Source: Thermus aquaticus
Lineage (GTDB): Bacteria; Deinococcota; Deinococci; Deinococcales; Thermaceae
Direction of reading: 5' to 3'
Assembly: GCF_001280255.1 (NCBI RefSeq)
Contig: NZ_LHCI01000106.1
Location: forward strand, 26,547 to 77,932
DNA length: 51,386 nucleotides
A program made the position numbers and the translations under genes. Numbering within the stretch: the stretch's first letter is position 1; every line of letters begins with the position of its first letter. Shown piece after piece: positions 1-51,386 of this stretch. Below the pieces are notes generated by a model. The model did no database searches. It was given only the letters and a program-made list of their open reading frames with translations, and had not been told where the DNA came from.

Positions 1-267
1 CTTGAGACCTTCCAGGTGCGGGGGCTTGCCCGGATCCGGAAGGTGGTGGCGGTTTTGCTGGGGCTGGCGGTGTTCCTTTGGGAAGTTGAGCGGTTGGGGG
101 ATCCGTTCAAGGGGTTTCTTTTGCAGCTCGGGGGCAAGCTGGGGCTGCCCAGCGAGAGGGATGGTCCGTACCTGCTCCTGAGGGGCCTGGTTCGCCTGCT
201 CAACTATGAAGTCACCCAAGAACTCTTGAAGCAGGCTAAGGGAGGGCGAGGAAGGAGTTTTGGGTAA
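1..267 (+). CDS. C-terminal fragment of a probable DDE transposase
   Basis: The reading frame is open from the first base, with no convincing start, and ends at TAA 265-267. This is therefore the tail (88 residues) of a gene that begins outside the window. The first residues (LETFQVRGLARIRKVVAVLL) followed by a hydrophobic leucine-rich stretch resemble the C-terminal helix region after the catalytic Glu of IS4-type transposases. There is no catalytic motif in the visible part, so the family is an inference from general pattern. The ABC-2 permease gene begins 17 nt downstream with its own Shine-Dalgarno. It could instead be an unrelated hypothetical protein. Confidence 0.45.
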   Translation, partial: LETFQVRGLARIRKVVAVLLGLAVFLWEVERLGDPFKGFLLQLGGKLGLPSERDGPYLLLRGLVRLLNYEVTQELLKQAKGGRGRSFG

Positions 268-284
268 AGCCCTGAGAGGTTATC

Positions 285-1004
285 TTGACGATTCAGGTCC
301 TGAGGCGCTACTGGTTTAGTAACCTCGTGGGCTTCTTTGTGGACTTAGTATACTTTTACGCTATCTTTGTGGCTGTACGGAGCCTGGTGCCGGGAGAAAA
401 CCTGCCAGGCACCCCTTCCTTGATCTTGATGTATACGGTCCTCCACCTCACCTTGGGCTTTTACACCTCTTTCTATCGCTTCCTGCGCAACGATGCGCTC
501 CAAGGCACTTTGGAGCACCTAGCCCTAGCTAGAGGAGGCCTACTGAGTCAGCTTTTCGTGAGGCTTGCGGTCCAAGGCGCCTACATCATCCTGCAAAGCC
601 TCCTAGTTCTCCTGATCCTCGTGGCGCTTACGAAGGTGACCCTAGAGATTACCCCTTGGTGGCCCCTAGGGGTCGGAGTGGTCTTGCTGGCTGCGGTGGG
701 GCTTTCCCTGCTCATGGGAGCGCTTGGTCTTTACTTCAAGGAGATAGACAACGTGTTCACCCTCATTCAGTTCATCCTCATCCCGTACTTCCTCTCTTTC
801 ATTCAATGGCAGCCTTATATGGCCTACCTCCCCTTCGCCCCGGGAGCCCACCTGGTGCGGCTTGGGCTCACGGGGGGCGATTTTGACCGGGGTATTTTCC
901 TCCTGGCCCTTTTTCAGGGTCTTTTCTTGTTCGCCGCCGGGCTTCTCGCCATGGTCTACATGTACCGCATGGTCCGCAGATGGGGTATATTGGGGAGGTT
1001 CTAG
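285..1004 (+). CDS. ABC-2 type exporter permease subunit (paralog 1)
   Basis: Inner-membrane permease of about 239 residues with six predicted hydrophobic segments, the usual size for ABC-2/DUF990-type permeases. It starts at TTG 285 behind GAGAGGT (274-280). It is clearly paralogous to the next gene: both share RYWF near the N-terminus, QGTLEHL-LARGGLL, YFK before TM5, and LPFAPGA with TG near the C-terminus. The ATPase is the third gene of the operon, so the two permeases probably form a heterodimer with it. The substrate is unknown. Third codon positions carry visibly more A/T than in the flanking genes, which suggests separate ancestry or recent transfer. Confidence 0.8.
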   Translation: MTIQVLRRYWFSNLVGFFVDLVYFYAIFVAVRSLVPGENLPGTPSLILMYTVLHLTLGFYTSFYRFLRNDALQGTLEHLALARGGLLSQLFVRLAVQGAYIILQSLLVLLILVALTKVTLEITPWWPLGVGVVLLAAVGLSLLMGALGLYFKEIDNVFTLIQFILIPYFLSFIQWQPYMAYLPFAPGAHLVRLGLTGGDFDRGIFLLALFQGLFLFAAGLLAMVYMYRMVRRWGILGRF

Positions 1005-1012
1005 GAGGCGTG

Positions 1013-1771
1013 ATGTTCTGGCAACTTTGGAGTGAGCTTCTCCTGGAATGGAACCTGACCAAGCGCTACTGGTTTGACCAGGTGGCGGGGCTTTTGGCCT
1101 CGGTCCTCTTCTTCTACTCCATGGTCCTTGGCCTGGAGAACCTGACCCCTGAGGGCCTGGCGAGCCTGGGCCTGGATGTGGGCCCCTTACTCCTCCTCTT
1201 CGCCGCCTTCAGCATGGTGGTGGGCACCTTTCAGTCCGTGGCGTACGACGTACAGTCCGAGGCCGCCCAAGGCACCCTGGAGCACCTGGGCCTAGCCCGG
1301 GGAGGGCTCCTTTGGCAGCTCCTCCTGCGCTCCTTCGTGGTGGGTCTTGAAGGCATCGCCACCAGCCTCCTTGTCCTTCTCCCTCTCGCTCTTCTCCTGG
1401 GGGTGCGGCTCGCCCCCGCTCCCTGGTGGCCCCTGGGCCTTTTGCTCCTTTACCTCGCCGCCTTGGGCTTTGCCCTCGCCATGGGGGCCCTGGCCCTCTA
1501 CTTCAAGCGGGTGGACGGCTTCTTCACCATCGTCCAGTTCCTCTTCCTGCCCTACTTCTTCTCCCTGGTCCGGTTTGAGCCCTGGATGGCCCCCCTGCCC
1601 TTCGCCCCGGGGGCCTACCTCCTCCGGATGGGCTTTACCGGGGAGGGGCCGTCCTTGGCCCTGGTGGGCCTGGCCGCTTTCCAGGCCCTCCTGTTCCTGG
1701 TCCTGGGCTTTGTCGCCATGTCCTGGGTTTATGCCCTAGTCCGTCGTCGGGGAATCTTTGGGAGGTACTGA
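1013..1771 (+). CDS. ABC-2 type exporter permease subunit (paralog 2)
   Basis: Second membrane subunit of the exporter, 252 residues. I place the start at ATG 1013 because AGGAGG lies at 1003-1008; GTG 1010 and ATG 980 are also in frame, but 980 lies inside the preceding gene. It has six hydrophobic segments and the same conserved blocks as paralog 1 (RYWF, QGTLEHLGLARGGLLWQL, YFKRVDGFFT, LPFAPGA). Its stop TGA overlaps the ATG of the ATPase gene by one base (TGATG), which indicates translational coupling. Codon use is the normal GC-rich Thermus pattern, unlike its upstream partner. Confidence 0.82.
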   Translation: MFWQLWSELLLEWNLTKRYWFDQVAGLLASVLFFYSMVLGLENLTPEGLASLGLDVGPLLLLFAAFSMVVGTFQSVAYDVQSEAAQGTLEHLGLARGGLLWQLLLRSFVVGLEGIATSLLVLLPLALLLGVRLAPAPWWPLGLLLLYLAALGFALAMGALALYFKRVDGFFTIVQFLFLPYFFSLVRFEPWMAPLPFAPGAYLLRMGFTGEGPSLALVGLAAFQALLFLVLGFVAMSWVYALVRRRGIFGRY

Positions 1772-2673
1772 TGCGGCTTCTGGTGCAGAACGTCCACAAG
1801 CGCTTCGGGAAGCTGGAGGCCCTGAAAGGGGTGAGCCTGGAGCTGGCCCCGGGGGAGATCCTGGGCCTCCTGGGGCCCAACGGGGCGGGCAAGACCACCC
1901 TCATCAAGATCGTCCTGGGCCTCCTCCTCCCCGATGGGGGCGAGGTGGTCCTGGAGGAGGGGAAGGGGAGGCGGAGGCCCCAGGGCCACGAGTTCGGCGT
2001 CCTCCTGGAGGGAAGCCGCAACCTCTACGTGAACCACTCCCTCCTCACCAACGCCCTCTACTTCGGGGGCATCCGGGGGCTTTCCCCCAAGGAGGTGCGG
2101 CCCCGGTTTGAGGCCTGGCTGGCGCGCTTTGGCCTCCTGGACCGCCTCCACGCCCCCCTGGCCTCCCTCTCCCGGGGGATGCAACAGAAGGCCGCCTTGG
2201 CCCTGGCCCTGGCCCTCAACCCCCGCTTCCTCCTCCTGGACGAGCCCACCCTGGGCCTGGACCCCGTGAGCCGCAAGGAGCTGGAGGCCATCCTCCTGGA
2301 CCTGAAGGGGGAGGGGTGGGGGATCCTCCTCACCTCCCACGACCTGGAGAGCGTGGAGCGGGTGAGCGACCGGGTGGCCTTCCTCCACCGGGGGGAGGTG
2401 CTGCGGGAGGGCCCCACCCGGGCCCTGTTGCGGGAGTGGGCCGGGGAGGGGTACCGCCTGCGCCTCGCCGAGCCCAAGGCGGAGGCCTTGGCGGGGGCCC
2501 TGGGGCCGGGGTGGCTCCCCGAGGCCCCGGACCGCCTCTTCTTCCTGGGGCCGTGGGAGGCGCTGCGGGCCTACCTTCCCCGCCTGGACGGGGAGGTGCT
2601 GGAGGTCTCCCGGGGGACGCCCAGCCTGGAAAGCCTCTTCCTCAGGCTCTTTGGGCCCGCTCCCCGGGGCTAG
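1771..2673 (+). CDS. ABC exporter ATP-binding protein
   Basis: Cytoplasmic nucleotide-binding subunit of the exporter, 300 residues. Walker A is GPNGAGKTT at residues 35-43, the signature LSRGMQQK at 133-140, Walker B FLLLDEPTLGLD at 153-164 and the H-loop His at 190. The C-terminal 80 residues are the usual extension of DrrA/CcmA-like ABC-2 ATPases. It is translationally coupled to the upstream permease (TGATG). Its TAG stop (2671-2673) is also the start of the TAGAAT -10 box used by rnhA. Confidence 0.9.
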   Translation: MRLLVQNVHKRFGKLEALKGVSLELAPGEILGLLGPNGAGKTTLIKIVLGLLLPDGGEVVLEEGKGRRRPQGHEFGVLLEGSRNLYVNHSLLTNALYFGGIRGLSPKEVRPRFEAWLARFGLLDRLHAPLASLSRGMQQKAALALALALNPRFLLLDEPTLGLDPVSRKELEAILLDLKGEGWGILLTSHDLESVERVSDRVAFLHRGEVLREGPTRALLREWAGEGYRLRLAEPKAEALAGALGPGWLPEAPDRLFFLGPWEALRAYLPRLDGEVLEVSRGTPSLESLFLRLFGPAPRG

Positions 2674-2676
2674 AAT
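2671..2676 (+). promoter_or_regulatory. -10 box of rnhA (leaderless)
   Basis: TAGAAT ends 6 nt before the rnhA GTG at 2683. The TAG is also the stop codon of the ABC ATPase gene. The spacing matches leaderless transcription. I see no convincing -35. Confidence 0.55.
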
Positions 2677-2682
2677 GGGAGG

Positions 2683-3168
2683 GTGAGCCTTCCCCTAAAG
2701 CGCGTGGACCTCTTCACCGACGGGGCCTGCCTGGGGAACCCGGGGCCCGGAGGGTGGGCGGCCCTCCTCCGCTACGGAAGCCGGGAGAAGCTCCTCTCCG
2801 GCGGGGAGCCCTGCACCACCAACAACCGCATGGAGCTAAAGGCGGCCCTCGAGGGCCTCCTGGCGCTAAGGGAGCCCTGCCAGGTCCACCTCCACACCGA
2901 CAGCCAGTACCTAAAGCGGGCCTTCGCCGAGGGTTGGGTGGAGAGGTGGCAGAGGAACGGCTGGCGCACCGCCGAGGGCAAGCCCGTGAAAAACCAGGAC
3001 CTCTGGCAGGCCCTCCTGAAGGCCATGGAGGGCCACGAGGTGGCCTTCCACTTCGTGGAGGGCCACAGCGGCCACCCCGAAAACGAACGGGTGGACCGGG
3101 AGGCCCGCCGCCAGGCGAAGGCCCAGCCCCAGGTGCCCTGCCCGCCCAAGGAGGCCACGCTTTTTTAG
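2683..3168 (+). CDS. rnhA: Ribonuclease HI
   Basis: Hydrolyses the RNA strand of RNA-DNA hybrids in the cytoplasm. The protein has 161 residues, close to the well-known T. thermophilus RNase HI. The catalytic carboxylates are D13 ([10 protein letters not shown]), E51 (NNRMELKA), D73 (HTDSQYL) and D138, with the family His at 128 in [12 protein letters not shown]. Start GTG 2683 follows a TAGAAT box by 6 nt with no Shine-Dalgarno, so the mRNA is probably leaderless. The C-terminus [10 protein letters not shown] also resembles the Thermus enzyme. It is a stand-alone gene between the exporter operon and the carboxylase. Confidence 0.95.
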
Positions 3169-3186
3169 CCCTGGGCGGAAAAGCGT

Positions 3187-3192
3187 TATACT
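3187..3192 (+). promoter_or_regulatory. -10 box of the carboxylase gene
   Basis: TATACT, a strong -10 match, lies 6 nt before ATG 3199, again a leaderless arrangement. Confidence 0.6.
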
Positions 3193-3198
3193 TGGGCC

Positions 3199-4872
3199 AT
3201 GGAGCCCCGTGGCCGGCCGGTGCTGGAAAGCGCCCTGAACCGGGAAAGCGCCCACTTCAAGGCCAACAAGGACGCCTGGGTGGCCCTGGTGCGGGAGTTC
3301 AAGGAGAGCCTGGAGAAGGTCCGCCAGGGGGGCGGGCCCAAGGCCGTGGAGCGCCAGCACCAAAAGGGCCGCCTCACCGCCCGGGAGCGGATAGAAAGGC
3401 TTCTGGACCCGGGGACGGAGTTTCACGAGCTTATGGCCTTCGCCGGGTGGGGGATGTACGAGGAGTGGGGCGGGGCCCCCGCAGGCGGGGTCATCACCGG
3501 CCTGGGCACCATCGCCGGAAAGCTCTGGATGATCATCGCCAACGACGCCACGGTGAAGGCCGGGGCCTTCTTCCCCATCACCGCCAAGAAGGTGATCCGG
3601 GCCCAGACCATCGCCCTGGAAAACCGCATCCCCACGGTCTACCTGGTGGACTCCGCCGGGGTCTTCCTCCCCCTCCAGGACGAGGTCTTCCCCGATCAGG
3701 ACGACTTTGGCCGCATCTTCTACCTGAACGCCCGGATGTCGGCCCTGGGCATCCCCCAGATCTCGGCCATCATGGGCAACTGCGTGGCCGGGGGGGCCTA
3801 CCTCCCGGTGATGACCGATGTCCTCCTCATGACCGAGGGCTCGGGGCTTTACCTGGCGGGGCCCGCTTTGGTCAAGGCCGCCATCGGCCAGGAGGTCTCC
3901 TCCGAGGAGCTGGGCGGGGCCAGGATGCACTACGAGGTCTCGGGCACCGTGGACTTCTACGAGCCCACGGACGAGGCCGCCCTGGAACGCATCAGGAAAC
4001 TGGCCGCCCTCTACCCGCCCTCGCGCCCCGCTCCTTGGGCCGAGGCCAGGAAGGAGCCCAAGGAGCCCCTCTACCCCGCCGAGGACCTCTACGGCCTGGT
4101 CTCCCCCGATGGCTCCCGGCCCTACGACCTCAGGGAGGTCATCGCCCGGCTGGTGGACGGCTCCGAGTTCCTGGAGTACAAGGGGGGATACGGGGAGACC
4201 CTGGTCACCGGCTTCGCCCGCATCGGGGGGTACCCGGTGGGCATCGTGGGCAACCAGCGCCTCATCCTGAAGAAGCGGGGCCGGATTGAGGTGGGCGGGG
4301 TCATCTACGCTGAGGCGGCCGACAAGGCGGCCCGGTTCATACTGGAGGTGAACCAGATGGGCATCCCCCTCCTCTTCCTCCAGGACGTGACCGGCTTCAT
4401 GGTGGGCAAGGACTCCGAGCAGGCGGGGATCATCAGGCGGGGGGCCAAGCTGGTGAACGCCGTCAGCAACTCGGTGGTCCCCAAGATCACCGTGATCCTG
4501 GGGGGGTCTTTTGGGGCTGGCAACTACGCCCTGGCGGGGAAGGCCTACGCCCCCCGTTTCATCTACGCCTGGCCCAGCGCCAAGTACGCCGTCATGGGCG
4601 GGGCCCAGGCGGCCAAGACCCTTCTGGAGCTGGAGGTGGAGAAGCTGAGGCGCCAGGGAAAGGAGCCCTCGGACGAGGAACTCAAGGCGCTTTACGAGCG
4701 CATCAAGGGCCGCTACGAGGAGACCCTAGACCCCCGGTACGCGGCGGCCAGGCTCTGGGTGGACGGCATCATCTTTCCCCACGAAACCAGGAAGTGGATC
4801 ATCAAGAGCCTCGAGGCCTGCGCCCTGAACCCGGAGCGGGAACCTCTTCGGGTGGGGGTCTTCCAAGTCTAA
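3199..4872 (+). CDS. mccB: 3-methylcrotonyl-CoA carboxylase-like beta (carboxyltransferase) subunit
   Basis: Biotin-dependent carboxyltransferase of 557 residues. It transfers carboxylate from carboxybiotin to an acyl-CoA. Seen in the sequence: an N-terminal block with KGRLTARERIERLLDPGTEF, the acyl-CoA site VYLVDSAGVFLPLQDEVFP, NCVAGGAYLPVMTD, and the C-terminal carboxybiotin site GGSFGAGNYALAGKAY. The DEVFPDQDDFGRIFY segment and the neighbouring HMG-CoA lyase favour methylcrotonyl-CoA (leucine degradation) over propionyl-CoA; this substrate call is an inference. The partner biotin carboxylase/carrier subunit is not in the window. It starts at ATG 3199, 6 nt after a TATACT box. Confidence 0.85.
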   Translation: MEPRGRPVLESALNRESAHFKANKDAWVALVREFKESLEKVRQGGGPKAVERQHQKGRLTARERIERLLDPGTEFHELMAFAGWGMYEEWGGAPAGGVITGLGTIAGKLWMIIANDATVKAGAFFPITAKKVIRAQTIALENRIPTVYLVDSAGVFLPLQDEVFPDQDDFGRIFYLNARMSALGIPQISAIMGNCVAGGAYLPVMTDVLLMTEGSGLYLAGPALVKAAIGQEVSSEELGGARMHYEVSGTVDFYEPTDEAALERIRKLAALYPPSRPAPWAEARKEPKEPLYPAEDLYGLVSPDGSRPYDLREVIARLVDGSEFLEYKGGYGETLVTGFARIGGYPVGIVGNQRLILKKRGRIEVGGVIYAEAADKAARFILEVNQMGIPLLFLQDVTGFMVGKDSEQAGIIRRGAKLVNAVSNSVVPKITVILGGSFGAGNYALAGKAYAPRFIYAWPSAKYAVMGGAQAAKTLLELEVEKLRRQGKEPSDEELKALYERIKGRYEETLDPRYAAARLWVDGIIFPHETRKWIIKSLEACALNPEREPLRVGVFQV

Positions 4873-4904
4873 ACCCCATCCTGGCGCCCCAAGGGAGGGA
4901 AAAG

Positions 4905-5762
4905 ATGGCAACGGTCAAGTGGGTGGAGTGCCCCCGGGACGCCTGGCAGGGGTTTTCCCGCTTCATCCCCACCGAGGAGAAGGTGGCCTTCCTGAAGAAT
5001 CTTCTGGAGGCGGGCTTCCGCCACCTGGACCTGACCAGCTTCGTCTCACCCCGGTGGGTGCCCCAGATGGCGGACGCCGAGGAGGTGCTAAAATCCCTCC
5101 CGCCCCCCGAGGGGCGCACCTACCTGGCCATCGTGGCCAACGAGCGGGGCCTGGAGCGGGCCCTAAAGGCCCCCAACCTGACCCACGTGGGCTACCCCTT
5201 TTCCCTATCGGAGACCTTCCAGCGCAAAAACACCAACCGCTCCCCGGAGGAGTCCTGGCCCCTGGTAAAGGCCATGGTGGAGGGGACCCGGGGGAGGCTC
5301 GGCCTGGTGGTCTACCTCTCCATGGCCTTCGGCAACCCCTACGACGACCCCTGGAGCGTGGAAGAGGTCCTGGAGGCCGTGGCCCGCTTGCGGGAGCTGG
5401 GAGTGGAGGAGATCGCCCTGGCCGACACCTACGGGGTGGCCGAGGCCGCAACCATTAAGGAGGTGCTGCGGGCGGCGGTAGCCCGCTTCGGCCCCGAGGG
5501 CCTGGGGGCCCACCTCCACGCCAGGCCCCAGGGGGTCCTGGAGAAGGTGGAGGCGGTCTTGGAGGCCGGGATCACCTGGCTGGAGGGGGCCCTGGCCGGG
5601 GTGGGGGGGTGCCCCTTCGCCGGGGACGAGCTCGTGGGCAACCTCCCCACGGAGGTGGTCCTGCCCTACCTGGAGAGGCGGGGCCTCCGGACCGGCGTGG
5701 ACCTGGCCCGGCTTCCCCTCCTGGCCGAGGAGGCGGCCAGGCTCAAGGCCCTTTACGCCTAG
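4905..5762 (+). CDS. mvaB: Hydroxymethylglutaryl-CoA lyase
   Basis: Cleaves HMG-CoA to acetyl-CoA and acetoacetate, the last step of leucine degradation, in the cytoplasm. The protein has 285 residues with a DRE-TIM barrel. It begins with VECPRDAWQG (catalytic Arg and metal-binding Asp), continues with ADTYGVAE and the metal-binding HLH in GAHLHAR, and has the family signature GGCPFAGDELVGNLPTE with the catalytic Cys. I start it at ATG 4905 behind GGGAGGGA, 32 nt after the carboxylase stop; a longer in-frame extension upstream overlaps the carboxylase and looks non-coding. Its TAG stop shares bases with the TAG of the convergent gene (CTAG). Confidence 0.92.
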   Translation: MATVKWVECPRDAWQGFSRFIPTEEKVAFLKNLLEAGFRHLDLTSFVSPRWVPQMADAEEVLKSLPPPEGRTYLAIVANERGLERALKAPNLTHVGYPFSLSETFQRKNTNRSPEESWPLVKAMVEGTRGRLGLVVYLSMAFGNPYDDPWSVEEVLEAVARLRELGVEEIALADTYGVAEAATIKEVLRAAVARFGPEGLGAHLHARPQGVLEKVEAVLEAGITWLEGALAGVGGCPFAGDELVGNLPTEVVLPYLERRGLRTGVDLARLPLLAEEAARLKALYA

Positions 5763-6154
5763 GCGGCCTTTTTAAGGTAGATGTGGGGGTCCGTGGGGTT
5801 GGCGATGGCGTTGACCCGAGCGATGAGCTCCTCCGGGGGGAGGCTTAAGAGGGCACTCATCTCCCCCGGGGAGACCACGGCCTCGTAAAAGCGCTTGGCC
5901 CCCCGCTCCAGGAGGAGGGCCATGAGCTCCGCCAAGGCCTCCTCCCCTCCGGGGAAGGCGGGGCCGAAGGCATCGGGGACCAAAAGGTCCTTCTTGCCCC
6001 CGTGAATGAGGAGGGCGTAGCGGGCCTTATCCCTTTGGTCCTGCCAGTCGGTGATAAGGTAGACCTTGGCCTCGGGGAAGCGAACCCCCTTCAAGGCCTC
6101 CTTTAGGGCCTGTAGGGTCACCCTGGGCGCGCTGCGCAGGCCTAGGCGTTCCAC
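5759..6154 (-). CDS. Conserved hypothetical protein (131 aa)
   Basis: I do not recognise the family. The product is a soluble 131-residue alpha/beta protein without cysteines, signal peptide or membrane segment, with a patch VYLITDWQDQRDKARYALLI followed by HGGKKDLLVPDAFGPAF. It starts 9 nt after the DinB-like gene on the same strand, so the two are probably one transcript. Its stop overlaps that of mvaB (CTAG, 5759-5762), a tail-to-tail arrangement with no room for a terminator. Confidence 0.7.
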   Translation of the reverse strand: MERLGLRSAPRVTLQALKEALKGVRFPEAKVYLITDWQDQRDKARYALLIHGGKKDLLVPDAFGPAFPGGEEALAELMALLLERGAKRFYEAVVSPGEMSALLSLPPEELIARVNAIANPTDPHIYLKKAA

Positions 6155-6163
6155 GCCCCTATC

Positions 6164-6652
6164 CTACAGGAGTTTGCTGGCGTAGATGACCTGGCCGGCG
6201 TGGTGCTGGGCGTGCTCCACCAGGTGGTGGAGGACGTGGGCCCGGGGGGCCTCCACCCCCTGGCTTCCCACCCGCACCAAAGCCGAAAGGTCCGCCTCCC
6301 TCACCCCTCGGAAGGCTTGAAGAAGGGCGTCCCAGGCCTCGCCAAACCGGGCCACCACCGCCTCCTTGGGCTCCTTCTCCCCCTGTAGCTCCCACTCCCG
6401 GCCCCTTTTGGCCCACTCCGGCAGAGGAAGGCCAAGGGCGTAGGCGCCCAGGCGCAGGGAGCTTCCCGTGATGTGGCGCACCAGGCCGCCGATGGGGTTC
6501 GCCCCCTCCTTGGGCCGCCACCAGAAGGCCTCCTCGGAAAGGCCAAAGGCCCACCGCTCCAGGTGGAAGCGGACCTCCTCCAGGCCCCTTATCCAGGCCG
6601 AGACCGCCGGGGGTACCCCCGGCACCAAAGGTTCCAGAAAGGGCGCGCTCAT
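6164..6652 (-). CDS. DinB-family four-helix protein
   Basis: 162-residue DinB/YfiT-like protein. Seen: an N-terminal helix (ERWAFGLSEEAFWWRPKEGA), RHITGSSLR with the first metal His, and the C-terminal HVLHHLVEHAQHHAGQVIY carrying the His pair typical of the metal site of this fold. Members are metal-dependent thiol S-transferases or of unknown function, so no substrate is assigned. It starts at ATG 6652; a TAGCAT box on the minus strand (6659-6664) ends 6 nt before it, so it is leaderless, and this box overlaps the -10 of the divergent small Cys gene. Confidence 0.85.
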   Translation of the reverse strand: MSAPFLEPLVPGVPPAVSAWIRGLEEVRFHLERWAFGLSEEAFWWRPKEGANPIGGLVRHITGSSLRLGAYALGLPLPEWAKRGREWELQGEKEPKEAVVARFGEAWDALLQAFRGVREADLSALVRVGSQGVEAPRAHVLHHLVEHAQHHAGQVIYASKLL

Positions 6653-6658
6653 CCTCCC

Positions 6659-6668
6659 ATGCTACCCT
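6659..6668. promoter_or_regulatory. Overlapping divergent -10 boxes
   Basis: ATGCTACCCT holds two -10 boxes on opposite strands: TAGCAT (minus strand, 6664-6659) 6 nt before the DinB-like start, and TACCCT (plus, 6663-6668) 7 nt before GTG 6676. The two starts are only 23 nt apart. Confidence 0.45.
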
Positions 6669-6675
6669 GGTTGGG

Positions 6676-6852
6676 GTGAGGGCGCTCCTCCGCCTCTTCC
6701 AAAGGACCCGAAGGCCAGGCCCCTGCCCCGTTTGCGGGCTTCCCCGGCCCCTGGCGGAGGAGGTGCGCCGCCACCGGCGCTTCTGCCCCCACGTGGCCTT
6801 CCGGGCCTGCCCCTTTGACCCCAGGAAGGGCCTATACCGCTTGCGGCGATGA
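6676..6852 (+). CDS. Small Cys/His-rich protein, translationally coupled to YkgJ-like gene
   Basis: A 58-residue basic protein starting at GTG 6676. It contains PGPCPVCGLPRPL followed by HRRFCPH and RACPFDP, four to five cysteines and two histidines that could form one zinc-ribbon-like site. Its TGA (6850-6852) overlaps the ATG of the next gene (ATGA), which strongly suggests that it is translated and functionally linked to that Cys-cluster protein. I do not recognise a family. There is no Shine-Dalgarno; TACCCT 7 nt upstream suggests a leaderless start. Confidence 0.6.
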   Translation: MRALLRLFQRTRRPGPCPVCGLPRPLAEEVRRHRRFCPHVAFRACPFDPRKGLYRLRR

Positions 6853-7454
6853 CCCCAGAAGAGGCCTGGCGCGCCCTGGAAGAGGACCTGGCGGACTACC
6901 TGGAGAGGAAGGGCGTCGTCCCCTCCTGCCGGGCGGGGTGCTTCGCCTGTTGCTTCGGCCTCGTCACCCTCTCCCGCCTCGAGGGCCTAGCCCTCCTCCC
7001 CCACCTCACCCCCCTTCAGAAGGCGCGCCTCCTTGAGGAAGGCCCGAGGCGCCTGGCCCTCCTCAAGGAGGGTAAGGACGACCCCCACTTCCCAAGCCGC
7101 TTCTTCCAAAGCCGCACCCCCTGCCCCCTTCTGGAAGGGGGGCTTTGCGGGGTCTACCCCCAGAGGCCCCTGGCCTGCCGGGGCCTCCTCACAGAGGGGG
7201 ACCCCAGGCTTTGCGCCCCCGAGGCGACCCCGCCCAAGGGGCACTTCCTCCCCGTGCCCTGGCGCATGGCCCGCCTGCGCATGGAGGCCCTCTGGGAGGA
7301 GGAAAGGAGGCGCTTCGGCCACGCCCTCATCGGGGAACTGGCAAGCCTCCTCTACCTCCTCCTAAAGGGCCTTCCCCAGGACCGGGAAGGGGTGGAGGCC
7401 CTTCTTCAGGAGCTTGGGGTGCTTGGGGGAAGGTGGGGGTACCAGGTGCTCTAA
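6849..7454 (+). CDS. YkgJ-type Cys-cluster (Zn/Fe-chelating) protein
   Basis: 201-residue protein of the YkgJ/UPF0153 family. The N-terminal cluster CRAGCFACC (CxxxCxxCC, residues 27-35) and two further cysteines in CPLLEGGLCGVYPQRPLACRGL match the family metal-binding pattern. The biochemical role of the family is not established; metal chelation is inferred from the cysteines. It overlaps the preceding small Cys protein by ATGA. Its stop TAA (7452-7454) is part of the left end (CTAAGT) of repeat element A1. Confidence 0.85.
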   Translation: MTPEEAWRALEEDLADYLERKGVVPSCRAGCFACCFGLVTLSRLEGLALLPHLTPLQKARLLEEGPRRLALLKEGKDDPHFPSRFFQSRTPCPLLEGGLCGVYPQRPLACRGLLTEGDPRLCAPEATPPKGHFLPVPWRMARLRMEALWEEERRRFGHALIGELASLLYLLLKGLPQDREGVEALLQELGVLGGRWGYQVL

Positions 7455-7556
7455 GTACCCCACCGCGGCAAAAGCCGCGGTGGGGGCCCCAGAAAAGCCC
7501 TTCCACAGCTCCGACTTGGGCACCCCATGTTGCGAAACCAAAGTGCGGGCACTTAG
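7451..7556. repeat. Element A copy 1, full length (106 bp, terminal inverted repeats)
   Basis: Starts CTAAGTACCC and ends GGGCACTTAG, an imperfect terminal inverted repeat. A perfect GC-rich hairpin (ACCGCGGC-aaaa-GCCGCGGT) lies at 7461-7480, then GGGGGCCCCAGAAAAGCCC and a tail ending in GTTGCGAAACC. The left end contains the TAA stop of the YkgJ-like gene and the right end the TAA stop (complement, 7553-7555) of the convergent DUF454 gene. A second copy of the same length lies at 51107-51212. Confidence 0.85.
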
Positions 7557-7915
7557 GCCTCTTGGGTGGGGACCCTTTTCCAGATGAAGTAGAGGGCGTA
7601 GGCCACCAGGCCCAGAAGGAGGGCCCAGGCCCCAGGATGGGACAGGCGAAGGAGGCTGAAGCCGGCCCCTAGCAGGATGAGGAGCGTGGCCCAGGCCTTG
7701 GTTCCCCGGGACATGCCCCGGCCCTCCCGATAGTCCCGGATGAGGGGGCCCACCTTGGGTAGGCTCAGGAGCCAGGCCTCGAGGCGGGGATTGGAGCGGG
7801 AGAAGAAGTAGGCCGCCAGGAGGAAAAAGGGCGTGGAGGGCAGAACCGGGAGAAGGCTTCCCAAAAAGCCTAGCCCGGTGAAGAAGAAGCCCAAGACTAA
7901 GGCCAACCCGCGCAT
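7553..7915 (-). CDS. YbaN-like DUF454 membrane protein
   Basis: 120-residue inner-membrane protein with three to four hydrophobic segments and the DUF454/YbaN hallmark GFLGSLLPVLPSTPFFLLAA followed by YFFSRSNPRLEAWL. The function is unknown. It starts at ATG 7915; a TAGACT box on the minus strand (7923-7928) ends 7 nt upstream, consistent with a leaderless mRNA. Its stop codon is inside the right terminal repeat of element A1. Confidence 0.85.
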   Translation of the reverse strand: MRGLALVLGFFFTGLGFLGSLLPVLPSTPFFLLAAYFFSRSNPRLEAWLLSLPKVGPLIRDYREGRGMSRGTKAWATLLILLGAGFSLLRLSHPGAWALLLGLVAYALYFIWKRVPTQEA

Positions 7916-7977
7916 CAGGTCCAGTCTAGCCCTTTCCCCACCCCGCAGAAAAGGAAAGGCGACCCAAAGGCCGCCTT

Positions 7978-8069
7978 TGGCGGAGGGGGCGGGATTCGAA
8001 CCCGCGAGACCCCTTGCGGGGCCTACCGGTTTTCGAGACCGGCCCGTTCAACCGCTCCGGCACCCCTCC
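7978..8069 (-). tRNA. tRNA-Ser (anticodon CGA)
   Basis: Class II tRNA, acceptor GGAGGGG (8069-8063) paired with CCCCTCC, G discriminator at 7981 and encoded CCA (7978-7980). The anticodon loop CTCGAAA gives CGA. The long variable arm is AGGCCCCGCAAGGGGTCT. Its first 22 nt (8069-8048) are also the last 22 nt of the tilS-tadA coding sequence, whose TGA stop is formed by tRNA positions 20-22 in the D-loop. Confidence 0.95.
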
Positions 8070-9577
8070 CTGAGCCGGGCGAAGAAGTCCCTTAAAAGCT
8101 TAGCACACTCCCCTTCCCGAAGGCCACCCCGCATCCTCCCCCCCTGGCCGTAGCGGGTGAGGGCCCCCTCCTTCAGGTTCTCCACCCCGTAGACCACCTC
8201 CACCCCCGCCTCCATAAGGGCGTGGTGGCACATGCGGCAGGGCTCCAGGGTCACGTAAAGCCGCCCTCCCCTGGCCCTTTTCCCCAGCTTCTGCAAGAGG
8301 AGCATCTCGGCGTGGGCGGTGGGGTCTTCCATGGCCTCCACCCGGTTCCGCTCCCCGTGGACCTCCCCCTCCAGGACCAGGACCGCTCCCACCGGCACCT
8401 CCCCCTCGGCGAAGGCCTTCTTGGCCTCCTCGAGGGCCAGGCCCATGTAGCCCTCCTCCGCCGAAGGGGGAAAGAGGCCCAAGACCTCCTCCACCCGCCC
8501 CTCCGCCCCCCGCACGGGCCAGAGGGCCCTGAGCTCCTTGGGCACGCCCTTTTCCGCCAAAAAGGCCGCCAGGCGTTTCCGGCCAGCGGGCCTTTCCAGG
8601 TGGTCCCCGGGAAGGGGCCTGCGGAAGCCCTTGGGGAGGGGGATCTGGGGACTGGGGGGGATGAGGAACAGGGTCCCCAGATACCGCCGGGCCAGATACC
8701 CCCCGGGAAGCGTCCCCGCCCTGCCCTTTAGGGCCTCCTCCAGAAGGGCGATGAGCCTGGCCTCGGGGCGGAGGTCCAGGGCCTCCAAAACCCGCCTCAG
8801 GGCCCGCCTCCGCACGGCCTCCGGGGCCCTCAGGAGGGGCAAGGCCCGGAAGGCGGGCACGAAGAAGCGGGGGTCAGGGAGGAGGCGGACCTCCGCCACG
8901 CCTTCCAGAAAGGCCTCCTCCTCCTCCCGGGCCTGGGCGAAGCGGGCCAAAGCCTCCCTGGCCCGGGGAAAGCGCTCCAGGATCAGGGGCAAGACCGAGA
9001 GCCTCAGGTAGTTGCGGTCCAGGGAAAGGTCCCGGTTCGTGGGGTCCTCCCGCCAGGCCTCCCCCAGGCCCAGGAGGTAGGCCCGGAGCGCCTCCCGGGT
9101 GAAGGGGAGGAGGGGGCGGACCACCATCCCCTCCTTCTCCCGGATACCGAGGCCCCTAGCCGTGCCCTGGAGGAGCTTGAGGAGGACGGTCTCCGCCTGG
9201 TCGTCCAGGGTGTGGGCGGTGAGGATGGCCTTGGCCCCCACCTCCTTGGCCACCCGGTGGAGGAAGGCGTAGCGCACCTCCCGGGCCAGGGCCTCGAGGT
9301 TCTCCCCCCTCTCCTTGGCGATTCGCCCCACCTCCACCCGCTCCCCGTAGAAGGGAAAGCCAAGCCTTTGGGCCAGGTCCCGCACGAAGAGGAGGTCTTC
9401 GCCGCTATCCGGGCGCAGGGCGTGGTCCAGGTGGGCCACCACCGCCCGCCTCCCCGCCCGCCGCACCAGGTGGGCCAGGGCCACCGAGTCCCCGCCCCCG
9501 GAGACCGCCAGGACCAGGGGGTCCTGGGGGGCCAGGCGGGCCAGGCGCCCGCGAAAGGCCTCCTCAAGGACCGACAA
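8048..9577 (-). CDS. tilS: TilS-TadA fusion: tRNA-Ile lysidine synthase plus tRNA adenosine deaminase
   Basis: 509 residues. The N-terminal half is TilS, which adds lysidine at C34 of tRNA-Ile2 so that it reads AUA; its PP-loop is SGGGDS at 26-31. The middle resembles the TilS substrate-binding region. From about residue 378 comes a complete deaminase domain of the TadA type (A34 to inosine in tRNA-Arg): HAE at 422-424 and PCRMC at 446-450 bind zinc, with E424 as proton shuttle. It overlaps the upstream CopZ-like gene by 14 nt. At the 3' end it overlaps tRNA-Ser by 22 nt on the same strand, so its stop codon belongs to the tRNA. Confidence 0.92.
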   Translation of the reverse strand: MSVLEEAFRGRLARLAPQDPLVLAVSGGGDSVALAHLVRRAGRRAVVAHLDHALRPDSGEDLLFVRDLAQRLGFPFYGERVEVGRIAKERGENLEALAREVRYAFLHRVAKEVGAKAILTAHTLDDQAETVLLKLLQGTARGLGIREKEGMVVRPLLPFTREALRAYLLGLGEAWREDPTNRDLSLDRNYLRLSVLPLILERFPRAREALARFAQAREEEEAFLEGVAEVRLLPDPRFFVPAFRALPLLRAPEAVRRRALRRVLEALDLRPEARLIALLEEALKGRAGTLPGGYLARRYLGTLFLIPPSPQIPLPKGFRRPLPGDHLERPAGRKRLAAFLAEKGVPKELRALWPVRGAEGRVEEVLGLFPPSAEEGYMGLALEEAKKAFAEGEVPVGAVLVLEGEVHGERNRVEAMEDPTAHAEMLLLQKLGKRARGGRLYVTLEPCRMCHHALMEAGVEVVYGVENLKEGALTRYGQGGRMRGGLREGECAKLLRDFFARLREGCRSG

Positions 9578-9962
9578 GCCTCGCCACCTCCGCCTTCAAG
9601 GTGGACAGGCAGCACCTCCCCCGGGGGTTGCGCCATTCGCAGGCGCACCTTCCGGCCCTCACCCCCGCCTCCACCTGGGCCACCGGGTCCTCTCCCCGGG
9701 AAAGGGCCTCCTGAAGGGCCTCTTTGGTCCAGTCAAAGCAGTAGCACACCCAGGAGGCCCCCTTGTCGTAGACGGGAAAGCGCACCTCCTCGAGGGTGTA
9801 GACCCCCTCCTCGCCGTAGTAGACCACGGGGCAGGCCGGGTCCTGGCAGAGGTAGTGGGGGCTTTGCGGGTCCAGGCGGGCCAGGGCCTTCCCGGTGAGA
9901 AAGTTCTTCACCGTCTTCAGGGGAACGGAAAGCCCCTCCTTCCCGTTAGCCGGGCACAGCAT
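9564..9962 (-). CDS. CopZ N-terminal-like Fe-S/zinc protein
   Basis: 132-residue cytoplasmic protein with eight cysteines. The order of motifs (CPANGKEG at the N-terminus, YLCQDPACPVVYY, WVCYCFDWT, and CACEWRNPRGRCC near the C-terminus) matches the N-terminal metal-binding domain of archaeal CopZ copper chaperones, which bind zinc and a [2Fe-2S] cluster. The copper-binding HMA domain is absent, so a role in copper transfer is only a guess. It starts at ATG 9962, 6 nt after a TAGAAT box on the minus strand, and its 3' end overlaps tilS-tadA by 14 nt (operon). Confidence 0.75.
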   Translation of the reverse strand: MLCPANGKEGLSVPLKTVKNFLTGKALARLDPQSPHYLCQDPACPVVYYGEEGVYTLEEVRFPVYDKGASWVCYCFDWTKEALQEALSRGEDPVAQVEAGVRAGRCACEWRNPRGRCCLSTLKAEVARLVGP

Positions 9963-9966
9963 GCCC

Positions 9967-9986
9967 CCATTCTAGGGCTAGAATGG
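9967..9986. promoter_or_regulatory. Palindromic divergent promoter (two TAGAAT boxes)
   Basis: CCATTCTAG-GG-CTAGAATGG is a perfect inverted repeat with 9-bp arms. Each arm carries TAGAAT: the minus-strand box is 6 nt before the CopZ-like ATG (9962), the plus-strand box (9979-9984) is 18 nt before glcD. RNA polymerase could occupy only one side at a time. Confidence 0.55.
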
Positions 9987-10002
9987 AGGGAGGAGGTAAG
10001 AG

Positions 10003-11379
10003 GTGGGCTTTCTGGAGGAGCTAAAGGCCCTGGTGCCGGGGAGGGTCCTCACCAAGGAGGCGGAGCTCGCCCCTTACGAGTCCGACGCCCTCACCGCCTA
10101 CCGCAGGCGCCCCCTGGCCGTGGTCCTGCCCGAGAGGAAGGAGGAGGTGGTGGCGGTGGTGCGCCTCTGCCACCGCCACGGGGTCCCCTTTGTGGCCCGG
10201 GGAAGCGGCACCAGCCTAAGCGGCGGCTCCCTCCCCGTGGAAGGGGGCATCGTCCTGGCCCTGAACCGCATGAACCGGATCCTCAGGCTGGACCCCAAGG
10301 CCCGCATCGCCGTGGTGGAGCCCGGGGTGGTCAACCTGGAGGTCTCCAAGCAGGCGGCCCCCTTCGGCCTCCTCTACGCCCCGGACCCCTCCAGCCAGCC
10401 CGTCTCCACCATCGGGGGCAACGTGGCCTTCAACTCCGGGGGGGCCCACTGCTTGAAGTACGGGATGACGGCCAACCACGTCCTGGGCCTGGAGATCGTC
10501 ACCCCTCAGGGCGAGGTGGTGCGCTTGGGCGGGGAGGGCCTCGAGGGCGTGGGGCCGGACCTCCATGGCTTCTTCGTGGGCACCGAGGGGCTTTTGGGGG
10601 TGGCCCTGGAGATCACCCTCAGGCTTCTCCCCAGGCCCGAGGCCTACCACACCCTCCTCGCCGCCTACGATAGCCTGGAGAGGGCAGGGGAAGCGGTGAG
10701 CCTGGTCATCCGGGCCGGGCTTTTGCCCGGGGCCATGGAGATCATGGACCGCTTGAGCATTGAGGCCGCCGAGAAGGCGGTCAGAGCGGGCTACCCCCAG
10801 GCCGAGGCCCTCCTGATCGTGGAGCTGGAAGGCCCCAAGGAGGAGGTGGCGGAGGAGGCCAGGGTGCTCCACGGGGTCATCCAGGAAAGCGGGGCCTACG
10901 AGGTGCGGGTGGCCAGGAGCGAGGCGGAGAGGCAGGCCATCTGGAAGGGGCGCAAGGCCGCCTTCAGCGCCGTGGGCCGTCTCTCCCCCGACTACATCGT
11001 CCAGGACGGGGTGGTGCCGAGAAGCCGCCTGGGGGAGGCCCTAAGGGAGATCGGGAGGCTTTCCCGGGTCTTTGGCCTCCGGGTGGCCAACGTCTTCCAC
11101 GCCGGGGACGGCAACCTCCACCCCCTGGTCCTCTACGACGGCAAGCGGCCCGGGGAGCTGGAGCGGGCCGAAGAACTGGCCGGGGAGATCTTAAGGCTTT
11201 GCGTCCGCTTGGGGGGGTCGCTCACGGGGGAGCACGGCATCGGCGTGGAGAAGAAGGCCTACATGCCGGAGATGTTCGCCCCGGAGGACCTCCTGGCCAT
11301 GGAGCGGGTCAAGGCCGCCCTGGACCCCAAGGGCCTGGCCAACCGGGGCAAGGTCCTGCCGGAGGAGGTCCATGCTTAG
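10003..11379 (+). CDS. glcD: Glycolate oxidase FAD subunit GlcD
   Basis: 458-residue FAD-linked oxidase that oxidises glycolate (or a related 2-hydroxy acid) to the 2-oxo acid. The FAD-binding PCMH domain spans about residues 35-215 ([50 protein letters not shown]). The C-terminal cap ends with [15 protein letters not shown]. It starts at GTG 10003 behind AGGAGG (9991-9996). It is the first gene of glcDEF: it overlaps glcE by 8 nt. A D-lactate-type substrate cannot be excluded. Confidence 0.92.
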
Positions 11380-12427
11380 GCCCACCACCCCCCAAGAGGT
11401 CCAGGAGGCCGTCCTAACCCACCCCCGCCTGAGGCTCAGGGGGGCCGGCACCAAGCCCGCCCTCTCCAGCCCCCAGGAAGGCGAGGCCCTTTTGGACCTC
11501 TCCGGCCTCAGGGGGATCCTGGAGTACGAGCCCGAGGAGTTCGTCTTCACCGCCCTGGCGGGGACCCCCTTGCGGGAGATAGAGGCGGCCCTAAAGGCCC
11601 ACGGCCAGTACCTCCCCTTTGACCCGCCCCTTTTGGGGAAGGGGGCCACCCTGGGGGGCACCGTGGCCGCCGGGCTTTCCGGGCCCATGCGCCACCGCTA
11701 TGGCGGGGTCCGGGACTTCATCCTGGGGGTGCGGTTCGTGGACGGGGAAGGGAGGCTGATCCGGGGCGGGGGCAAGGTGGTGAAGAACGCCGCCGGCTTC
11801 CCCTTCCACCGCCTCATGGTGGGCTCCTTGGGGGCCTTCGGCGTCATGGTGGAGCTTTCCTTCAAGGTCTTCCCCAGGCCCCGGGCCACCCGGACCCTGC
11901 GGGCCACCATGAATGGCCTGGAGGAGGCCTTAAGGGCGGTGGAGAAGCTGAGGCTTCTCCCTTTGGACCTCCTAGCCCTGGACCTGGTCCCCCCCGCCAC
12001 CCTTGAGCTCCGCCTGGGGGGCTTCCCGGAGAGCCTTAAGGCCCGCCTGGAGAGGCTGAAGGCCCTCCTTGGGCAAGAGGAGGGCCTAGAGGAGGTGGAG
12101 GAGGTGGCGGGAGAGGAGGCCCACTGGCAGGCGGTGCGGGACCTGGCCTTCCTGGAGGGAAGCCCCATTCACGCCAAGGTGCCCGCGGGGCTTGCCCGGA
12201 TTCCCTTCCTGGAAGGCCTTCCCTTAGGACCCAGAAGGTACCTGGACGGGGGGGAGGTGCTCTATGTGGGCCTCGAGGAGGAGGGCCTGAAGGCCTTAAA
12301 AGAGGCGGGGATCCCTCACCTGGTCCTAAGAGGGGCCCAAGACCCCCTCTCCCCCAAGCCCCAGGACCCCTTCTTCCTGGGGGTGAAGGGAGCTCTAGAC
12401 CCCAAAGGCCGGTTTCCCCTAAGGTAG
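11372..12427 (+). CDS. glcE: Glycolate oxidase FAD-binding subunit GlcE
   Basis: 351-residue second FAD-binding subunit. It has a shorter PCMH domain with [23 protein letters not shown] and [22 protein letters not shown], all standard for GlcE. It starts at ATG 11372 inside the end of glcD (overlap 8 nt) and is followed by glcF after 4 nt, so the three are co-translated. It works with GlcD and the Fe-S subunit GlcF at the cytoplasmic membrane. Confidence 0.92.
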
Positions 12428-12431
12428 GTCT

Positions 12432-13688
12432 ATGCAACACCAGATCCCCCTGGAAGAGCTGGGCCCCAAGGGCCAGGTCATGGCCCACGCCGTGGAGGCC
12501 TGCGTGCACTGCGGCTTCTGCCTGCCCACCTGCCCCACCTACGCCGTCCTCCAGGAGGAGATGGACTCCCCCAGGGGGCGGATCTTCCTCATGAAGGAGG
12601 TGCTGGAAGGAAGCCTGCCCCTGGAGGAGGCCCTCCCCTTCCTGGACCGCTGCCTGGCCTGCCAGGCCTGCGTCACCGCCTGCCCCAGCGGGGTGCCCTA
12701 CGGGGAGCTCATCGCCACCTTCCGGCTCTGGAGCGAGGACAAGCGCCACCGCTACCCCCTGGAGAGGGCCTACCGCCTGGCCCTCCTGCGCACCCTCCCG
12801 TACCCGGGCCGCTTCCGGCCCCTGGCGGAGCTTGGGGTAAGGCTCAAGCCCCTCCTGAAGCCCCTCCCCCTGCCCAAGGCCCTCAAGGCCCCCATCGCCC
12901 TCCTCCCGGACCGCCTGGAGAAGGAGGAGCCCTACCAGGAGGTCTACCCCGCTAAAGGGGAGCGGCGTGCGCGGGTGGGCCTCCTTCTGGGGTGCGCCCA
13001 GAGGGTCCTGAGGCCCTCCATCAACCGGGCCACCATAAAGGTGCTCCAGGAGAACGGCGTGGAGGTCCTGGCCCTGAAGGAGCAGGTCTGCTGCGGGGCC
13101 CTAAACCTCCACGCCGGGGACGAGGAGGGGGCGAGGGCCTTGGCCAGGCGGAACCTGGAGGCCTTCCGCGACGTGGACTACGTCATCACCAACGCCGCCG
13201 GGTGCGGCTCGGGGATGAAGGAGTACCCCCTTCTCTTCCTGGGCCAGCCCGAGGAGGAGGCGGCGAGGCGCCTGGCCGCCAAGGTGAAGGACCTTTCCGT
13301 GATCCTGGACGAGCTGGGCTTCCTCCCCCCTCCTCCCCCCAGAAGGCCCCTGAAGGTGGCCTACCACGACGCCTGCCACCTGGCCCACGCCCAGGGGGTG
13401 CGGGAGGCCCCGAGAAACCTCCTAAGGGCGGCGGGCCTCGAGGTCCTGGAGCCCAGGGAGTGGGAGCTCTGTTGCGGAAGTGCCGGCACCTACAACCTCT
13501 TCCAGCCGGACCTGGCCGAGGCCCTGGGCCGGAGGAAGGCGGAGAACCTAAAGGCCACCGGGGCCGACCTGGTGGCAACCGGCAACATCGGCTGCCTCAC
13601 CCAGATCCAGGCCTACCTGGACCTCCCCGTCCTCCACACCGCCGAGCTTCTGGCCCTCCTCTACGAGGGGAAGGAACCCCGGGCCTAG
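12432..13688 (+). CDS. glcF: Glycolate oxidase iron-sulfur subunit GlcF
   Basis: 418 residues. Two N-terminal [4Fe-4S] motifs, [12 protein letters not shown] (C24-C34) and [12 protein letters not shown], are followed by two CCG domains ([16 protein letters not shown] and [15 protein letters not shown]), the arrangement of GlcF. It passes electrons from the flavin subunits to the quinone pool. It starts at ATG 12432, 4 nt after glcE. The TAG stop at 13686-13688 is followed 6 nt later by repeat element A2. Confidence 0.93.
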
Positions 13689-13694
13689 GCGCCT

Positions 13695-13772
13695 TTAAGT
13701 ACCCCACCGCGGCAAAAGCCGCGGTGGGGGCCCCAGAAAAGCCCTTCCATAGTCCCGACTTGGGCACCCCAT
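13695..13772. repeat. Element A copy 2 (right end missing)
   Basis: TTAAGTACCCC, the same hairpin as copy 1 (ACCGCGGC-aaaa-GCCGCGGT), then GGGGGCCCCAGAAAAGCCCTTCC and GACTTGGGCACCCCAT. It diverges from the full-length copies after 13772, so about 34 bp of the right end are lost. Confidence 0.8.
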
Positions 13773-13826
13773 AAATCTTGACACGACCGGGCGGAGGGTC
13801 CTCGAGGCGAAGGCTCTCATAAAGCG

Positions 13827-13845
13827 TACGTAGAATACGTAGAAT
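13827..13845 (+). promoter_or_regulatory. Tandem 9-bp repeat with two TAGAAT -10 boxes
   Basis: TACGTAGAA is repeated exactly twice in tandem (13827-13844), giving TAGAAT at 13831-13836 and again at 13840-13845. The second box is 7 nt before ATG 13853. A TTGACA at 13778-13783 is too far for normal spacing to either box. Confidence 0.45.
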
Positions 13846-13852
13846 GAAGGGG

Positions 13853-15271
13853 ATGGCAAAGACCAAGGTTCTCCTCCCCCTGGCCGCCCTCCTCCTCGCG
13901 GCCTGCAACAACCTCCCCGGCCTTCAGCCCAAGCCCTTCACGGGGACCCTGGACCTCCCTTCCCCCCTCCAGACCGTGGCCCCCGGGGGCCAGGTCCAGG
14001 TCCCGGTGCGGGTGGCGTTCAACGACTCCAGGGTGGCCTCCGTGACCCTCACCGTGCGCCTCGCCGACCCCTGCGCCAAGGGGACCTCCTACTGCCCCGG
14101 GTGGGACGCGAGCCGCTACCCCGGGGTGAGTCACCCCACGGAGAGCTACACCCTGACCCCCGCTAGCCCCAGCGCCACCCTGACCTTCCAGGTGGACTCG
14201 GCCGCTCCGCCCCAGGGCCCCTTTAAGTACGAACTCGTCCTCTCGGGGCGGGACGCCTCGGGGAAAGTGTGGGAGGAGGTGGTGCCCTTCTACCTGAGGA
14301 TCCTCCGTCCCGGGGAGACCTCCGCCATGGAGTACTGGAACTTCTGGCGGGACTACATGGGCTACGCCCCCGTCCGGGAGGACCCCGAGTGGAGCTTCAA
14401 GGCCTGGCTCCACGGACGGTACCTGGCGATGAACGCGGACAGGAACCCCTTCGGCCACGACGAGGACCTGAGCTATCCCTTCTCCAGCCCCGAGGGGCGG
14501 GAGGCGGGGCGGAGGGGTAACGTGGGCGGAGGGTACGAGGTGGTCCCCTCCTCCACGCCAGCGGATCAGGTCCCCTGGCCCGTGGAGAGCCGGCTCTTCA
14601 ACGGGTGGGTCGCCCTTCCCTTCCATCGGCTTGGCATGATTTTCCCCCTCACCTCCGCGGGCGGCTTCGGCCTCTACCGGGACCGGGTGCCCTACTCCGG
14701 GTACAGCGGGTGGGACCTCCTCCGGAACGTCAGCACCCTCCCCATCTCGGAGAGCAACAACCCCAACCCCGCTTCGGGCTTCCAGCTCTTCCCCGTCCCC
14801 GACAAGGTGGTCCCCGTCAACCCCACCTACTACTACGAGTGGCCTTCTCCCACGGAGCCCTGCGCCCACCCCGACCAGAACCCGGATCCGCCCTACCTGA
14901 GCCACCCCGGGCTGGACTGGACCCAGCAGCCTTACGGCCTGCCCCTCTCCATCTCCATGTTCGCCCCGGGTCCCAACGACACCCGGGTCCTCCAGGCCCG
15001 GCTCGTCCGCCTCTCCGACGGGCAGGAGCTTCCCGTCTGCGGCTACGGGAGCCTGCAGTTCTGGAACCAGGATGCCTTTGCGAGGGACTGGGGTAAGAGC
15101 ATCCTCAAGGGCTACTCCTCGGTCTTCGTGGTCCCCCGCTACCCCCTGGACCCAGGCGAGGCCTACCGGGCCGAGGTGCGGGCGGTCTTCGGGGGCACGG
15201 AGAAAACCTTCATCTGGAGTTTCCGGGTGGCCCCTCAAGACGACCTCTTCCCCCTCCGCCTTAGCCCCTAG
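13853..15271 (+). CDS. CAP-domain (SCP/PR1-like) lipoprotein
   Basis: 472-residue exported protein. The signal peptide ends in the lipobox LLLAAC, so it is a predicted lipoprotein. Residues about 20-140 look like a beta-sandwich. From MEYWNFWRDYMGYAPV onward the sequence follows the CAP superfamily: WSFKAWLHGRYLAMN, a conserved His in FGHDEDLSY, FNGWVALPFHRLGMIF and GFGLYRD. CAP proteins are often extracellular, but the activity here is unknown. I choose ATG 13853 rather than 13844 because 13844 lies within the -10 box. It is the only clearly surface-directed lipoprotein here besides genes needed for its maturation (lnt at 25783). Confidence 0.72.
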   Translation: MAKTKVLLPLAALLLAACNNLPGLQPKPFTGTLDLPSPLQTVAPGGQVQVPVRVAFNDSRVASVTLTVRLADPCAKGTSYCPGWDASRYPGVSHPTESYTLTPASPSATLTFQVDSAAPPQGPFKYELVLSGRDASGKVWEEVVPFYLRILRPGETSAMEYWNFWRDYMGYAPVREDPEWSFKAWLHGRYLAMNADRNPFGHDEDLSYPFSSPEGREAGRRGNVGGGYEVVPSSTPADQVPWPVESRLFNGWVALPFHRLGMIFPLTSAGGFGLYRDRVPYSGYSGWDLLRNVSTLPISESNNPNPASGFQLFPVPDKVVPVNPTYYYEWPSPTEPCAHPDQNPDPPYLSHPGLDWTQQPYGLPLSISMFAPGPNDTRVLQARLVRLSDGQELPVCGYGSLQFWNQDAFARDWGKSILKGYSSVFVVPRYPLDPGEAYRAEVRAVFGGTEKTFIWSFRVAPQDDLFPLRLSP

Positions 15272-15322
15272 CGCTCGGGAGGCGGGAGGAGGAAGAAGGT
15301 AAAAGCGTCCTGCACCCTTAGC

Positions 15323-15352
15323 TTGACGTGCATACCTTTTTCTGCTTATGCT
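15323..15352 (+). promoter_or_regulatory. vapB1 promoter
   Basis: TTGACG (15323-15328), 18-nt spacer, TATGCT (15347-15352). The ATG at 15360 is 7 nt downstream, so transcription is predicted to start at or next to the codon. This excludes the earlier in-frame ATG at 15348, which lies inside the -10. Confidence 0.65.
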
Positions 15353-15359
15353 TAACCCC

Positions 15360-15620
15360 ATGCCCCTCACCATCCGCAACCGCGAGGTGGAGCGCCTGGC
15401 GGAGGAGGTGGCCCGCCTGGCGGGGGAGACCAAGACCGAGGCCATCCGCAAGGCCCTGGAGATGCGCCTCAAGCTGCTGAAGGGCAAGCGGGGCTTTGAC
15501 CGGGTGCTCCGCTTCCTGGAAGAGGAGGTCTGGCCCCAGATACCCCCGGAGCTTTTGGGAAAGGGCATCTCCAAGGAAGAAGAGGAAGCCATCCTCGGCT
15601 ACGGCAGGGAGGGGTACTGA
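15360..15620 (+). CDS. vapB: VapB-type antitoxin
   Basis: 86-residue antitoxin of the Rv0623-like class. The N-terminus (IRNREVERLAEEVARLAGET and then KTEAIRKAL) is the DNA-binding ribbon-helix-helix type seen in VapB antitoxins, and the acidic C-terminus would wrap the toxin. It starts at ATG 15360, fixed by the promoter. Its TGA overlaps the toxin ATG (TGATG, 15618-15622). It is expected to repress its own promoter together with the toxin. Confidence 0.82.
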   Translation: MPLTIRNREVERLAEEVARLAGETKTEAIRKALEMRLKLLKGKRGFDRVLRFLEEEVWPQIPPELLGKGISKEEEEAILGYGREGY

Positions 15621-16012
15621 TGGTACTGGACACCTCCGCCCTCCTGGCCATCCTCTTTCGGGAAGAAGGGTACGAGGACCTGCTGGAAGAGATCCGGCGC
15701 GCCCATCCCCGCAAGGTGGCCGCGCCCACCCTGGCCGAAGCGGGGATCGTTCTAGGCGCCCGGCTGGGTTTTGAACGGGTATACCTTCTTCTCGCCCTCC
15801 TAAGCGAACTCCAGGCCGAGGTCATCCCCTTCGGCGAAGCGCACGCCCGGGAAGCCATTTCCGCTTACCGCCGCTATGGGCGGGGGAGGCACCCCGCCGG
15901 CCTCAACTTCGGGGACTGCCTGAGCTACGCCCTGGCCAAGGTAGAGGGGGAGCCCCTCCTCTACAAGGGCGAGGACTTTGACCGGACGGACCTGGCGTGG
16001 AAGCCCTCCTAA
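15620..16012 (+). CDS. vapC: VapC toxin, PIN-domain ribonuclease
   Basis: 130-residue PIN-domain RNase. The acidic catalytic residues are visible: D4 (VLDTSALLAIL), E40 (APTLAEAGIV), D99 (NFGDCLSYALA) and D119/D121. VapC toxins cleave RNA, often initiator tRNA or 23S rRNA; the target here is unknown. It is translationally coupled to vapB, and the last 16 nt overlap the start of the glycerate kinase gene, an unusual join of a toxin gene to a metabolic gene. Confidence 0.9.
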   Translation: MVLDTSALLAILFREEGYEDLLEEIRRAHPRKVAAPTLAEAGIVLGARLGFERVYLLLALLSELQAEVIPFGEAHAREAISAYRRYGRGRHPAGLNFGDCLSYALAKVEGEPLLYKGEDFDRTDLAWKPS

Positions 16013-17217
16013 AGGAAGCCTTCTTTCACGCCCTGAGGGCCACGGACCCCTACCGCCTGGCCCAAAAGGCCCTTCCCCCCTGGCGGCCGGACCTGATCCT
16101 GGCGGTGGGCAAGGGCGCGGCCCCCATGCTGAAAGCCGCCTTGGACCGCTACGGGGAGGTCCCCTACCACCTGACCCTGCCCCAGGGCCAAGACCCCCTG
16201 GGCCTCAGGGCCCGCCTGGCCCGCCACCCCGTGCCCGACGGGGAAAGCCAGAAGGCGGCCGAGGAGGTCCTCTCCCTCCTCCAAAGCCTTTCTCCCAGGG
16301 CCCGGGTCCTGGCCCTGGTCTCCGGGGGCGGAAGCGCCCTCTGGTGCGCCCCTCTGGGGGTCTCCCTCGAGGAGAAGGGGGCCCTGACCGAGGCCCTCCT
16401 AAAGAGTGGGGCCAGCATTGGGGAGGTGAACGCCGTCCGCAAGCACCTCTCCCGCATCAAGGGGGGGAGGGCCCTGCTGGCCAGCCGGGCCCGGGTCCAC
16501 GCCCTCCTCCTCTCCGACGTGCCCGGCGACGACCCCAGCGTCATCGCCTCCGGGCCCTTCCACCCCGACCCCAGCACCTACGGCGAGGCCCTGGCCGTCC
16601 TGGACCGCTACGGCCTAGCCTTCCCCAGGGCCCGGGAGGTCCTCCTCCGGGGGCTAAAGGGGGAGTTGCCCGAGACCCTGAAGCCCGGCGACCCCGCCCT
16701 GAAGAGGCTTTCCTGGCGGGTGGTGGGGCGGAACCTGGACCTTTTGCGCTCGGCGCGCCAGTTCCTGCGGGAGCGGGGCTACCGGGCGGTCATCCTCTCG
16801 GACCGCTTCGGCGGCGAGGCCCGGGACCTGGCCCGCTTCCACGCCGAGCTGGTGGAGACCATCCGCGCCCACGGCCTTTCTTTCCGCAAGCCCCTCTTCC
16901 TCCTTTCCGGGGGCGAGGCCCAGGTGCGGGTGAAGGGAAAAGGCCAGGGCGGGCGGAACCTGGAGTTCCTCCTGGCCCTCTACGCCCACCTGAAGGCCCC
17001 CCTCTACGCCCTGGCCGCCGACTCGGACGGCCTGGACGGCCCCAGCGGCGCCGCCGGGGCCCTCCTCACCCCGGAGGTGTGGGCGAGGGCCCTGGACCCC
17101 AGGCCCTACCTTCAGGAGAACAACAGCCTGGCCTTCTTTCAAGAAGCCGGCACCCTCCTCACCACCGGGCCCACGGGCACCAACCTCAACGACTTCCGCC
17201 TCCTTTTCGTAGACTGA
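15997..17217 (+). CDS. Glycerate 2-kinase (MOFRL family)
   Basis: 406-residue class II glycerate kinase, which makes 2-phosphoglycerate from glycerate. Seen: LILAVGKGAAPM, VSGGGSALWCAP, GASIGEVNAVRKHLSRIKGG, LLLSDVPGDDPSVIASGP and, in the C-terminal MOFRL domain, LLSGGEAQVRVKGKGQGGRN. The start GTG 15997 lies inside vapC. A glcDEF operon lies about 2.3 kb upstream, and a 2-phosphoglycerate kinase gene lies about 2 kb downstream, so glycolate/glycerate metabolism is a plausible shared theme. The latter link is inference. Confidence 0.9.
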   Translation: MEALLKEAFFHALRATDPYRLAQKALPPWRPDLILAVGKGAAPMLKAALDRYGEVPYHLTLPQGQDPLGLRARLARHPVPDGESQKAAEEVLSLLQSLSPRARVLALVSGGGSALWCAPLGVSLEEKGALTEALLKSGASIGEVNAVRKHLSRIKGGRALLASRARVHALLLSDVPGDDPSVIASGPFHPDPSTYGEALAVLDRYGLAFPRAREVLLRGLKGELPETLKPGDPALKRLSWRVVGRNLDLLRSARQFLRERGYRAVILSDRFGGEARDLARFHAELVETIRAHGLSFRKPLFLLSGGEAQVRVKGKGQGGRNLEFLLALYAHLKAPLYALAADSDGLDGPSGAAGALLTPEVWARALDPRPYLQENNSLAFFQEAGTLLTTGPTGTNLNDFRLLFVD

Positions 17218-17240
17218 AGGGGTGGCGCACCCTCTGCGCG

Positions 17241-18347
17241 ATGCCGAACCCCGCTAGCCTCTACGTCCACGTCCCCTTCTGCCCCACCCTCTGCCCCTAC
17301 TGCGACTTCCACGTGGTGCGCCGGGGTGGGGTCTGGGTGGAGGCCTACTTGAAGCGCCTGCAGGAAGAAGCGAAAGCCCTCCACCAGGCCCACCCGGGGC
17401 CCCTGGCCACCCTTTACCTGGGCGGGGGCACGCCCAGCTACCTGAGGGACCGGGAGCTCGTAGCTCTCTTCCAAAGCCTCCCCTGGCGGCTTCAAGAAGG
17501 GGCCGAGGTGACCCTCGAGGCCAACCCGGGAACCCTCTCCCCCTCTAGGCTCGCCCTCCTCAAGGACCTGGGGGTGAACCGCCTCTCCCTGGGGGTCCAG
17601 AGCTTCCAAGACGAGGTCCTCCGCTTCCTGGGCCGGGCCCACGGGAGAAAGGGAGCCTTGAAGGCAGTGGAGATGGCCCTGGAGGCCGGTTTTCGGGTGT
17701 CTATAGACCTGATCCTGGGCCTCCCCATGCAGGACGTGGAAAAGGACCTGAAGGAGGCGGCCCGCCTGGGCGTGGGCCACGTCTCCGCCTACACCCTCCA
17801 GGTGGAAAAGGGGACCCCCTTCGCCCTTTTGGGCCTTCAGGAAGACCGCGAGCGGGAAGCCTGGGCCATGGAGCGGGCGGAGGAGGTCCTGGGCGAGGCG
17901 GGGCTTCTGCGCTACGAGGTCTCCAACTTCGCCAGAGAGGGGGAGGAGGCCCGGCACAACCTGGTCTACTGGCGGGCGGGGTTCTGGCTGGCCTTAGGGC
18001 CCGCCGCCACCGGGCAGTACCCGGGGGAAGGCCCCGCCTACGCCTTCCGGCGCACGGGCCCTCCCCTCCCCCGCTGGCTTACAGGGGAGGCCCCAAGGGA
18101 GGAGGCCATCACCCCCCTGGAGCACGCCAAAGAGGCCCTGATGCTGGGGCTGAGGCTTAAGGAGGGGGTGGACGTGGGGGAGCTGGAAGGGCGCACGGGC
18201 CTTTCCCTCTGGCCCGCCCTGGAGGCCAGAGCCGAGGCCCTGGCCCAGGAAGGGCTCCTCCTCCTTTCGGGCAAGCGCCTGAGGCCCACGGGGAAGGGCC
18301 TCGCCCTCCTCAACGCCGTGGTGCTTTCCCTTTGGGAAGCCCTTTAA
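17241..18347 (+). CDS. hemW: Radical SAM heme chaperone HemW
   Basis: 368 residues. The radical SAM motif is CPTLCPYC (C14, C18, C21), then the GGGTPS SAM-binding motif and LSLGVQSFQDEVLRFLGR, as in HemW/HemN. It lacks the longer N-terminal extension of coproporphyrinogen dehydrogenase HemN, so HemW (heme insertion chaperone) is the better call. I start at ATG 17241, 23 nt after the glycerate kinase; the open frame continues upstream, but that part is out-of-frame sequence of the kinase gene. Its TAA stop (18345-18347) begins element A3. Confidence 0.9.
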   Translation: MPNPASLYVHVPFCPTLCPYCDFHVVRRGGVWVEAYLKRLQEEAKALHQAHPGPLATLYLGGGTPSYLRDRELVALFQSLPWRLQEGAEVTLEANPGTLSPSRLALLKDLGVNRLSLGVQSFQDEVLRFLGRAHGRKGALKAVEMALEAGFRVSIDLILGLPMQDVEKDLKEAARLGVGHVSAYTLQVEKGTPFALLGLQEDREREAWAMERAEEVLGEAGLLRYEVSNFAREGEEARHNLVYWRAGFWLALGPAATGQYPGEGPAYAFRRTGPPLPRWLTGEAPREEAITPLEHAKEALMLGLRLKEGVDVGELEGRTGLSLWPALEARAEALAQEGLLLLSGKRLRPTGKGLALLNAVVLSLWEAL

Positions 18348-18386
18348 GTACCCCACCACGGCCTTCGCCGCGGTGGGGGCCCCTAA
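18344..18386. repeat. Element A copy 3 (hairpin half only)
   Basis: TTAAGTACCCC followed by ACCACGGC-cttc-GCCGCGGT and GGGGGCCCCTAAGGG. The tail is missing. The TAA is the hemW stop codon. One mismatch (A-C) is present in the stem. Confidence 0.7.
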
Positions 18387-18409
18387 GGGACGGAAAAATG
18401 GGCGCCCGC

Positions 18410-18799
18410 TTAGGCTAGGGCCAGGGCCTCCCGAGCCCGGTCCGCCAGGGCGAAGAAGCGCTCCTTGGTGAGGGGAATCTTCCCCGTGACCAAGCCCTTG
18501 CCGGGCTCGTAGTGGGCGTGGAGGTGGATGTGGGCCCGGGGCAGGCGGAGGCCGATGCGCTTAAGCTTGGCGTGCCGGGGGGAGACATCGGCCAGGAGGA
18601 AGGGCTCCCCTAGGGCATCGGAGAGGGAGGCGGTCATGATGGTGGTGGGGAGGTCGTAGGGCCGCTCCATGCGGTAGATGAAGTCGGGGAAGTCGGCCTC
18701 CTTCTCAAAGCGGACCCCCTTTTCCCTGGCGTACTCCCGCATCCAGCCCAAAAGCTCCACCCAGGCCTCGTAGAGTTCCCGCTCGTGGGACGCGCTCAT
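18410..18799 (-). CDS. Conserved hypothetical protein (129 aa)
   Basis: I do not recognise the family. Soluble, no cysteines or membrane segments. It contains WMREYAREKGVRFEKEADFP and a His-rich patch RAHIHLHAHYEPGKG, which could bind metal. The start at ATG 18799 is chosen because TATACT on the minus strand (18806-18811) ends 6 nt upstream, the leaderless pattern; an ATG 15 nt further upstream lies before this box. It is a single-gene unit between element A3 and the tRNA pair. Confidence 0.65.
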   Translation of the reverse strand: MSASHERELYEAWVELLGWMREYAREKGVRFEKEADFPDFIYRMERPYDLPTTIMTASLSDALGEPFLLADVSPRHAKLKRIGLRLPRAHIHLHAHYEPGKGLVTGKIPLTKERFFALADRAREALALA

Positions 18800-18845
18800 G
18801 GCCTGAGTATACAAGGGCGAGGCCCCGGGATTCCCCGGGGCCCTT

Positions 18846-18922
18846 TGGTGGGCGCGAGTGGACTTGAACCACCGACCCCTACCGTGTCAAGGTAGTGCTC
18901 TGGCCACCTGAGCTACGCGCCC
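18846..18922 (-). tRNA. tRNA-Val (anticodon GAC)
   Basis: Acceptor GGGCGCG (18922-18916), anticodon loop TTGACAC giving GAC, T-loop TTCAAGT, A73 and encoded CCA at 18846-18848. It lies 8 nt downstream of tRNA-Cys and is probably processed from the same transcript. Confidence 0.95.
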
Positions 18923-18930
18923 GCGTTCTT

Positions 18931-19005
<75 letters not shown>

Positions 19006-19017
19006 AAGCCGTAAGGT

Positions 19018-19047
19018 ATCCTAGCACGTCGGGGCCAAGCCTGTCAA
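19018..19047 (-). promoter_or_regulatory. Promoter of the tRNA-Cys/tRNA-Val unit
   Basis: On the minus strand: TTGACA (19047-19042), 18-nt spacer, TAGGAT (19023-19018), then 12 nt to the first base of tRNA-Cys. A near-consensus, strong promoter. Confidence 0.75.
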
Positions 19048-19088
19048 GAAAGCCCCTTCCCAAGGGAAAAGTGCTATGATGCCCAAGA

Positions 19089-20516
19089 GTGGGCGAGGTC
19101 TTTGTGCGCCTTCGGCGGGGCCGCTGGCCCCTCTCCAAGGGGCTTCTGGTGGAGGCCCTTCTGCCTCTGGGCATCCCCCTCGAGGCCGCCCAGGCCGTGG
19201 CCCACACCGTGGAGGAGCGCCTCAAGGCCAAGGGGCGCTCGGAGGTCTCTCCCAAGACCCTCCGCCAGGTCTTTCTGGAAGAGGTGGCGGGAGCCCTGGG
19301 CCAAGAGGTGGCCGATCGCCTGGCCCGCCAGACCCTCCCCTTTGAGGAGATCCAGGTGGCGGAGGGCAAAAAGAGGCGCCCCTTCTCCAAGGGCCTCCTG
19401 GCCCGGAGCCTGGAGGAGGCCGGGCTTTCCCTGAAGGAGGCCCACCAGCTGGCCAAGGAGGTGGAGCGCCGCCTGAGGGAAGAGGGGGTCAGGACCATCT
19501 CCGCCCGCCGCCTCGAGGCCCTGGTGGCCCAGGAGCTGGAAAGGCTCAAGGGCAAGGCGGCCAAAAGGCGCTACCTCCAGCGCCAGGCCTTCGCCGGGGA
19601 GCTCTTTGTAGAGGAGGAAAGCGGCGAGCCCAGAATGCCCTTCTCCAAAGGCATCCTGGCCCAGTCCCTCATGGGCATCGGGCTTTCGCCGGAAAAGGCC
19701 TACCGCCTGGCCCGGGAGCTGGAGGCCCTCCTCCACCGGGAGGGCAGGCGGGTCATCCGCCGCACCGAGCTCAGGGAGAGGGTCTACCAGGCCCTCCTCA
19801 AGGAAGCGGGGGAGGAGATGGCCCGGCGCTACCTGCTCCTAAGGCGCCTAAGGCGGAGCGCCCGCCCCGTCCACATCCTGATCGGCGGGGTGACGGGGGT
19901 GGGCAAGAGCGTCCTGGCCTCGGCCCTGGCCTACCGGCTCGGCATCACCCACATCGTCCCCTCGGACGCGGTGCGGGAGGTCTTCCGGGCCACGCTTTCC
20001 AAAGACCTCCTCCCCACCCTGCACCAGTCCACCTTTGAGGCCTGGAAGGCCCTTCTGCCGGAGATCAGCCTGGAGGAGGAAAGCCACGAGGAAAGGGTCA
20101 TGCGGGGGTTTTTGGATCAGGTGATGAAGGTGGCCGTAGGCCTCAGGGCCATCCAGGAAAGGAGCGCCTTGGAGGGCACCTCCATCGTCCTGGAGGGGGT
20201 CCACGTGGTGCCCCGCTACCTGGAGCACCCCCACAAGGACCGGGTCCTCACCGTGCCCATGCTGGTGGTCCTCCAGGACGAGAAGCTCCACCGGGACCGC
20301 TTCCTCCTTCGGGACCGGGAGACGGGCCACGCCAGGCAGAAGGAGAAGTACCTGGCCCACTTCGCCGAGATCCGCCTCATCCAGGACCACCTCCTCCTCT
20401 GGGCTCAGGAGGAGGGCATCCCCACCATCCCGGGGGAGGACCTGGACGAGGCGGTGGAGAAGGCCCTCGAAGTCCTGGTGGCCTACCTGGAGGCGGAGGA
20501 GGCGGCCCGTGCTTGA
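19089..20516 (+). CDS. 2-phosphoglycerate kinase with three ATP-cone domains
   Basis: 475-residue protein matching archaeal 2-phosphoglycerate kinase, which makes 2,3-diphosphoglycerate, the precursor of cyclic 2,3-DPG, a thermoprotectant. The kinase part has Walker A GGVTGVGKS (266-274), THIVPSDAVREVFR, SIVLEGVHVVPRYL and RFLLRDRETGHA. In front are three ATP-cone repeats, about residues 5-82, 88-165 and 172-252, each starting with a P(L/F)SKG(L/I)L motif. Start GTG 19089 is 8 nt after an extended -10 (TGCTATGAT, 19072-19080). The next small membrane-protein gene overlaps its end by 8 nt. I see no cyclic 2,3-DPG synthetase here. Confidence 0.88.
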   Translation: MGEVFVRLRRGRWPLSKGLLVEALLPLGIPLEAAQAVAHTVEERLKAKGRSEVSPKTLRQVFLEEVAGALGQEVADRLARQTLPFEEIQVAEGKKRRPFSKGLLARSLEEAGLSLKEAHQLAKEVERRLREEGVRTISARRLEALVAQELERLKGKAAKRRYLQRQAFAGELFVEEESGEPRMPFSKGILAQSLMGIGLSPEKAYRLARELEALLHREGRRVIRRTELRERVYQALLKEAGEEMARRYLLLRRLRRSARPVHILIGGVTGVGKSVLASALAYRLGITHIVPSDAVREVFRATLSKDLLPTLHQSTFEAWKALLPEISLEEESHEERVMRGFLDQVMKVAVGLRAIQERSALEGTSIVLEGVHVVPRYLEHPHKDRVLTVPMLVVLQDEKLHRDRFLLRDRETGHARQKEKYLAHFAEIRLIQDHLLLWAQEEGIPTIPGEDLDEAVEKALEVLVAYLEAEEAARA

Positions 20517-20847
20517 GGCCCTAGCCTTCCCCCTCCTCCTGGCCCTGGCTTTCCGCCTAGAAGGCCGCCTTCCCCTCCCCGCCCTCGGGGTGTGGCTCAA
20601 CCTCCTCTGGTTCGTCTACCAGAACGAGTGGGGCTCGGGGTGGCTGGCCTACCTGCGGGGCCTGGGGATAGGCCTCTTCCTGGCGGCGGGCTACGGCAGG
20701 CCCGGCTTGGCCTGGGCCCTCACCCCCTGGCCCCTTCTCCTCTACCTGCGCCTGGACGTGCGGGAGTTCGCCCTCTACCTTCCCGCCCTGGGCGAGGGGA
20801 TGGTCTTGGGGGCTCTCCTCTATTTGGCGGGCTTCCGCAGGCGGTAG
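20509..20847 (+). CDS. Small membrane protein, coupled to 2-phosphoglycerate kinase
   Basis: 112 residues with three to four hydrophobic segments, starting at GTG 20509 inside the end of the kinase gene. I do not recognise a family. The context only indicates co-translation with the kinase. Its last 28 nt overlap the convergent gene at 20820. Confidence 0.7.
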   Translation: MLEALAFPLLLALAFRLEGRLPLPALGVWLNLLWFVYQNEWGSGWLAYLRGLGIGLFLAAGYGRPGLAWALTPWPLLLYLRLDVREFALYLPALGEGMVLGALLYLAGFRRR

Positions 20848-21119
20848 GCCAGGTAGGGGGCTCCCATCCCCACCAGGCCCCCCAGGAGGAAGAGGAGGGG
20901 ATGGCCGTAAAAGACCTGGAGGAGCCCCAAAAGGGCGAAAAGCCCCAGGAAAAAGGGCACGGGGAAGGGCTTTTCCCCGTAGCCGAAGGCGGCGCCCCCC
21001 AGGGCCAGGCCCAGGCCCAGGGCGATGCCCTCCTGGGAGGGGCGGAACCAGAGGAAGTAGGCGTAAAGGGCGATGCCCAGGAGGGAGAGGGCCTTGGAGA
21101 GGCGGTTAGGCTCCATCAC
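20820..21119 (-). CDS. Small membrane protein (99 aa)
   Basis: Three hydrophobic segments (LGIALYAYFLWF, GIALGLGLALGGAAFGYG, FFLGLFALLGLLQVFYG, plus FLLGGLVGMGAPYLAYRL) in 99 residues. No family recognised. It overlaps the upstream gene's stop by 4 nt (ATGA at 21116-21119), so both small membrane proteins are one translational unit. Confidence 0.7.
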   Translation of the reverse strand: MMEPNRLSKALSLLGIALYAYFLWFRPSQEGIALGLGLALGGAAFGYGEKPFPVPFFLGLFALLGLLQVFYGHPLLFLLGGLVGMGAPYLAYRLRKPAK

Positions 21120-21427
21120 GCCTTCACGAAACGGGCCACCACCAGCTGGGAGAGGAGGAGGCCCACCCCGCCCCAGGCCACCTGGGGCTCCCGGCCCAGA
21201 AAGCCCATAAGGGCCGAGAAGATGGCCGCAAAGAGGAAAAAGGGCACATACTTAGGGCTAACCGTGAGCCCCAGGACGAAGGCCACCAAAAACCCCGCCA
21301 CCCCCGGGGGCAGGCTGGCCCCCAGGACCAGGAAGAGGAGCATGAGGCCTATGGTGATGGCCCCCGCCAGGTAGTAGGCCCCGGGGAAGGGCTCCTTGCG
21401 CTTTTTGGCGTCCTTGGCCTCGGACAT
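21116..21427 (-). CDS. Small membrane protein (103 aa)
   Basis: A charged N-terminus (SEAKDAKKRKEPFPG) and three hydrophobic segments. No family recognised. Together with the following gene it resembles a pair of small integral subunits. It starts at ATG 21427, directly next to repeat element B1. Confidence 0.7.
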   Translation of the reverse strand: MSEAKDAKKRKEPFPGAYYLAGAITIGLMLLFLVLGASLPPGVAGFLVAFVLGLTVSPKYVPFFLFAAIFSALMGFLGREPQVAWGGVGLLLSQLVVARFVKA

Positions 21428-21440
21428 GGCCCAAGCTTAC

Positions 21441-21524
21441 CATACCCTTGGTTCCTGCTCCCTTTGGCCCACCATACCTGGTAACTTCCCCAGGAACCTT
21501 TTGCCGGGGCCAGCATGGGGTGGT
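21441..21524. repeat. Element B copy 1
   Basis: CATACCCTTGGTTCCTGC, then CCCACCATACCTGGTAACTT, CCCCAGGAACCTTTTGCCGG and CAGCATGGGGTGG. The ends CCCACCAT and ATGGGGTGG form an imperfect inverted repeat. The right end runs into TCA, the complement of the thrC stop (21526-21528). Confidence 0.75.
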
Positions 21525-21525
21525 G

Positions 21526-22581
21526 TCACAGAAGGCCCGAGGCCCGGGCCACCGCCTCGAGGGTGGCGGGCACCGGAGGGGGAAGCTGGGCCACCTTCTC
21601 GGCGGTGGCGGGGTCCTTGAGGCCGTGGCCGGTGAGGGTGAGGACCACCCTCGTTCCCTCCTCCAGGCGGCCCTCCCGAAGAAGCCGCCACACCCCCGCC
21701 AGGCTGGCGGCGCTGGCGGGCTCCACGAAGACCCCCTCCTCCCGGGCCAGATAGCGGTAGGCCTCCAGAATCTCCTCGTCGGTGACGGCCTCAATGAGCC
21801 CCCCCGACTCCTCCTTGGCCCGGATGGCCCCCTCCCAGCTAGCCGGGTTGCCGATGCGGATAGCGGTGGCGATGGTCTCGGGCTTCTCCACGGGGCGCCC
21901 CAGGACGAGGGGTGCGGCCCCCGCCGCCTGGAAGCCCAGCATCCTGGGGAGCCTCGAGGCCCGCCCGGCGGCGAAATAGGCCTTGTAGCCCATCCAGTGG
22001 GCGGTGATGTTGCCGGCGTTGCCCACGGGAAGGGCGTGGTAGTGGGGCGCGTCCCCCAGCTCGTCCACCACCTCAAAGGCCAGGGTCTTCTGGCCCTCGA
22101 GGCGGTGGGGGTTCACCGAGTTCACCAGGGCCACGGGGAAGCGCTCCGTGAGCTCCCGCGTCAGGCGCAAAGCGTCGTCAAAGTTCCCCTCCACCTGGAC
22201 GATCCTGGCCCCGTGCATGAGGCTCTGGGCCACCTTGCCCAGGGCCACGTACCCGGCGGGGAGGATCACGATGGCCGTCATGCCCGCCCGGGCGGCGTAG
22301 GCGGCGGCGGAGGCGGCGGTGTTCCCCGTGCTGGCGCAGGCCACGGCCTTGGCCCCGCCCTCCAGCGCCTTGGACACCGCCAGGGTCATCCCCCGGTCCT
22401 TGAAGCTCCCCGTGGGGTTCAGGCCCTCGTACTTGGCGTAGATCTGAACCCCGCGCCTTTTGGCCTCCTCGGGGCCCTTCAGGGGGATGAGGGGGGTGGA
22501 GCCCTCCAGAAGGGAGACCACCGGGGTGTTCAGGGAGACCGGCAGAAAGGCGCGGTAGCGCTCAATCAGGGGCAGGCGCAT
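21526..22581 (-). CDS. thrC: Threonine synthase
   Basis: Converts O-phosphohomoserine to threonine, PLP-dependent, cytoplasmic. 351 residues, the short threonine synthase form seen in Thermus. The PLP lysine is K61 in [12 protein letters not shown], followed by [20 protein letters not shown] (phosphate-binding loop region) and a C-terminal TLTGHGLKD. It sits downstream of hom on the same strand with a broken Uma2 gene in between. The stop codon is the first base triplet after element B1. Confidence 0.95.
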
Positions 22582-22612
22582 GGGGATATGCTCGGGGATA
22601 AGGACCTAAGGG

Positions 22613-22882
22613 TCAAGGGGCGAAAGCGGCATCCGGGGAAAAGACCGCCCCGTCGGGCAGGCGAAAGCCGGTGGCATCAAAGACCACACCCAGGCCCTTC
22701 TCCTCGTTCCAGCGGTAAAGCTGGCCCAGGACCTCGGCGCGCACCCGCCCGCTTTCGCCGCCTGTGGGGGACAGGCGAAGCCTCCCTTCCGCCGTCCTTT
22801 CCAACTTGAGCCCAGGGTTCCGCCGCGAAAGGGCCAGGAGGTCCTCATCGCTGACGGAGCTTAGGAGCTCCAGGAGGGGCAT
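22613..22882 (-). pseudogene. Truncated Uma2-family (DUF820) nuclease-fold protein
   Basis: 89 residues that match the first half of Uma2 proteins: LSPTGGESGRVRAEVLGQLY, GLGVVFDATGFRLPDGAVFSPDAAF. The normal family length is about 180-200, and the remaining nuclease-fold residues (E-x-K after the SPD motif) are missing because a stop follows PDAAFAP. TAGAAT on the minus strand (22889-22894) still lies 6 nt before its ATG. Probably a remnant; a functional short form cannot be excluded. Confidence 0.7.
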
Positions 22883-22886
22883 GGCC

Positions 22887-23885
22887 TCATTCTACCTCGG
22901 GAAAGGGAGCCCCCTCCGAGGGCGGGGCCTTCTTGCGGGAAGCGGGCAGGTGCCCGGGAGCCCCGGAGAGGAAGCGGAAAAGGTCGGCCAAAAGGCCGCT
23001 GGCCGTGGCCCCGCCCCCCGCCCCCGGGCCAATGACCAAGACCTCCCCCAAGGGCGCCGTGCGCGCCAGGAGGGCGTTCCCCCGGGCCCGGGCCAGGGGG
23101 TGATCCTGGGGAAGGGCCACGGGGGCCACCCGGGCCCGCCAGCGCCCACCCTCCCCGTAGAGGCTCGCCACCAGGCGCACCTTCTCTCCCCGGGCCTCGG
23201 CCGCCCTCAGGGCCTCGAGGGTGAGGCCCTCAATCCCCCTGGCCTCCACCTGGCTCAAGGGGAAGTCCGGGTCCAGGAGGAGGCGGGCCAGGAGGGTGAG
23301 CTTGTGGGCGGTGTCTATGCCCTTCACGTCCAGGCTGGGGTCGGCCTCGGCGTAGCCCAGGCGCTGGGCCTCCCTTAGGGCCTCCTCATAGGTCCTCCCC
23401 TGCTCCATTTCCTGGAGGATGTACAAGGTTGTGCCGTTCAGGATGCCGTGGAGCTCCAAGAGCTGGCTTCCCCTAAGGGTTTCCAGAAAGGAGAGGGCCG
23501 GGGTGCCCGCCATGACGCTGGCCTCGTGGTAGATGAGGCCCTCTTCGGCGAAGGGCTTGAGCCTCTCCCAGGCCTCGGCCAGGAGGGCCTTGTTGGCGGT
23601 GATGAGGGGGATGCCGGCCTCGAGGGCCGGGAGGACCAGCCCTAGGGGCGCCTCCACCCCCCCCATGGCCTCTACCACCACATCGGCCTCCAGGAGGTCA
23701 AAGGGCTCGGTCCGGAGGAGCGCCTCGGGGATGGGCCTGGGCTTGGCCTTGTCCCGCACCAAAACCCCCAGAAACCTGGGAACAAAGCCCATGGCGGCCA
23801 GGTCCTCCCGCCGCTCCAGGACCAGGCTGTAAAAGGCGCTGCCCACGGTGCCGCCCCCCAGGAGGGCTATCTTCAGGGGCTCCAT
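22887..23885 (-). CDS. hom: Homoserine dehydrogenase
   Basis: Reduces aspartate semialdehyde to homoserine with NAD(P)H. 332 residues, the short form without the C-terminal ACT domain. Rossmann motif ALLGGGTVGSAF near the N-terminus, TANKALLAE, and the catalytic-domain motif GILNGTTLYILQEM with YAEADPSLDVKGIDTAHKL. I start at ATG 23885, 7 nt after a perfect TATAAT on the minus strand; the frame extends 17 codons further, but that part lies upstream of the promoter. It is upstream of thrC in the same direction (threonine branch). Confidence 0.94.
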   Translation of the reverse strand: MEPLKIALLGGGTVGSAFYSLVLERREDLAAMGFVPRFLGVLVRDKAKPRPIPEALLRTEPFDLLEADVVVEAMGGVEAPLGLVLPALEAGIPLITANKALLAEAWERLKPFAEEGLIYHEASVMAGTPALSFLETLRGSQLLELHGILNGTTLYILQEMEQGRTYEEALREAQRLGYAEADPSLDVKGIDTAHKLTLLARLLLDPDFPLSQVEARGIEGLTLEALRAAEARGEKVRLVASLYGEGGRWRARVAPVALPQDHPLARARGNALLARTAPLGEVLVIGPGAGGGATASGLLADLFRFLSGAPGHLPASRKKAPPSEGAPFPEVE

Positions 23886-23892
23886 GGAGGGG

Positions 23893-23898
23893 ATTATA
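23893..23898 (-). promoter_or_regulatory. -10 box of hom, formed at the edge of element A4
   Basis: Minus strand TATAAT (23898-23893), 7 nt before the hom ATG. The TA comes from the end of element A4 (TAAGTACCCC on the plus strand begins at 23897), and TAAT from the flank. Confidence 0.6.
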
Positions 23899-23934
23899 AG
23901 TACCCCGCCGTGGCCCTTGCCACAGGGGAGCCCC
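23897..23934. repeat. Element A copy 4 (degenerate, hairpin half)
   Basis: TAAGTACCCC then GCCGTGGC-cct-TGCCACAGGGG and AGCCCC. The stem is partly decayed and the tail absent. It sits between the divergent hom and queG genes. Confidence 0.65.
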
Positions 23935-23962
23935 AAGGGGGCCCAGGCCTAAACTGGGGGAG

Positions 23963-25189
23963 GTGAAGGACCTTCTGGAGGAGACCGCCCAGGCCATGGG
24001 CCTCATCCCCGCCTGGGCTCCCCTGAAGCCCCTGGAGGAGGCCGAAAGGCGGTTTCGGGCCTGGCTGGAGGCAGGGAGGCACGGGGGGATGGCCTACCTC
24101 CAGAGGCCTGAGGAGCGCTTCTGGCCAGAGAAGCGCTTTCCCTGGGCCAAAAGCGCCCTCCTCCTCTTCGCCCCCTACGCCTATGAGGACCCGGGAAGGC
24201 CCCCCGGCGGCCTGAGGGTGGGGCGGGTAGCCCGCTACGCCTGGAGCCGGGACTACCACCTGGTCCTGGGGGAGGCCCTGGGGGCGCTTGCGGCCCTGGC
24301 CCGGAGCCTGGGCCTCGAGGCCCGAGGCTACGTGGACCACGGCCCCCTTCCCGAGCGGGCCCTGGCCGTCCTCTCCGGGGCGGGCTGGGTGGGGAAAAGC
24401 AGCATGTTCCTCTCCCAGGCCTTCGGGGTGCACGCCTTCATCGGGGTGCTCCTCACCCCCCTGGAGGTGGAGGCGCCTCCCCGCCACCCCTCCCGTTGCG
24501 GCCGCTGCGTCCGCTGCCTCCAGGCCTGCCCCACCGGGGCCCTCTTGGGAGACGGCACCCTGGACGCCCGCATCTGCATCAGCTACCTCACCGTTGAGGA
24601 AAGGGGCTTCATCCCCCCTGGCCTCTGGCCCAGGATGGGGGACTGGCTTTTGGGGTGCGACCTCTGCCAGGACACCTGCCCCTGGGGCCGCTTCGGCGGG
24701 GTCTTTCCCGCCCTCAGGCCCGAGCCCCATCTGGCCCACCCGGACCTCCTGGACTTCTTCCGCCTCTCGGGGCGGGCCTTCGCCAAAAAGTACGCGGGGA
24801 CGGCTTTCGCCCGCCCGGACCGGGTCCGGATGGCCCGGAACGCCCTCATCGTCCTCAGCAACCTGGGCCTGGGGGAGGCCCTGATGGCGGAGGCGGCCCG
24901 CGACCCAAACCCCCTGGTGCGGCGCACCGCCCTCCACGCCCTCCACCGGGCGGGGAAGCCCCTGGAGGGCTTCCTGAAGGACCCCGACCCCCTGGTCCGG
25001 GCCGAGGCCCTAGCCCTCCTTGGGGAAGCGGCCGGTGCGGTACACCCTCTCCAAAACGGTGGGGAGGCCCCAGGCCTTCAGGTCAAAGAGGAGGGGGCCC
25101 AGGTCGTAGGGGACCTTGAGGAAGCGGGCCTCGAGGGTGTCGGTGTCCAAGATGAGGGCGTCGGCCCCGGGCTCCCCGGAGAGGCTTAG
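23963..25189 (+). CDS. queG: Epoxyqueuosine reductase
   Basis: Last step of queuosine synthesis in tRNA: reduces epoxyqueuosine with cobalamin and two [4Fe-4S] clusters. Visible: the catalytic Asp region YVDHGPLPERALAVLSGAG, GWVGKSSMFL, first cluster CGRCVRCLQACPTGAL, second cluster CDLCQDTCPW, and C-terminal HEAT-like repeats (DPNPLVRRTALHALHRAG). It starts at GTG 23963, 7 nt after TAAACT. The last 60 codons (after about LALLGEAAG) overlap the convergent phosphoesterase gene and read as antisense of it, so the natural C-terminus was probably shorter and the present tail is a read-through extension. Confidence 0.92.
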   Translation: MKDLLEETAQAMGLIPAWAPLKPLEEAERRFRAWLEAGRHGGMAYLQRPEERFWPEKRFPWAKSALLLFAPYAYEDPGRPPGGLRVGRVARYAWSRDYHLVLGEALGALAALARSLGLEARGYVDHGPLPERALAVLSGAGWVGKSSMFLSQAFGVHAFIGVLLTPLEVEAPPRHPSRCGRCVRCLQACPTGALLGDGTLDARICISYLTVEERGFIPPGLWPRMGDWLLGCDLCQDTCPWGRFGGVFPALRPEPHLAHPDLLDFFRLSGRAFAKKYAGTAFARPDRVRMARNALIVLSNLGLGEALMAEAARDPNPLVRRTALHALHRAGKPLEGFLKDPDPLVRAEALALLGEAAGAVHPLQNGGEAPGLQVKEEGAQVVGDLEEAGLEGVGVQDEGVGPGLPGEA

Positions 25190-25714
25190 GCCCACGCTCC
25201 CCGGGTCGGCCACGAGCCCCGCCCCCACCCTGCGGGCCAGGGGCAGATGCCGTCCCCCCAGAAGGAGGAGGTCGGCCCGGTAGTGGGAAAGAAGCTCCAA
25301 AAAGTCCTTGGCGGGGCCCAGGAGGTCCAGGTGCTCCTCGGGCTTCCCGGGCCTGCCGTGAAAACCCACAAGCCGCCTTTCTCCGTAGGCCTTGCGGTGG
25401 GAAAGGCGCAGGGAGCGGAGGTAGGCGAGCTCCCGCTCGGAAAGCTGGCTTCGGGTCCACGCCAACGTCTCCTTGCCCACCCCCTCAGGCAGGGTGTCGG
25501 GCAGGGGGTAGGCCACCCTCAGGTCCCAGGCCCCGGCGATGGCGGGAAGCCCCTCCTTCCAGATCCTGTGGATCACCTGCTTGGGGTGGGGACCGTACCC
25601 CACCAGGTCCCCCAGGACCAGGACCTCGTCCACCCCTTCCTCCCGGAGGGCCTCCAAAGCGGCCTCCAGGGCCGGGAGGTTGGCGTGGATGTCGGAGATG
25701 ACCCCAAGCCGCAC
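25010..25714 (-). CDS. Metallophosphoesterase-like protein with degenerate metal site
   Basis: 234 residues of the YfcE/DR1281-like calcineurin fold. The first motifs are intact (VISDIHANLPALEAAL, LGDLVGYGPHPKQV), and the PGSVG loop is present. However, the GN(H/Y)D motif reads AGAWD and the GHTH motif reads GGRH, so an Asn ligand, the catalytic His and one His ligand are missing. It may be a binding protein or use a changed metal site. Start GTG 25714 is chosen because the sequence upstream does not match the family; the 3' end overlaps queG by 180 nt. Confidence 0.78.
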   Translation of the reverse strand: MRLGVISDIHANLPALEAALEALREEGVDEVLVLGDLVGYGPHPKQVIHRIWKEGLPAIAGAWDLRVAYPLPDTLPEGVGKETLAWTRSQLSERELAYLRSLRLSHRKAYGERRLVGFHGRPGKPEEHLDLLGPAKDFLELLSHYRADLLLLGGRHLPLARRVGAGLVADPGSVGLSLSGEPGADALILDTDTLEARFLKVPYDLGPLLFDLKAWGLPTVLERVYRTGRFPKEG

Positions 25715-25782
25715 GCCCCCATTCTCCCACGCCCCCGCCAAAAGGGCGTGAAAACTTGGGGCCAAGCCCGTATGGTGGAAGG

Positions 25783-27114
25783 GTGCGGCCCCTCCTTCTG
25801 GGCCTCTTGCTGGCCCTCACCCTCCCTCCCTTCCCCTTTGGGCCCCTGGCCCCCCTGGTCCTGGCCTTCCTCCTGAGGGGGGGTTTCCGGGAAGGCTTCC
25901 TGATGGGCCTTGGCTTCTTTAGCCTTCACCTCCTCTGGCTTCCCCAGAGCTTCGCCCAAAACTTCGGCCCCTGGGGCGCCGTGCCTTTTTTGCCCCTGGT
26001 CCTCGTCAAGGCCCTCAGTTTCGGCCTCCTCTTCGCCCTCACCCCCACGCCCCTCTCCCGGGTGGGAGGCTGGGTCCTCCTGGAGTGGCTTTCGGAACAG
26101 GGGGACCTGGCCTTCCCCTGGGGCCTTTTGGGCTACGCCCTCCTCGAGGCCCCCGGCCGGCTCCTGGCCGCCTGGGGCGGGGTCTACCTCCTCTCCCTCC
26201 TGGTCCTCCTCTTCGCCTGGGGCTTTTCGGCAGGGCGGTGGTCCCTCCTCCTCCCCTGGGCCCTCCTCTGGCTCCTTCCCCTGCCCGAGGCCAGGCCCGA
26301 GGGGATGGCCCTCCTGGTCCAGGGCAACATCAACCCCCTGCGCAAGTTCCAAGGGGAGCTGGACGAGGCGGTCTACCTGCGCCTCACGGAAGAGGGGCTG
26401 AAGGCCCACCCCGAGGCCCAACTGGTGGTCTGGCCGGAGACCGCCGTCTGGCGCATCCCCGAGGGGGTGGACGGGGTCCTAGAGGGCCGCCCCCTGCTCA
26501 CCGGGTTCAACCTCTTCGGTCCCAACCGGGCGGTCCTTTACCAGGAGGGCCGGATCCTGGCCCACTACGACAAGACCCGGCTGGTGCCCTTTGGGGAGCG
26601 CTTCCCCTTCCGGGAGGCCCTGGGCGGGGTCTACGCTTTCTTCTTCCGGGCCATGGGCCTGGGGGAGGTCCTGGACCGCACCCCGGGGAAGGACCTGAGG
26701 CCCTTGGGGCCCTATGGGGTCATGATCTGCTACGAGTCCGTCTTTCCGGGCGTGGCCCGGGGCCTCGCCAGGTCCGGGGCGGAGGTCCTGATCCTCCTCA
26801 CCAACGACGCCTGGTACGGCCCCTCCTACGGGGGAAGGCAGCACTTCGCCCTGGGCCGCCTCCGGGCGGTGGAGACGGGGCGCTGGCTCCTTAGGGCCGG
26901 GAACGACGGCATCACCGCCAGCGTAGACCCTTACGGGAGGGTGGTGGCCGCCATCCCCCCGCACCGGGAGGGCTTCCTCCTGGCCCCCTACGCCCTCCTC
27001 TCCGGCGAGACCCCTTATGTGCGCCTGGGGGACTGGGCCGTGGGGGTGGCGTTGACCTTGCTCCTCCTGGGGCTTATCCTTAGGGTGCGTCTGCCGGGGT
27101 GGCGGAATCGGTAG
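25783..27114 (+). CDS. lnt: Apolipoprotein N-acyltransferase
   Basis: Adds the third acyl chain to lipoproteins in the inner membrane. 443 residues: several N-terminal membrane segments, then a nitrilase-type domain with the catalytic triad visible as Glu in VVWPETAVWRIP, Lys in YDKTRLVPFGERFP and Cys in GVMICYESVFPG, and one C-terminal membrane segment. The start GTG 25783 is 6 nt after TATGGT (25771-25776). The stop TAG (27112-27114) is inside tRNA-Leu on the same strand, an overlap of 22 nt. The tRNA promoter lies inside the last codons. Confidence 0.92.
   Translation: MRPLLLGLLLALTLPPFPFGPLAPLVLAFLLRGGFREGFLMGLGFFSLHLLWLPQSFAQNFGPWGAVPFLPLVLVKALSFGLLFALTPTPLSRVGGWVLLEWLSEQGDLAFPWGLLGYALLEAPGRLLAAWGGVYLLSLLVLLFAWGFSAGRWSLLLPWALLWLLPLPEARPEGMALLVQGNINPLRKFQGELDEAVYLRLTEEGLKAHPEAQLVVWPETAVWRIPEGVDGVLEGRPLLTGFNLFGPNRAVLYQEGRILAHYDKTRLVPFGERFPFREALGGVYAFFFRAMGLGEVLDRTPGKDLRPLGPYGVMICYESVFPGVARGLARSGAEVLILLTNDAWYGPSYGGRQHFALGRLRAVETGRWLLRAGNDGITASVDPYGRVVAAIPPHREGFLLAPYALLSGETPYVRLGDWAVGVALTLLLLGLILRVRLPGWRNR
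27052..27080 (+). promoter_or_regulatory. tRNA-Leu promoter inside lnt
   Basis: TTGACC (27052-27057), 17-nt spacer, TATCCT (27075-27080). This predicts initiation about 5-6 nt before the tRNA (27093), within the lnt coding sequence. Confidence 0.65.
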
Positions 27115-27179
27115 ACGCGGCAGACTCAAAATCTGCTGCCCGCAAGGGCGTGCGGGTTCGAGTCCCGCCCCCGGCACCA
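27093..27179 (+). tRNA. tRNA-Leu (anticodon CAA)
   Basis: Class II tRNA with acceptor GCCGGGG (27093-27099), anticodon loop CTCAAAA giving CAA, long variable arm TGCCCGCAAGGGCGT, A73 and encoded CCA (27177-27179). Its first 22 nt overlap the end of lnt; tRNA positions 20-22 (TAG in the D-loop) are the lnt stop codon. Confidence 0.96.
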
Positions 27180-27182
27180 GAA

Positions 27183-27208
27183 GGCCCCCTCCGGGGGGCC
27201 TAGGTTTT
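27183..27208 (+). terminator. Rho-independent terminator after tRNA-Leu
   Basis: Hairpin GGCCCCC-TCC-GGGGGGCC (27183-27200), then TAGG and a short T-run. It ends the tRNA-Leu transcript and abuts the stop codon of the convergent methyltransferase gene. Confidence 0.7.
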
Positions 27209-27949
27209 ATCCCAGAGGGCGAGGACGTAGCCTTCTTCCTCCAGGAGGCGTAGCGGGCTTCCCAGGGCCTCCAGGAAGAGGGCCTTAAGGCTTTCCGGGG
27301 AAAACCTCCTGGCGAGGGGCGGCCCCACCGCCTCCTCCCGATAGGGCCACTCCAAGACGGCCACCCGCCGGGCCACCCGGGCCGCCTCCTTGAGGGCCAT
27401 GGGCGCCTCCAGGTGGTGGAGGGAGAGGCCGAAGAAGGCCAGGTCAAAGCTCCCGTCGGGAAAGGGAAGGCTTTCCGCCCTGGCCTCCACGAAACGGGCC
27501 CCCTTCACCCGGTTCCGGGCCACCTCCAGGCGGTCCGCCCGGGGGTCCACCCCCACGGTGAAGAGGCCCAACCGGGCGAAGGCCTCGGCGAAGACCCCGG
27601 TCCCGGTGCCGATGTCCAGGGCGCTTCGGGCCTCTAGGCCCTCCAGGGCCTTTTGGGCGATCTCCAGCGGGGGAAAGCGCAGGAGGCGATCGGGCTTGCG
27701 GAAGGGGTCCCCCGCCTCGCAGGCGTTGGTGAGGAGGGCCCACATGACCAGGCCCCCCTCCTCCGCCGCCGCCAGGAAGGCCGCCTCGAGGGCCTGGAAG
27801 ACCTCCTCTTCCTTCCCAGAGACCTCCGAGTGGGTGGGAAAGACCCGGTAGTCCAGCCCGCTTCCCTCTAGGGCCAGGAGGGCCTTCTCCACCGCCTTGT
27901 AGTCCCCCTGGAGGAGGGGGTAGAGGGCGAAGAGGGCCTTCACCGCCAT
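27200..27949 (-). CDS. YKOF-domain/class I methyltransferase fusion protein
   Basis: 249 residues in two parts. The first 80 residues (LYPLLQGDYKAVEKALLALE, VFPTHSEVSGKEEEVFQAL, VMWALLTNACEAG) resemble the YKOF/MTH1187 fold that binds thiamine-like ligands. The rest is a SAM-dependent methyltransferase: ALDIGTGTGVFAEA (motif I), GVDPRADRLEVAR, PFPDGSFDLAFFGLSLHHLE. The start at ATG 27949 overlaps the end of the upstream methyltransferase by 10 nt. Substrate unknown; the N-terminal domain suggests a small hydroxymethylpyrimidine-like ligand, which is inference. Confidence 0.75.
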   Translation of the reverse strand: MAVKALFALYPLLQGDYKAVEKALLALEGSGLDYRVFPTHSEVSGKEEEVFQALEAAFLAAAEEGGLVMWALLTNACEAGDPFRKPDRLLRFPPLEIAQKALEGLEARSALDIGTGTGVFAEAFARLGLFTVGVDPRADRLEVARNRVKGARFVEARAESLPFPDGSFDLAFFGLSLHHLEAPMALKEAARVARRVAVLEWPYREEAVGPPLARRFSPESLKALFLEALGSPLRLLEEEGYVLALWDKT

Positions 27950-28578
27950 CTTCCCAAGTATAGGGCGGGGCGGTTCCCGGCCCGCCTCCCCGCGGCCTCG
28001 GCCTCGAGGAAGGGCGGAGGGGCCTCCGGGGCCAGGTGGACCGCCCCCGCCTCCGCCTCCGGGGGCCCCAGGAGGGCAAGGAGGTCCTCCCGGGAGAGGA
28101 AGCGGGCCCGGGTCCAGGGGAGGACCCCTTTCTCCCCAAGCCGCCGGTAGAGGGCGGCCCACGGGGAAAGGGCCTCGAGGATGCCCACAAGAAGGGCCCC
28201 TCCTGGTCTCAGGACCCGCCGGGCCTCGGAAAGGGTCTTCTCCACGTCCTCCACGAACTCCAGCGTGGTGAAGAGGAGGACCAGGTCAAAGCTCCCTTCG
28301 CCAAAGGGCAGATCCTCCCCCCGGCCCGCCACCCAGACCGCCTCCGGGGCCCGGGCCTGGCCCAGGCGGCGCATGGCCTCCGAGGGCTCGAGGCCCACCT
28401 TCCTCGGGTAGGGGAGGCGCCTGAGCCAGTACCCCGTGCCCGCCCCCACCTCCAGGAGGCTTTCTCCCGGGGGGAGAAGGCGAAGAAGGGCCCTTTCCTC
28501 CTCGGCGATGACGAAGGCCCCCAAGGGGGTCTCGTACCAGGCCTCGTAGGCCTCGGCGATGGGGGCGAAGGGGTCCAC
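27940..28578 (-). CDS. Class I SAM-dependent methyltransferase
   Basis: 212-residue Methyltransf_11-type enzyme: AEAYEAWYETPLGAFVIAEE at the N-terminus, SLLEVGAGTGYWLRRLP (SAM motif I), VGLEPSEAMRRLG, DLPFGEGSFDLVLLFTTLEF, EARRVLRPGGALLVGIL. The start GTG 28578 lies 5 nt after the glucosidase stop, and its end overlaps the next methyltransferase gene, so the three are one transcript. It has only the catalytic domain, and its substrate is unknown. Confidence 0.85.
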   Translation of the reverse strand: MDPFAPIAEAYEAWYETPLGAFVIAEEERALLRLLPPGESLLEVGAGTGYWLRRLPYPRKVGLEPSEAMRRLGQARAPEAVWVAGRGEDLPFGEGSFDLVLLFTTLEFVEDVEKTLSEARRVLRPGGALLVGILEALSPWAALYRRLGEKGVLPWTRARFLSREDLLALLGPPEAEAGAVHLAPEAPPPFLEAEAAGRRAGNRPALYLGRWR

Positions 28579-28583
28579 GCCCC

Positions 28584-30170
28584 CTAGTCTAGCCGCACCA
28601 CCACGCCCTCGTCGGGTCTCAAGAGAAGCCTCTCCTCCACCCCCTCCTCCCGGTCCAGGTGGGTGGAGAGGACCACCCGTCCGCCCTTGGGCAGGTCCAG
28701 GGCCTTCTCCTTGTCCGTCAGGTTCAGGGCCACCAGCCAGCCCTCGCCCCGGAGGTAGGCGTAGACCCCGCCCCGGGCTTGGTAGGTGCGGTAGGCCCCG
28801 TAAAGGAGCCCGGGGTCCTTCCTCAGGGCGATGAGGCGCCGCACCAGGCTCAGCATGGACCGGGGGTCCTTCTCCTGGAGGGCCACGTTCCGCTCGGGGT
28901 AGTCGGGGTTCACGGGAAGCCAGGGCTCCACCGAGGAGAACCCCGCGTAGGGGGAGGCGTCCCACTGCATGGGGGTGCGCTCGGGGTCGCGGCCCGGGGG
29001 CAGGCCGTGCTCGCCCAGGCGGCCCTTCTGCCTTAGGGCGGCCGGGTCCTGGACCCTTTCCCAGGGGATCTCCCCGTTCACGATGCCGATCTCGTCCCCG
29101 TAGTACCAGGTGGGGGTGCCCCGGAGGGTGAAGAGGAGGGTGGCCGCCACCCGGGCCTGGGCCTCCCCCAGGCGGGAGGCCAGCCTGGGTTGGTCGTGGT
29201 TGCCGAGGACCCAGTTGGGCCAGTCCCAGGGGGTGAGGAGGCTCTCGTACTCCTCCACGATCCGGGCCAGGTTCTCGGGCCGCCAGTCGGGAAGCCCGCG
29301 GAAGATGAGGTGGAAGTTGAAGGGCAGGTGGCACCCCGCCTGGTAGTAGCGCACCAGCTGGGGGAAGGGCAGGTAGATCTCCCCCACCATGACCCGCTCC
29401 CGCCCGGGCTCGGAGAACTGGTCCAGGACGTAGCGCATCTCCCGCACGTAGGCGTAGGTCTCCGGCTGGTCCTCGGTGAAGAGGTGCAGGTGCCGCCCCC
29501 GGTCCCACATCCCGGGCCGCCAGTCGGGGTTGCCGGGCTCGTCCCGGAGGAGGAGGTCCTCGGCGAGAAGCCAGAGGACATCTACCCGGAAGCCGTCCAC
29601 CCCCAGCCGGAGCCAGAAGCGCATCACCTCGTAGATGGCCTCCCGCACCTCGGGGTTGCGCCAGTTGAGGTCGGGCTGCTCGGGGAGGAACTGGTGGAGG
29701 TAGTACTGGCCGGTCTTCTCGTCTAGGGTCCAGGCGGGACCGCCGAAGAAGCTCTGCCAGTTGTTGGGGGGACCACCATCGGGCCCCGGGTCCGCCCAGA
29801 CGTACCAGTTCCGCTTGGGGTTATCCCGGGAGGAGCGGGACTCCAAAAACCAAGGGTGCTGGTCTGAGGTGTGGTTGGGGACCAGGTCTATGAGGACCCG
29901 AAGCCCCAGGGCGTGGGCCTCGGCCAGGAGGGCCTTGAAGTCCTCGAGGGTGCCGAAGATGGGGTCCACCTCGGTATAGTCGGCCACGTCGTAGCCGAAG
30001 TCCTTCATGGGGCTTTTATAGAAGGGGGAAAGCCAGATGGCGTCCACGCCCAGGTTCTTCAGGTAGGGAAGCCGCCGCCGCACGCCGGGGAGGTCCCCGA
30101 TGCCGTCCCCGTTGGTGTCCTGGAAGCTCCGGGGGTAGATCTGGTAGATGACCGCCTCTTTCCACCACAT
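28584..30170 (-). CDS. GH13 alpha-glucosidase
   Basis: 528-residue cytoplasmic alpha-amylase-family hydrolase (oligo-1,6-glucosidase/alpha-glucosidase group). Catalytic residues: nucleophile D197 (GFRVDVLW), acid/base E264 (VMVGEIYLP), transition-state D326 (VLGNHDQPR); region I is DLVPNHTSD. It has the calcium-like DTNGDGIGDL loop and a short C-terminal beta domain. No signal peptide. It starts at ATG 30170, 6 nt after a TAGACT box on the minus strand (30177-30182). It is the first gene of a unit with two methyltransferases. Bond specificity (alpha-1,4, alpha-1,6 or trehalose-like) cannot be told from sequence by eye. Confidence 0.92.
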   Translation of the reverse strand: MWWKEAVIYQIYPRSFQDTNGDGIGDLPGVRRRLPYLKNLGVDAIWLSPFYKSPMKDFGYDVADYTEVDPIFGTLEDFKALLAEAHALGLRVLIDLVPNHTSDQHPWFLESRSSRDNPKRNWYVWADPGPDGGPPNNWQSFFGGPAWTLDEKTGQYYLHQFLPEQPDLNWRNPEVREAIYEVMRFWLRLGVDGFRVDVLWLLAEDLLLRDEPGNPDWRPGMWDRGRHLHLFTEDQPETYAYVREMRYVLDQFSEPGRERVMVGEIYLPFPQLVRYYQAGCHLPFNFHLIFRGLPDWRPENLARIVEEYESLLTPWDWPNWVLGNHDQPRLASRLGEAQARVAATLLFTLRGTPTWYYGDEIGIVNGEIPWERVQDPAALRQKGRLGEHGLPPGRDPERTPMQWDASPYAGFSSVEPWLPVNPDYPERNVALQEKDPRSMLSLVRRLIALRKDPGLLYGAYRTYQARGGVYAYLRGEGWLVALNLTDKEKALDLPKGGRVVLSTHLDREEGVEERLLLRPDEGVVVRLD

Positions 30171-30232
30171 GGCCCGAGTCTACCCCAGGGGCCGGCCATC
30201 TGGAAAGCCTTCCACACCCCTAGCCCCTGCTT

Positions 30233-30314
30233 TTATACCCTTTTTCCGGCCCACCATGCCTGGTAACTTCCCCAAAAACCTTTTGCCGGGGCGCAAGCCA
30301 GCACGGGGTGGTAT
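30233..30314. repeat. Element B copy 2
   Basis: TATACCC, then GGCCCACCATGCCTGGTAAC, CCCCAAAAACCTTTTGCCGG and GCACGGGGTGGTATTA. The final TTA (30314-30316) is the complement of the stop codon of the adjacent DUF1653 gene. Confidence 0.75.
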
Positions 30315-30538
30315 TACCCTTCTCCGACCTCTTCCACCAACTCAAACCGGGGAACCTCCTGGCCCTCCACCCGCACCTTCTCCAGGAAGTGGCCCAAAGG
30401 GCGCACCCAGTACCCCCTTTCCCCGTAGAGAGCTTGGTAGACCACCATGGCCTCCTCCGTTTCCGAGTGGCGGGCCAGGAAGAGCACCCGGTAAAGCCCT
30501 CCCTTGTAGTGGCGGTAGATCCCCGGCCTAACCGACAC
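30314..30538 (-). CDS. DUF1653 protein
   Basis: 74-residue DUF1653 protein: PGIYRHYKGGLYRVLFLARH, ETEEAMVVYQALYG, YWVRPLGHFLEKV, all typical. The function is unknown. It starts inside the 3' end of ttuA (11-nt overlap), so it is co-transcribed with ttuB-ttuA. The TAA stop is at the end of element B2. Confidence 0.88.
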   Translation of the reverse strand: MSVRPGIYRHYKGGLYRVLFLARHSETEEAMVVYQALYGERGYWVRPLGHFLEKVRVEGQEVPRFELVEEVGEG

Positions 30539-31493
30539 GGACGGGCTCCACCCTGGGCTGGAACTGGGCCTCCTCGGGCAGGAGGTGGCGCCTCTTGGCC
30601 CGCCGGTAGACGCTCTCCCACATGCGGCAGAAGGAGCAGACCGCCCCCGTGGTGGGGTAGCCGCACCGTTCGCACTCCCTCAGGGCCACCTCCTCTTCGG
30701 CCTTCAGGCGGGGTTGGATCTTCTCCAAAAACCCTTCCAAGAAGCGGAGCTTGGCCCCGGGCATTTCCTTCTCCACCAGGTTCAGGGCCTCCTTGTAAAG
30801 GAGGCTCTTGGCCCCCTTGGCGTTGGGGCACTCCTCGTGGAGGTAGCGGATGCCCCGAAGCAGGGTATAGGAGAGGACCTCCCGCTCGCTGAAGCGGTAA
30901 AAGGGCTTGACCCGGGCGGCGAGGCCCGGCTTCTCCGGCAAGACTGGCCCCTGGCGGACGAGGGCGTCCTCCTGAGGGTTCAGGAGGTTGCCGAAGAGGA
31001 CGGCGGCCTCATCGTCCAGGTTGTGGCCCGTAGCCACCACCCTAAAGCCCTCCTCCACCGCCACCTGGTTGATGATGTAGCGCTTGGAAAGCCCGCAGGC
31101 GGAGCAGGCCACCCGCCCGGAAAGCTCGGCCAGCTCCGGCATGCCGAAGCCATAGGCCTCCTTCAGGTCCACCACCAGAAGGGGAAGGCCCCGCTCCTTG
31201 GCGAAGGCCTGGGTGACCTCGAGGCTCCTCCTGGAGTACGCCCCGATGCCCAGCTCCAGGTGCAGGCCCACGGCCTCGTAGCCCAGGCGGTGGAGGACGT
31301 CCCAAAGGGCCAAGGAGTCCTTTCCGCCGGAGACGGCCACCAGGACCCGCTCCCCAGGGTGAAGCATCTGGTGGCGGCGGATGGTCCTCTCCGTCTCCTT
31401 GACGAACCACTCCAGGTAGTGCTCCTTGCAGAGGGCGAAGCCCCTGCTCTTCACCTCCACCTGGGCCTTACCGCGGCAGACCTTACAGACCAT
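30528..31493 (-). CDS. ttuA: tRNA-5-methyluridine(54) 2-sulfurtransferase TtuA
   Basis: Introduces sulfur at m5U54 in the T-loop, giving s2T54, which stabilises tRNA at high temperature. 321 residues: N-terminal zinc finger (C3, C6, C22, H25), PP-loop SGGKDS (55-60), the [4Fe-4S]-binding C130, C133 (VACSACG) and C222 (EECPNAKG), and a C-terminal zinc finger CERCGYPTTGAVCSFC. The sulfur donor TtuB is encoded immediately upstream (TAG stop directly followed by the ttuA ATG). Confidence 0.96.
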   Translation of the reverse strand: MVCKVCRGKAQVEVKSRGFALCKEHYLEWFVKETERTIRRHQMLHPGERVLVAVSGGKDSLALWDVLHRLGYEAVGLHLELGIGAYSRRSLEVTQAFAKERGLPLLVVDLKEAYGFGMPELAELSGRVACSACGLSKRYIINQVAVEEGFRVVATGHNLDDEAAVLFGNLLNPQEDALVRQGPVLPEKPGLAARVKPFYRFSEREVLSYTLLRGIRYLHEECPNAKGAKSLLYKEALNLVEKEMPGAKLRFLEGFLEKIQPRLKAEEEVALRECERCGYPTTGAVCSFCRMWESVYRRAKRRHLLPEEAQFQPRVEPVRVG

Positions 31494-31691
31494 CTACCCT
31501 CCCGAGATGGCGGAGAGGACCTCTATGGTCTCCCCCTCCCCCACCCTTTCGTCCGGGGTGAGGAGCTCTTCTCCCCGCACGGCCACCACGGTCTCGGGGT
31601 TGAGGCCCAGCTCCTCCAGGACCTCCTTGAGGGGCCTATCCCCCCGCACCTCCACCTCTTTGCGCTCCGGCAGGCGCAGAATGACCCTCAC
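31494..31691 (-). CDS. ttuB: Sulfur carrier protein TtuB
   Basis: 65-residue ubiquitin-fold sulfur carrier ending in Gly-Gly (LSAISGG), which is thiocarboxylated and gives sulfur to TtuA. In T. thermophilus, TtuB is also reported to be conjugated to protein lysines like ubiquitin. The start GTG 31691 follows TACACT (minus strand 31703-31698) by 6 nt, so it is leaderless; this box overlaps the stop of acuC. Confidence 0.93.
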   Translation of the reverse strand: MRVILRLPERKEVEVRGDRPLKEVLEELGLNPETVVAVRGEELLTPDERVGEGETIEVLSAISGG

Positions 31692-31695
31692 CCCG

Positions 31696-32823
31696 CTAGT
31701 GTAGCAGGTAGGGGGAGACCAGCTCCGTGAGTCTCTCCAGGGTGAGGCGGTTCCGCTTCTCTATCTCCGGCTTCCTGGGGATCTCGGGGTAGCCCCCTTC
31801 GGGGTCGTGAAGGGTGGGGGTGAGCGCCCCGCCCAAACAGCCCTCCCAGGCCTTAAGCCAGCTCTCGGGAAGCCTTTCGGGCAGGGGAAGGCCGTGGAAG
31901 ACGTGGTAAAGAATGGCCCAGACCCTCACCGCCGCGTCCAGGCTGTACCCGCCCCCCAGGGTGAAGAGAACCCGGCCCCCGGTGAAGGCCTCGGCGTATT
32001 CCAGGATCAGGCGGAAGAGGCGCTCGTAAGCCCGGGTGGTGAGGAGGAGGTCGGCCAAGGGGTCCAGGAAGTGGGCGTCGGCCCCCGCCTGCACCACCAG
32101 GACGTCGGGGCGGAAGGCCTTCAGGGCCCAAGGCACAAGGGCCTCAAAGACCTCCAGGTAGCTCTCGTCCTCGGTAAATGGCTCCAGGGGCAGGTTGAGC
32201 TTCCGCCCCGTCCCCTCCCCCCGGCCGATCTCGTGGACGTGGCCGGTCCCGGGGAAGAGGTAGCGGCCCGACTCGTGAAGGCTTAGGGTGAGGACCTCCT
32301 TCTCCTCGTAGTGGATCCACTGGACCCCGTCCCCGTGGTGGACGTCTATGTCCAGGTAGGCCACCTTAAGCCCGGCTCGGGTGAGGTAGCGGATGGCCAC
32401 GGAAAGGTCGTTGTAAACGCAAAACCCCGAGGCCCGGTCGTACTGGGCGTGGTGGAGGCCGCCTCCCAGCTGCAAGACCCGCCTTTCCCCCAAGAGGATC
32501 CGCCTGGCCCCCTCGAGGGTCCCCCCCACCAGGACCCGGGCCGCCCGGTCCATGCCCGGGAAGACCGGGGTGTCCCCCGTGCCCAGGCCGTAGTGCTCTA
32601 GATCGGGCACCCTTTCGCCGCGGCTCGCCGCCTCCACCCGCTTCACCAGCCTTTCCGAGTGGACGGAGAGGACCTCCTCCCGGGTGGCCTCAGGGGGAGA
32701 TAGGGGCTCCCGCCACACCCCTAGGGCCTGGAGGAGGGAGACCAGCATCTCCAGGCGCACCGGGCTGAAGGGGTGCTGGGGGCCGAAGTTGTAGAGGCGG
32801 TACTCGTCCCGGTAGATCACCAT
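31696..32823 (-). CDS. acuC: AcuC-type histone-deacetylase-fold protein
   Basis: 375-residue zinc-dependent deacetylase family protein. Visible zinc and active-site motifs: LGGGLHHAQYDRASGFCVYND, YLDIDVHHGDGVQWIHY, VVQAGADAHFLDPLADL and TLGGGYSLDAAVRVW. In Bacillus, AcuC deacetylates acetyl-CoA synthetase; a similar lysine deacetylase role is inferred. Its ATG 32823 overlaps the end of acuB by 7 nt, so they are translationally linked. Confidence 0.92.
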   Translation of the reverse strand: MVIYRDEYRLYNFGPQHPFSPVRLEMLVSLLQALGVWREPLSPPEATREEVLSVHSERLVKRVEAASRGERVPDLEHYGLGTGDTPVFPGMDRAARVLVGGTLEGARRILLGERRVLQLGGGLHHAQYDRASGFCVYNDLSVAIRYLTRAGLKVAYLDIDVHHGDGVQWIHYEEKEVLTLSLHESGRYLFPGTGHVHEIGRGEGTGRKLNLPLEPFTEDESYLEVFEALVPWALKAFRPDVLVVQAGADAHFLDPLADLLLTTRAYERLFRLILEYAEAFTGGRVLFTLGGGYSLDAAVRVWAILYHVFHGLPLPERLPESWLKAWEGCLGGALTPTLHDPEGGYPEIPRKPEIEKRNRLTLERLTELVSPYLLH

Positions 32824-33443
32824 GGCTTTTTGGGGGGCCAGAGGACCTCAAAGCCCGCTTCCCGAAGGCCCTGGGCCAGGAGGTGGGTCTCCAGGGTGTT
32901 GACCCGCACCACGGCCCGCACATACTCCCCCTCCTCGGGATAGGAGAGAAGGGAGTGGATGTTGACCCCCCGCCCCGCCAGAAAGCCCGTGAGGCGGGCG
33001 AGCTCCCCCACCCTGTCGGGCAGGCGCACCTCCAGCCGCCCCGAGGGCTCCGTGACCCCGGTAAGCCTCAGGAGGGCGTCCAGGAGGTCAATGCCGGTGA
33101 CGATGCCCACCAGTTCCCCGTCCTCCAAAACGGGCAGGCAGCCGATCTTCCGGTGGCGCATGACGAAGGCCGCCTCCTCCACGGGGTCCAGGGGGTGGGC
33201 GGTCACCACCTCCTTGGTCATGACCTCCCCCACCTGGGTACACCCGGGGCATGGGCCCTTGGGGTTCAGGTGGCTGGTGGCCAGGCGGATGTCCCGGTCG
33301 GTGACGATGCCCCAAAGCTTTCCGTCCTTGACCACGGGAAGGTGGCGGATGCCCTTTTCTAGGAGGAGGCGGTAGGCCTCCTCGAGGGTCGTCTCCGGCC
33401 CCACGCTGAGGACCGGGCTCTTCATCACGTCCTTGACCAGCAT
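32817..33443 (-). CDS. acuB: AcuB-type CBS-ACT protein
   Basis: 208 residues: two CBS domains (LVKDVMKSPVLSVGPETTLE, IRHLPVVKDGKLWGIVTDRD; VGEVMTKEVVTAHPLDPVEE, IGCLPVLEDGELVGIVTGID), then an ACT-like domain (RLEVRLPDRVGELARLTGFL). Probably an adenine-nucleotide-sensing regulator acting with AcuC. An extra CPGCTQ motif sits between the CBS domains. It starts at ATG 33443, 6 nt after TATACT (minus strand 33455-33450). Confidence 0.9.
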   Translation of the reverse strand: MLVKDVMKSPVLSVGPETTLEEAYRLLLEKGIRHLPVVKDGKLWGIVTDRDIRLATSHLNPKGPCPGCTQVGEVMTKEVVTAHPLDPVEEAAFVMRHRKIGCLPVLEDGELVGIVTGIDLLDALLRLTGVTEPSGRLEVRLPDRVGELARLTGFLAGRGVNIHSLLSYPEEGEYVRAVVRVNTLETHLLAQGLREAGFEVLWPPKKPW

Positions 33444-33456
33444 GAAAGCAGTATAC

Positions 33457-33486
33457 GCCCAAGGGGAAGGCCGAAGCCCCTTGGGC
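33457..33486 (-). terminator. Hairpin between dppF and acuB
   Basis: GCCCAAGGGG (33457-33466) and CCCCTTGGGC (33477-33486) form a perfect 10-bp stem. It follows dppF and lies just upstream of the acuB -10. No T-run follows on the minus strand, so it may reduce rather than stop read-through. Confidence 0.5.
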
Positions 33487-33502
33487 TAGAGGTCTTGAAC
33501 CC

Positions 33503-34486
33503 CTAGAGGATGTCGTCCCGGATGCAGGCCTTGTAGTGGCCGGGAGCCACCTCCTTGAGCTCAGGCACCACCTGGGCGCACTCGGGCAGGGCGTAGCGGC
33601 AGCGGGTGCGGAAGACGCACCCCGAAGGCGGGTTGATGGGGGAAGGGATGTCCCCCTGGAGGACGATGCGCTCCCGCTTCACTGTGGGGTCGGGGATGGG
33701 CACGGCGGAGAGCAGGGCCTCGGTGTAGGGGTGCTTGGGGTTCCGGTAAAGCTCCCGGGAGGAGGCGATCTCCATCACCTTCCCCAGGTACATCACCGCC
33801 ACCCGGTCGGAGATGTACTCCACCACCGCCAGGTCGTGGGCGATGAAGAGCATGGTGAGACCCAGCTCCTCCTTCAGGTCCTGCAGAAGGTTCACCACCT
33901 GGGCCTGGATGGAGACGTCCAGGGCGGAAACGGGCTCGTCGGCCACGATGAAGTCCGGGGCCACCGCCAAGGCCCGGGCGATGCCGATGCGCTGGCGCTG
34001 TCCCCCCGAGAACTCGTGGGGGTAGCGGCGCATGTGGTCGGGGGAAAGCCCCACCAGCTTGAGGAGCTCCGCCACCCTCTCCGTGCGCTCCTGGGGCGTC
34101 TTGCCGATGCCGTGGATGATGAGGGGCTCGGCGATGATGTCCCCCACGGTCATCCGGGGGTTCAGGGAGCTGAAGGGATCCTGGAAGATGATCTGCATCC
34201 GGCGCCGGTAGGGGCGGAGCTGGTTCCTGGGCAGCTCGGTGATGTCCTGGCCGTCAAAGAGGACGCGGCCCCCAGTGGGCTCAATGAGGCGCAGAAGGGT
34301 GCGGCCCACCGTGGTCTTGCCGCTTCCCGACTCCCCCACCAGCCCCAGGACCTCCCCCTTTTTTATGGCGAAGGAGACCCCGTCCACCGCCTTGACGCTG
34401 GCCACAACCCGGGAGAGGACCCCGCCCCGGATGGGGAAGTGCTTTTTGAGGTCCTGGACCTCCAGGAGAACGCCGTCGCCCTTCAT
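33503..34486 (-). CDS. dppF: Peptide ABC transporter ATP-binding protein DppF
   Basis: 327-residue ATPase of a di/oligopeptide importer. Walker [10 protein letters not shown], signature [15 protein letters not shown], Walker B/D-loop [10 protein letters not shown], and the C-terminal oligopeptide/dipeptide extension with [17 protein letters not shown] and further Cys residues that bind an Fe-S cluster in related DppD/DppF. Its ATG overlaps the dppD stop (ATGA, 34483-34486). It is the last gene of the dpp cluster. Confidence 0.93.
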
Positions 34487-35502
34487 GCCCTAACCTCCCG
34501 GATATCCCGCCAGCGCACGCACCGGACCTGGCGCCCGTCCCCGGTGTCCTCCAAAGGCGGCACCTCCCGGTCGCAGAGGCCTTCCACGTAGTGCTTGCAC
34601 CGGGGGTGGAAGGCGCACCCGGGAGGCAGGTAGAGGGGGTTGGGCACGTTGCCGGGGATGGCCTCCAAACGCTCCTTATGCTCCGCCGCCAGGTCCAGCC
34701 TGGGCACGGAGTGCAAAAGCCCTCGGGTGTAAGGGTGCAGCGGCTCCTTGAAGAGGGGCACCACGTCCGCCTGCTCCACCGCCCGCCCCGCGTACATCAC
34801 CACCACCCGGTCCGCCATTTCCGCCACCACCCCCAGGTTGTGGGTGATGAAGAGGATGCTCATGCCGATCTCCTCCTGGAGCTTCTTCATCAGCTCCAGG
34901 ATCTGGGCCTGGATGGTCACGTCCAAGGCCGTGGTGGGCTCGTCGGCGATGAGCAGGGAGGGGTTGCAGGAAAGGGCCATGGCGATCATCACCCGCTGCC
35001 GCATCCCCCCGGACATCTGGTGGGGGTAGTTGGCAAGCCGCTTCTTGGGCTCGGGAATCCCCACCAGCTCCAGCATGTGGGCCGCCAGCTCCATGGCCTC
35101 CTTCCGGCTCTTCCCCTGGTGGAGCATGATGGCCTCGGCGATCTGGTCCCCCACCGTGTACACCGGGTTCAGAGAGGTCATGGGCTCCTGGAAGATCATG
35201 GCGATGTCGTTGCCCCGGATCCGGCGCATCTCCGCCTCCGGGAGCTTGGTCAGGTCCTTCACCTGGCCGTCCTTGCCCCTGAAAAGAATCTCCCCACCCA
35301 CGATCCGCCCAGGGGGCGTGGGGATGAGCCGCATGATGGCCAGGGAGGTCACGCTCTTCCCAGAGCCCGACTCCCCCACCACCGCCAGGGTCTCCCCTTT
35401 GTCCACGTGGAAGGACACCCCGTCCACCGCCTTCACCACCCCGTCGTCGGTGAAGAAGTGGACCTTGAGGTCTCTCACCTCCAACAGCCGCTTCTCGTCC
35501 AT
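34483..35502 (-). CDS. dppD: Peptide ABC transporter ATP-binding protein DppD
   Basis: 339-residue ATPase paired with DppF. Walker [14 protein letters not shown], signature [14 protein letters not shown], Walker [12 protein letters not shown]-terminal peptide-transporter extension with [19 protein letters not shown]. The start at ATG 35502 is chosen because AAGGAG precedes it; an in-frame ATG six codons upstream lacks a site. A 72-nt gap separates it from dppC. Confidence 0.93.
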
Positions 35503-35574
35503 GCTAACTCCTTCGGGCACCGCCCCGAAAACACCTCATCCGTTATACGCCATACCCGGCCAAAAGAGAAGGGC

Positions 35575-36927
35575 CTACTGCCTCCGCCTGGGGTCCAGCG
35601 CGTCCCGCAGGCCGTCCCCCAGGAAGTTCCAGGAGAGCACAGAGAGGAAGATGAAGAACCCCGGCCACAGGACCCAGGGGCGGTCGGTGAAGGAAGCGAA
35701 CCCCCCCTGCTGGGCCGCCTGCAGGAGAAGGCCCCAGCTGGTATAGGGCTCCGTGACCCCAAGCCCCAGGAAGGAAAGCCCGCTCTCCCCCAGGATAAAC
35801 CCCGGGATGGTGAGGGAAAGGCTCACGATCACGTAGCTGGCGGTGGCGGGCAAGACGTGGCGGGCGATGATGCGCCCGTCGGAAGCCCCCAGGGCCCTGG
35901 CCGCCTGCACGTAGTCCATCTCCCTGACCGAAAGCACGATGCCCCGCACCACCCGGGCGAGCCCTCCCCAGCCGATGAAGCCCAAAAGCCCCACCACCAG
36001 GTAGAAGGTGAGGAGGGGGTCTATGTTGGTGGGGAAGACCGCTCGCAAGGAGATGAGGAGGAAGAGGGAGGGGATGGCGGCGATGATCTCCACGGTGCGC
36101 ATGATGAGGTCGTCGGGGTCCAGGCGGATGGGCTCCCGGAAAAGCCTATAGAGGATGGCCCCCGCCGCCAGAACCCCCAGGAGAACCACCAGGGCGTCTA
36201 TCCCCAAGGAGAAGAGGTCCTTGCCGGGGCTTAAGCGGGTGAAGGAGAAGGCGAGGAAGAGGGCCGCGGCGGCCACCCCCAGCCAGAGGAGGAGGCTCAA
36301 AGGCCCCAGGAGAAGCCCCACCCCCCGCCAGGCGGAAGGGGGCAGGGAGAGCCGGAAGGGCCTCCCCGAGAAGTACCCGGCGATGCCCCCAAGGAGGAGG
36401 CCCAGGGCGAAGGAGACCAGGGCCGAGAGGATGCCGATGGTGAGGGAGACCTGCCCCCCATAGACCACCCGGCTGAAGAGGTCCCGGCCGAAGTTGTCGG
36501 TGCCCATGAGGAAAATGCGCCCCGGGGAGTCCACGCCGAAGAGGCGGAGGTCGGAGCGGAAGACCCGGAAGATGGTGTAGGGCTGCTCTGGGGTGCGCAC
36601 GAAAAAGCGGATGTAAAACTTCCCCTGGCTGGGGTCCTCCTCGTAGCGGGGCTGCAGGGTGACAGGGTCAATACTCCGCTTGGTGGCGTAGACGAAGGGG
36701 CGAGTAAGCCTTCCCGTCTCCGGGTCCACGAAGTGGATGCGGGTGGGCGGGTGGTGGCCCTTGGGGGGGTAAAGCTCGTAGTAGTTGGGGTCGTAGGGGC
36801 TAAAGAAGCCGGCGAAGGCGGCCATCAGGTAGAGGACCAGGAGGATGCGCCCGCCCCAGACCGCCAGGCGGTGCTTGCGGAACTGGCGCAGGGCGACGGC
36901 CAACTGGGAAGTGGAGGTTCGTTCCAC
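35575..36927 (-). CDS. dppC: Peptide ABC transporter permease DppC, extended form
   Basis: 450-residue permease, about 150 longer than the usual 300. The binding-protein-dependent core is at the C-terminus: the EAA loop region EMDYVQAARALGASDGRIIARHVLP and PGFILGESGLSFLGLG. The extra length is an exported segment after TM1 (VDPETGRLTRPFVYATKRS onwards) and an inserted hydrophobic region (LLLGPLSLLLWLGVAAAALF, plus one more segment) between the early core helices. It starts at GTG 36927, 10 nt after dppB. Confidence 0.9.
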   Translation of the reverse strand: MERTSTSQLAVALRQFRKHRLAVWGGRILLVLYLMAAFAGFFSPYDPNYYELYPPKGHHPPTRIHFVDPETGRLTRPFVYATKRSIDPVTLQPRYEEDPSQGKFYIRFFVRTPEQPYTIFRVFRSDLRLFGVDSPGRIFLMGTDNFGRDLFSRVVYGGQVSLTIGILSALVSFALGLLLGGIAGYFSGRPFRLSLPPSAWRGVGLLLGPLSLLLWLGVAAAALFLAFSFTRLSPGKDLFSLGIDALVVLLGVLAAGAILYRLFREPIRLDPDDLIMRTVEIIAAIPSLFLLISLRAVFPTNIDPLLTFYLVVGLLGFIGWGGLARVVRGIVLSVREMDYVQAARALGASDGRIIARHVLPATASYVIVSLSLTIPGFILGESGLSFLGLGVTEPYTSWGLLLQAAQQGGFASFTDRPWVLWPGFFIFLSVLSWNFLGDGLRDALDPRRRQ

Positions 36928-36937
36928 AGGCCACCCC

Positions 36938-37921
36938 CTACTCGTAGCGGATCCTGGGGTCCACCCAGGCCAGAAGCAGGTCGGAAATCAGGTTGCCGAT
37001 CATGAGGAGGACCAGGCTCACGGTGAGAAAGCCGGCGATCACGTAGAGGTCCTGGTTGGCGATGGCGTCCAGGAAGAAGGGGGTGATGCCCGGCCAGGCC
37101 ATGACCACCTCCACGAAGCCCGCCCCGGAGATGAGGCTGGGAAGAAGGCCCCCCAGCGTGGCCACGAAGGGGATGACGGCGTTGCGGAAGGCGTGCTTGT
37201 AGAGGACCACCCGCTCAGCGAGGCCCTTGGCCCGGGCGGTGCGGATGTAGTCCTGCCCTAAGACCTCCAGCATCTGGCCCCGCATGAGGCGGGAAAGGCC
37301 GGCGATGTCGTTGGCCGTGGCCACCAGAATGGGCACCACCGCGTGCCAGGCGATGTCCAGCCACTGCTTGAGGGGAGGAAGCTGCTCAAAGCCGCTAGAG
37401 GTCATCCCCGAGACCGGGAAGATGAGGACTCCCGTCTTGAACTTGATCTGCAACAGGACGTAGATGGCGATGAGGGCCAGAAAGAAGCTGGGGACGGAAA
37501 GGCCCACGTAGGCCAGGAAGGAGAGGATCCGGTCCCCCAGGGAGTACTGGCGCACCGCCCCGTAGACGCCGATGGGGATGGCCACCAGGTAGAGGAGGAT
37601 GGTGGAGGGGATGACGATCACCATGGAGTTCACCACCCGGGGCCAGATGACCTCCAGCACAGGGGCCTGGTAGGCAAAGGAGTAGCCCAGGTTCAGGTGG
37701 AAGAGGTTGTTCATCCAGAGGAGGTACTGCTCGTAGACAGGCCGGTCCAGGCCGAACTGGGACCGGAGGCGGGCGATGGTCTCCGGCGTGACCTTGGGGT
37801 CCAGCTCCAGCTGGGTCAGGTAGTCTCCCGGGGCCATCTGGATGATGAGGAAGGCCAAAAAGGTGGCCCCGAAGAAGGTGGGGATCAGGTAGAGGATGCG
37901 GCGGAGGATGTATGTGGTCAT
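36938..37921 (-). CDS. dppB: Peptide ABC transporter permease DppB
   Basis: 327-residue permease with six membrane helices. The N-terminus TYILRRILYLIPTFFGATFL is standard for DppB/OppB, and the EAA loop is DYIRTARAKGLAERVVLYKHAFRNA (given here as positions about 220-245). It follows dppA after a 51-nt gap that contains a strong hairpin. Confidence 0.92.
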   Translation of the reverse strand: MTTYILRRILYLIPTFFGATFLAFLIIQMAPGDYLTQLELDPKVTPETIARLRSQFGLDRPVYEQYLLWMNNLFHLNLGYSFAYQAPVLEVIWPRVVNSMVIVIPSTILLYLVAIPIGVYGAVRQYSLGDRILSFLAYVGLSVPSFFLALIAIYVLLQIKFKTGVLIFPVSGMTSSGFEQLPPLKQWLDIAWHAVVPILVATANDIAGLSRLMRGQMLEVLGQDYIRTARAKGLAERVVLYKHAFRNAVIPFVATLGGLLPSLISGAGFVEVVMAWPGITPFFLDAIANQDLYVIAGFLTVSLVLLMIGNLISDLLLAWVDPRIRYE

Positions 37922-37932
37922 GGCGGTGTAAG

Positions 37933-37960
37933 GCGCCCCGGGGCCCGGGCCCCAGGGCGC
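37933..37960 (-). other. Intercistronic hairpin between dppA and dppB
   Basis: GCGCCC (37933-37938) pairs with GGGCGC (37955-37960), with GGGGCCC and GGGCCCC inside, a very stable GC stem. There is no T-run. It may stabilise the dppA message or reduce read-through, so that more binding protein than permease is made. Confidence 0.55.
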
Positions 37961-37972
37961 ACCCTGTCTAGC

Positions 37973-39721
37973 TCACTTCTTGATGAAGGTCAGCTCCAGC
38001 TCCCGCTGGCCCCAGATGCTGGAGATGATGGCATCGGGGTGCTCGCCGCCCAGGCGGTTGTTCCAGGCGGGGTGGTAGTTGGGCCCGGCGATGTAGATGA
38101 CGGGGAGGAGGCTTGCCTCAATCTCCTGCATGCGGAAGCCGATCTCCCGCCGCTTCTGGAAGTCCAGCTCCGTGCGGCCGCGGGAGTAGAGGGCGTCCAG
38201 CTGGGTCTCCCGGGGGTCCAGGCACTGACCGGACTTGTTCCACATGTGGAGGTTGCCCTTGCAGGGCACCACGTTAGAGCCGAAAGGCCAGTCCAGACCG
38301 CCGCCGGAGAGGCCGATGATGATGGCGTCAAAGGGCCGGTCGGGGCCGGAGGAGAGGAGCTGGCCCACCAGGGTGTTGAAGTCAATGGCCTGGAAGTTGA
38401 CCTTGACCCCCACCTTCTTGGCCTCGTCCACGATGAGCTTGGCGATCTGCTCCCGCTGGACGTTGCCGGCGTTGGTGGCCAGGTTGAACTCCAAGCGGCG
38501 GCCCTTGCTGTCCACCAGGAAGCCCTCCCGGTCCTTCCTGGTGAAGCCAAGCTCAGCGAGGAGCTTGGCCGCCTGGTTCAGGTCGTACTCGTACTTGGGC
38601 ACCTTGGGGTTGATCCACTGGGTGAGCACGGGGTAGACGCTGGTGTACATGGGGGTGCCCAGGCCCCCGTAGACGATGTCAATGACCGCCTGGCGGTTCA
38701 CCACGTGACTCATGGCCCGGCGGAACTTGTCCGAGCGGAAGAGGCTCTGCTTGAAGGGGTCCGAGGCCTTGTTCCAGTTGAAGACCATGAACTGGCTGGA
38801 GGCCACGGGGGAGGCGTTCACCTTGATGGTGGCGTCCAGGCGGCCCGCCTGGATGGCCTGGCGGACCTGGGAGATGTGGTCCACGGTGGCGGGGTTGAAG
38901 ATGTCAATGTTCCCCGCCAGGAACTCGGCCAGCTGGGCGTTGGTGTCCTTGACGATCTTGATCTCGTAGCGGTCCAGGTAGGGCAGGGGGTTGCCCGCCT
39001 CGTCCTTGTTCCACTCGCCGAAGGCGGGGTTCCGCTTCAGGACCAAGCGCTCCCCGGGGCGGTAGCTCTCAATGAGCCAGGGCCCGCCGGAGACGATCTT
39101 GGCGGGGTCCTCGCTCAGGGTCCACATCTTCTTGATGCCCTCCGCCCCCTCCCTCTGGTAGACGGGGCCGAAGACGTGGGCGGGCCAGGGCGCAAAGCTG
39201 GCCACGCTGAAGGCCTCAGCGTCCGTCTTGGGGTAGATGAAGCGGATGGTGTAGTCGTCTATCTTCCTAAGGACGATGGGCTTGCCGTCAATGAAGAAGG
39301 AGTCGTAGCTGTTGGAGCCCACCGCCTTGTCGGTGTGGATGCGCCAGGTGGTGATCCAGTCGTCGGCGGTGATGGGCCGGCCGTCGGACCACTTCATCCC
39401 CTTGCGGATCTTGAAGGTGATCTCCAGCTTGTTGGGGCTAATGGTCCAGGACTCCGCCATGTAGGGGATCCAGTCGCCGGTGGTGGGGTCGCGGGTCACC
39501 AGGCCCCTGTTCCCCGAGATGATGCTGGGCACGTTGCCGGACTCGGCGGTGATGAAGGGGTTGAAGGTGCGGTAGTCGGAGATCACCGCCGCCCGCAGGG
39601 TGCCCCCGCGCTTGGCCTCCTGGGGCTTGGCCACCGTCCACTTCTGGGGCCAGACGAAGGTCTGGGCGCTGGCGGCGCCCGCCAGGGCCAAAAGGCCGAT
39701 CAGAACCAAAGCTTTTCTCAT
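37973..39721 (-). CDS. dppA: Peptide ABC transporter substrate-binding protein DppA
   Basis: 582-residue SBP_bac_5 protein. Sec signal peptide RKALVLIGLLALAGAASAQ, no lipobox. Body motifs include the extended substrate-binding pattern from KRGGTLRAAV, YMAESWTISPNKLEITFKIR and FRRAMSHVVNRQAVIDIVYG. It binds peptides outside the membrane and delivers them to DppBC. Start ATG 39721 follows GGAGGAGGTT. It is the first gene of the cluster and has its own promoter. Confidence 0.93.
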   Translation of the reverse strand: MRKALVLIGLLALAGAASAQTFVWPQKWTVAKPQEAKRGGTLRAAVISDYRTFNPFITAESGNVPSIISGNRGLVTRDPTTGDWIPYMAESWTISPNKLEITFKIRKGMKWSDGRPITADDWITTWRIHTDKAVGSNSYDSFFIDGKPIVLRKIDDYTIRFIYPKTDAEAFSVASFAPWPAHVFGPVYQREGAEGIKKMWTLSEDPAKIVSGGPWLIESYRPGERLVLKRNPAFGEWNKDEAGNPLPYLDRYEIKIVKDTNAQLAEFLAGNIDIFNPATVDHISQVRQAIQAGRLDATIKVNASPVASSQFMVFNWNKASDPFKQSLFRSDKFRRAMSHVVNRQAVIDIVYGGLGTPMYTSVYPVLTQWINPKVPKYEYDLNQAAKLLAELGFTRKDREGFLVDSKGRRLEFNLATNAGNVQREQIAKLIVDEAKKVGVKVNFQAIDFNTLVGQLLSSGPDRPFDAIIIGLSGGGLDWPFGSNVVPCKGNLHMWNKSGQCLDPRETQLDALYSRGRTELDFQKRREIGFRMQEIEASLLPVIYIAGPNYHPAWNNRLGGEHPDAIISSIWGQRELELTFIKK

Positions 39722-39752
39722 TCCAACCTCCTCCAAAGGTCTTACGGGGGTA

Positions 39753-39782
39753 AGGATACCCGCCCCGCCAGGGGGCCGTCAA
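39753..39782 (-). promoter_or_regulatory. dppA promoter
   Basis: Minus strand: TTGACG (39782-39777), 18-nt spacer, TATCCT (39758-39753). The transcript would have a leader of about 25 nt containing the Shine-Dalgarno. A GC-rich inverted motif (CCCCCTGGCGGGG) lies in the spacer and could be an operator. Confidence 0.65.
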
Positions 39783-39893
39783 GCAGACTGGACCGGTATG
39801 CGGCCTTTGGGGTAAAGCAGGAGCATGACCCTGCGGGAAGCCCGCTTTGGGGCCCCCTTCCCCCCAATGAACCCCGCCTGTCAGGACCCGGCC

Positions 39894-39922
39894 TTGACCC
39901 CCCGGAGGGTCCGTGGGAAAAT
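39894..39922 (+). promoter_or_regulatory. Promoter of the dehydrogenase gene
   Basis: TTGACC (39894-39899), 17-nt spacer, GAAAAT (39917-39922). Shine-Dalgarno AAGGAGGTG is at 39932-39940 before ATG 39943. Confidence 0.5.
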
Positions 39923-39942
39923 CCCTGGCATAAGGAGGTGGT

Positions 39943-40974
39943 ATGAGAGCGGTGGTGATGGAGGCGAGAGGCGGCCCAGAGGTCTTGAAGCCCACGGAGA
40001 TGCCCACCCCGGAGCCGGGCCCCAAGGAGGTGCGCATCCGGGTCCGGGCGGCGGCCCTCAACCACCTGGACATCTGGGTGCGCAAGGGGGTGGCGAGCCC
40101 CAGGCTTCCCCTGCCCCACATCCTGGGGGCGGACGCCAGCGGGGTGGTGGAGGCCGTGGGGCCCGGGGTCACCGCCTTCGCCCCCGGCGACGAGGTGGTG
40201 GTGAACCCGGGGCTTTCCTGCGGGCACTGCGAGCGGTGCCTGGCGGGCGAGGACAACCTCTGCCCGCGGTACGAGATCCTGGGTGAGCACCGCCACGGGG
40301 CTTATGCCGAGTACTTGGTGGTGCCTGAGGTGAACCTCCTCAAAAAACCGCAAAACCTCTCCTTTGAGGAGGCGGCCGCCATCCCCCTCACCTTCCTCAC
40401 CGCCTGGCAGATGGTGGTGGATAAGCTCCAGGTGCGCCCTGGGGACGACGTGCTGGTCATGGCGGCGGGAAGCGGGGTTAGCGTGGCCGCCATCCAGATC
40501 GCCAAGCTTTTCGGCGGGCGGGTCATCGCCACCGCTGGCTCGGAGGAGAAGCTAAGGAAGGCCCTGGAGCTTGGGGCCGACGAAGCGGTCAACTACACCC
40601 ACCCCGACTGGTTCAAGGAGGTGCGCCGCCTCACCGGGGGCAAGGGGGCCGACAAAGTGGTGGACCACACCGGGGCCCTCTACTTTGAGGGGGTCATCAA
40701 GGCCACGGCGAGCGGGGGCAGGATTGCCATCGCCGGGGCCTCCTCGGGGTACGAGGGGACCCTGCCCTTCGCCCACGTCTTCTTCCGCCAGCTCGCCATC
40801 CTGGGCTCCACCATGGCCTCCAAAAGCCGCCTCTTCCCCATCCTGCGCATGGTGGAGGCGGGGAAGCTGAAGCCGGTGGTGGGGCAAGTGCTTCCCCTCG
40901 AGGCCGCCAGCAAGGGCCACCGCCTCCTGGAAGAAAGGCGGGTCTTCGGCAAGGTGGTCCTGAGGGTGGACTAA
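39943..40974 (+). CDS. Zinc-containing MDR-family alcohol dehydrogenase/quinone oxidoreductase
   Basis: 343-residue medium-chain dehydrogenase. Structural-zinc cysteines are visible in CGHCERCLAGEDNLC; the NAD(P)-binding loop is VMAAGSGVSVAAIQIA. The usual catalytic-zinc Cys near residue 40 is replaced (NHLDIWVRKG), as in the quinone-reductase-like branch, so the reaction is uncertain. It starts at ATG 39943 with a strong Shine-Dalgarno. Its TAA stop (40972-40974) is in the end of element A5. Confidence 0.85.
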   Translation: MRAVVMEARGGPEVLKPTEMPTPEPGPKEVRIRVRAAALNHLDIWVRKGVASPRLPLPHILGADASGVVEAVGPGVTAFAPGDEVVVNPGLSCGHCERCLAGEDNLCPRYEILGEHRHGAYAEYLVVPEVNLLKKPQNLSFEEAAAIPLTFLTAWQMVVDKLQVRPGDDVLVMAAGSGVSVAAIQIAKLFGGRVIATAGSEEKLRKALELGADEAVNYTHPDWFKEVRRLTGGKGADKVVDHTGALYFEGVIKATASGGRIAIAGASSGYEGTLPFAHVFFRQLAILGSTMASKSRLFPILRMVEAGKLKPVVGQVLPLEAASKGHRLLEERRVFGKVVLRVD

Positions 40975-41010
40975 GTACCCCACCGCGGCTTTCGCCGCGG
41001 TGGGGGCCCC
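40971..41010. repeat. Element A copy 5 (hairpin half)
   Basis: CTAAGTACCCC with hairpin ACCGCGGC-tttc-GCCGCGGT and GGGGGCCCC. Its TAA is the stop of the dehydrogenase gene. It is fused directly to a reversed element B. Confidence 0.8.
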
Positions 41011-41075
41011 GGCGAAAGGTTCCTGGGGAAGTTACCAGGCATGGTGGGGCGAGGGAAAGGGGAAACAAGGGTATA
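41008..41075. repeat. Element B copy 3, reversed
   Basis: Minus-strand reading gives CATGCCTGGTAACTTCCCC preceded by CCCCACC and followed by AGGAACCTTTCGCCGGGG. It lies between two A copies, in the opposite orientation to copies B1, B2 and B4. Confidence 0.75.
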
Positions 41076-41114
41076 AGGGCCCCACCGCGGCCCTTGCCAC
41101 GGCGGGGGCCCCAG
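41074..41114. repeat. Element A copy 6 (hairpin half)
   Basis: TAAGGGCCCC, ACCGCGGC-cctt-GCCACGGC, then GGGGGCCCCAGAAT. Closes the A-B-A composite 52 nt before the reductase gene. Confidence 0.7.
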
Positions 41115-41166
41115 AATGAGGTGCCCAAAAGGTCCGAGGGCTTAGAATGCCGGAAGAGGTGCGGCC

Positions 41167-42174
41167 ATGGAGCACACGGACGTGATCGTCATCGGCGCCG
41201 GGCCCGCGGGGCTTTTCGCGGGGTTTTACGTGGGCATGCGGGGGCTTTCCTTCCGCTTCATAGACCCCCTGCCGGAGCCGGGAGGGCAGCTATCGGCCCT
41301 CTACCCGGAGAAGTACATCTACGACGTGGCGGGCTTTCCCAAGGTCTACGCCAAGGACCTGGTCCGGGGCCTGGTGGAGCAGGTGGCCCCCTTTAACCCC
41401 ATCTACAACCTGGGGGAGCGGGCCGAGACCCTGTCCAGGGAGGACGGCCTTTTTAAGGTGACCACGTCGGCGGGGAACACCTACACCGCCAAGGCGGTCA
41501 TCATCGCTGCCGGAGTGGGGGCCTTTGAGCCCAGGCGCCTGGGAGCCCCAGGGGAGAGGGAGCTGGAGGGCAGGGGGGTCTACTACGCCGTGAGGGCCAA
41601 GGCGGAGTTCCAGGGCAAGCGGGTCCTGATCGTGGGGGGCGGGGACAGCGCCGTGGACTGGGCCCTGAACCTCCTGGACACCGCCGGGGCCATCACCCTC
41701 ATCCACCGCCGCCCCCAGTTCCGGGCCCACGAGGCCAGCGTCCAGGAGCTCATGAAGGCCCACGAGGAGGGCCGCCTCAAGGTCCTCACGCCCTACGAGG
41801 TGCGCCGCCTCGAGGGGGACACCTGGGTGAGGCGGGCGGTCATCTTCCACAACCAGACCCAGGAGGAGCTCACGCTGGAGGTGGACGCCGTCCTCATCCT
41901 GGCGGGCTACCTCACCAAGCTGGGCCCCCTGGCCAACTGGGGCCTGGAGCTGGAGAAGAACAAGATCAAGGTGGACACCACCATGGCCACCAGCATCCCC
42001 GGGGTCTACGCCTGCGGGGACATCGTCACCTACCCCGGGAAGCTTCCCCTCATCGTCTTGGGCTTCGGGGAGGCGGCCATCGCCGCCAACCACGCCGCCG
42101 CCTACGCCAACCCCGCCCTCAAGGTGAACCCCGGCCACTCCTCGGAGAAGGGGGAGGAGAAGGCCCCAGCCTAA
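41167..42174 (+). CDS. Ferredoxin-NADP+ reductase, thioredoxin-reductase-like type
   Basis: 335-residue FAD/NADPH enzyme. N-terminal FAD motif [21 protein letters not shown] motif [14 protein letters not shown], and C-terminal FAD motif [18 protein letters not shown]. There is no redox CxxC, which separates it from thioredoxin reductase and fits the YumC/TrxR-like ferredoxin-NADP reductases. It starts at ATG 41167; TAGAAT (41143-41148) and AAGAGGTG lie upstream. A good terminator follows at 42191. Confidence 0.9.
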
Positions 42175-42190
42175 GGACCGGGGCAAAGGA

Positions 42191-42213
42191 GGGGGCCCCA
42201 TGGGCCCCCTTTT
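42191..42213 (+). terminator. Terminator of the reductase gene
   Basis: GGGGGCCC-CAT-GGGCCCCC followed by TTTT. Confidence 0.8.
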
Positions 42214-42232
42214 CCGCTAAACTTAGGCCAGC

Positions 42233-42775
42233 ATGCGGGTTGCCCTTTTCATTGACGGGTCTTACATGTACCAGGCGGCCAAGCGCCTGGGCTGGAACGT
42301 GGACCACAGGCGGGTCATCACCCAGTTCGCCACCCCCGAGCAGCTCTACAACGCCTTTTACTACGTCCCCATCACCGACCCCGAGGACGAGCGCCAGCAA
42401 CGCTTCATAGACGCCCTGGTCTTTATGGGCTACACGGTGCGGAGCCGCCTGGTGCGGGGAGAGGCCCGGTTTGAGGCCATGATGGCCACGGACCTCCTCA
42501 CCACCGCCCCCCGCTGGGACCGGGCCGTGGTGGCCTCGGGCTCCGGGGAGCTGGCCCACGCCTTCCAGGCCCTTAGGGCCATGGGCAAGGAGGTCCACCT
42601 CCTGGGGGTGCACGAGCTAGCGGACCTGGAGCTTCGCAACCAGGCGGACCGCTTCCTGAACCTGGCCGAGTGGCGGGAGGTATTGGAGAGGACCCCGGGC
42701 GGGCGCCGCACCTACGCCGGCTACCCCGTGGAGGCCACCGTGGAGGTACCTCCGGCGGAGGAACCCGGGAAGTAG
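42233..42775 (+). CDS. NYN/LabA-like (DUF88) protein
   Basis: 180-residue NYN-domain protein with a PIN-like nuclease fold: VALFIDGSYMYQAAKRLGW with the first Asp, then MMATDLLTTA with the second. The usual third acidic motif SGDSDF is SGSGELAHAF here, so one or two catalytic Asp are absent and nuclease activity is doubtful. It is followed after 3 nt by an exported protein gene. A TAAACT box (42218-42223) lies 9 nt before ATG 42233. Confidence 0.85.
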   Translation: MRVALFIDGSYMYQAAKRLGWNVDHRRVITQFATPEQLYNAFYYVPITDPEDERQQRFIDALVFMGYTVRSRLVRGEARFEAMMATDLLTTAPRWDRAVVASGSGELAHAFQALRAMGKEVHLLGVHELADLELRNQADRFLNLAEWREVLERTPGGRRTYAGYPVEATVEVPPAEEPGK

Positions 42776-42778
42776 CCC

Positions 42779-43795
42779 ATGCCGGGCCCCTGGCCCGCCC
42801 TCCTTCTAGCCCTCCTCCTCTTCCTGGCCCTTCCCATTCCCCCTTCCCCGCCCGCCTCGCCCAGCCTCCGGGAGCTTCTGCCGTACCCCAGGGCCACGCG
42901 GGAGGCTCTGGTGGCCCTGCACCTCTCCAACAAGGCCAGCCTCCACCTCCTCCTGGGGGACGAGGCCGCCCGAGCCTACGACCGCCTCCTGCGCCTGGAG
43001 CTCAACAATCAGCTTTCGGGCAAGCGCTCCGCCTTTTCCAAGCCGGAGGAGGCCCTTCAGGCCGCCCGGCTTTGGGTCTTAGCCATAGGCCAGGCCTTGC
43101 GGGCCCAGGCGGTGGACCTCCAAGGCCTCCCCACCGCCCCCCACCACGTCCTCCCCCACGCCCAAAAGATCCGGGCGGCGGCGGGGGCCTTGAGGATCCC
43201 CTACGGGGTGCTGGCCGCCATCGTGGACAACGAGCAGTACGGGGGGGACAAGGCCCTAGGCCTCTCCCGGGGGGTGCGGGAGGTGGCGGACGGCCTGGCC
43301 CAGGGTCTGGCGGAGCTTCAGGGCCAGGCGCCCCTGAGCCGTACCCTGGGCCTAGCCCAGATGAGCTGGGAGGATGCCCTGAAGCAGGAGCCCCGCCTGA
43401 AGCGCTTTGGGGCCTGGGACCCGGCCAGGCCCTTCCCCAAGACCGAGGCCGAGGCCAGGAAGGCCCTCCTGGACCCCTACCTCAACCTCCTCTTCACGGC
43501 AAGCCGCCTGCGGGGCTACTTCAACGCCCTTCTGGGCCTGCCCCAAGAGGACACCCGCCCCCTCGAGGACCCCTGGCTCTACTACCTGGGCCCCGCCTGG
43601 CATAACTACCCCTTAAGGGCCCAGAACCTGGAAACCTGGGAGGACAGCTTCCACGGCTTCTTCAAGGGACTCTTCTATCAAGTGGCCTTAGAGCGGCGCT
43701 GGTACCTAAAAAACGGGCGCCTTCTGCCCCTGAAGACCTGGGGACCGGGAGCCTGCCAGGCTCCCCCTTCGCCCACGCCCCTTTACGTCCCCTAA
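42779..43795 (+). CDS. Exported protein, possible divergent lytic transglycosylase
   Basis: 338 residues with a signal peptide (PALLLALLLFLALPIP). The middle resembles the lysozyme-like fold: YGVLAAIVDNEQYGG (candidate catalytic Glu), RTLGLAQMSWEDALKQ (as in the GxxQ motif of transglycosylases) and LLDPYLNLLFTASRLRGYF. I do not recognise a named family, so a cell-wall role is only a hypothesis. It is 3 nt behind the NYN gene (operon), and its stop overlaps the convergent DUF402 gene. Confidence 0.6.
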   Translation: MPGPWPALLLALLLFLALPIPPSPPASPSLRELLPYPRATREALVALHLSNKASLHLLLGDEAARAYDRLLRLELNNQLSGKRSAFSKPEEALQAARLWVLAIGQALRAQAVDLQGLPTAPHHVLPHAQKIRAAAGALRIPYGVLAAIVDNEQYGGDKALGLSRGVREVADGLAQGLAELQGQAPLSRTLGLAQMSWEDALKQEPRLKRFGAWDPARPFPKTEAEARKALLDPYLNLLFTASRLRGYFNALLGLPQEDTRPLEDPWLYYLGPAWHNYPLRAQNLETWEDSFHGFFKGLFYQVALERRWYLKNGRLLPLKTWGPGACQAPPSPTPLYVP

Positions 43796-44316
43796 AGCCT
43801 CTCCATCCAGGGCAGGGGCTCCCCAGGGGGCAGGACGGGCCACCGCCCCTCGCGCATGTGGCGGAAGATGGCCTCTACCGCCTCCTCGGCCCGGGCCACC
43901 CAGGCCTCTGGGTAAAGAGGGCGCTTGGCCAGAAACTCCTCCCGGTCAAAGACCTGGCAGGTGTGGTCGGCCCGGCAGCGGACGTCCAGCTCCAGGTCGT
44001 ACTGGCGGAAGCCCGCCCCCGTCCAGACCGCCGGGGTCTGGACGTTCCAGTAGTACTCCAGGACCCGGCCCTCCCGCACGTCGGGCCCTCCCGAATACCA
44101 GGCCCCGGGGAAGAAGGCCACGTAGGCATCGTGGTCCAGGACTACCCGCCTGCCCTTGCCCTCGTGGTGGAAGACCCCGCCCTGGGGAAGCAGGGTGAGG
44201 ACCCCCTCCTCCCGCACCTCCACCACCCGGGCCTCCCACCAGTAGTGAAGCAGATCCCCCGGGAACTTGAGAAACTCTACCCGCACCAAGTCCCCGGGGG
44301 CTACGGGAAAGCTCAC
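43792..44316 (-). CDS. DUF402 protein
   Basis: 174-residue DUF402 (FomD/Ntdp-like) protein: HHEGKGRRVVLDHDAYVAFF, YYWNVQTPAVW, RQYDLELDVRCRADH with the conserved Asp/Tyr residues of this fold. Some relatives hydrolyse nucleoside diphosphates; no substrate can be named. Its ATG overlaps the upstream gene by 4 nt. Confidence 0.85.
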   Translation of the reverse strand: MSFPVAPGDLVRVEFLKFPGDLLHYWWEARVVEVREEGVLTLLPQGGVFHHEGKGRRVVLDHDAYVAFFPGAWYSGGPDVREGRVLEYYWNVQTPAVWTGAGFRQYDLELDVRCRADHTCQVFDREEFLAKRPLYPEAWVARAEEAVEAIFRHMREGRWPVLPPGEPLPWMERL

Positions 44317-44504
44317 CGCTTGGTGCTGATGCCCAGAACCTTGTACAGGGCGCAGAAGCCGGTGATGGCGGTGAAGAGGAGGACCACAGCCACAATGCCC
44401 AGGATCCAGTTCCAGGGAGAGGCCGACTGGAAGGCGAAGTAGAAGAGGATGAGGGCCAGGACAAAGCGGATCACCCGGTCAGTGGTGCTCTCGTTGACGG
44501 TCAT
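44313..44504 (-). CDS. DUF2892 membrane protein
   Basis: 63-residue protein with two hydrophobic helices (IRFVLALILFYFAFQ, WILGIVAVVLLFTAITGF) and a C-terminal CALYKVLGI, the DUF2892 pattern. The start at ATG 44504 is set by GGAGGTGA upstream. TATACT on the minus strand (44528-44523) is the likely -10, so this gene has a leader with Shine-Dalgarno. It is co-translated with the DUF402 gene. Confidence 0.85.
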   Translation of the reverse strand: MTVNESTTDRVIRFVLALILFYFAFQSASPWNWILGIVAVVLLFTAITGFCALYKVLGISTKR

Positions 44505-44548
44505 GCTTTCACCTCCAGACCCAGTATACACCGCCTGGGGCCCTGTGC

Positions 44549-44554
44549 TAAACT
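44549..44554 (+). promoter_or_regulatory. -10 of the CAT-anticodon tRNA gene
   Basis: TGCTAAACT (44546-44554) is an extended -10; the tRNA begins 13 nt downstream at 44568. It lies back to back with the DUF2892 promoter. No clear -35. Confidence 0.5.
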
Positions 44555-44567
44555 AGCCTAGTGGCGC

Positions 44568-44644
44568 GGGCCGTTAGCTCAATCGGTCAGAGCGGCCGGC
44601 TCATAACCGGTTGGTTGCAGGTTCAAGTCCTGCACGGCCCACCA
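44568..44644 (+). tRNA. tRNA with CAT anticodon, probably tRNA-Ile2
   Basis: Acceptor GGGCCGT paired with ACGGCCC, anticodon loop CTCATAA, A73, encoded CCA (44642-44644). CAT can be elongator Met, initiator Met or Ile2. The acceptor has C4-G69 and C5-G68, which are identity elements for TilS, and the anticodon arm with GGTT variable region resembles bacterial tRNA-Ile2 more than elongator tRNA-Met. The TilS domain that would modify it is encoded at 8048-9577. Confidence 0.75.
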
Positions 44645-44646
44645 TA

Positions 44647-44672
44647 GCCCCTTGCCGGGGGCCTTCTTTTTT
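44647..44672 (+). terminator. Terminator after the CAT-anticodon tRNA
   Basis: GCCCC (44647-44651) pairs with GGGGC (44658-44662), followed by CTTC and TTTTTT (44667-44672). Confidence 0.75.
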
Positions 44673-44686
44673 GCCACACTCGGGGC

Positions 44687-45016
44687 ATGGACCCTCTAGA
44701 GGCCTTCCAGACCCTGGACCTGAGGATCGGGCGCATCCTGAAGGCCGAGCCCCACGAGAAGGCCAGAAAGCCCAGCTACAAGCTCTGGATTGACTTCGGC
44801 CCCTTGGGGGTGAAGCAGAGCTCGGCCCAGATCACCGAGCTTTACCGCCCGGAGGACCTCCCGGGCCGGCTGGTGGTGGCGGCGGTGAACCTGGGCGTGC
44901 GCTCCATCGCCGGCTTCCCCTCCGAGGTCCTGGTCCTGGGGGCGAGGGACGAGAAGGGGCGGGTGGTCCTCCTCACCCCCGAGCGGGAGGTGCCTTTGGG
45001 GGAGAAGGTTTTCTGA
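44687..45016 (+). CDS. csaA: CsaA-type tRNA-binding-domain protein
   Basis: 109-residue EMAP-II-like OB-fold protein: LDLRIGRILKAEPHEKARKP, KQSSAQITELYRPEDLPGRL, AAVNLGVRSIAGFPSEVLVLG. CsaA is described as a secretion-related chaperone in Bacillus, and the fold binds tRNA. It starts at ATG 44687 with no Shine-Dalgarno, 14 nt after the tRNA terminator T-run. Confidence 0.9.
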   Translation: MDPLEAFQTLDLRIGRILKAEPHEKARKPSYKLWIDFGPLGVKQSSAQITELYRPEDLPGRLVVAAVNLGVRSIAGFPSEVLVLGARDEKGRVVLLTPEREVPLGEKVF

Positions 45017-45022
45017 GGGCCT

Positions 45023-46054
45023 TCAGCGGGTCCGGGTCACCTTGCCGAGGTGGCGGGGCCGGTCCGGGTCCAGGCCCCGGGCCCGGGCCAGGGCCTCAGC
45101 CATGGGGTAGAAGGCCTGGGCCAGGAGGAGGGGGGTGAGCTCGGGGGAGAGGGCCACCGGGAGGCGCAAGGGGGTGTCCGCCAGCTCCAGGGCCTCGGCC
45201 TCCCGGGAGAGGACCAGGAGGTGGGCCCCCGTGGCCTTCAGGGACTCCAGGGTCCTCAGCGTGGCCTCCAGGGCCCCGTCCCTCTGGGCCAGGACCAGAA
45301 GGGGAAAGCCGGGCTCCAAGAGGGCTTTGGGCCCGTGCAGAAACTCGGCGGCGGAAAGCCCCTCGGCGTGGAGGCCCGCCACCTCCTTCAGCTTGAGGGC
45401 GGCCTCGAGGGCCACGGGGTACACCAGGCCCCGCCCCAGGACGAAGAGGTTTTCCGCCTCCACCAGGTACTCCAGGCTCCCCTCCGCCCCCAAAGCCCGG
45501 TGCATGGCCTCGGGCAGGGCGGGAAGGGCCTCCTTCAGGTGGGGCTCCTCCAGGAGGTGGGCCAGGAGGTGGACCGTGGCCGCCAGCATGGCGAGGAAGC
45601 TCTTGGTGGCCGCCACCGCCCGCTCCTCCCCGGCATGGAGGGGGAGGACCACCTCCGCCGCCTTAGCCAAAGGGCTTTCCTCCCGGTTCACCAGGGCCAC
45701 GGTGAGGACCCCCGCCCCCCGGTAGGCCCGCACCACCTCCACCACGTCCGGGCTCTCCCCGCTTTGGCTAAAGGCCAGGAGGAGGCCCGGCAGGGGGACC
45801 CTGGGCCTTGCCCCGTAGAGGGTCAGCACCGAGGGGGCCACGGAGAGCGTAGGCCAGAGGAGGCGGGTCTCCAAGAGGTACTTGGCGTAAAGGGCGGCGT
45901 GGTCCGAGCTCCCCCGGGCGGCGGTGAGGGTAAGAGCGGGAGGCCTCCGCCTTAGGAAAGCGGCTAGGCCCTTCACCTCGGCCTCGTTCTCCCTAAGGAG
46001 CCGCTCCACCACCCTCGGGGCTTCCTCCGCTTCCCGGAGCATCCAGGAGGACAT
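45023..46054 (-). CDS. SIS-domain sugar-phosphate isomerase/deaminase (GlmS-like, no glutaminase)
   Basis: 343 residues with two SIS domains as in the isomerase half of glucosamine-6-phosphate synthase: LTAARGSSDHAALYAKYLLE, AFSQSGESPDVVEVVRAY, ATKSFLAML, LGRGLVYPVALEAALKLKEV and FLHGPKALLEPG. The N-terminal glutaminase is absent, which fits NagB-II-type glucosamine-6-phosphate deaminases or AgaS; the exact reaction is uncertain. It starts at ATG 46054, 6 nt after TAAGCT (minus strand 46066-46061), which overlaps the divergent vapB promoter. Confidence 0.87.
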   Translation of the reverse strand: MSSWMLREAEEAPRVVERLLRENEAEVKGLAAFLRRRPPALTLTAARGSSDHAALYAKYLLETRLLWPTLSVAPSVLTLYGARPRVPLPGLLLAFSQSGESPDVVEVVRAYRGAGVLTVALVNREESPLAKAAEVVLPLHAGEERAVAATKSFLAMLAATVHLLAHLLEEPHLKEALPALPEAMHRALGAEGSLEYLVEAENLFVLGRGLVYPVALEAALKLKEVAGLHAEGLSAAEFLHGPKALLEPGFPLLVLAQRDGALEATLRTLESLKATGAHLLVLSREAEALELADTPLRLPVALSPELTPLLLAQAFYPMAEALARARGLDPDRPRHLGKVTRTR

Positions 46055-46060
46055 GGGTTC

Positions 46061-46078
46061 AGCTTAGCATGCTACAAT
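46061..46078. promoter_or_regulatory. Palindromic divergent promoter (SIS enzyme / vapBC)
   Basis: The perfect palindrome TAGCATGCTA (46065-46074) provides TGC extensions to two -10 boxes: TAAGCT on the minus strand (46066-46061) and TACAAT on the plus strand (46073-46078). Each is 6 nt before its start codon. The palindrome is a candidate VapBC operator. Confidence 0.6.
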
Positions 46079-46084
46079 CATGCC

Positions 46085-46318
46085 ATGAGCACCCTTCAGG
46101 TGAAGAAGGTGCCCGAGGACCTCAAGGCCCGCCTGGTACGCCAGGCCCGGGCCAGGGGCCTCAGCCTGAGCGAGTTCGTCCTGGAGGCCTTGGAACGGGC
46201 CCTGGACGAGGCCGAGTGGCGGGAGCATCTGGCCCAGAGGGCTCCTGTGGACCTGGGCCTTCCCGCCGCCAAGCTTCTGGAGGAGGCCCGGGAGGAAAGG
46301 TGGCCCCCCTCGTCCTAG
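46085..46318 (+). CDS. vapB: FitA/VapB-type ribbon-helix-helix antitoxin
   Basis: 77-residue antitoxin with an N-terminal ribbon-helix-helix (TLQVKKVPEDLKARLVRQAR, SLSEFVLEALERAL) and a flexible C-terminus. This class differs from the first vapB at 15360. ATG 46085 lies 6 nt after TACAAT (46073-46078). The last 19 nt overlap the toxin gene. Confidence 0.85.
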   Translation: MSTLQVKKVPEDLKARLVRQARARGLSLSEFVLEALERALDEAEWREHLAQRAPVDLGLPAAKLLEEAREERWPPSS

Positions 46319-46698
46319 ACGCTTCCGCCGCCGCCGAGTACCTGCTTCGCACCCCCTTGGGCCGGCAAGTGGCCGCCCTGGTGGAAGGGAAGCGCCTCTT
46401 CGCCCCGGCCTTGCTGGACGCCGAGGTCTTGGCCGTGGTGCGCAAGGCCACCCTTTCCGGACGCCTTTCCCCCACGCGGGCTCAGGAAGCCCTGGAGGAC
46501 CTTTTTAGCTGGCCCCTCTTCCGGGTAGACCACGGGCCTCTGCTTCTCCCCGCCTTCGCCCTAAGGGACCGCCTCACCGCCTACGATGCCCTTTACGTGG
46601 CCCTAGCCCAGAGGCTTTCCGCCCCCATCCTCACCGCGGACGGCCCCCTGGCCAGAGCTCCCGGCCTTCCCGTGCCTCTCATCCACCTCCGCCTTTAG
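46300..46698 (+). CDS. vapC: VapC toxin, PIN-domain ribonuclease
   Basis: 132-residue PIN-domain toxin. Catalytic acids: D7 ([13 protein letters not shown]), E42 ([13 protein letters not shown]), D in [11 protein letters not shown] and D in LTADGPLA. The start at GTG 46300 is set by GGAGGAAAG (46291-46299); it lies inside vapB, so synthesis is coupled. Target RNA unknown. Confidence 0.9.
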
Positions 46699-46725
46699 GC
46701 CCTACTCCAAGCCCAGAAGGAGTGG

Positions 46726-46731
46726 TATACT
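46726..46731 (+). promoter_or_regulatory. -10 box of uvrA
   Basis: TATACT, 7 nt before the uvrA ATG (46739); leaderless arrangement. Confidence 0.6.
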
Positions 46732-46738
46732 TCCACGG

Positions 46739-49597
46739 ATGGACCGCATCATCATCCGGGGTGCTAGGGAGCACAACCTGAAGAACATCAGCCTCGAGCT
46801 CCCCAGGGGCAAGTTCATCGTCATCACCGGGGTCTCGGGCTCAGGGAAGAGCACCCTGGCCTTTGACACCATCTACGCCGAGGGCCAGAGGCGGTACGTG
46901 GAAAGCCTCTCCAGCTACGCCCGCCAGTTCCTGGGGGTGATGGACAAACCCGACGTGGAAAGCATTGAGGGCCTCTCCCCCGCCATCTCCATTGACCAGA
47001 AGACCACCAGCCACAACCCCCGCTCCACCGTGGGCACGGTGACGGAGATCCACGACTACCTGCGCCTCCTCTTCGCCCGGGTGGGCACCGCCTACTGCCC
47101 CCAGTGCGGCCGTCCCATAGAAAAGCAGTCCGCCAGCGAGATCACCGACCGCCTCCTCCAGAAGCCCCCAGGCACCCGGGCCATCCTCATGGCCCCCCTG
47201 GTGCGGGGAAGGAAGGGCGAGTACCGCAAGCTCTTCGCCCAGCTCATGAAGGAGGGGTACGCCCGGGTGCGGGTGGACGGGGTCATCTACCTCCTGGAGG
47301 AGGCCCAGAACCTGAACCTGGAAAAGTACGAGAAGCACGACATTGACCTGGTCATAGACCGGGTGGTCCTCAAGGAGGAGGAAAGGCCCCGCATCGCCGA
47401 GGCCGTGGAGCTAGCCCTCCTCCGGGGCGAGGGCCTCATGCGGGTCCTCTACCCCGATTTGGGAGAGGAGGAGCTCTTCTCGGAAAAGTTCGCCTGCCCC
47501 GAGCACGGCAGCGTCCTGGAGGAGCTGGAGCCCAGGATCTTCTCCTTCAACGCCCCCTACGGGGCCTGCCCCGCCTGCTCCGGCCTCGGGTACAAGCAGG
47601 AGTTTGACCCGGCCCTGGTGGTGAACCCCGAGCTCTCCCTGGCCGAAGGGGCCATCCTCCCCTGGTCCCGGGGGCGGGACACGGGCAGGAGCTACCTCTG
47701 GGACCGGCTCAGGGCCCTCTCCGAGCACCTGGGCTTTGACCTCAAAACCCCCTTCAAGGACCTGCCGGAGGAGGCGCAGAAGGCCGTCCTCTACGGACTC
47801 CCCGAGCCCTTTGAGGTGGTCTTCCGCCGTGGGGGCAAGGAGACCTTCCGGGTGGAGGTCCACTACGAGGGGGTCATCCCCTGGCTGGAGAAGCGCTACC
47901 AGGAGGCCGACTCCGAGGGGGTGCGGGAGGTCCTCGAGGGCTTCATGGCCCTGAAGCCCTGCCCGGTCTGCGGCGGGACCCGCTACAAGAAGGAGGTCCT
48001 CTCGGTGAAGGTGGCGGGCAGGAACATCGCCGAGGTCTCCGCCTTGCCCGTGCGGGAGGCTCTGGGCTTTTTCCAGGGCCTCGAGGCAAAACTCCCCCCC
48101 TTCCAGGCCCAGATCGCCAGGCCCATCCTGCGGGAGATCGTGGAGCGCCTGGGGTTTTTGGTGGGGGTGGGCCTGGACTACCTGACCCTGGACCGGGCGG
48201 CCAACACCCTCTCCGGCGGCGAGGCCCAGCGCATCCGCCTGGCCACCCAGGTGGGCTCTGGCCTCACCGGGGTCCTCTACGTCCTGGACGAGCCCAGCAT
48301 CGGCCTCCACCCCCGGGACAACCAGCGCCTCATCGCCACCCTCAAGCGCCTCCAGGCCCTGGGCAACACCCTGATCGTGGTGGAGCACGACGAGGAGACC
48401 ATGCGGGCCGCCGACTGGATCGTGGACATGGGCCCGGGGGCGGGGATCCACGGGGGGGAGGTGGTGGCGGAAGGCCCTCTGGAGGCCATCCTGCAGAACC
48501 CCCGAAGCCTCACCGGGGCCTACCTGAGGGGGGAGAAGAAGATCCCCGTGCCCAAAGAGCGCCGCAAGGGCAACGGCAAGTGGCTGGTGCTGAAGGGGGC
48601 CAGGGAGCACAACCTGAAAAACGTGACCCTGCGCATCCCCCTGGGCCGCTTCGTGGCCGTGACCGGCCCCTCGGGCTCGGGGAAGAGCACCCTCATCCAC
48701 GACATCCTCTATGCCGCCTTGGCCCAGAAGCTCATGCGGGCCAAGACCACCCCCGGGGCCTACGAGGCTTTGGAAGGGGTGGAGCACCTGGACAAGGTTA
48801 TAGAGATTGACCAGTCCCCCATCGGCCGCACCCCCCGCTCCAACCCCGCCACCTACACCGGCATCTTTGACGAGATCCGCGACCTCTTCGCCAAGACCCC
48901 CGAGGCCAGGAAGCGGGGCTACGGCCCGGGGCGCTTCTCCTTCAACGTCAAGGGGGGGCGGTGCGAGGCCTGCGGCGGGGACGGCACGGTCAAGATTGAG
49001 ATGCTCTTCCTGCCCGACCTCTACGTGCCCTGCGAGGTCTGCAAGGGCAAGCGCTACAACAAGGAGACCCTCGAGGTGAAGCTAAGGGGCAAGAGCATCG
49101 CCGACGTCCTGGACATGACCGTGGAAGAGGCCCTGGACTTCTTCCAGAACGTCCCCACCATCGCCCGCAAGCTCCAGCTCATGGTGGACGTGGGCCTGGG
49201 GTACATGCGCCTGGGCCAGCCCTCCCCCACCCTCTCCGGAGGGGAGGCCCAGCGCATCAAGCTGGCCACGGAGCTGGGCCGCAAGTCCACGGGCCGCACC
49301 CTCTACATCCTGGACGAGCCCACCACCGGCCTCCACTTTGACGACGTGGCCAAGCTCCTCTCGGTCCTCCACCGCCTGGTGGACGGGGGCAACACCGTGG
49401 TGGTCATTGAGCACAACCTGGACGTGGTGAAGACCGCCGACTGGGTCATTGACCTGGGGCCGGAGGGCGGGGACCGGGGCGGGGAGATCGTGGCCGAGGG
49501 CACCCCGGAGGAGGTGGCCCTCACGGGAAGCCCCACCGGGGTCTACCTGGCCCGGATTCCGGAGATCCGGGAAAGGCTCAAGGTGGCCGCCGACTGA
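46739..49597 (+). CDS. uvrA: Excinuclease ABC subunit A
   Basis: 952-residue damage-recognition ATPase of nucleotide excision repair, full length. Two ABC ATPase modules with Walker [10 protein letters not shown] (31-39) and GPSGSGKST (about 640), signatures [15 protein letters not shown] and [15 protein letters not shown], Walker [11 protein letters not shown] and [10 protein letters not shown]. Zinc-binding Cys pairs: CPQCG, CPACSG, CPVCGG, and CEACGGDG with CEVCKG. It starts at ATG 46739. The TGA stop (49595-49597) lies in the end of element A7. Confidence 0.97.
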
Positions 49598-49643
49598 GTA
49601 CCCCACTGCGGCTTTCGCCGCGGCGGGGGCCCCAGAAAAGCCC
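49594..49643. repeat. Element A copy 7 (hairpin and part of tail)
   Basis: CTGAGTACCCC, ACTGCGGC-tttc-GCCGCGGC, GGGGGCCCCAGAAAAGCCCT. The TGA is the uvrA stop. It continues directly into element B4. Confidence 0.75.
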
Positions 49644-49733
49644 TCATACCCTTGTTTCCTGCTTCCCTTGGCCCACCATGCCGTAACTTCCCCAGGAACC
49701 TTTTGCCGGGGCCCCCAGCATGGGGTGGCATTA
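49644..49733. repeat. Element B copy 4
   Basis: CATACCCTTGTTTCCTGC, CCCACCATGCCGTAACTTCC, AGGAACCTTTTGCCGGGG, CAGCATGGGGTGGCATTA. The last TTA (49731-49733) is the complement of the TetR stop codon. Confidence 0.8.
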
Positions 49734-50324
49734 GCGGCTGAGGATCCCCAGAAGGGCCAGGTCCAGGGTCTTCTGTAGCTCCTCCTTCAGGTCCCGCTCC
49801 GGGGTGTAGGCCGCCCAGCGGAGGGCGGTGAGGAAGTAGAGGTCGGCCAGGGTCCGGCCCATGCGCTCCAGGGAGAGGTCCTTCCTCACCAGATCCTTCT
49901 CCCTGAGGGACCTCAGCACCTGGGCGATGAGGTCCCCCAGGGGCAGGGCCTCAAAGGCCGCCTTGGCCCGGATGGGGTCCGGGTTCAGAAGCTCGTAGAG
50001 GAGGGGGAGGACCAGGTCCTTCTCCGCCTCGGTGTAGCGGGCCACCTCCTGGAAGATGAAGCGGAGGATGGCCAGGGGATCTTCGCCCCGGGCCAGGCGC
50101 CTTTTCACCTCCTCCCTGAGGCCGGCGAGGAGGAGGGCGCCGTACTCCAGAAGCACCGCCTCCTTGTAGGGAAAGTAGTTGAAGAAGGTGCCCCGGGAGA
50201 CGTGGGCCGCCTTGGCGATGTCGCTGGCCGTGGTCTCCTGAAAGCCCCGCTGGCGGAATAGGGCCATGGCCGCCTGGAAGATGCGCTCCCGGCGGCGCTT
50301 TTTTTGATACTCCCTCACGGACAT
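49731..50324 (-). CDS. TetR-family transcriptional regulator
   Basis: 197-residue TetR regulator. The N-terminal helix-turn-helix is TASDIAKAAHVSRGTFFNYF after RERIFQAAMALFRQRGFQET; the C-terminal ligand domain is not specific enough to name a ligand. It starts at ATG 50324, 6 nt after TACACT on the minus strand (50336-50331). GGAGGTAGTGTACTCC (50325-50340), an imperfect palindrome over the -10, is a candidate autoregulatory operator. The stop is supplied by element B4. Confidence 0.9.
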   Translation of the reverse strand: MSVREYQKKRRRERIFQAAMALFRQRGFQETTASDIAKAAHVSRGTFFNYFPYKEAVLLEYGALLLAGLREEVKRRLARGEDPLAILRFIFQEVARYTEAEKDLVLPLLYELLNPDPIRAKAAFEALPLGDLIAQVLRSLREKDLVRKDLSLERMGRTLADLYFLTALRWAAYTPERDLKEELQKTLDLALLGILSR

Positions 50325-50340
50325 GGAGGTAGTGTACTCC
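50325..50340. promoter_or_regulatory. TetR -10 box and candidate operator
   Basis: GGAGGTAGTGTACTCC covers the minus-strand -10 TACACT and is a near-palindrome (arms GGAGGTA and TACTCC). Confidence 0.35.
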
Positions 50341-50349
50341 AGTCCAAAG

Positions 50350-50856
50350 TCAAAGCTCAACCGCTTTCCCGACCCAGTCCGAAAGGGCGGAAAGGAGGGC
50401 AAGTCCCCCCTTTGTGGCGTATACCCGGCCTTCCCGCAGGAAGGGCCTGGCCTCCACCCGGTAGCCCATCTCCCGCAGGCGCTCCGCCACCTCCTCCCCT
50501 GCCGCCACCCGGGGAGGAAGCCTCCCCGCCTCGGCCAGGAAGAGGTGGGCGTTGAAGCCCAGGAAGAGGACCTCGAGGCCCTCCCAGACCTCCTCCAGGT
50601 AGGCCAGCCAGGTGGGGTCTTTGGCGGGGCGCTCGGGCCTTCTGGCCCCCGGGATCAGGAGGGCTTTGGGGGGCGGGGCGGCGGGGAAAGCGTAGGTGGG
50701 GGTCCAGACCGAGCCCGCCAGGGCGGGGGTCCCTTTGCGCCCCTTGGCCACGGTACAAGCGGGAAGCTCAAGCCGCCTGGCCCACTCCAGGGCCAAAGCC
50801 GCCTCCAGCTCGGAGAACTCGGGAAGGAGGAGGACGGAGAGCACCCTGGGAGCCAT
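50350..50856 (-). CDS. DJ-1/PfpI-like protein
   Basis: 168 residues with the DJ-1/PfpI pattern: VLSVLLLPEFSELEAALALE, a middle segment ALLIPGARRPERP, and VYATKGGLALLSALSDWVGK at the C-terminus. The nucleophile elbow, normally a Cys (AxCxG), reads LFLGFNAHLF, so the catalytic Cys appears to be missing and enzyme activity is doubtful. ATG 50856 shares its A with the TAA of the broken upstream gene (TAATG), indicating past translational coupling. The TetR gene follows on the same strand after 25 nt. Confidence 0.7.
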   Translation of the reverse strand: MAPRVLSVLLLPEFSELEAALALEWARRLELPACTVAKGRKGTPALAGSVWTPTYAFPAAPPPKALLIPGARRPERPAKDPTWLAYLEEVWEGLEVLFLGFNAHLFLAEAGRLPPRVAAGEEVAERLREMGYRVEARPFLREGRVYATKGGLALLSALSDWVGKAVEL

Positions 50857-51106
50857 TATGGCAGAAGCCGGAAGAGGATCTCCGCCGCCTCCCCACCCCC
50901 GCTGCCCCGCTCTCCCAGGGCCAGGAGGATCTGGTTGAGGATCCCCGCTCCAGCAGGCGCCGGCGCAGGGCCTCCATCCCCGAGGCGCTTTGGGCCAGGG
51001 CGGGGAAGTCCTCCAGAGGGGCCCGCAGGAGGCCCGCCTGGGGGGCTTTGCGCAGGAAGGCCGCCGCCACCCCCTGGGGCGTGGCCCCGTAGACCAGGAG
51101 GTCGTA
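50856..51106 (-). pseudogene. Broken gene: start lost at element A8 and one-base frameshift
   Basis: Read on the minus strand from 51106, the frame begins YDLLVYGATPQGVAAAFLRK, a Rossmann-like start as in FAD_oxidored proteins, but it has no start codon; an in-frame TAG from element A8 is directly upstream. Near 50950 the frame shifts: the sequence CGGGGATCC would read through as LERGILNQILLALGE if one more G were present. The second part ends in EAAEILFRLLP and TAA, overlapping the DJ-1-like ATG. At about 85 residues it is also too short for an FAD_oxidored enzyme; the family is uncertain. Confidence 0.6.
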
Positions 51107-51212
51107 CTAAGTACCCCGCCGTGGCTCTTGCCACGGCGGGGGCCCCAGAAAAGCCCTTCCAAAGACCAGACTTGGGCATCCCATGTTGCGAAACTAAAGC
51201 GCGGGCACTTAG
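51107..51212. repeat. Element A copy 8, full length (106 bp)
   Basis: CTAAGTACCCC, hairpin GCCGTGGC-tctt-GCCACGGC, GGGGGCCCCAGAAAAGCCC, a tail with CCCATGTTGCGAAACTAAAG and the end GGGCACTTAG. Same length and ends as copy 1. Relative to copy 1 the stem has a paired change (C-G to T-A). The IS begins directly after its right end. Confidence 0.85.
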
Positions 51213-51386
51213 AGGCTGTCGTAAAAGGGTGGTATCCTTGAAGGGTGCCTCTTAGACGATGTTACCCCAGCGACCTAACCGACGAGGAGTGGGCCCTCCT
51301 GGAGCCCCTCATTCCCGCCCCCAAGCCCGGCGGCCGGCCCGCCAAGGTGTCCAGAAGAGAGATCATGAACGCCATCCTTTACGTCC
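51213..51386 (+). mobile_element. Left end of an IS5-type insertion sequence (cut by window)
   Basis: AGGCTGTCGTAAAAGG at the boundary looks like the left terminal repeat, 30 nt before the transposase start. The element runs past the window. It abuts element A8; TTAG at the junction would suit the YTAR target preference of many IS5-family elements. Confidence 0.7.
51245..51386 (+). CDS. IS5-type transposase, N-terminal part
   Basis: From GTG 51245: RRCYPSDLTDEEWALLEPLI, then GGRPAKVSRREIMNAILYV, the typical N-terminal DUF4096 domain of IS5-family (IS427/IS1031-like) transposases. 47 codons are visible; the DDE catalytic domain lies beyond the window. Confidence 0.88.
   Translation, partial: MPLRRCYPSDLTDEEWALLEPLIPAPKPGGRPAKVSRREIMNAILYV

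Follow-up and report, generated by a model that had tools for sequence, protein, structure and literature searches.

Within the window – the whole 51,386-nucleotide stretch of Thermus aquaticus DNA analysed here – two convergent genes end inside a shared repeat at positions 7451–7556. The plus-strand gene (6849–7454), which encodes a CxxCxxCC-domain protein, has its TAA stop codon (7452–7454) in the left end of the repeat, and the minus-strand DUF454 gene (7553–7915) has its own TAA (7555–7553) in the right end. This full-length copy reads, on the plus strand and with its flanks, C-TA-AGTACCCC...GGGCACT-TA-G; the element proper spans 7454–7553, bordered by a TA on either side (7452–7453 and 7554–7555) that is known to be a duplication from the empty sites of other copies. 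The left TA provides the first two bases of the plus-strand stop codon and the right TA, read on the minus strand, those of the other. Near the left end lies a hairpin (7458–7485, plus strand) with a perfect 12-bp stem, CCCCACCGCGGC-AAAA-GCCGCGGTGGGG; in an alignment of 33 copies, 97% of the cells in these 12 pairs are paired, with compensating changes at four pairs, and the element ends pair too. In RNA or DNA form, such pairing may have a role in transposition, in replication or in an RNA.

A second full-length copy lies on the plus strand at 51107–51212. Both are 106 bp long with CTAAGT and ACTTAG ends, and at 86% identity they belong to one family, as an earlier note on this DNA had proposed. 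A long open reading frame that crosses the second copy (50323–51255) was without a Pfam match and was not counted as a gene. The right end of this copy abuts GAGGCTGTCGTAAAAG, the end of an IS4/5-type transposon with a DUF4096-like start (51213–51386). Repeatedly, this sequence comes directly after the right-end TAG of both MITE and IS630 copies (also at loci L028, L037, L082, L083 and L253), and to judge from these junctions another IS, of IS4/5 type, seems to use MITE and IS630 ends as a target.

The note had further listed six shorter copies, at 13695, 18344, 23897, 40971, 41074 and 49594, that kept the left end and lost the tail. The left part does recur at all six, all on the plus strand, yet loss of the tail is not universal. 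The copy at 13695–13774 is truncated at about 78 bp, being 96% identical up to there, and 23896–23945 is a decayed remnant of the left end and hairpin. Two others are bounded at both ends: a 70-bp internal-deletion copy at 18344–18413 (...GCCCGCTTAG), between a convergent HemN-type radical-SAM gene (plus strand, stop 18345–18347) and an Nqo15 gene (minus strand, stop 18412–18410), and a diverged copy of about 73 bp at 41073–41145, which reads TA-AGGGCCCC...GAGGGCT-TA and has the bounds TA-AGGGCCC...GGGCT-TA. The remaining two are chimeras with a second short repeat family. In 40971–41072, which supplies the TAA stop of a plus-strand gene of zinc alcohol dehydrogenase type (39943–40974), the left 40 bp of the MITE are joined near a shared GGGGGCCCC to the second repeat in reverse; in 49594–49734 the joint lies further along, after about 50 bp, and the chimera sits between a convergent gene with a 952-aa product (plus strand, stop TGA 49595–49597) and a TetR gene (minus strand, stop 49733–49731).

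The second family, ATACCCTTGTTTCC...CCTGGTAACTTCCCCAGGAACCTTTTGCCGGGGC...GGGGTGGTAT, occurs in the window at 21441–21532, 30236–30320, 41005–41072 (reverse) and 49644–49730, and has at least 40 matches in the source genome. It is unrelated to the MITE, with ends ATACC...GGTAT and TNA flanks that create TAA or TGA there, so that it seems to yield stop codons likewise; in the related genome G018 it lies at the stop codon of the orthologue of gene 6849–7454. A further junction recurs in genome G000, where three MITE copies (L038, L040 and L041) break at base 83 and all run on into a single other repeat, TGTATCTTGCCCTCTGAGGGAGGTCCTACCGCCTATG.

Eight copies in 51 kb had been read as a local density. 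The copies are there, but they form no cluster: searching the genome from which the window comes turned up at least 40, dispersed across a 2.07-Mb contig, with E-values (4e-50 to 1e-29 for those 40 matches) far beyond chance. In 36 full copies taken with their flanks the pattern is N-TA-AGTACCCC...GGGCACT-TA-N, except for a few in which one TA carries a point change. Beyond the TA the neighbouring base varies (C, T or A on the left; G, A or T on the right), which places the border of the element inside the CTAAGT and ACTTAG ends originally quoted. What remains is a gene-free element of about 102 bp, AGTRCCC...GGGYACT, with one TA on either side; its length of 100–106 bp leaves no room for a gene, and it is without a transposase gene.

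Among 27 Thermus species, six have about 44–53 matches, six show none at the threshold used and the remainder fall in between. These counts, in which antisense hairpin hits are included and only part of the candidates were scored, serve as rough ranks only. A wider search across the bacterial family returned, outside Thermus, only weak matches in one genome, so that its other genera have almost none, and among about 85,000 genomes the exact core was found in Thermus records only (T. arciformis, T. composti and Thermus sp. JCM 17653). The many dispersed copies occupy differing sites and replicons, including Thermus plasmids (T. aquaticus pTA78 among them) and two Thermus phages, one of them phiMa. 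Sub-families differ among the sampled species, although G005 and G026 have one in common. Pairwise identity averages 94% in G026 (best pair 100%), 88% in G000 and 84% in G018; judged from such divergence, the copies are youngest in G026 and older in the other two. The copy in Thermus phage phiLo (L200, 97999–98086) falls within an annotated hypothetical gene, beside an IS605 OrfB gene. One in the T. thermophilus HB5018 plasmid pHB5018c (L164) apparently interrupts a decayed integrase-core (transposase) gene, whose counterparts on plasmids of T. oshimai and T. aquaticus are shorter by about 98 bp and seem to be uninterrupted.

The duplication of the target became visible when filled and empty sites were compared. 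The two flanks of ten copies were joined, keeping one TA, and run against the 27 Thermus genomes; many species match straight across the joined flanks, with C-TA-G where the filled site has C-TA-element-TA-G. Thus ...CGCCGC-TA-element-TA-GTCGGCG corresponds to ...CGCCGCTAGGGTTCGGCG, and ...TACATC-TA-element-TA-GGGGG to ...TACGTTTAGGAGG; empty sites are clear for loci L049, L026, L022, L032 and L051. Two copies in the window have empty counterparts in the nearest relative, G018: that at 18344, where a CTAG is found (GAAGCCCTCTAGGTG), and that at 49594 (GACTAGCGG; GCGGACTAGCGGG). In phage phiMa, a copy at 28096–28200 lies between two convergent genes with their stops in its two ends, whereas its relative Cumys has an empty site at that position (GCCTAGCCGATTCGG), CCTAGCC standing against CCTA-element-TAGCC. 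Site 7451 has no exact empty counterpart in the other species, since its two genes do not lie side by side in them. Clean empty sites in Thermus and in the phage pair show that the element moves and that it duplicates TA. The earlier note, which saw no target-site duplication, was mistaken on this point, because the TA forms part of the ends it quoted; its view of a mobile, non-autonomous element is borne out by the empty sites, the species-specific sub-families and a copy number ranging from none to dozens. The fixed position in all strains that it had named as grounds for abandoning mobility is not what the genus, or the two phages, display.

A likely source of that mobility is found in the genus itself. 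DDE_3 transposases are present in 17 of the 27 Thermus genomes, and one Thermus IS630 group, of about 1056 bp, is TA-flanked and has an HTH part (HTH_32/HTH_33) and a DDE_3 part in two frames. Its ends are AGTGCCAATCC and AGTACCCTCC/AGTGCCCTCC; the ends of the IS630 partner are also seen as TAAGTGCCAATCC / TAAGTACCCTCC, with TA on either side. Ends of the form AGTRCC(C) occur on HTH-plus-DDE_3 elements in G026, G025, G002, G017 and G005, so the IS with CTAAGTRCCC termini for which the note had suggested looking does exist, as IS630 elements with TA-AGTRCC ends. The likeness reaches well beyond the common tip at one end: for the IS end of G005, TAAGTGCCCGCGCATAGACTTTGCAACA, similarity to the right end of the MITE, TAAGTGCCCGCACTTTGGTTTCGCAACA, has a shuffle p of about 0.001, the same subterminal likeness with the sub-family shared by G005 and G026 has a shuffle p below 0.001, and the other end of the G026 IS is likewise similar to the MITE right end. 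For the MITE left end, the match to IS630 elements is confined to the outermost 7–9 bases. Genome G026 has four near-identical complete IS630 copies (>97%) along with the most alike MITE copies, and an IS630 copy of that genome occupies the TA on the right side of a MITE (L081). The Thermus IS630 copies at L081, L097, L082 and L206 share with the MITE the outer AGTRCC, the TA duplication and the right-end subterminal similarity; they differ in being about 1056 bp long with a transposase, and the left end and hairpin of the MITE are not derived from them.

The T. aquaticus source genome has no DDE_3 transposase, and holds only a decayed IS630 relic (C106:238457-239353) whose end starts TAAGTGCCC. 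With no intact DDE_3 there, the driver must be extinct in this genome, carried on mobile DNA or a visitor; an intact partner transposase is usual as long as a MITE family is active, though not strictly part of the definition, and its lack is common in old families. We read the repeat, with a probability of roughly 0.9 for the explanation as a whole – TA insertion, mobilisation in trans and regeneration of stop codons included – as a MITE (a small non-autonomous transposon) of the IS630 (Tc1/mariner) type, which has moved to dozens of Thermus genome sites, probably carried by an IS630-type transposase. A Thermus transposase of this type would act in trans, mobilising the MITE by a cut-and-paste mechanism; refilling of the donor site from another chromosome copy would then raise the copy number.

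The position of the copies relative to genes follows a pattern of its own. Both ends start with A, and insertion in the TA of a stop codon accordingly yields TAA, a TAG becoming TAA on both sides; insertion in a CTAG common to two convergent genes gives each gene a TAA. On translation, one frame on each strand runs through the element to its terminal TAA without meeting any other stop. The stop codon is in this way rebuilt and the neighbouring genes are left unchanged. For 56 copies from three species, the reconstructed pre-insertion TA was classified by a codon score trained on the window, with genes called from open reading frames and that score, not from annotation. By this measure 27 insertions fell in one stop codon, eight in two overlapping convergent stops with a common CTAG, 13 in intergenic sequence and eight inside open reading frames, compared with 70, six, 57 and 668, respectively, of 801 TAs in the window.

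These counts could be taken to mean that the transposase or the ends evolved to seek stop codons beyond any plain sequence preference: stops were hit in 35 of 56 insertions against 76 of 801 window TAs, and double stops in 8 of 56 against 6 of 801. The insertions also prefer the context YTAR, best CTAG (51 of 56, against 157 of 801), and among intergenic sites alone YTAR accounts for 11 of 13 insertions compared with 14 of 57 window TAs, which means that stop codons alone do not produce the preference. Once the NTAN context is matched and intragenic sites are excluded, the 35 stops observed stand against 37.9 expected, and a slight excess is left for double stops alone (8 against 4.0, p = 0.04). 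The unmatched excess, which had suggested dedicated targeting, is thereby accounted for, and we hold such targeting to be improbable: a YTAR preference together with loss of intragenic insertions suffices for the excess. Insertions in stop codons would be nearly neutral and would persist, those within genes being lost. It is a speculative and rather unlikely extension that the A-starting ends and the CTAG targeting were co-selected to settle silently in stops, the hairpin forming the shared 3' end of the convergent transcripts; if true, the element would settle above all in the four bases common to convergent genes, with neither protein changed.

We see an even smaller chance that the copies are a conserved structure of gene ends – a bidirectional terminator or a 3'-end stabiliser – that does not move. 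The strong hairpin with its compensated changes (folding z of about -4 to -5) and the location of the copies, mostly at 3' ends and several between convergent genes, would suit such a role; yet the orthologous gene pairs of many Thermus species are without the element, and the existence of empty sites refutes regulation as its origin. Copies are, moreover, more alike within species than between them, the element also occurs in a phage, no T-run follows the stem and neither a terminator scan nor Rfam gave a match at 7451–7556, nothing of either kind being called at MITE copies. The chance that the repeat is of REP/RAYT type, and that a single-strand transposase like that of IS200/IS605 moves it, is close to nil: the repeat is palindromic, short, high-copy and extragenic, but REP-type insertion makes no 2-bp target duplication, whereas TA is duplicated at the empty-site comparisons here and the two related ends match a DDE transposon.

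As an IS630-type MITE, the element is a new Thermus case of an already known class, with silent insertion as an added feature; in the partial literature covered, no published description of a Thermus MITE or interspersed repeat was found. The Correia elements of Neisseria and Nezha of cyanobacteria are also IS630-type MITEs with TA duplications, and their ends differ from those of the Thermus MITE. The closest known element in size and habit, on the excerpted text of PMC3049150, is RUP of Streptococcus pneumoniae, a 107-bp repeat linked to IS630-Spn1. The two are alike in length, in their IS630-like terminal repeats, in high copy number and in an excess between convergent genes, attributed for RUP to tolerance; RUP differs in being AT-rich and of other sequence, and the excerpts make no mention of regeneration of stop codons by its ends, a feature of the Thermus MITE. 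Among autonomous elements, ISTth6 is a Thermus IS630 listed with 2-bp repeats (PMC6352166). For the IS630 of Shigella a preference for TA within CTAG has been reported (Tenzen and Ohtsubo 1991, cited by PMC2170065), and the Thermus MITE shares it; the Shigella element and ISY100 likewise duplicate TA, yet both are autonomous, live in other hosts and are given no link to stop codons in the excerpts of PMC2170065.

For Thermus, a major thermophile model, the family provides species-specific insertion sites with clean empty counterparts, and ties this set of sites to an IS630 family open to assay. Annotators should expect such an element to be shared between converging Thermus genes. More broadly, the combination of a target preference that mostly hits stop codons and an end that rebuilds the stop offers a simple route to harmlessness in a compact, GC-rich genome.

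Follow-up and report, generated by a model that had tools for sequence, protein, structure and literature searches.

Two protein genes of Thermus end inside class II tRNA genes: probable capture of D-loop stop codons

In the 51,386-nt stretch of Thermus aquaticus DNA analysed here (the window), the gene for Lnt, the enzyme that acylates lipoproteins, reaches its stop codon inside the tRNA-Leu(CAA) gene that follows it on the same strand. A tilS-tadA fusion gene elsewhere in the window ends in the same manner inside tRNA-Ser(CGA). Both tRNAs are of class II and both overlaps measure 22 nt, a coincidence that the preliminary description of this DNA took as a sign either of a common route (loss of the original stop and capture of one offered by the D-loop) or of selected coupling. 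The question raised by the locus is how such ends arose and whether their equal length has any meaning. We consider it very probable that the old lnt stop and the spacer behind it were deleted, that the frame captured the D-loop TAG, and that the arrangement has persisted without needing to be of benefit.

The two overlaps

The product of lnt scored 218.8 bits against the TIGR00546 equivalog model, above the curated cut-off of 132.9, and matched both the LNT_N and the CN_hydrolase domains. Its frame is open from a TTG at 25756, and the downstream GTG (Table 1) is the likelier start; a -10-like TATGGT just before that GTG (25771-25776) suggests a leaderless lnt mRNA. No in-frame stop precedes the TAG in the tRNA, and within the overlap the codons read CCG GGG TGG CGG AAT CGG TAG. 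The tRNA-Leu has the long variable arm and the Leu anticodon of its class by two methods, which confirms the 22-nt overlap with a class II tRNA noticed earlier. The codon score marks the lnt frame as the coding one right up to the tRNA.

The claim of a second overlap of exactly 22 nt holds as well, provided that the 5' end of tRNA-Ser(CGA) is placed at 8069, as by Infernal, and not at 8070, as by ARAGORN; the tilS-tadA stop is a TGA at 8050-8048 on the minus strand. By established tRNA numbering, the Leu TAG occupies positions 20, 20a and 20b and the Ser TGA positions 20a, 20b and 21. The linear offset is thus equal in the two cases and the structural positions are not. TilS and TadA, which act on tRNA-Ile2 and tRNA-Arg and not on tRNA-Ser, form one fused protein in the Thermaceae searched. 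Both overlapped tRNAs are C34 isoacceptors; their codons could also be read through wobble by the UAA and UGA tRNAs, and low demand may make an overlap tolerable. A second tRNA-Ser(CGA) reported by ARAGORN in one neighbourhood (L096) was absent from the Rfam list and was dropped.

Table 1. Positions of the overlapping genes and of associated signals in the window
Feature	Position	Strand	Basis or remark
lnt, apolipoprotein N-acyltransferase CDS	25783..27114	+	TIGR00546, PF20154 (LNT_N), PF00795 (CN_hydrolase)
Putative -35 box TTGACC of tRNA-Leu promoter, inside lnt	27052..27057	+	promoter scan
Putative -10 box TATCCT of tRNA-Leu promoter, inside lnt	27075..27080	+	promoter scan
tRNA-Leu(CAA), class II, CCA encoded	27093..27179	+	ARAGORN and Rfam
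lnt/tRNA-Leu overlap, 22 nt, tRNA bases 1-22	27093..27114	+	sequence; kept in 26 Thermus genomes and G076
lnt stop TAG in D-loop of tRNA-Leu, tRNA bases 20-22	27112..27114	+	frame reading
Predicted intrinsic terminator, stem-loop then T-run	27182..27201	+	
tRNA-Ser(CGA), class II	7978..8069	-	ARAGORN and Rfam/Infernal
tilS-tadA fusion CDS	8048..9577	-	last 22 nt (8069-8048) are tRNA-Ser bases 1-22
Probable extended -10 TGTGCTAAGCT of tRNA-Ser promoter, inside tilS-tadA	8097..8107	-	

Conservation and number of overlaps

Among 27 Thermus genomes, one per species, lnt is present in 26, the remaining genome being 65% complete, and in all 26 it ends at the same TAG of tRNA-Leu(CAA). The overlap is shared by G076, a genome of the sister genus g3. 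The tilS-tadA overlap of 22 nt was found in 25 Thermus genomes and in G076. The exception, seen in one assembly (G015), has tilS-tadA in a different frame that stops at a TAG at tRNA-Ser bases 45-47 and gives an overlap of 47 nt. In this basal Thermus (L052) the longer read into the tRNA crosses the anticodon arm and ends DFFRARRGAGAVERAGLENR. G016, counted among the 25, keeps the usual end; further upstream its gene is broken over two frames (L053/L055, matches 7-372 and 308-509), as a pseudogene or through an assembly indel.

In the other Thermaceae genera (g2, g4 and g29) both gene pairs are mostly adjacent yet separate. The gap between lnt and tRNA-Leu measures 86-99 nt in g29, 31 nt in g4 and 29-37 nt in g2, with 12 nt in two g2 genomes, and that between tilS and tRNA-Ser measures 21-22 nt in g4 and about 37-167 nt in g2. 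Within g29, tilS of G090 overlaps its tRNA by 22 nt, whereas its congener G089 is gapped by 52 nt. The overlaps are therefore conserved across one clade that has relatives without them, and these gapped neighbours date both to the stem of Thermus and g3, where a tree of Lnt and TilS also places them, together with a separate tilS gain in G090. Parsimony suggests that the change went from gapped to overlapping; in the f4 outgroup, which is without the pair, no tRNA follows lnt. Spacing tends to shrink with genome size, from 3.5-3.7 Mb in g29 to 2.0-2.4 Mb in Thermus, a trend judged by eye and without a statistic, which fits compaction.

Two Lnt paralogs occur in several g2 and g4 genomes (G073, G084, G091, G092 and G096), and the copy that adjoins tRNA-Leu is in some of them not the one that matches Thermus Lnt best. 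Apparent overlaps suggested by tblastn at L113, L211, L212 and L184 were rejected, since the alignments cross a real stop and the genes are in truth separated by about 37 and 35 nt.

A scan of 233 tRNA genes in five genomes of the Thermus clade (G000, G007, G026, G015 and G076), using a codon score that can miss small or unusual genes, gave exactly two CDS/tRNA overlaps in each, those of lnt and tilS-tadA. The same scan of the tRNA neighbourhoods of one Meiothermus-like genome (46 tRNA genes) gave none. No class I tRNA was overlapped in the scanned genomes, the nearest coding sequences ending 9-11 nt away. Further open frames ran into tRNA-Ser GGA (22 nt), Pro CGG (23 nt), Asp GTC (23 nt), Glu TTC (15 nt) and Arg CCT (10 nt), and codon scoring identified all five as noncoding frames of GC-rich DNA. 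The preliminary description would have seen its reading refuted if no further cases existed and close relatives lacked both overlaps. Only the first half of this applies: there are no others in these five genomes, but every close relative has the two.

Promoters and stops supplied by tRNA genes

Upstream of each tRNA, the coding sequence seems to carry a promoter. The pair TTGACC-17-TATCCT (27052-27080) lies 12 nt before tRNA-Leu, where shuffled sequences gave an expectation of 0. On these boxes lnt uses codons that are rare in the gene body: TTG, CTT and AGG make up 8%, 13% and 12%, respectively, of the codons for their amino acids. The TTG at the -35 box is nonetheless invariant in 26 of 26 genomes and the -10 codons CTT ATC CTT AGG are near-invariant, whereas the lnt codons between the boxes vary. 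The silent-site conservation of the seven lnt codons before the tRNA was equalled by 0 of 373 windows in the body of the gene. It appears from these signals that tRNA-Leu has kept its own promoter within lnt and could be made independently of it, and the predicted terminator would end both tRNA-Leu and any read-through transcript from lnt.

For tRNA-Ser, the tilS-tadA codons TGT GCT AAG at TGTGCTAAGCT are invariant in 24 of 24 genomes, TGT and GCT being rare, and only 3 of 312 windows were as conserved. A matching GTTGTGCTAAAGT is found in the spacers between tilS and tRNA-Ser of related genera; the -35 of this putative promoter is weak. Literature on Thermus tRNA promoters and on secG-leuU yielded nothing usable.

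Such signals also serve other genes as stops. Of about 45 coding sequences that end no more than 60 nt from a tRNA without overlapping it, about 22 have their stop inside the -35 motif (the TGA of TTGAC, or TAGAC), compared with 14 of 508 other ends; the automatic count was 28 of 56, from which six cases of D-loop TAGAC or unrelated sequence were subtracted by hand, and as loci repeat across genomes the independent number is about seven. Stops in TTGACA (TGA) or TAGACA (TAG) stand upstream of tRNA-Ala(GGC), Ala(CGC), Gln, Lys, Ser(TGA), Met and Ile in the Thermaceae neighbourhoods L066-L098, L114-L201 and L230-L289. Other genes take their stop from the tRNA -10, as in TATAAT and TAAACT of G076, and the lnt stop of Meiothermus-like genomes comes immediately after the tRNA -10 or shares bases with it (TATAGTTTAG). 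A coding sequence that ends inside the tRNA itself is the extreme form of this habit of the Thermaceae, whose genes beside tRNAs often borrow stops from the -35, the -10 or the D-loop.

The length of 22 nt finds its explanation in the tRNAs themselves. When every tRNA of four genomes was read in three frames (40 of class II and 146 of class I), the shortest possible overlap was 21-23 nt in 35 of the 40 class II genes, and in 30 of the 40 the sole stop of the frame starting at base 2 ended at base 22. A gene entering tRNA-Leu(CAA) in either of the other two frames would read on for 111 or 161 nt, which leaves a single frame for a short, harmless tail. Since the conserved tRNA sequence sets the available stops, an equal geometry is what one would expect; the common length of 22 nt calls for no special cause and is no argument for coupling. 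The idea that class II tRNAs are special donors of stops did not survive the comparison of Ser and Leu tRNAs with the others: class I tRNAs offer stops sooner, the shortest overlap being 10 nt in 106 of the 146 and 15 nt in 23, and T8A9G10 would end the base-2 frame at 10 nt in those 106.

Origin of the overlaps

We propose that lnt and tRNA-Leu(CAA) were once adjacent on the same strand, as they are in most Thermaceae, and that the common ancestor of Thermus and g3 lost about 50 nt in net terms, among them the former stop of lnt and the leader of the tRNA. The frame would then have entered the tRNA and ended at its first in-frame stop, the D-loop TAG. Lnt would thereby have gained only some six residues (PGWRNR), at a C-terminus that is variable in other genera. 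The tilS-tadA overlap would have come about in this way twice, in the same stem and again in a g29 genome, and genome shrinkage is the likely cause of the loss of stops and spacers. Two observations support this route: the genes lie apart in the other genera, and stops are also borrowed from tRNA promoter boxes. For lnt there was probably little way back, because promoter and tRNA hold the DNA fixed and a single substitution would turn almost no codon near the junction into a stop, nearly all being at least two changes away. The argument is weaker for tilS, whose end does have one-step codons (AAG, TTA, AAG). Whether or not the overlap is selected, RNase P processing of a read-through transcript would cost the lnt message its stop codon, and tmRNA would have to come to its rescue. 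Against the capture of stops it can be said that there are two loci in one clade, that their class II bias, which would arise by chance with a probability of about (40/186)^2 = 0.05 and was noticed after the fact, is left unexplained, and that retention in every Thermus genome could also mean a benefit.

Such a benefit would be a selected coupling, in which tRNA maturation and protein synthesis are alternatives on one transcript and regulate each other. Any transcript from lnt to the terminator holds the whole tRNA, and the lnt stop lies 3' of the RNase P site. A cut at tRNA base 1 would sever the stop from a read-through lnt mRNA and leave it nonstop, to be rescued by tmRNA, while termination in the D-loop would block folding of the tRNA. 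In its favour, every Thermus genome that has lnt retains the overlap, there is a tmRNA gene for the rescue, and the same idea has been proposed for selB/selC (PMC8124441). We nevertheless regard coupling as unlikely. In neither pair is the function of the protein related to that of the tRNA, and a promoter for each tRNA seems to lie within the coding sequence; other genera do without the overlap, whose length is set by the tRNA sequence and changed in G015. An either/or switch, by which a read-through transcript would yield either Lnt or tRNA and the nonstop mRNA would be cleared by trans-translation, is equally doubtful; if it existed, tRNA processing would tune membrane lipoprotein maturation in all Thermus. 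Of the two explanations first offered for the shared geometry, then, the stop-capture route is supported and coupling has gained no positive evidence, the inference from geometry itself being weak. In G000, the genome of the window, two tmRNA matches exceed the Rfam cut-off: one of 148 bits at C106:1848763-1849135, and one of 135 bits at C107:25536-25822, a different contig that is perhaps a plasmid or phage.

Had the old stop been lost through a point mutation or a frameshift, without deletion of the spacer, lnt would also end at the D-loop TAG if the frame fitted. This is less probable still, because the spacer itself is gone: the distance between a shared G-L motif and the first base of the tRNA is 23 nt in Thermus, against about 73 nt in the Meiothermus-like L106. 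Automatic annotation often dislikes CDS/tRNA overlaps, but an artefact, with lnt ending at another place and the frame across the overlap left unused, is hardly credible, given the lack of any upstream in-frame stop, the frame kept in 26 genomes and g3, the codon score in its favour and the TIGR00546 match.

Comparison with known systems

In these two cases, both clear and spread through the genus, a bacterial protein gene ends inside an ordinary tRNA and the prior step is visible in relatives. The arrangement is rare, and its cause is probably simple. They matter for annotation, since pipelines that forbid CDS/tRNA overlap would trim or lose such genes, and they offer a natural test of the fate of an mRNA whose stop codon RNase P removes. 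No description of them was found in the open-access literature searched.

In compact bacterial genomes, overlaps between two coding sequences are familiar, and there too a conserved signal of the neighbour supplies the stop codon; here the donor is a tRNA or its promoter, and no translational coupling of two coding sequences is involved. Overlaps of coding sequences with tRNAs also occur in animal mitochondria, as discussed in PMC8124441. The likeness lies in a compact genome, in bases shared by mRNA and tRNA and in a transcript for which processing and translation compete; Thermus differs in that it is a bacterium living freely and that a promoter within the coding sequence seems to serve its tRNA.

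The closest published precedent is selB/selC, in which the tRNA-Sec gene is nested in or overlaps the 3' end of selB (Mukai 2021, PMC8124441). In Dyella and Luteibacter the selB stop lies inside the tRNA, at nt 46-48, and close relatives stop before it; relatives that lost the overlap have been described, and the proposed consequence of a nonstop mRNA is a hypothesis there too (PMC8124441). In both systems a bacterial coding sequence runs on the same strand into the following tRNA and takes its C-terminal residues from the tRNA sequence. In selB/selC, however, protein and tRNA act together in one pathway, as neither the lnt nor the tilS-tadA pair does, and selC is often nested whole, whereas the Thermus cases join ordinary elongator tRNAs to unrelated proteins over 22 nt only, with a putative promoter embedded in the coding sequence.
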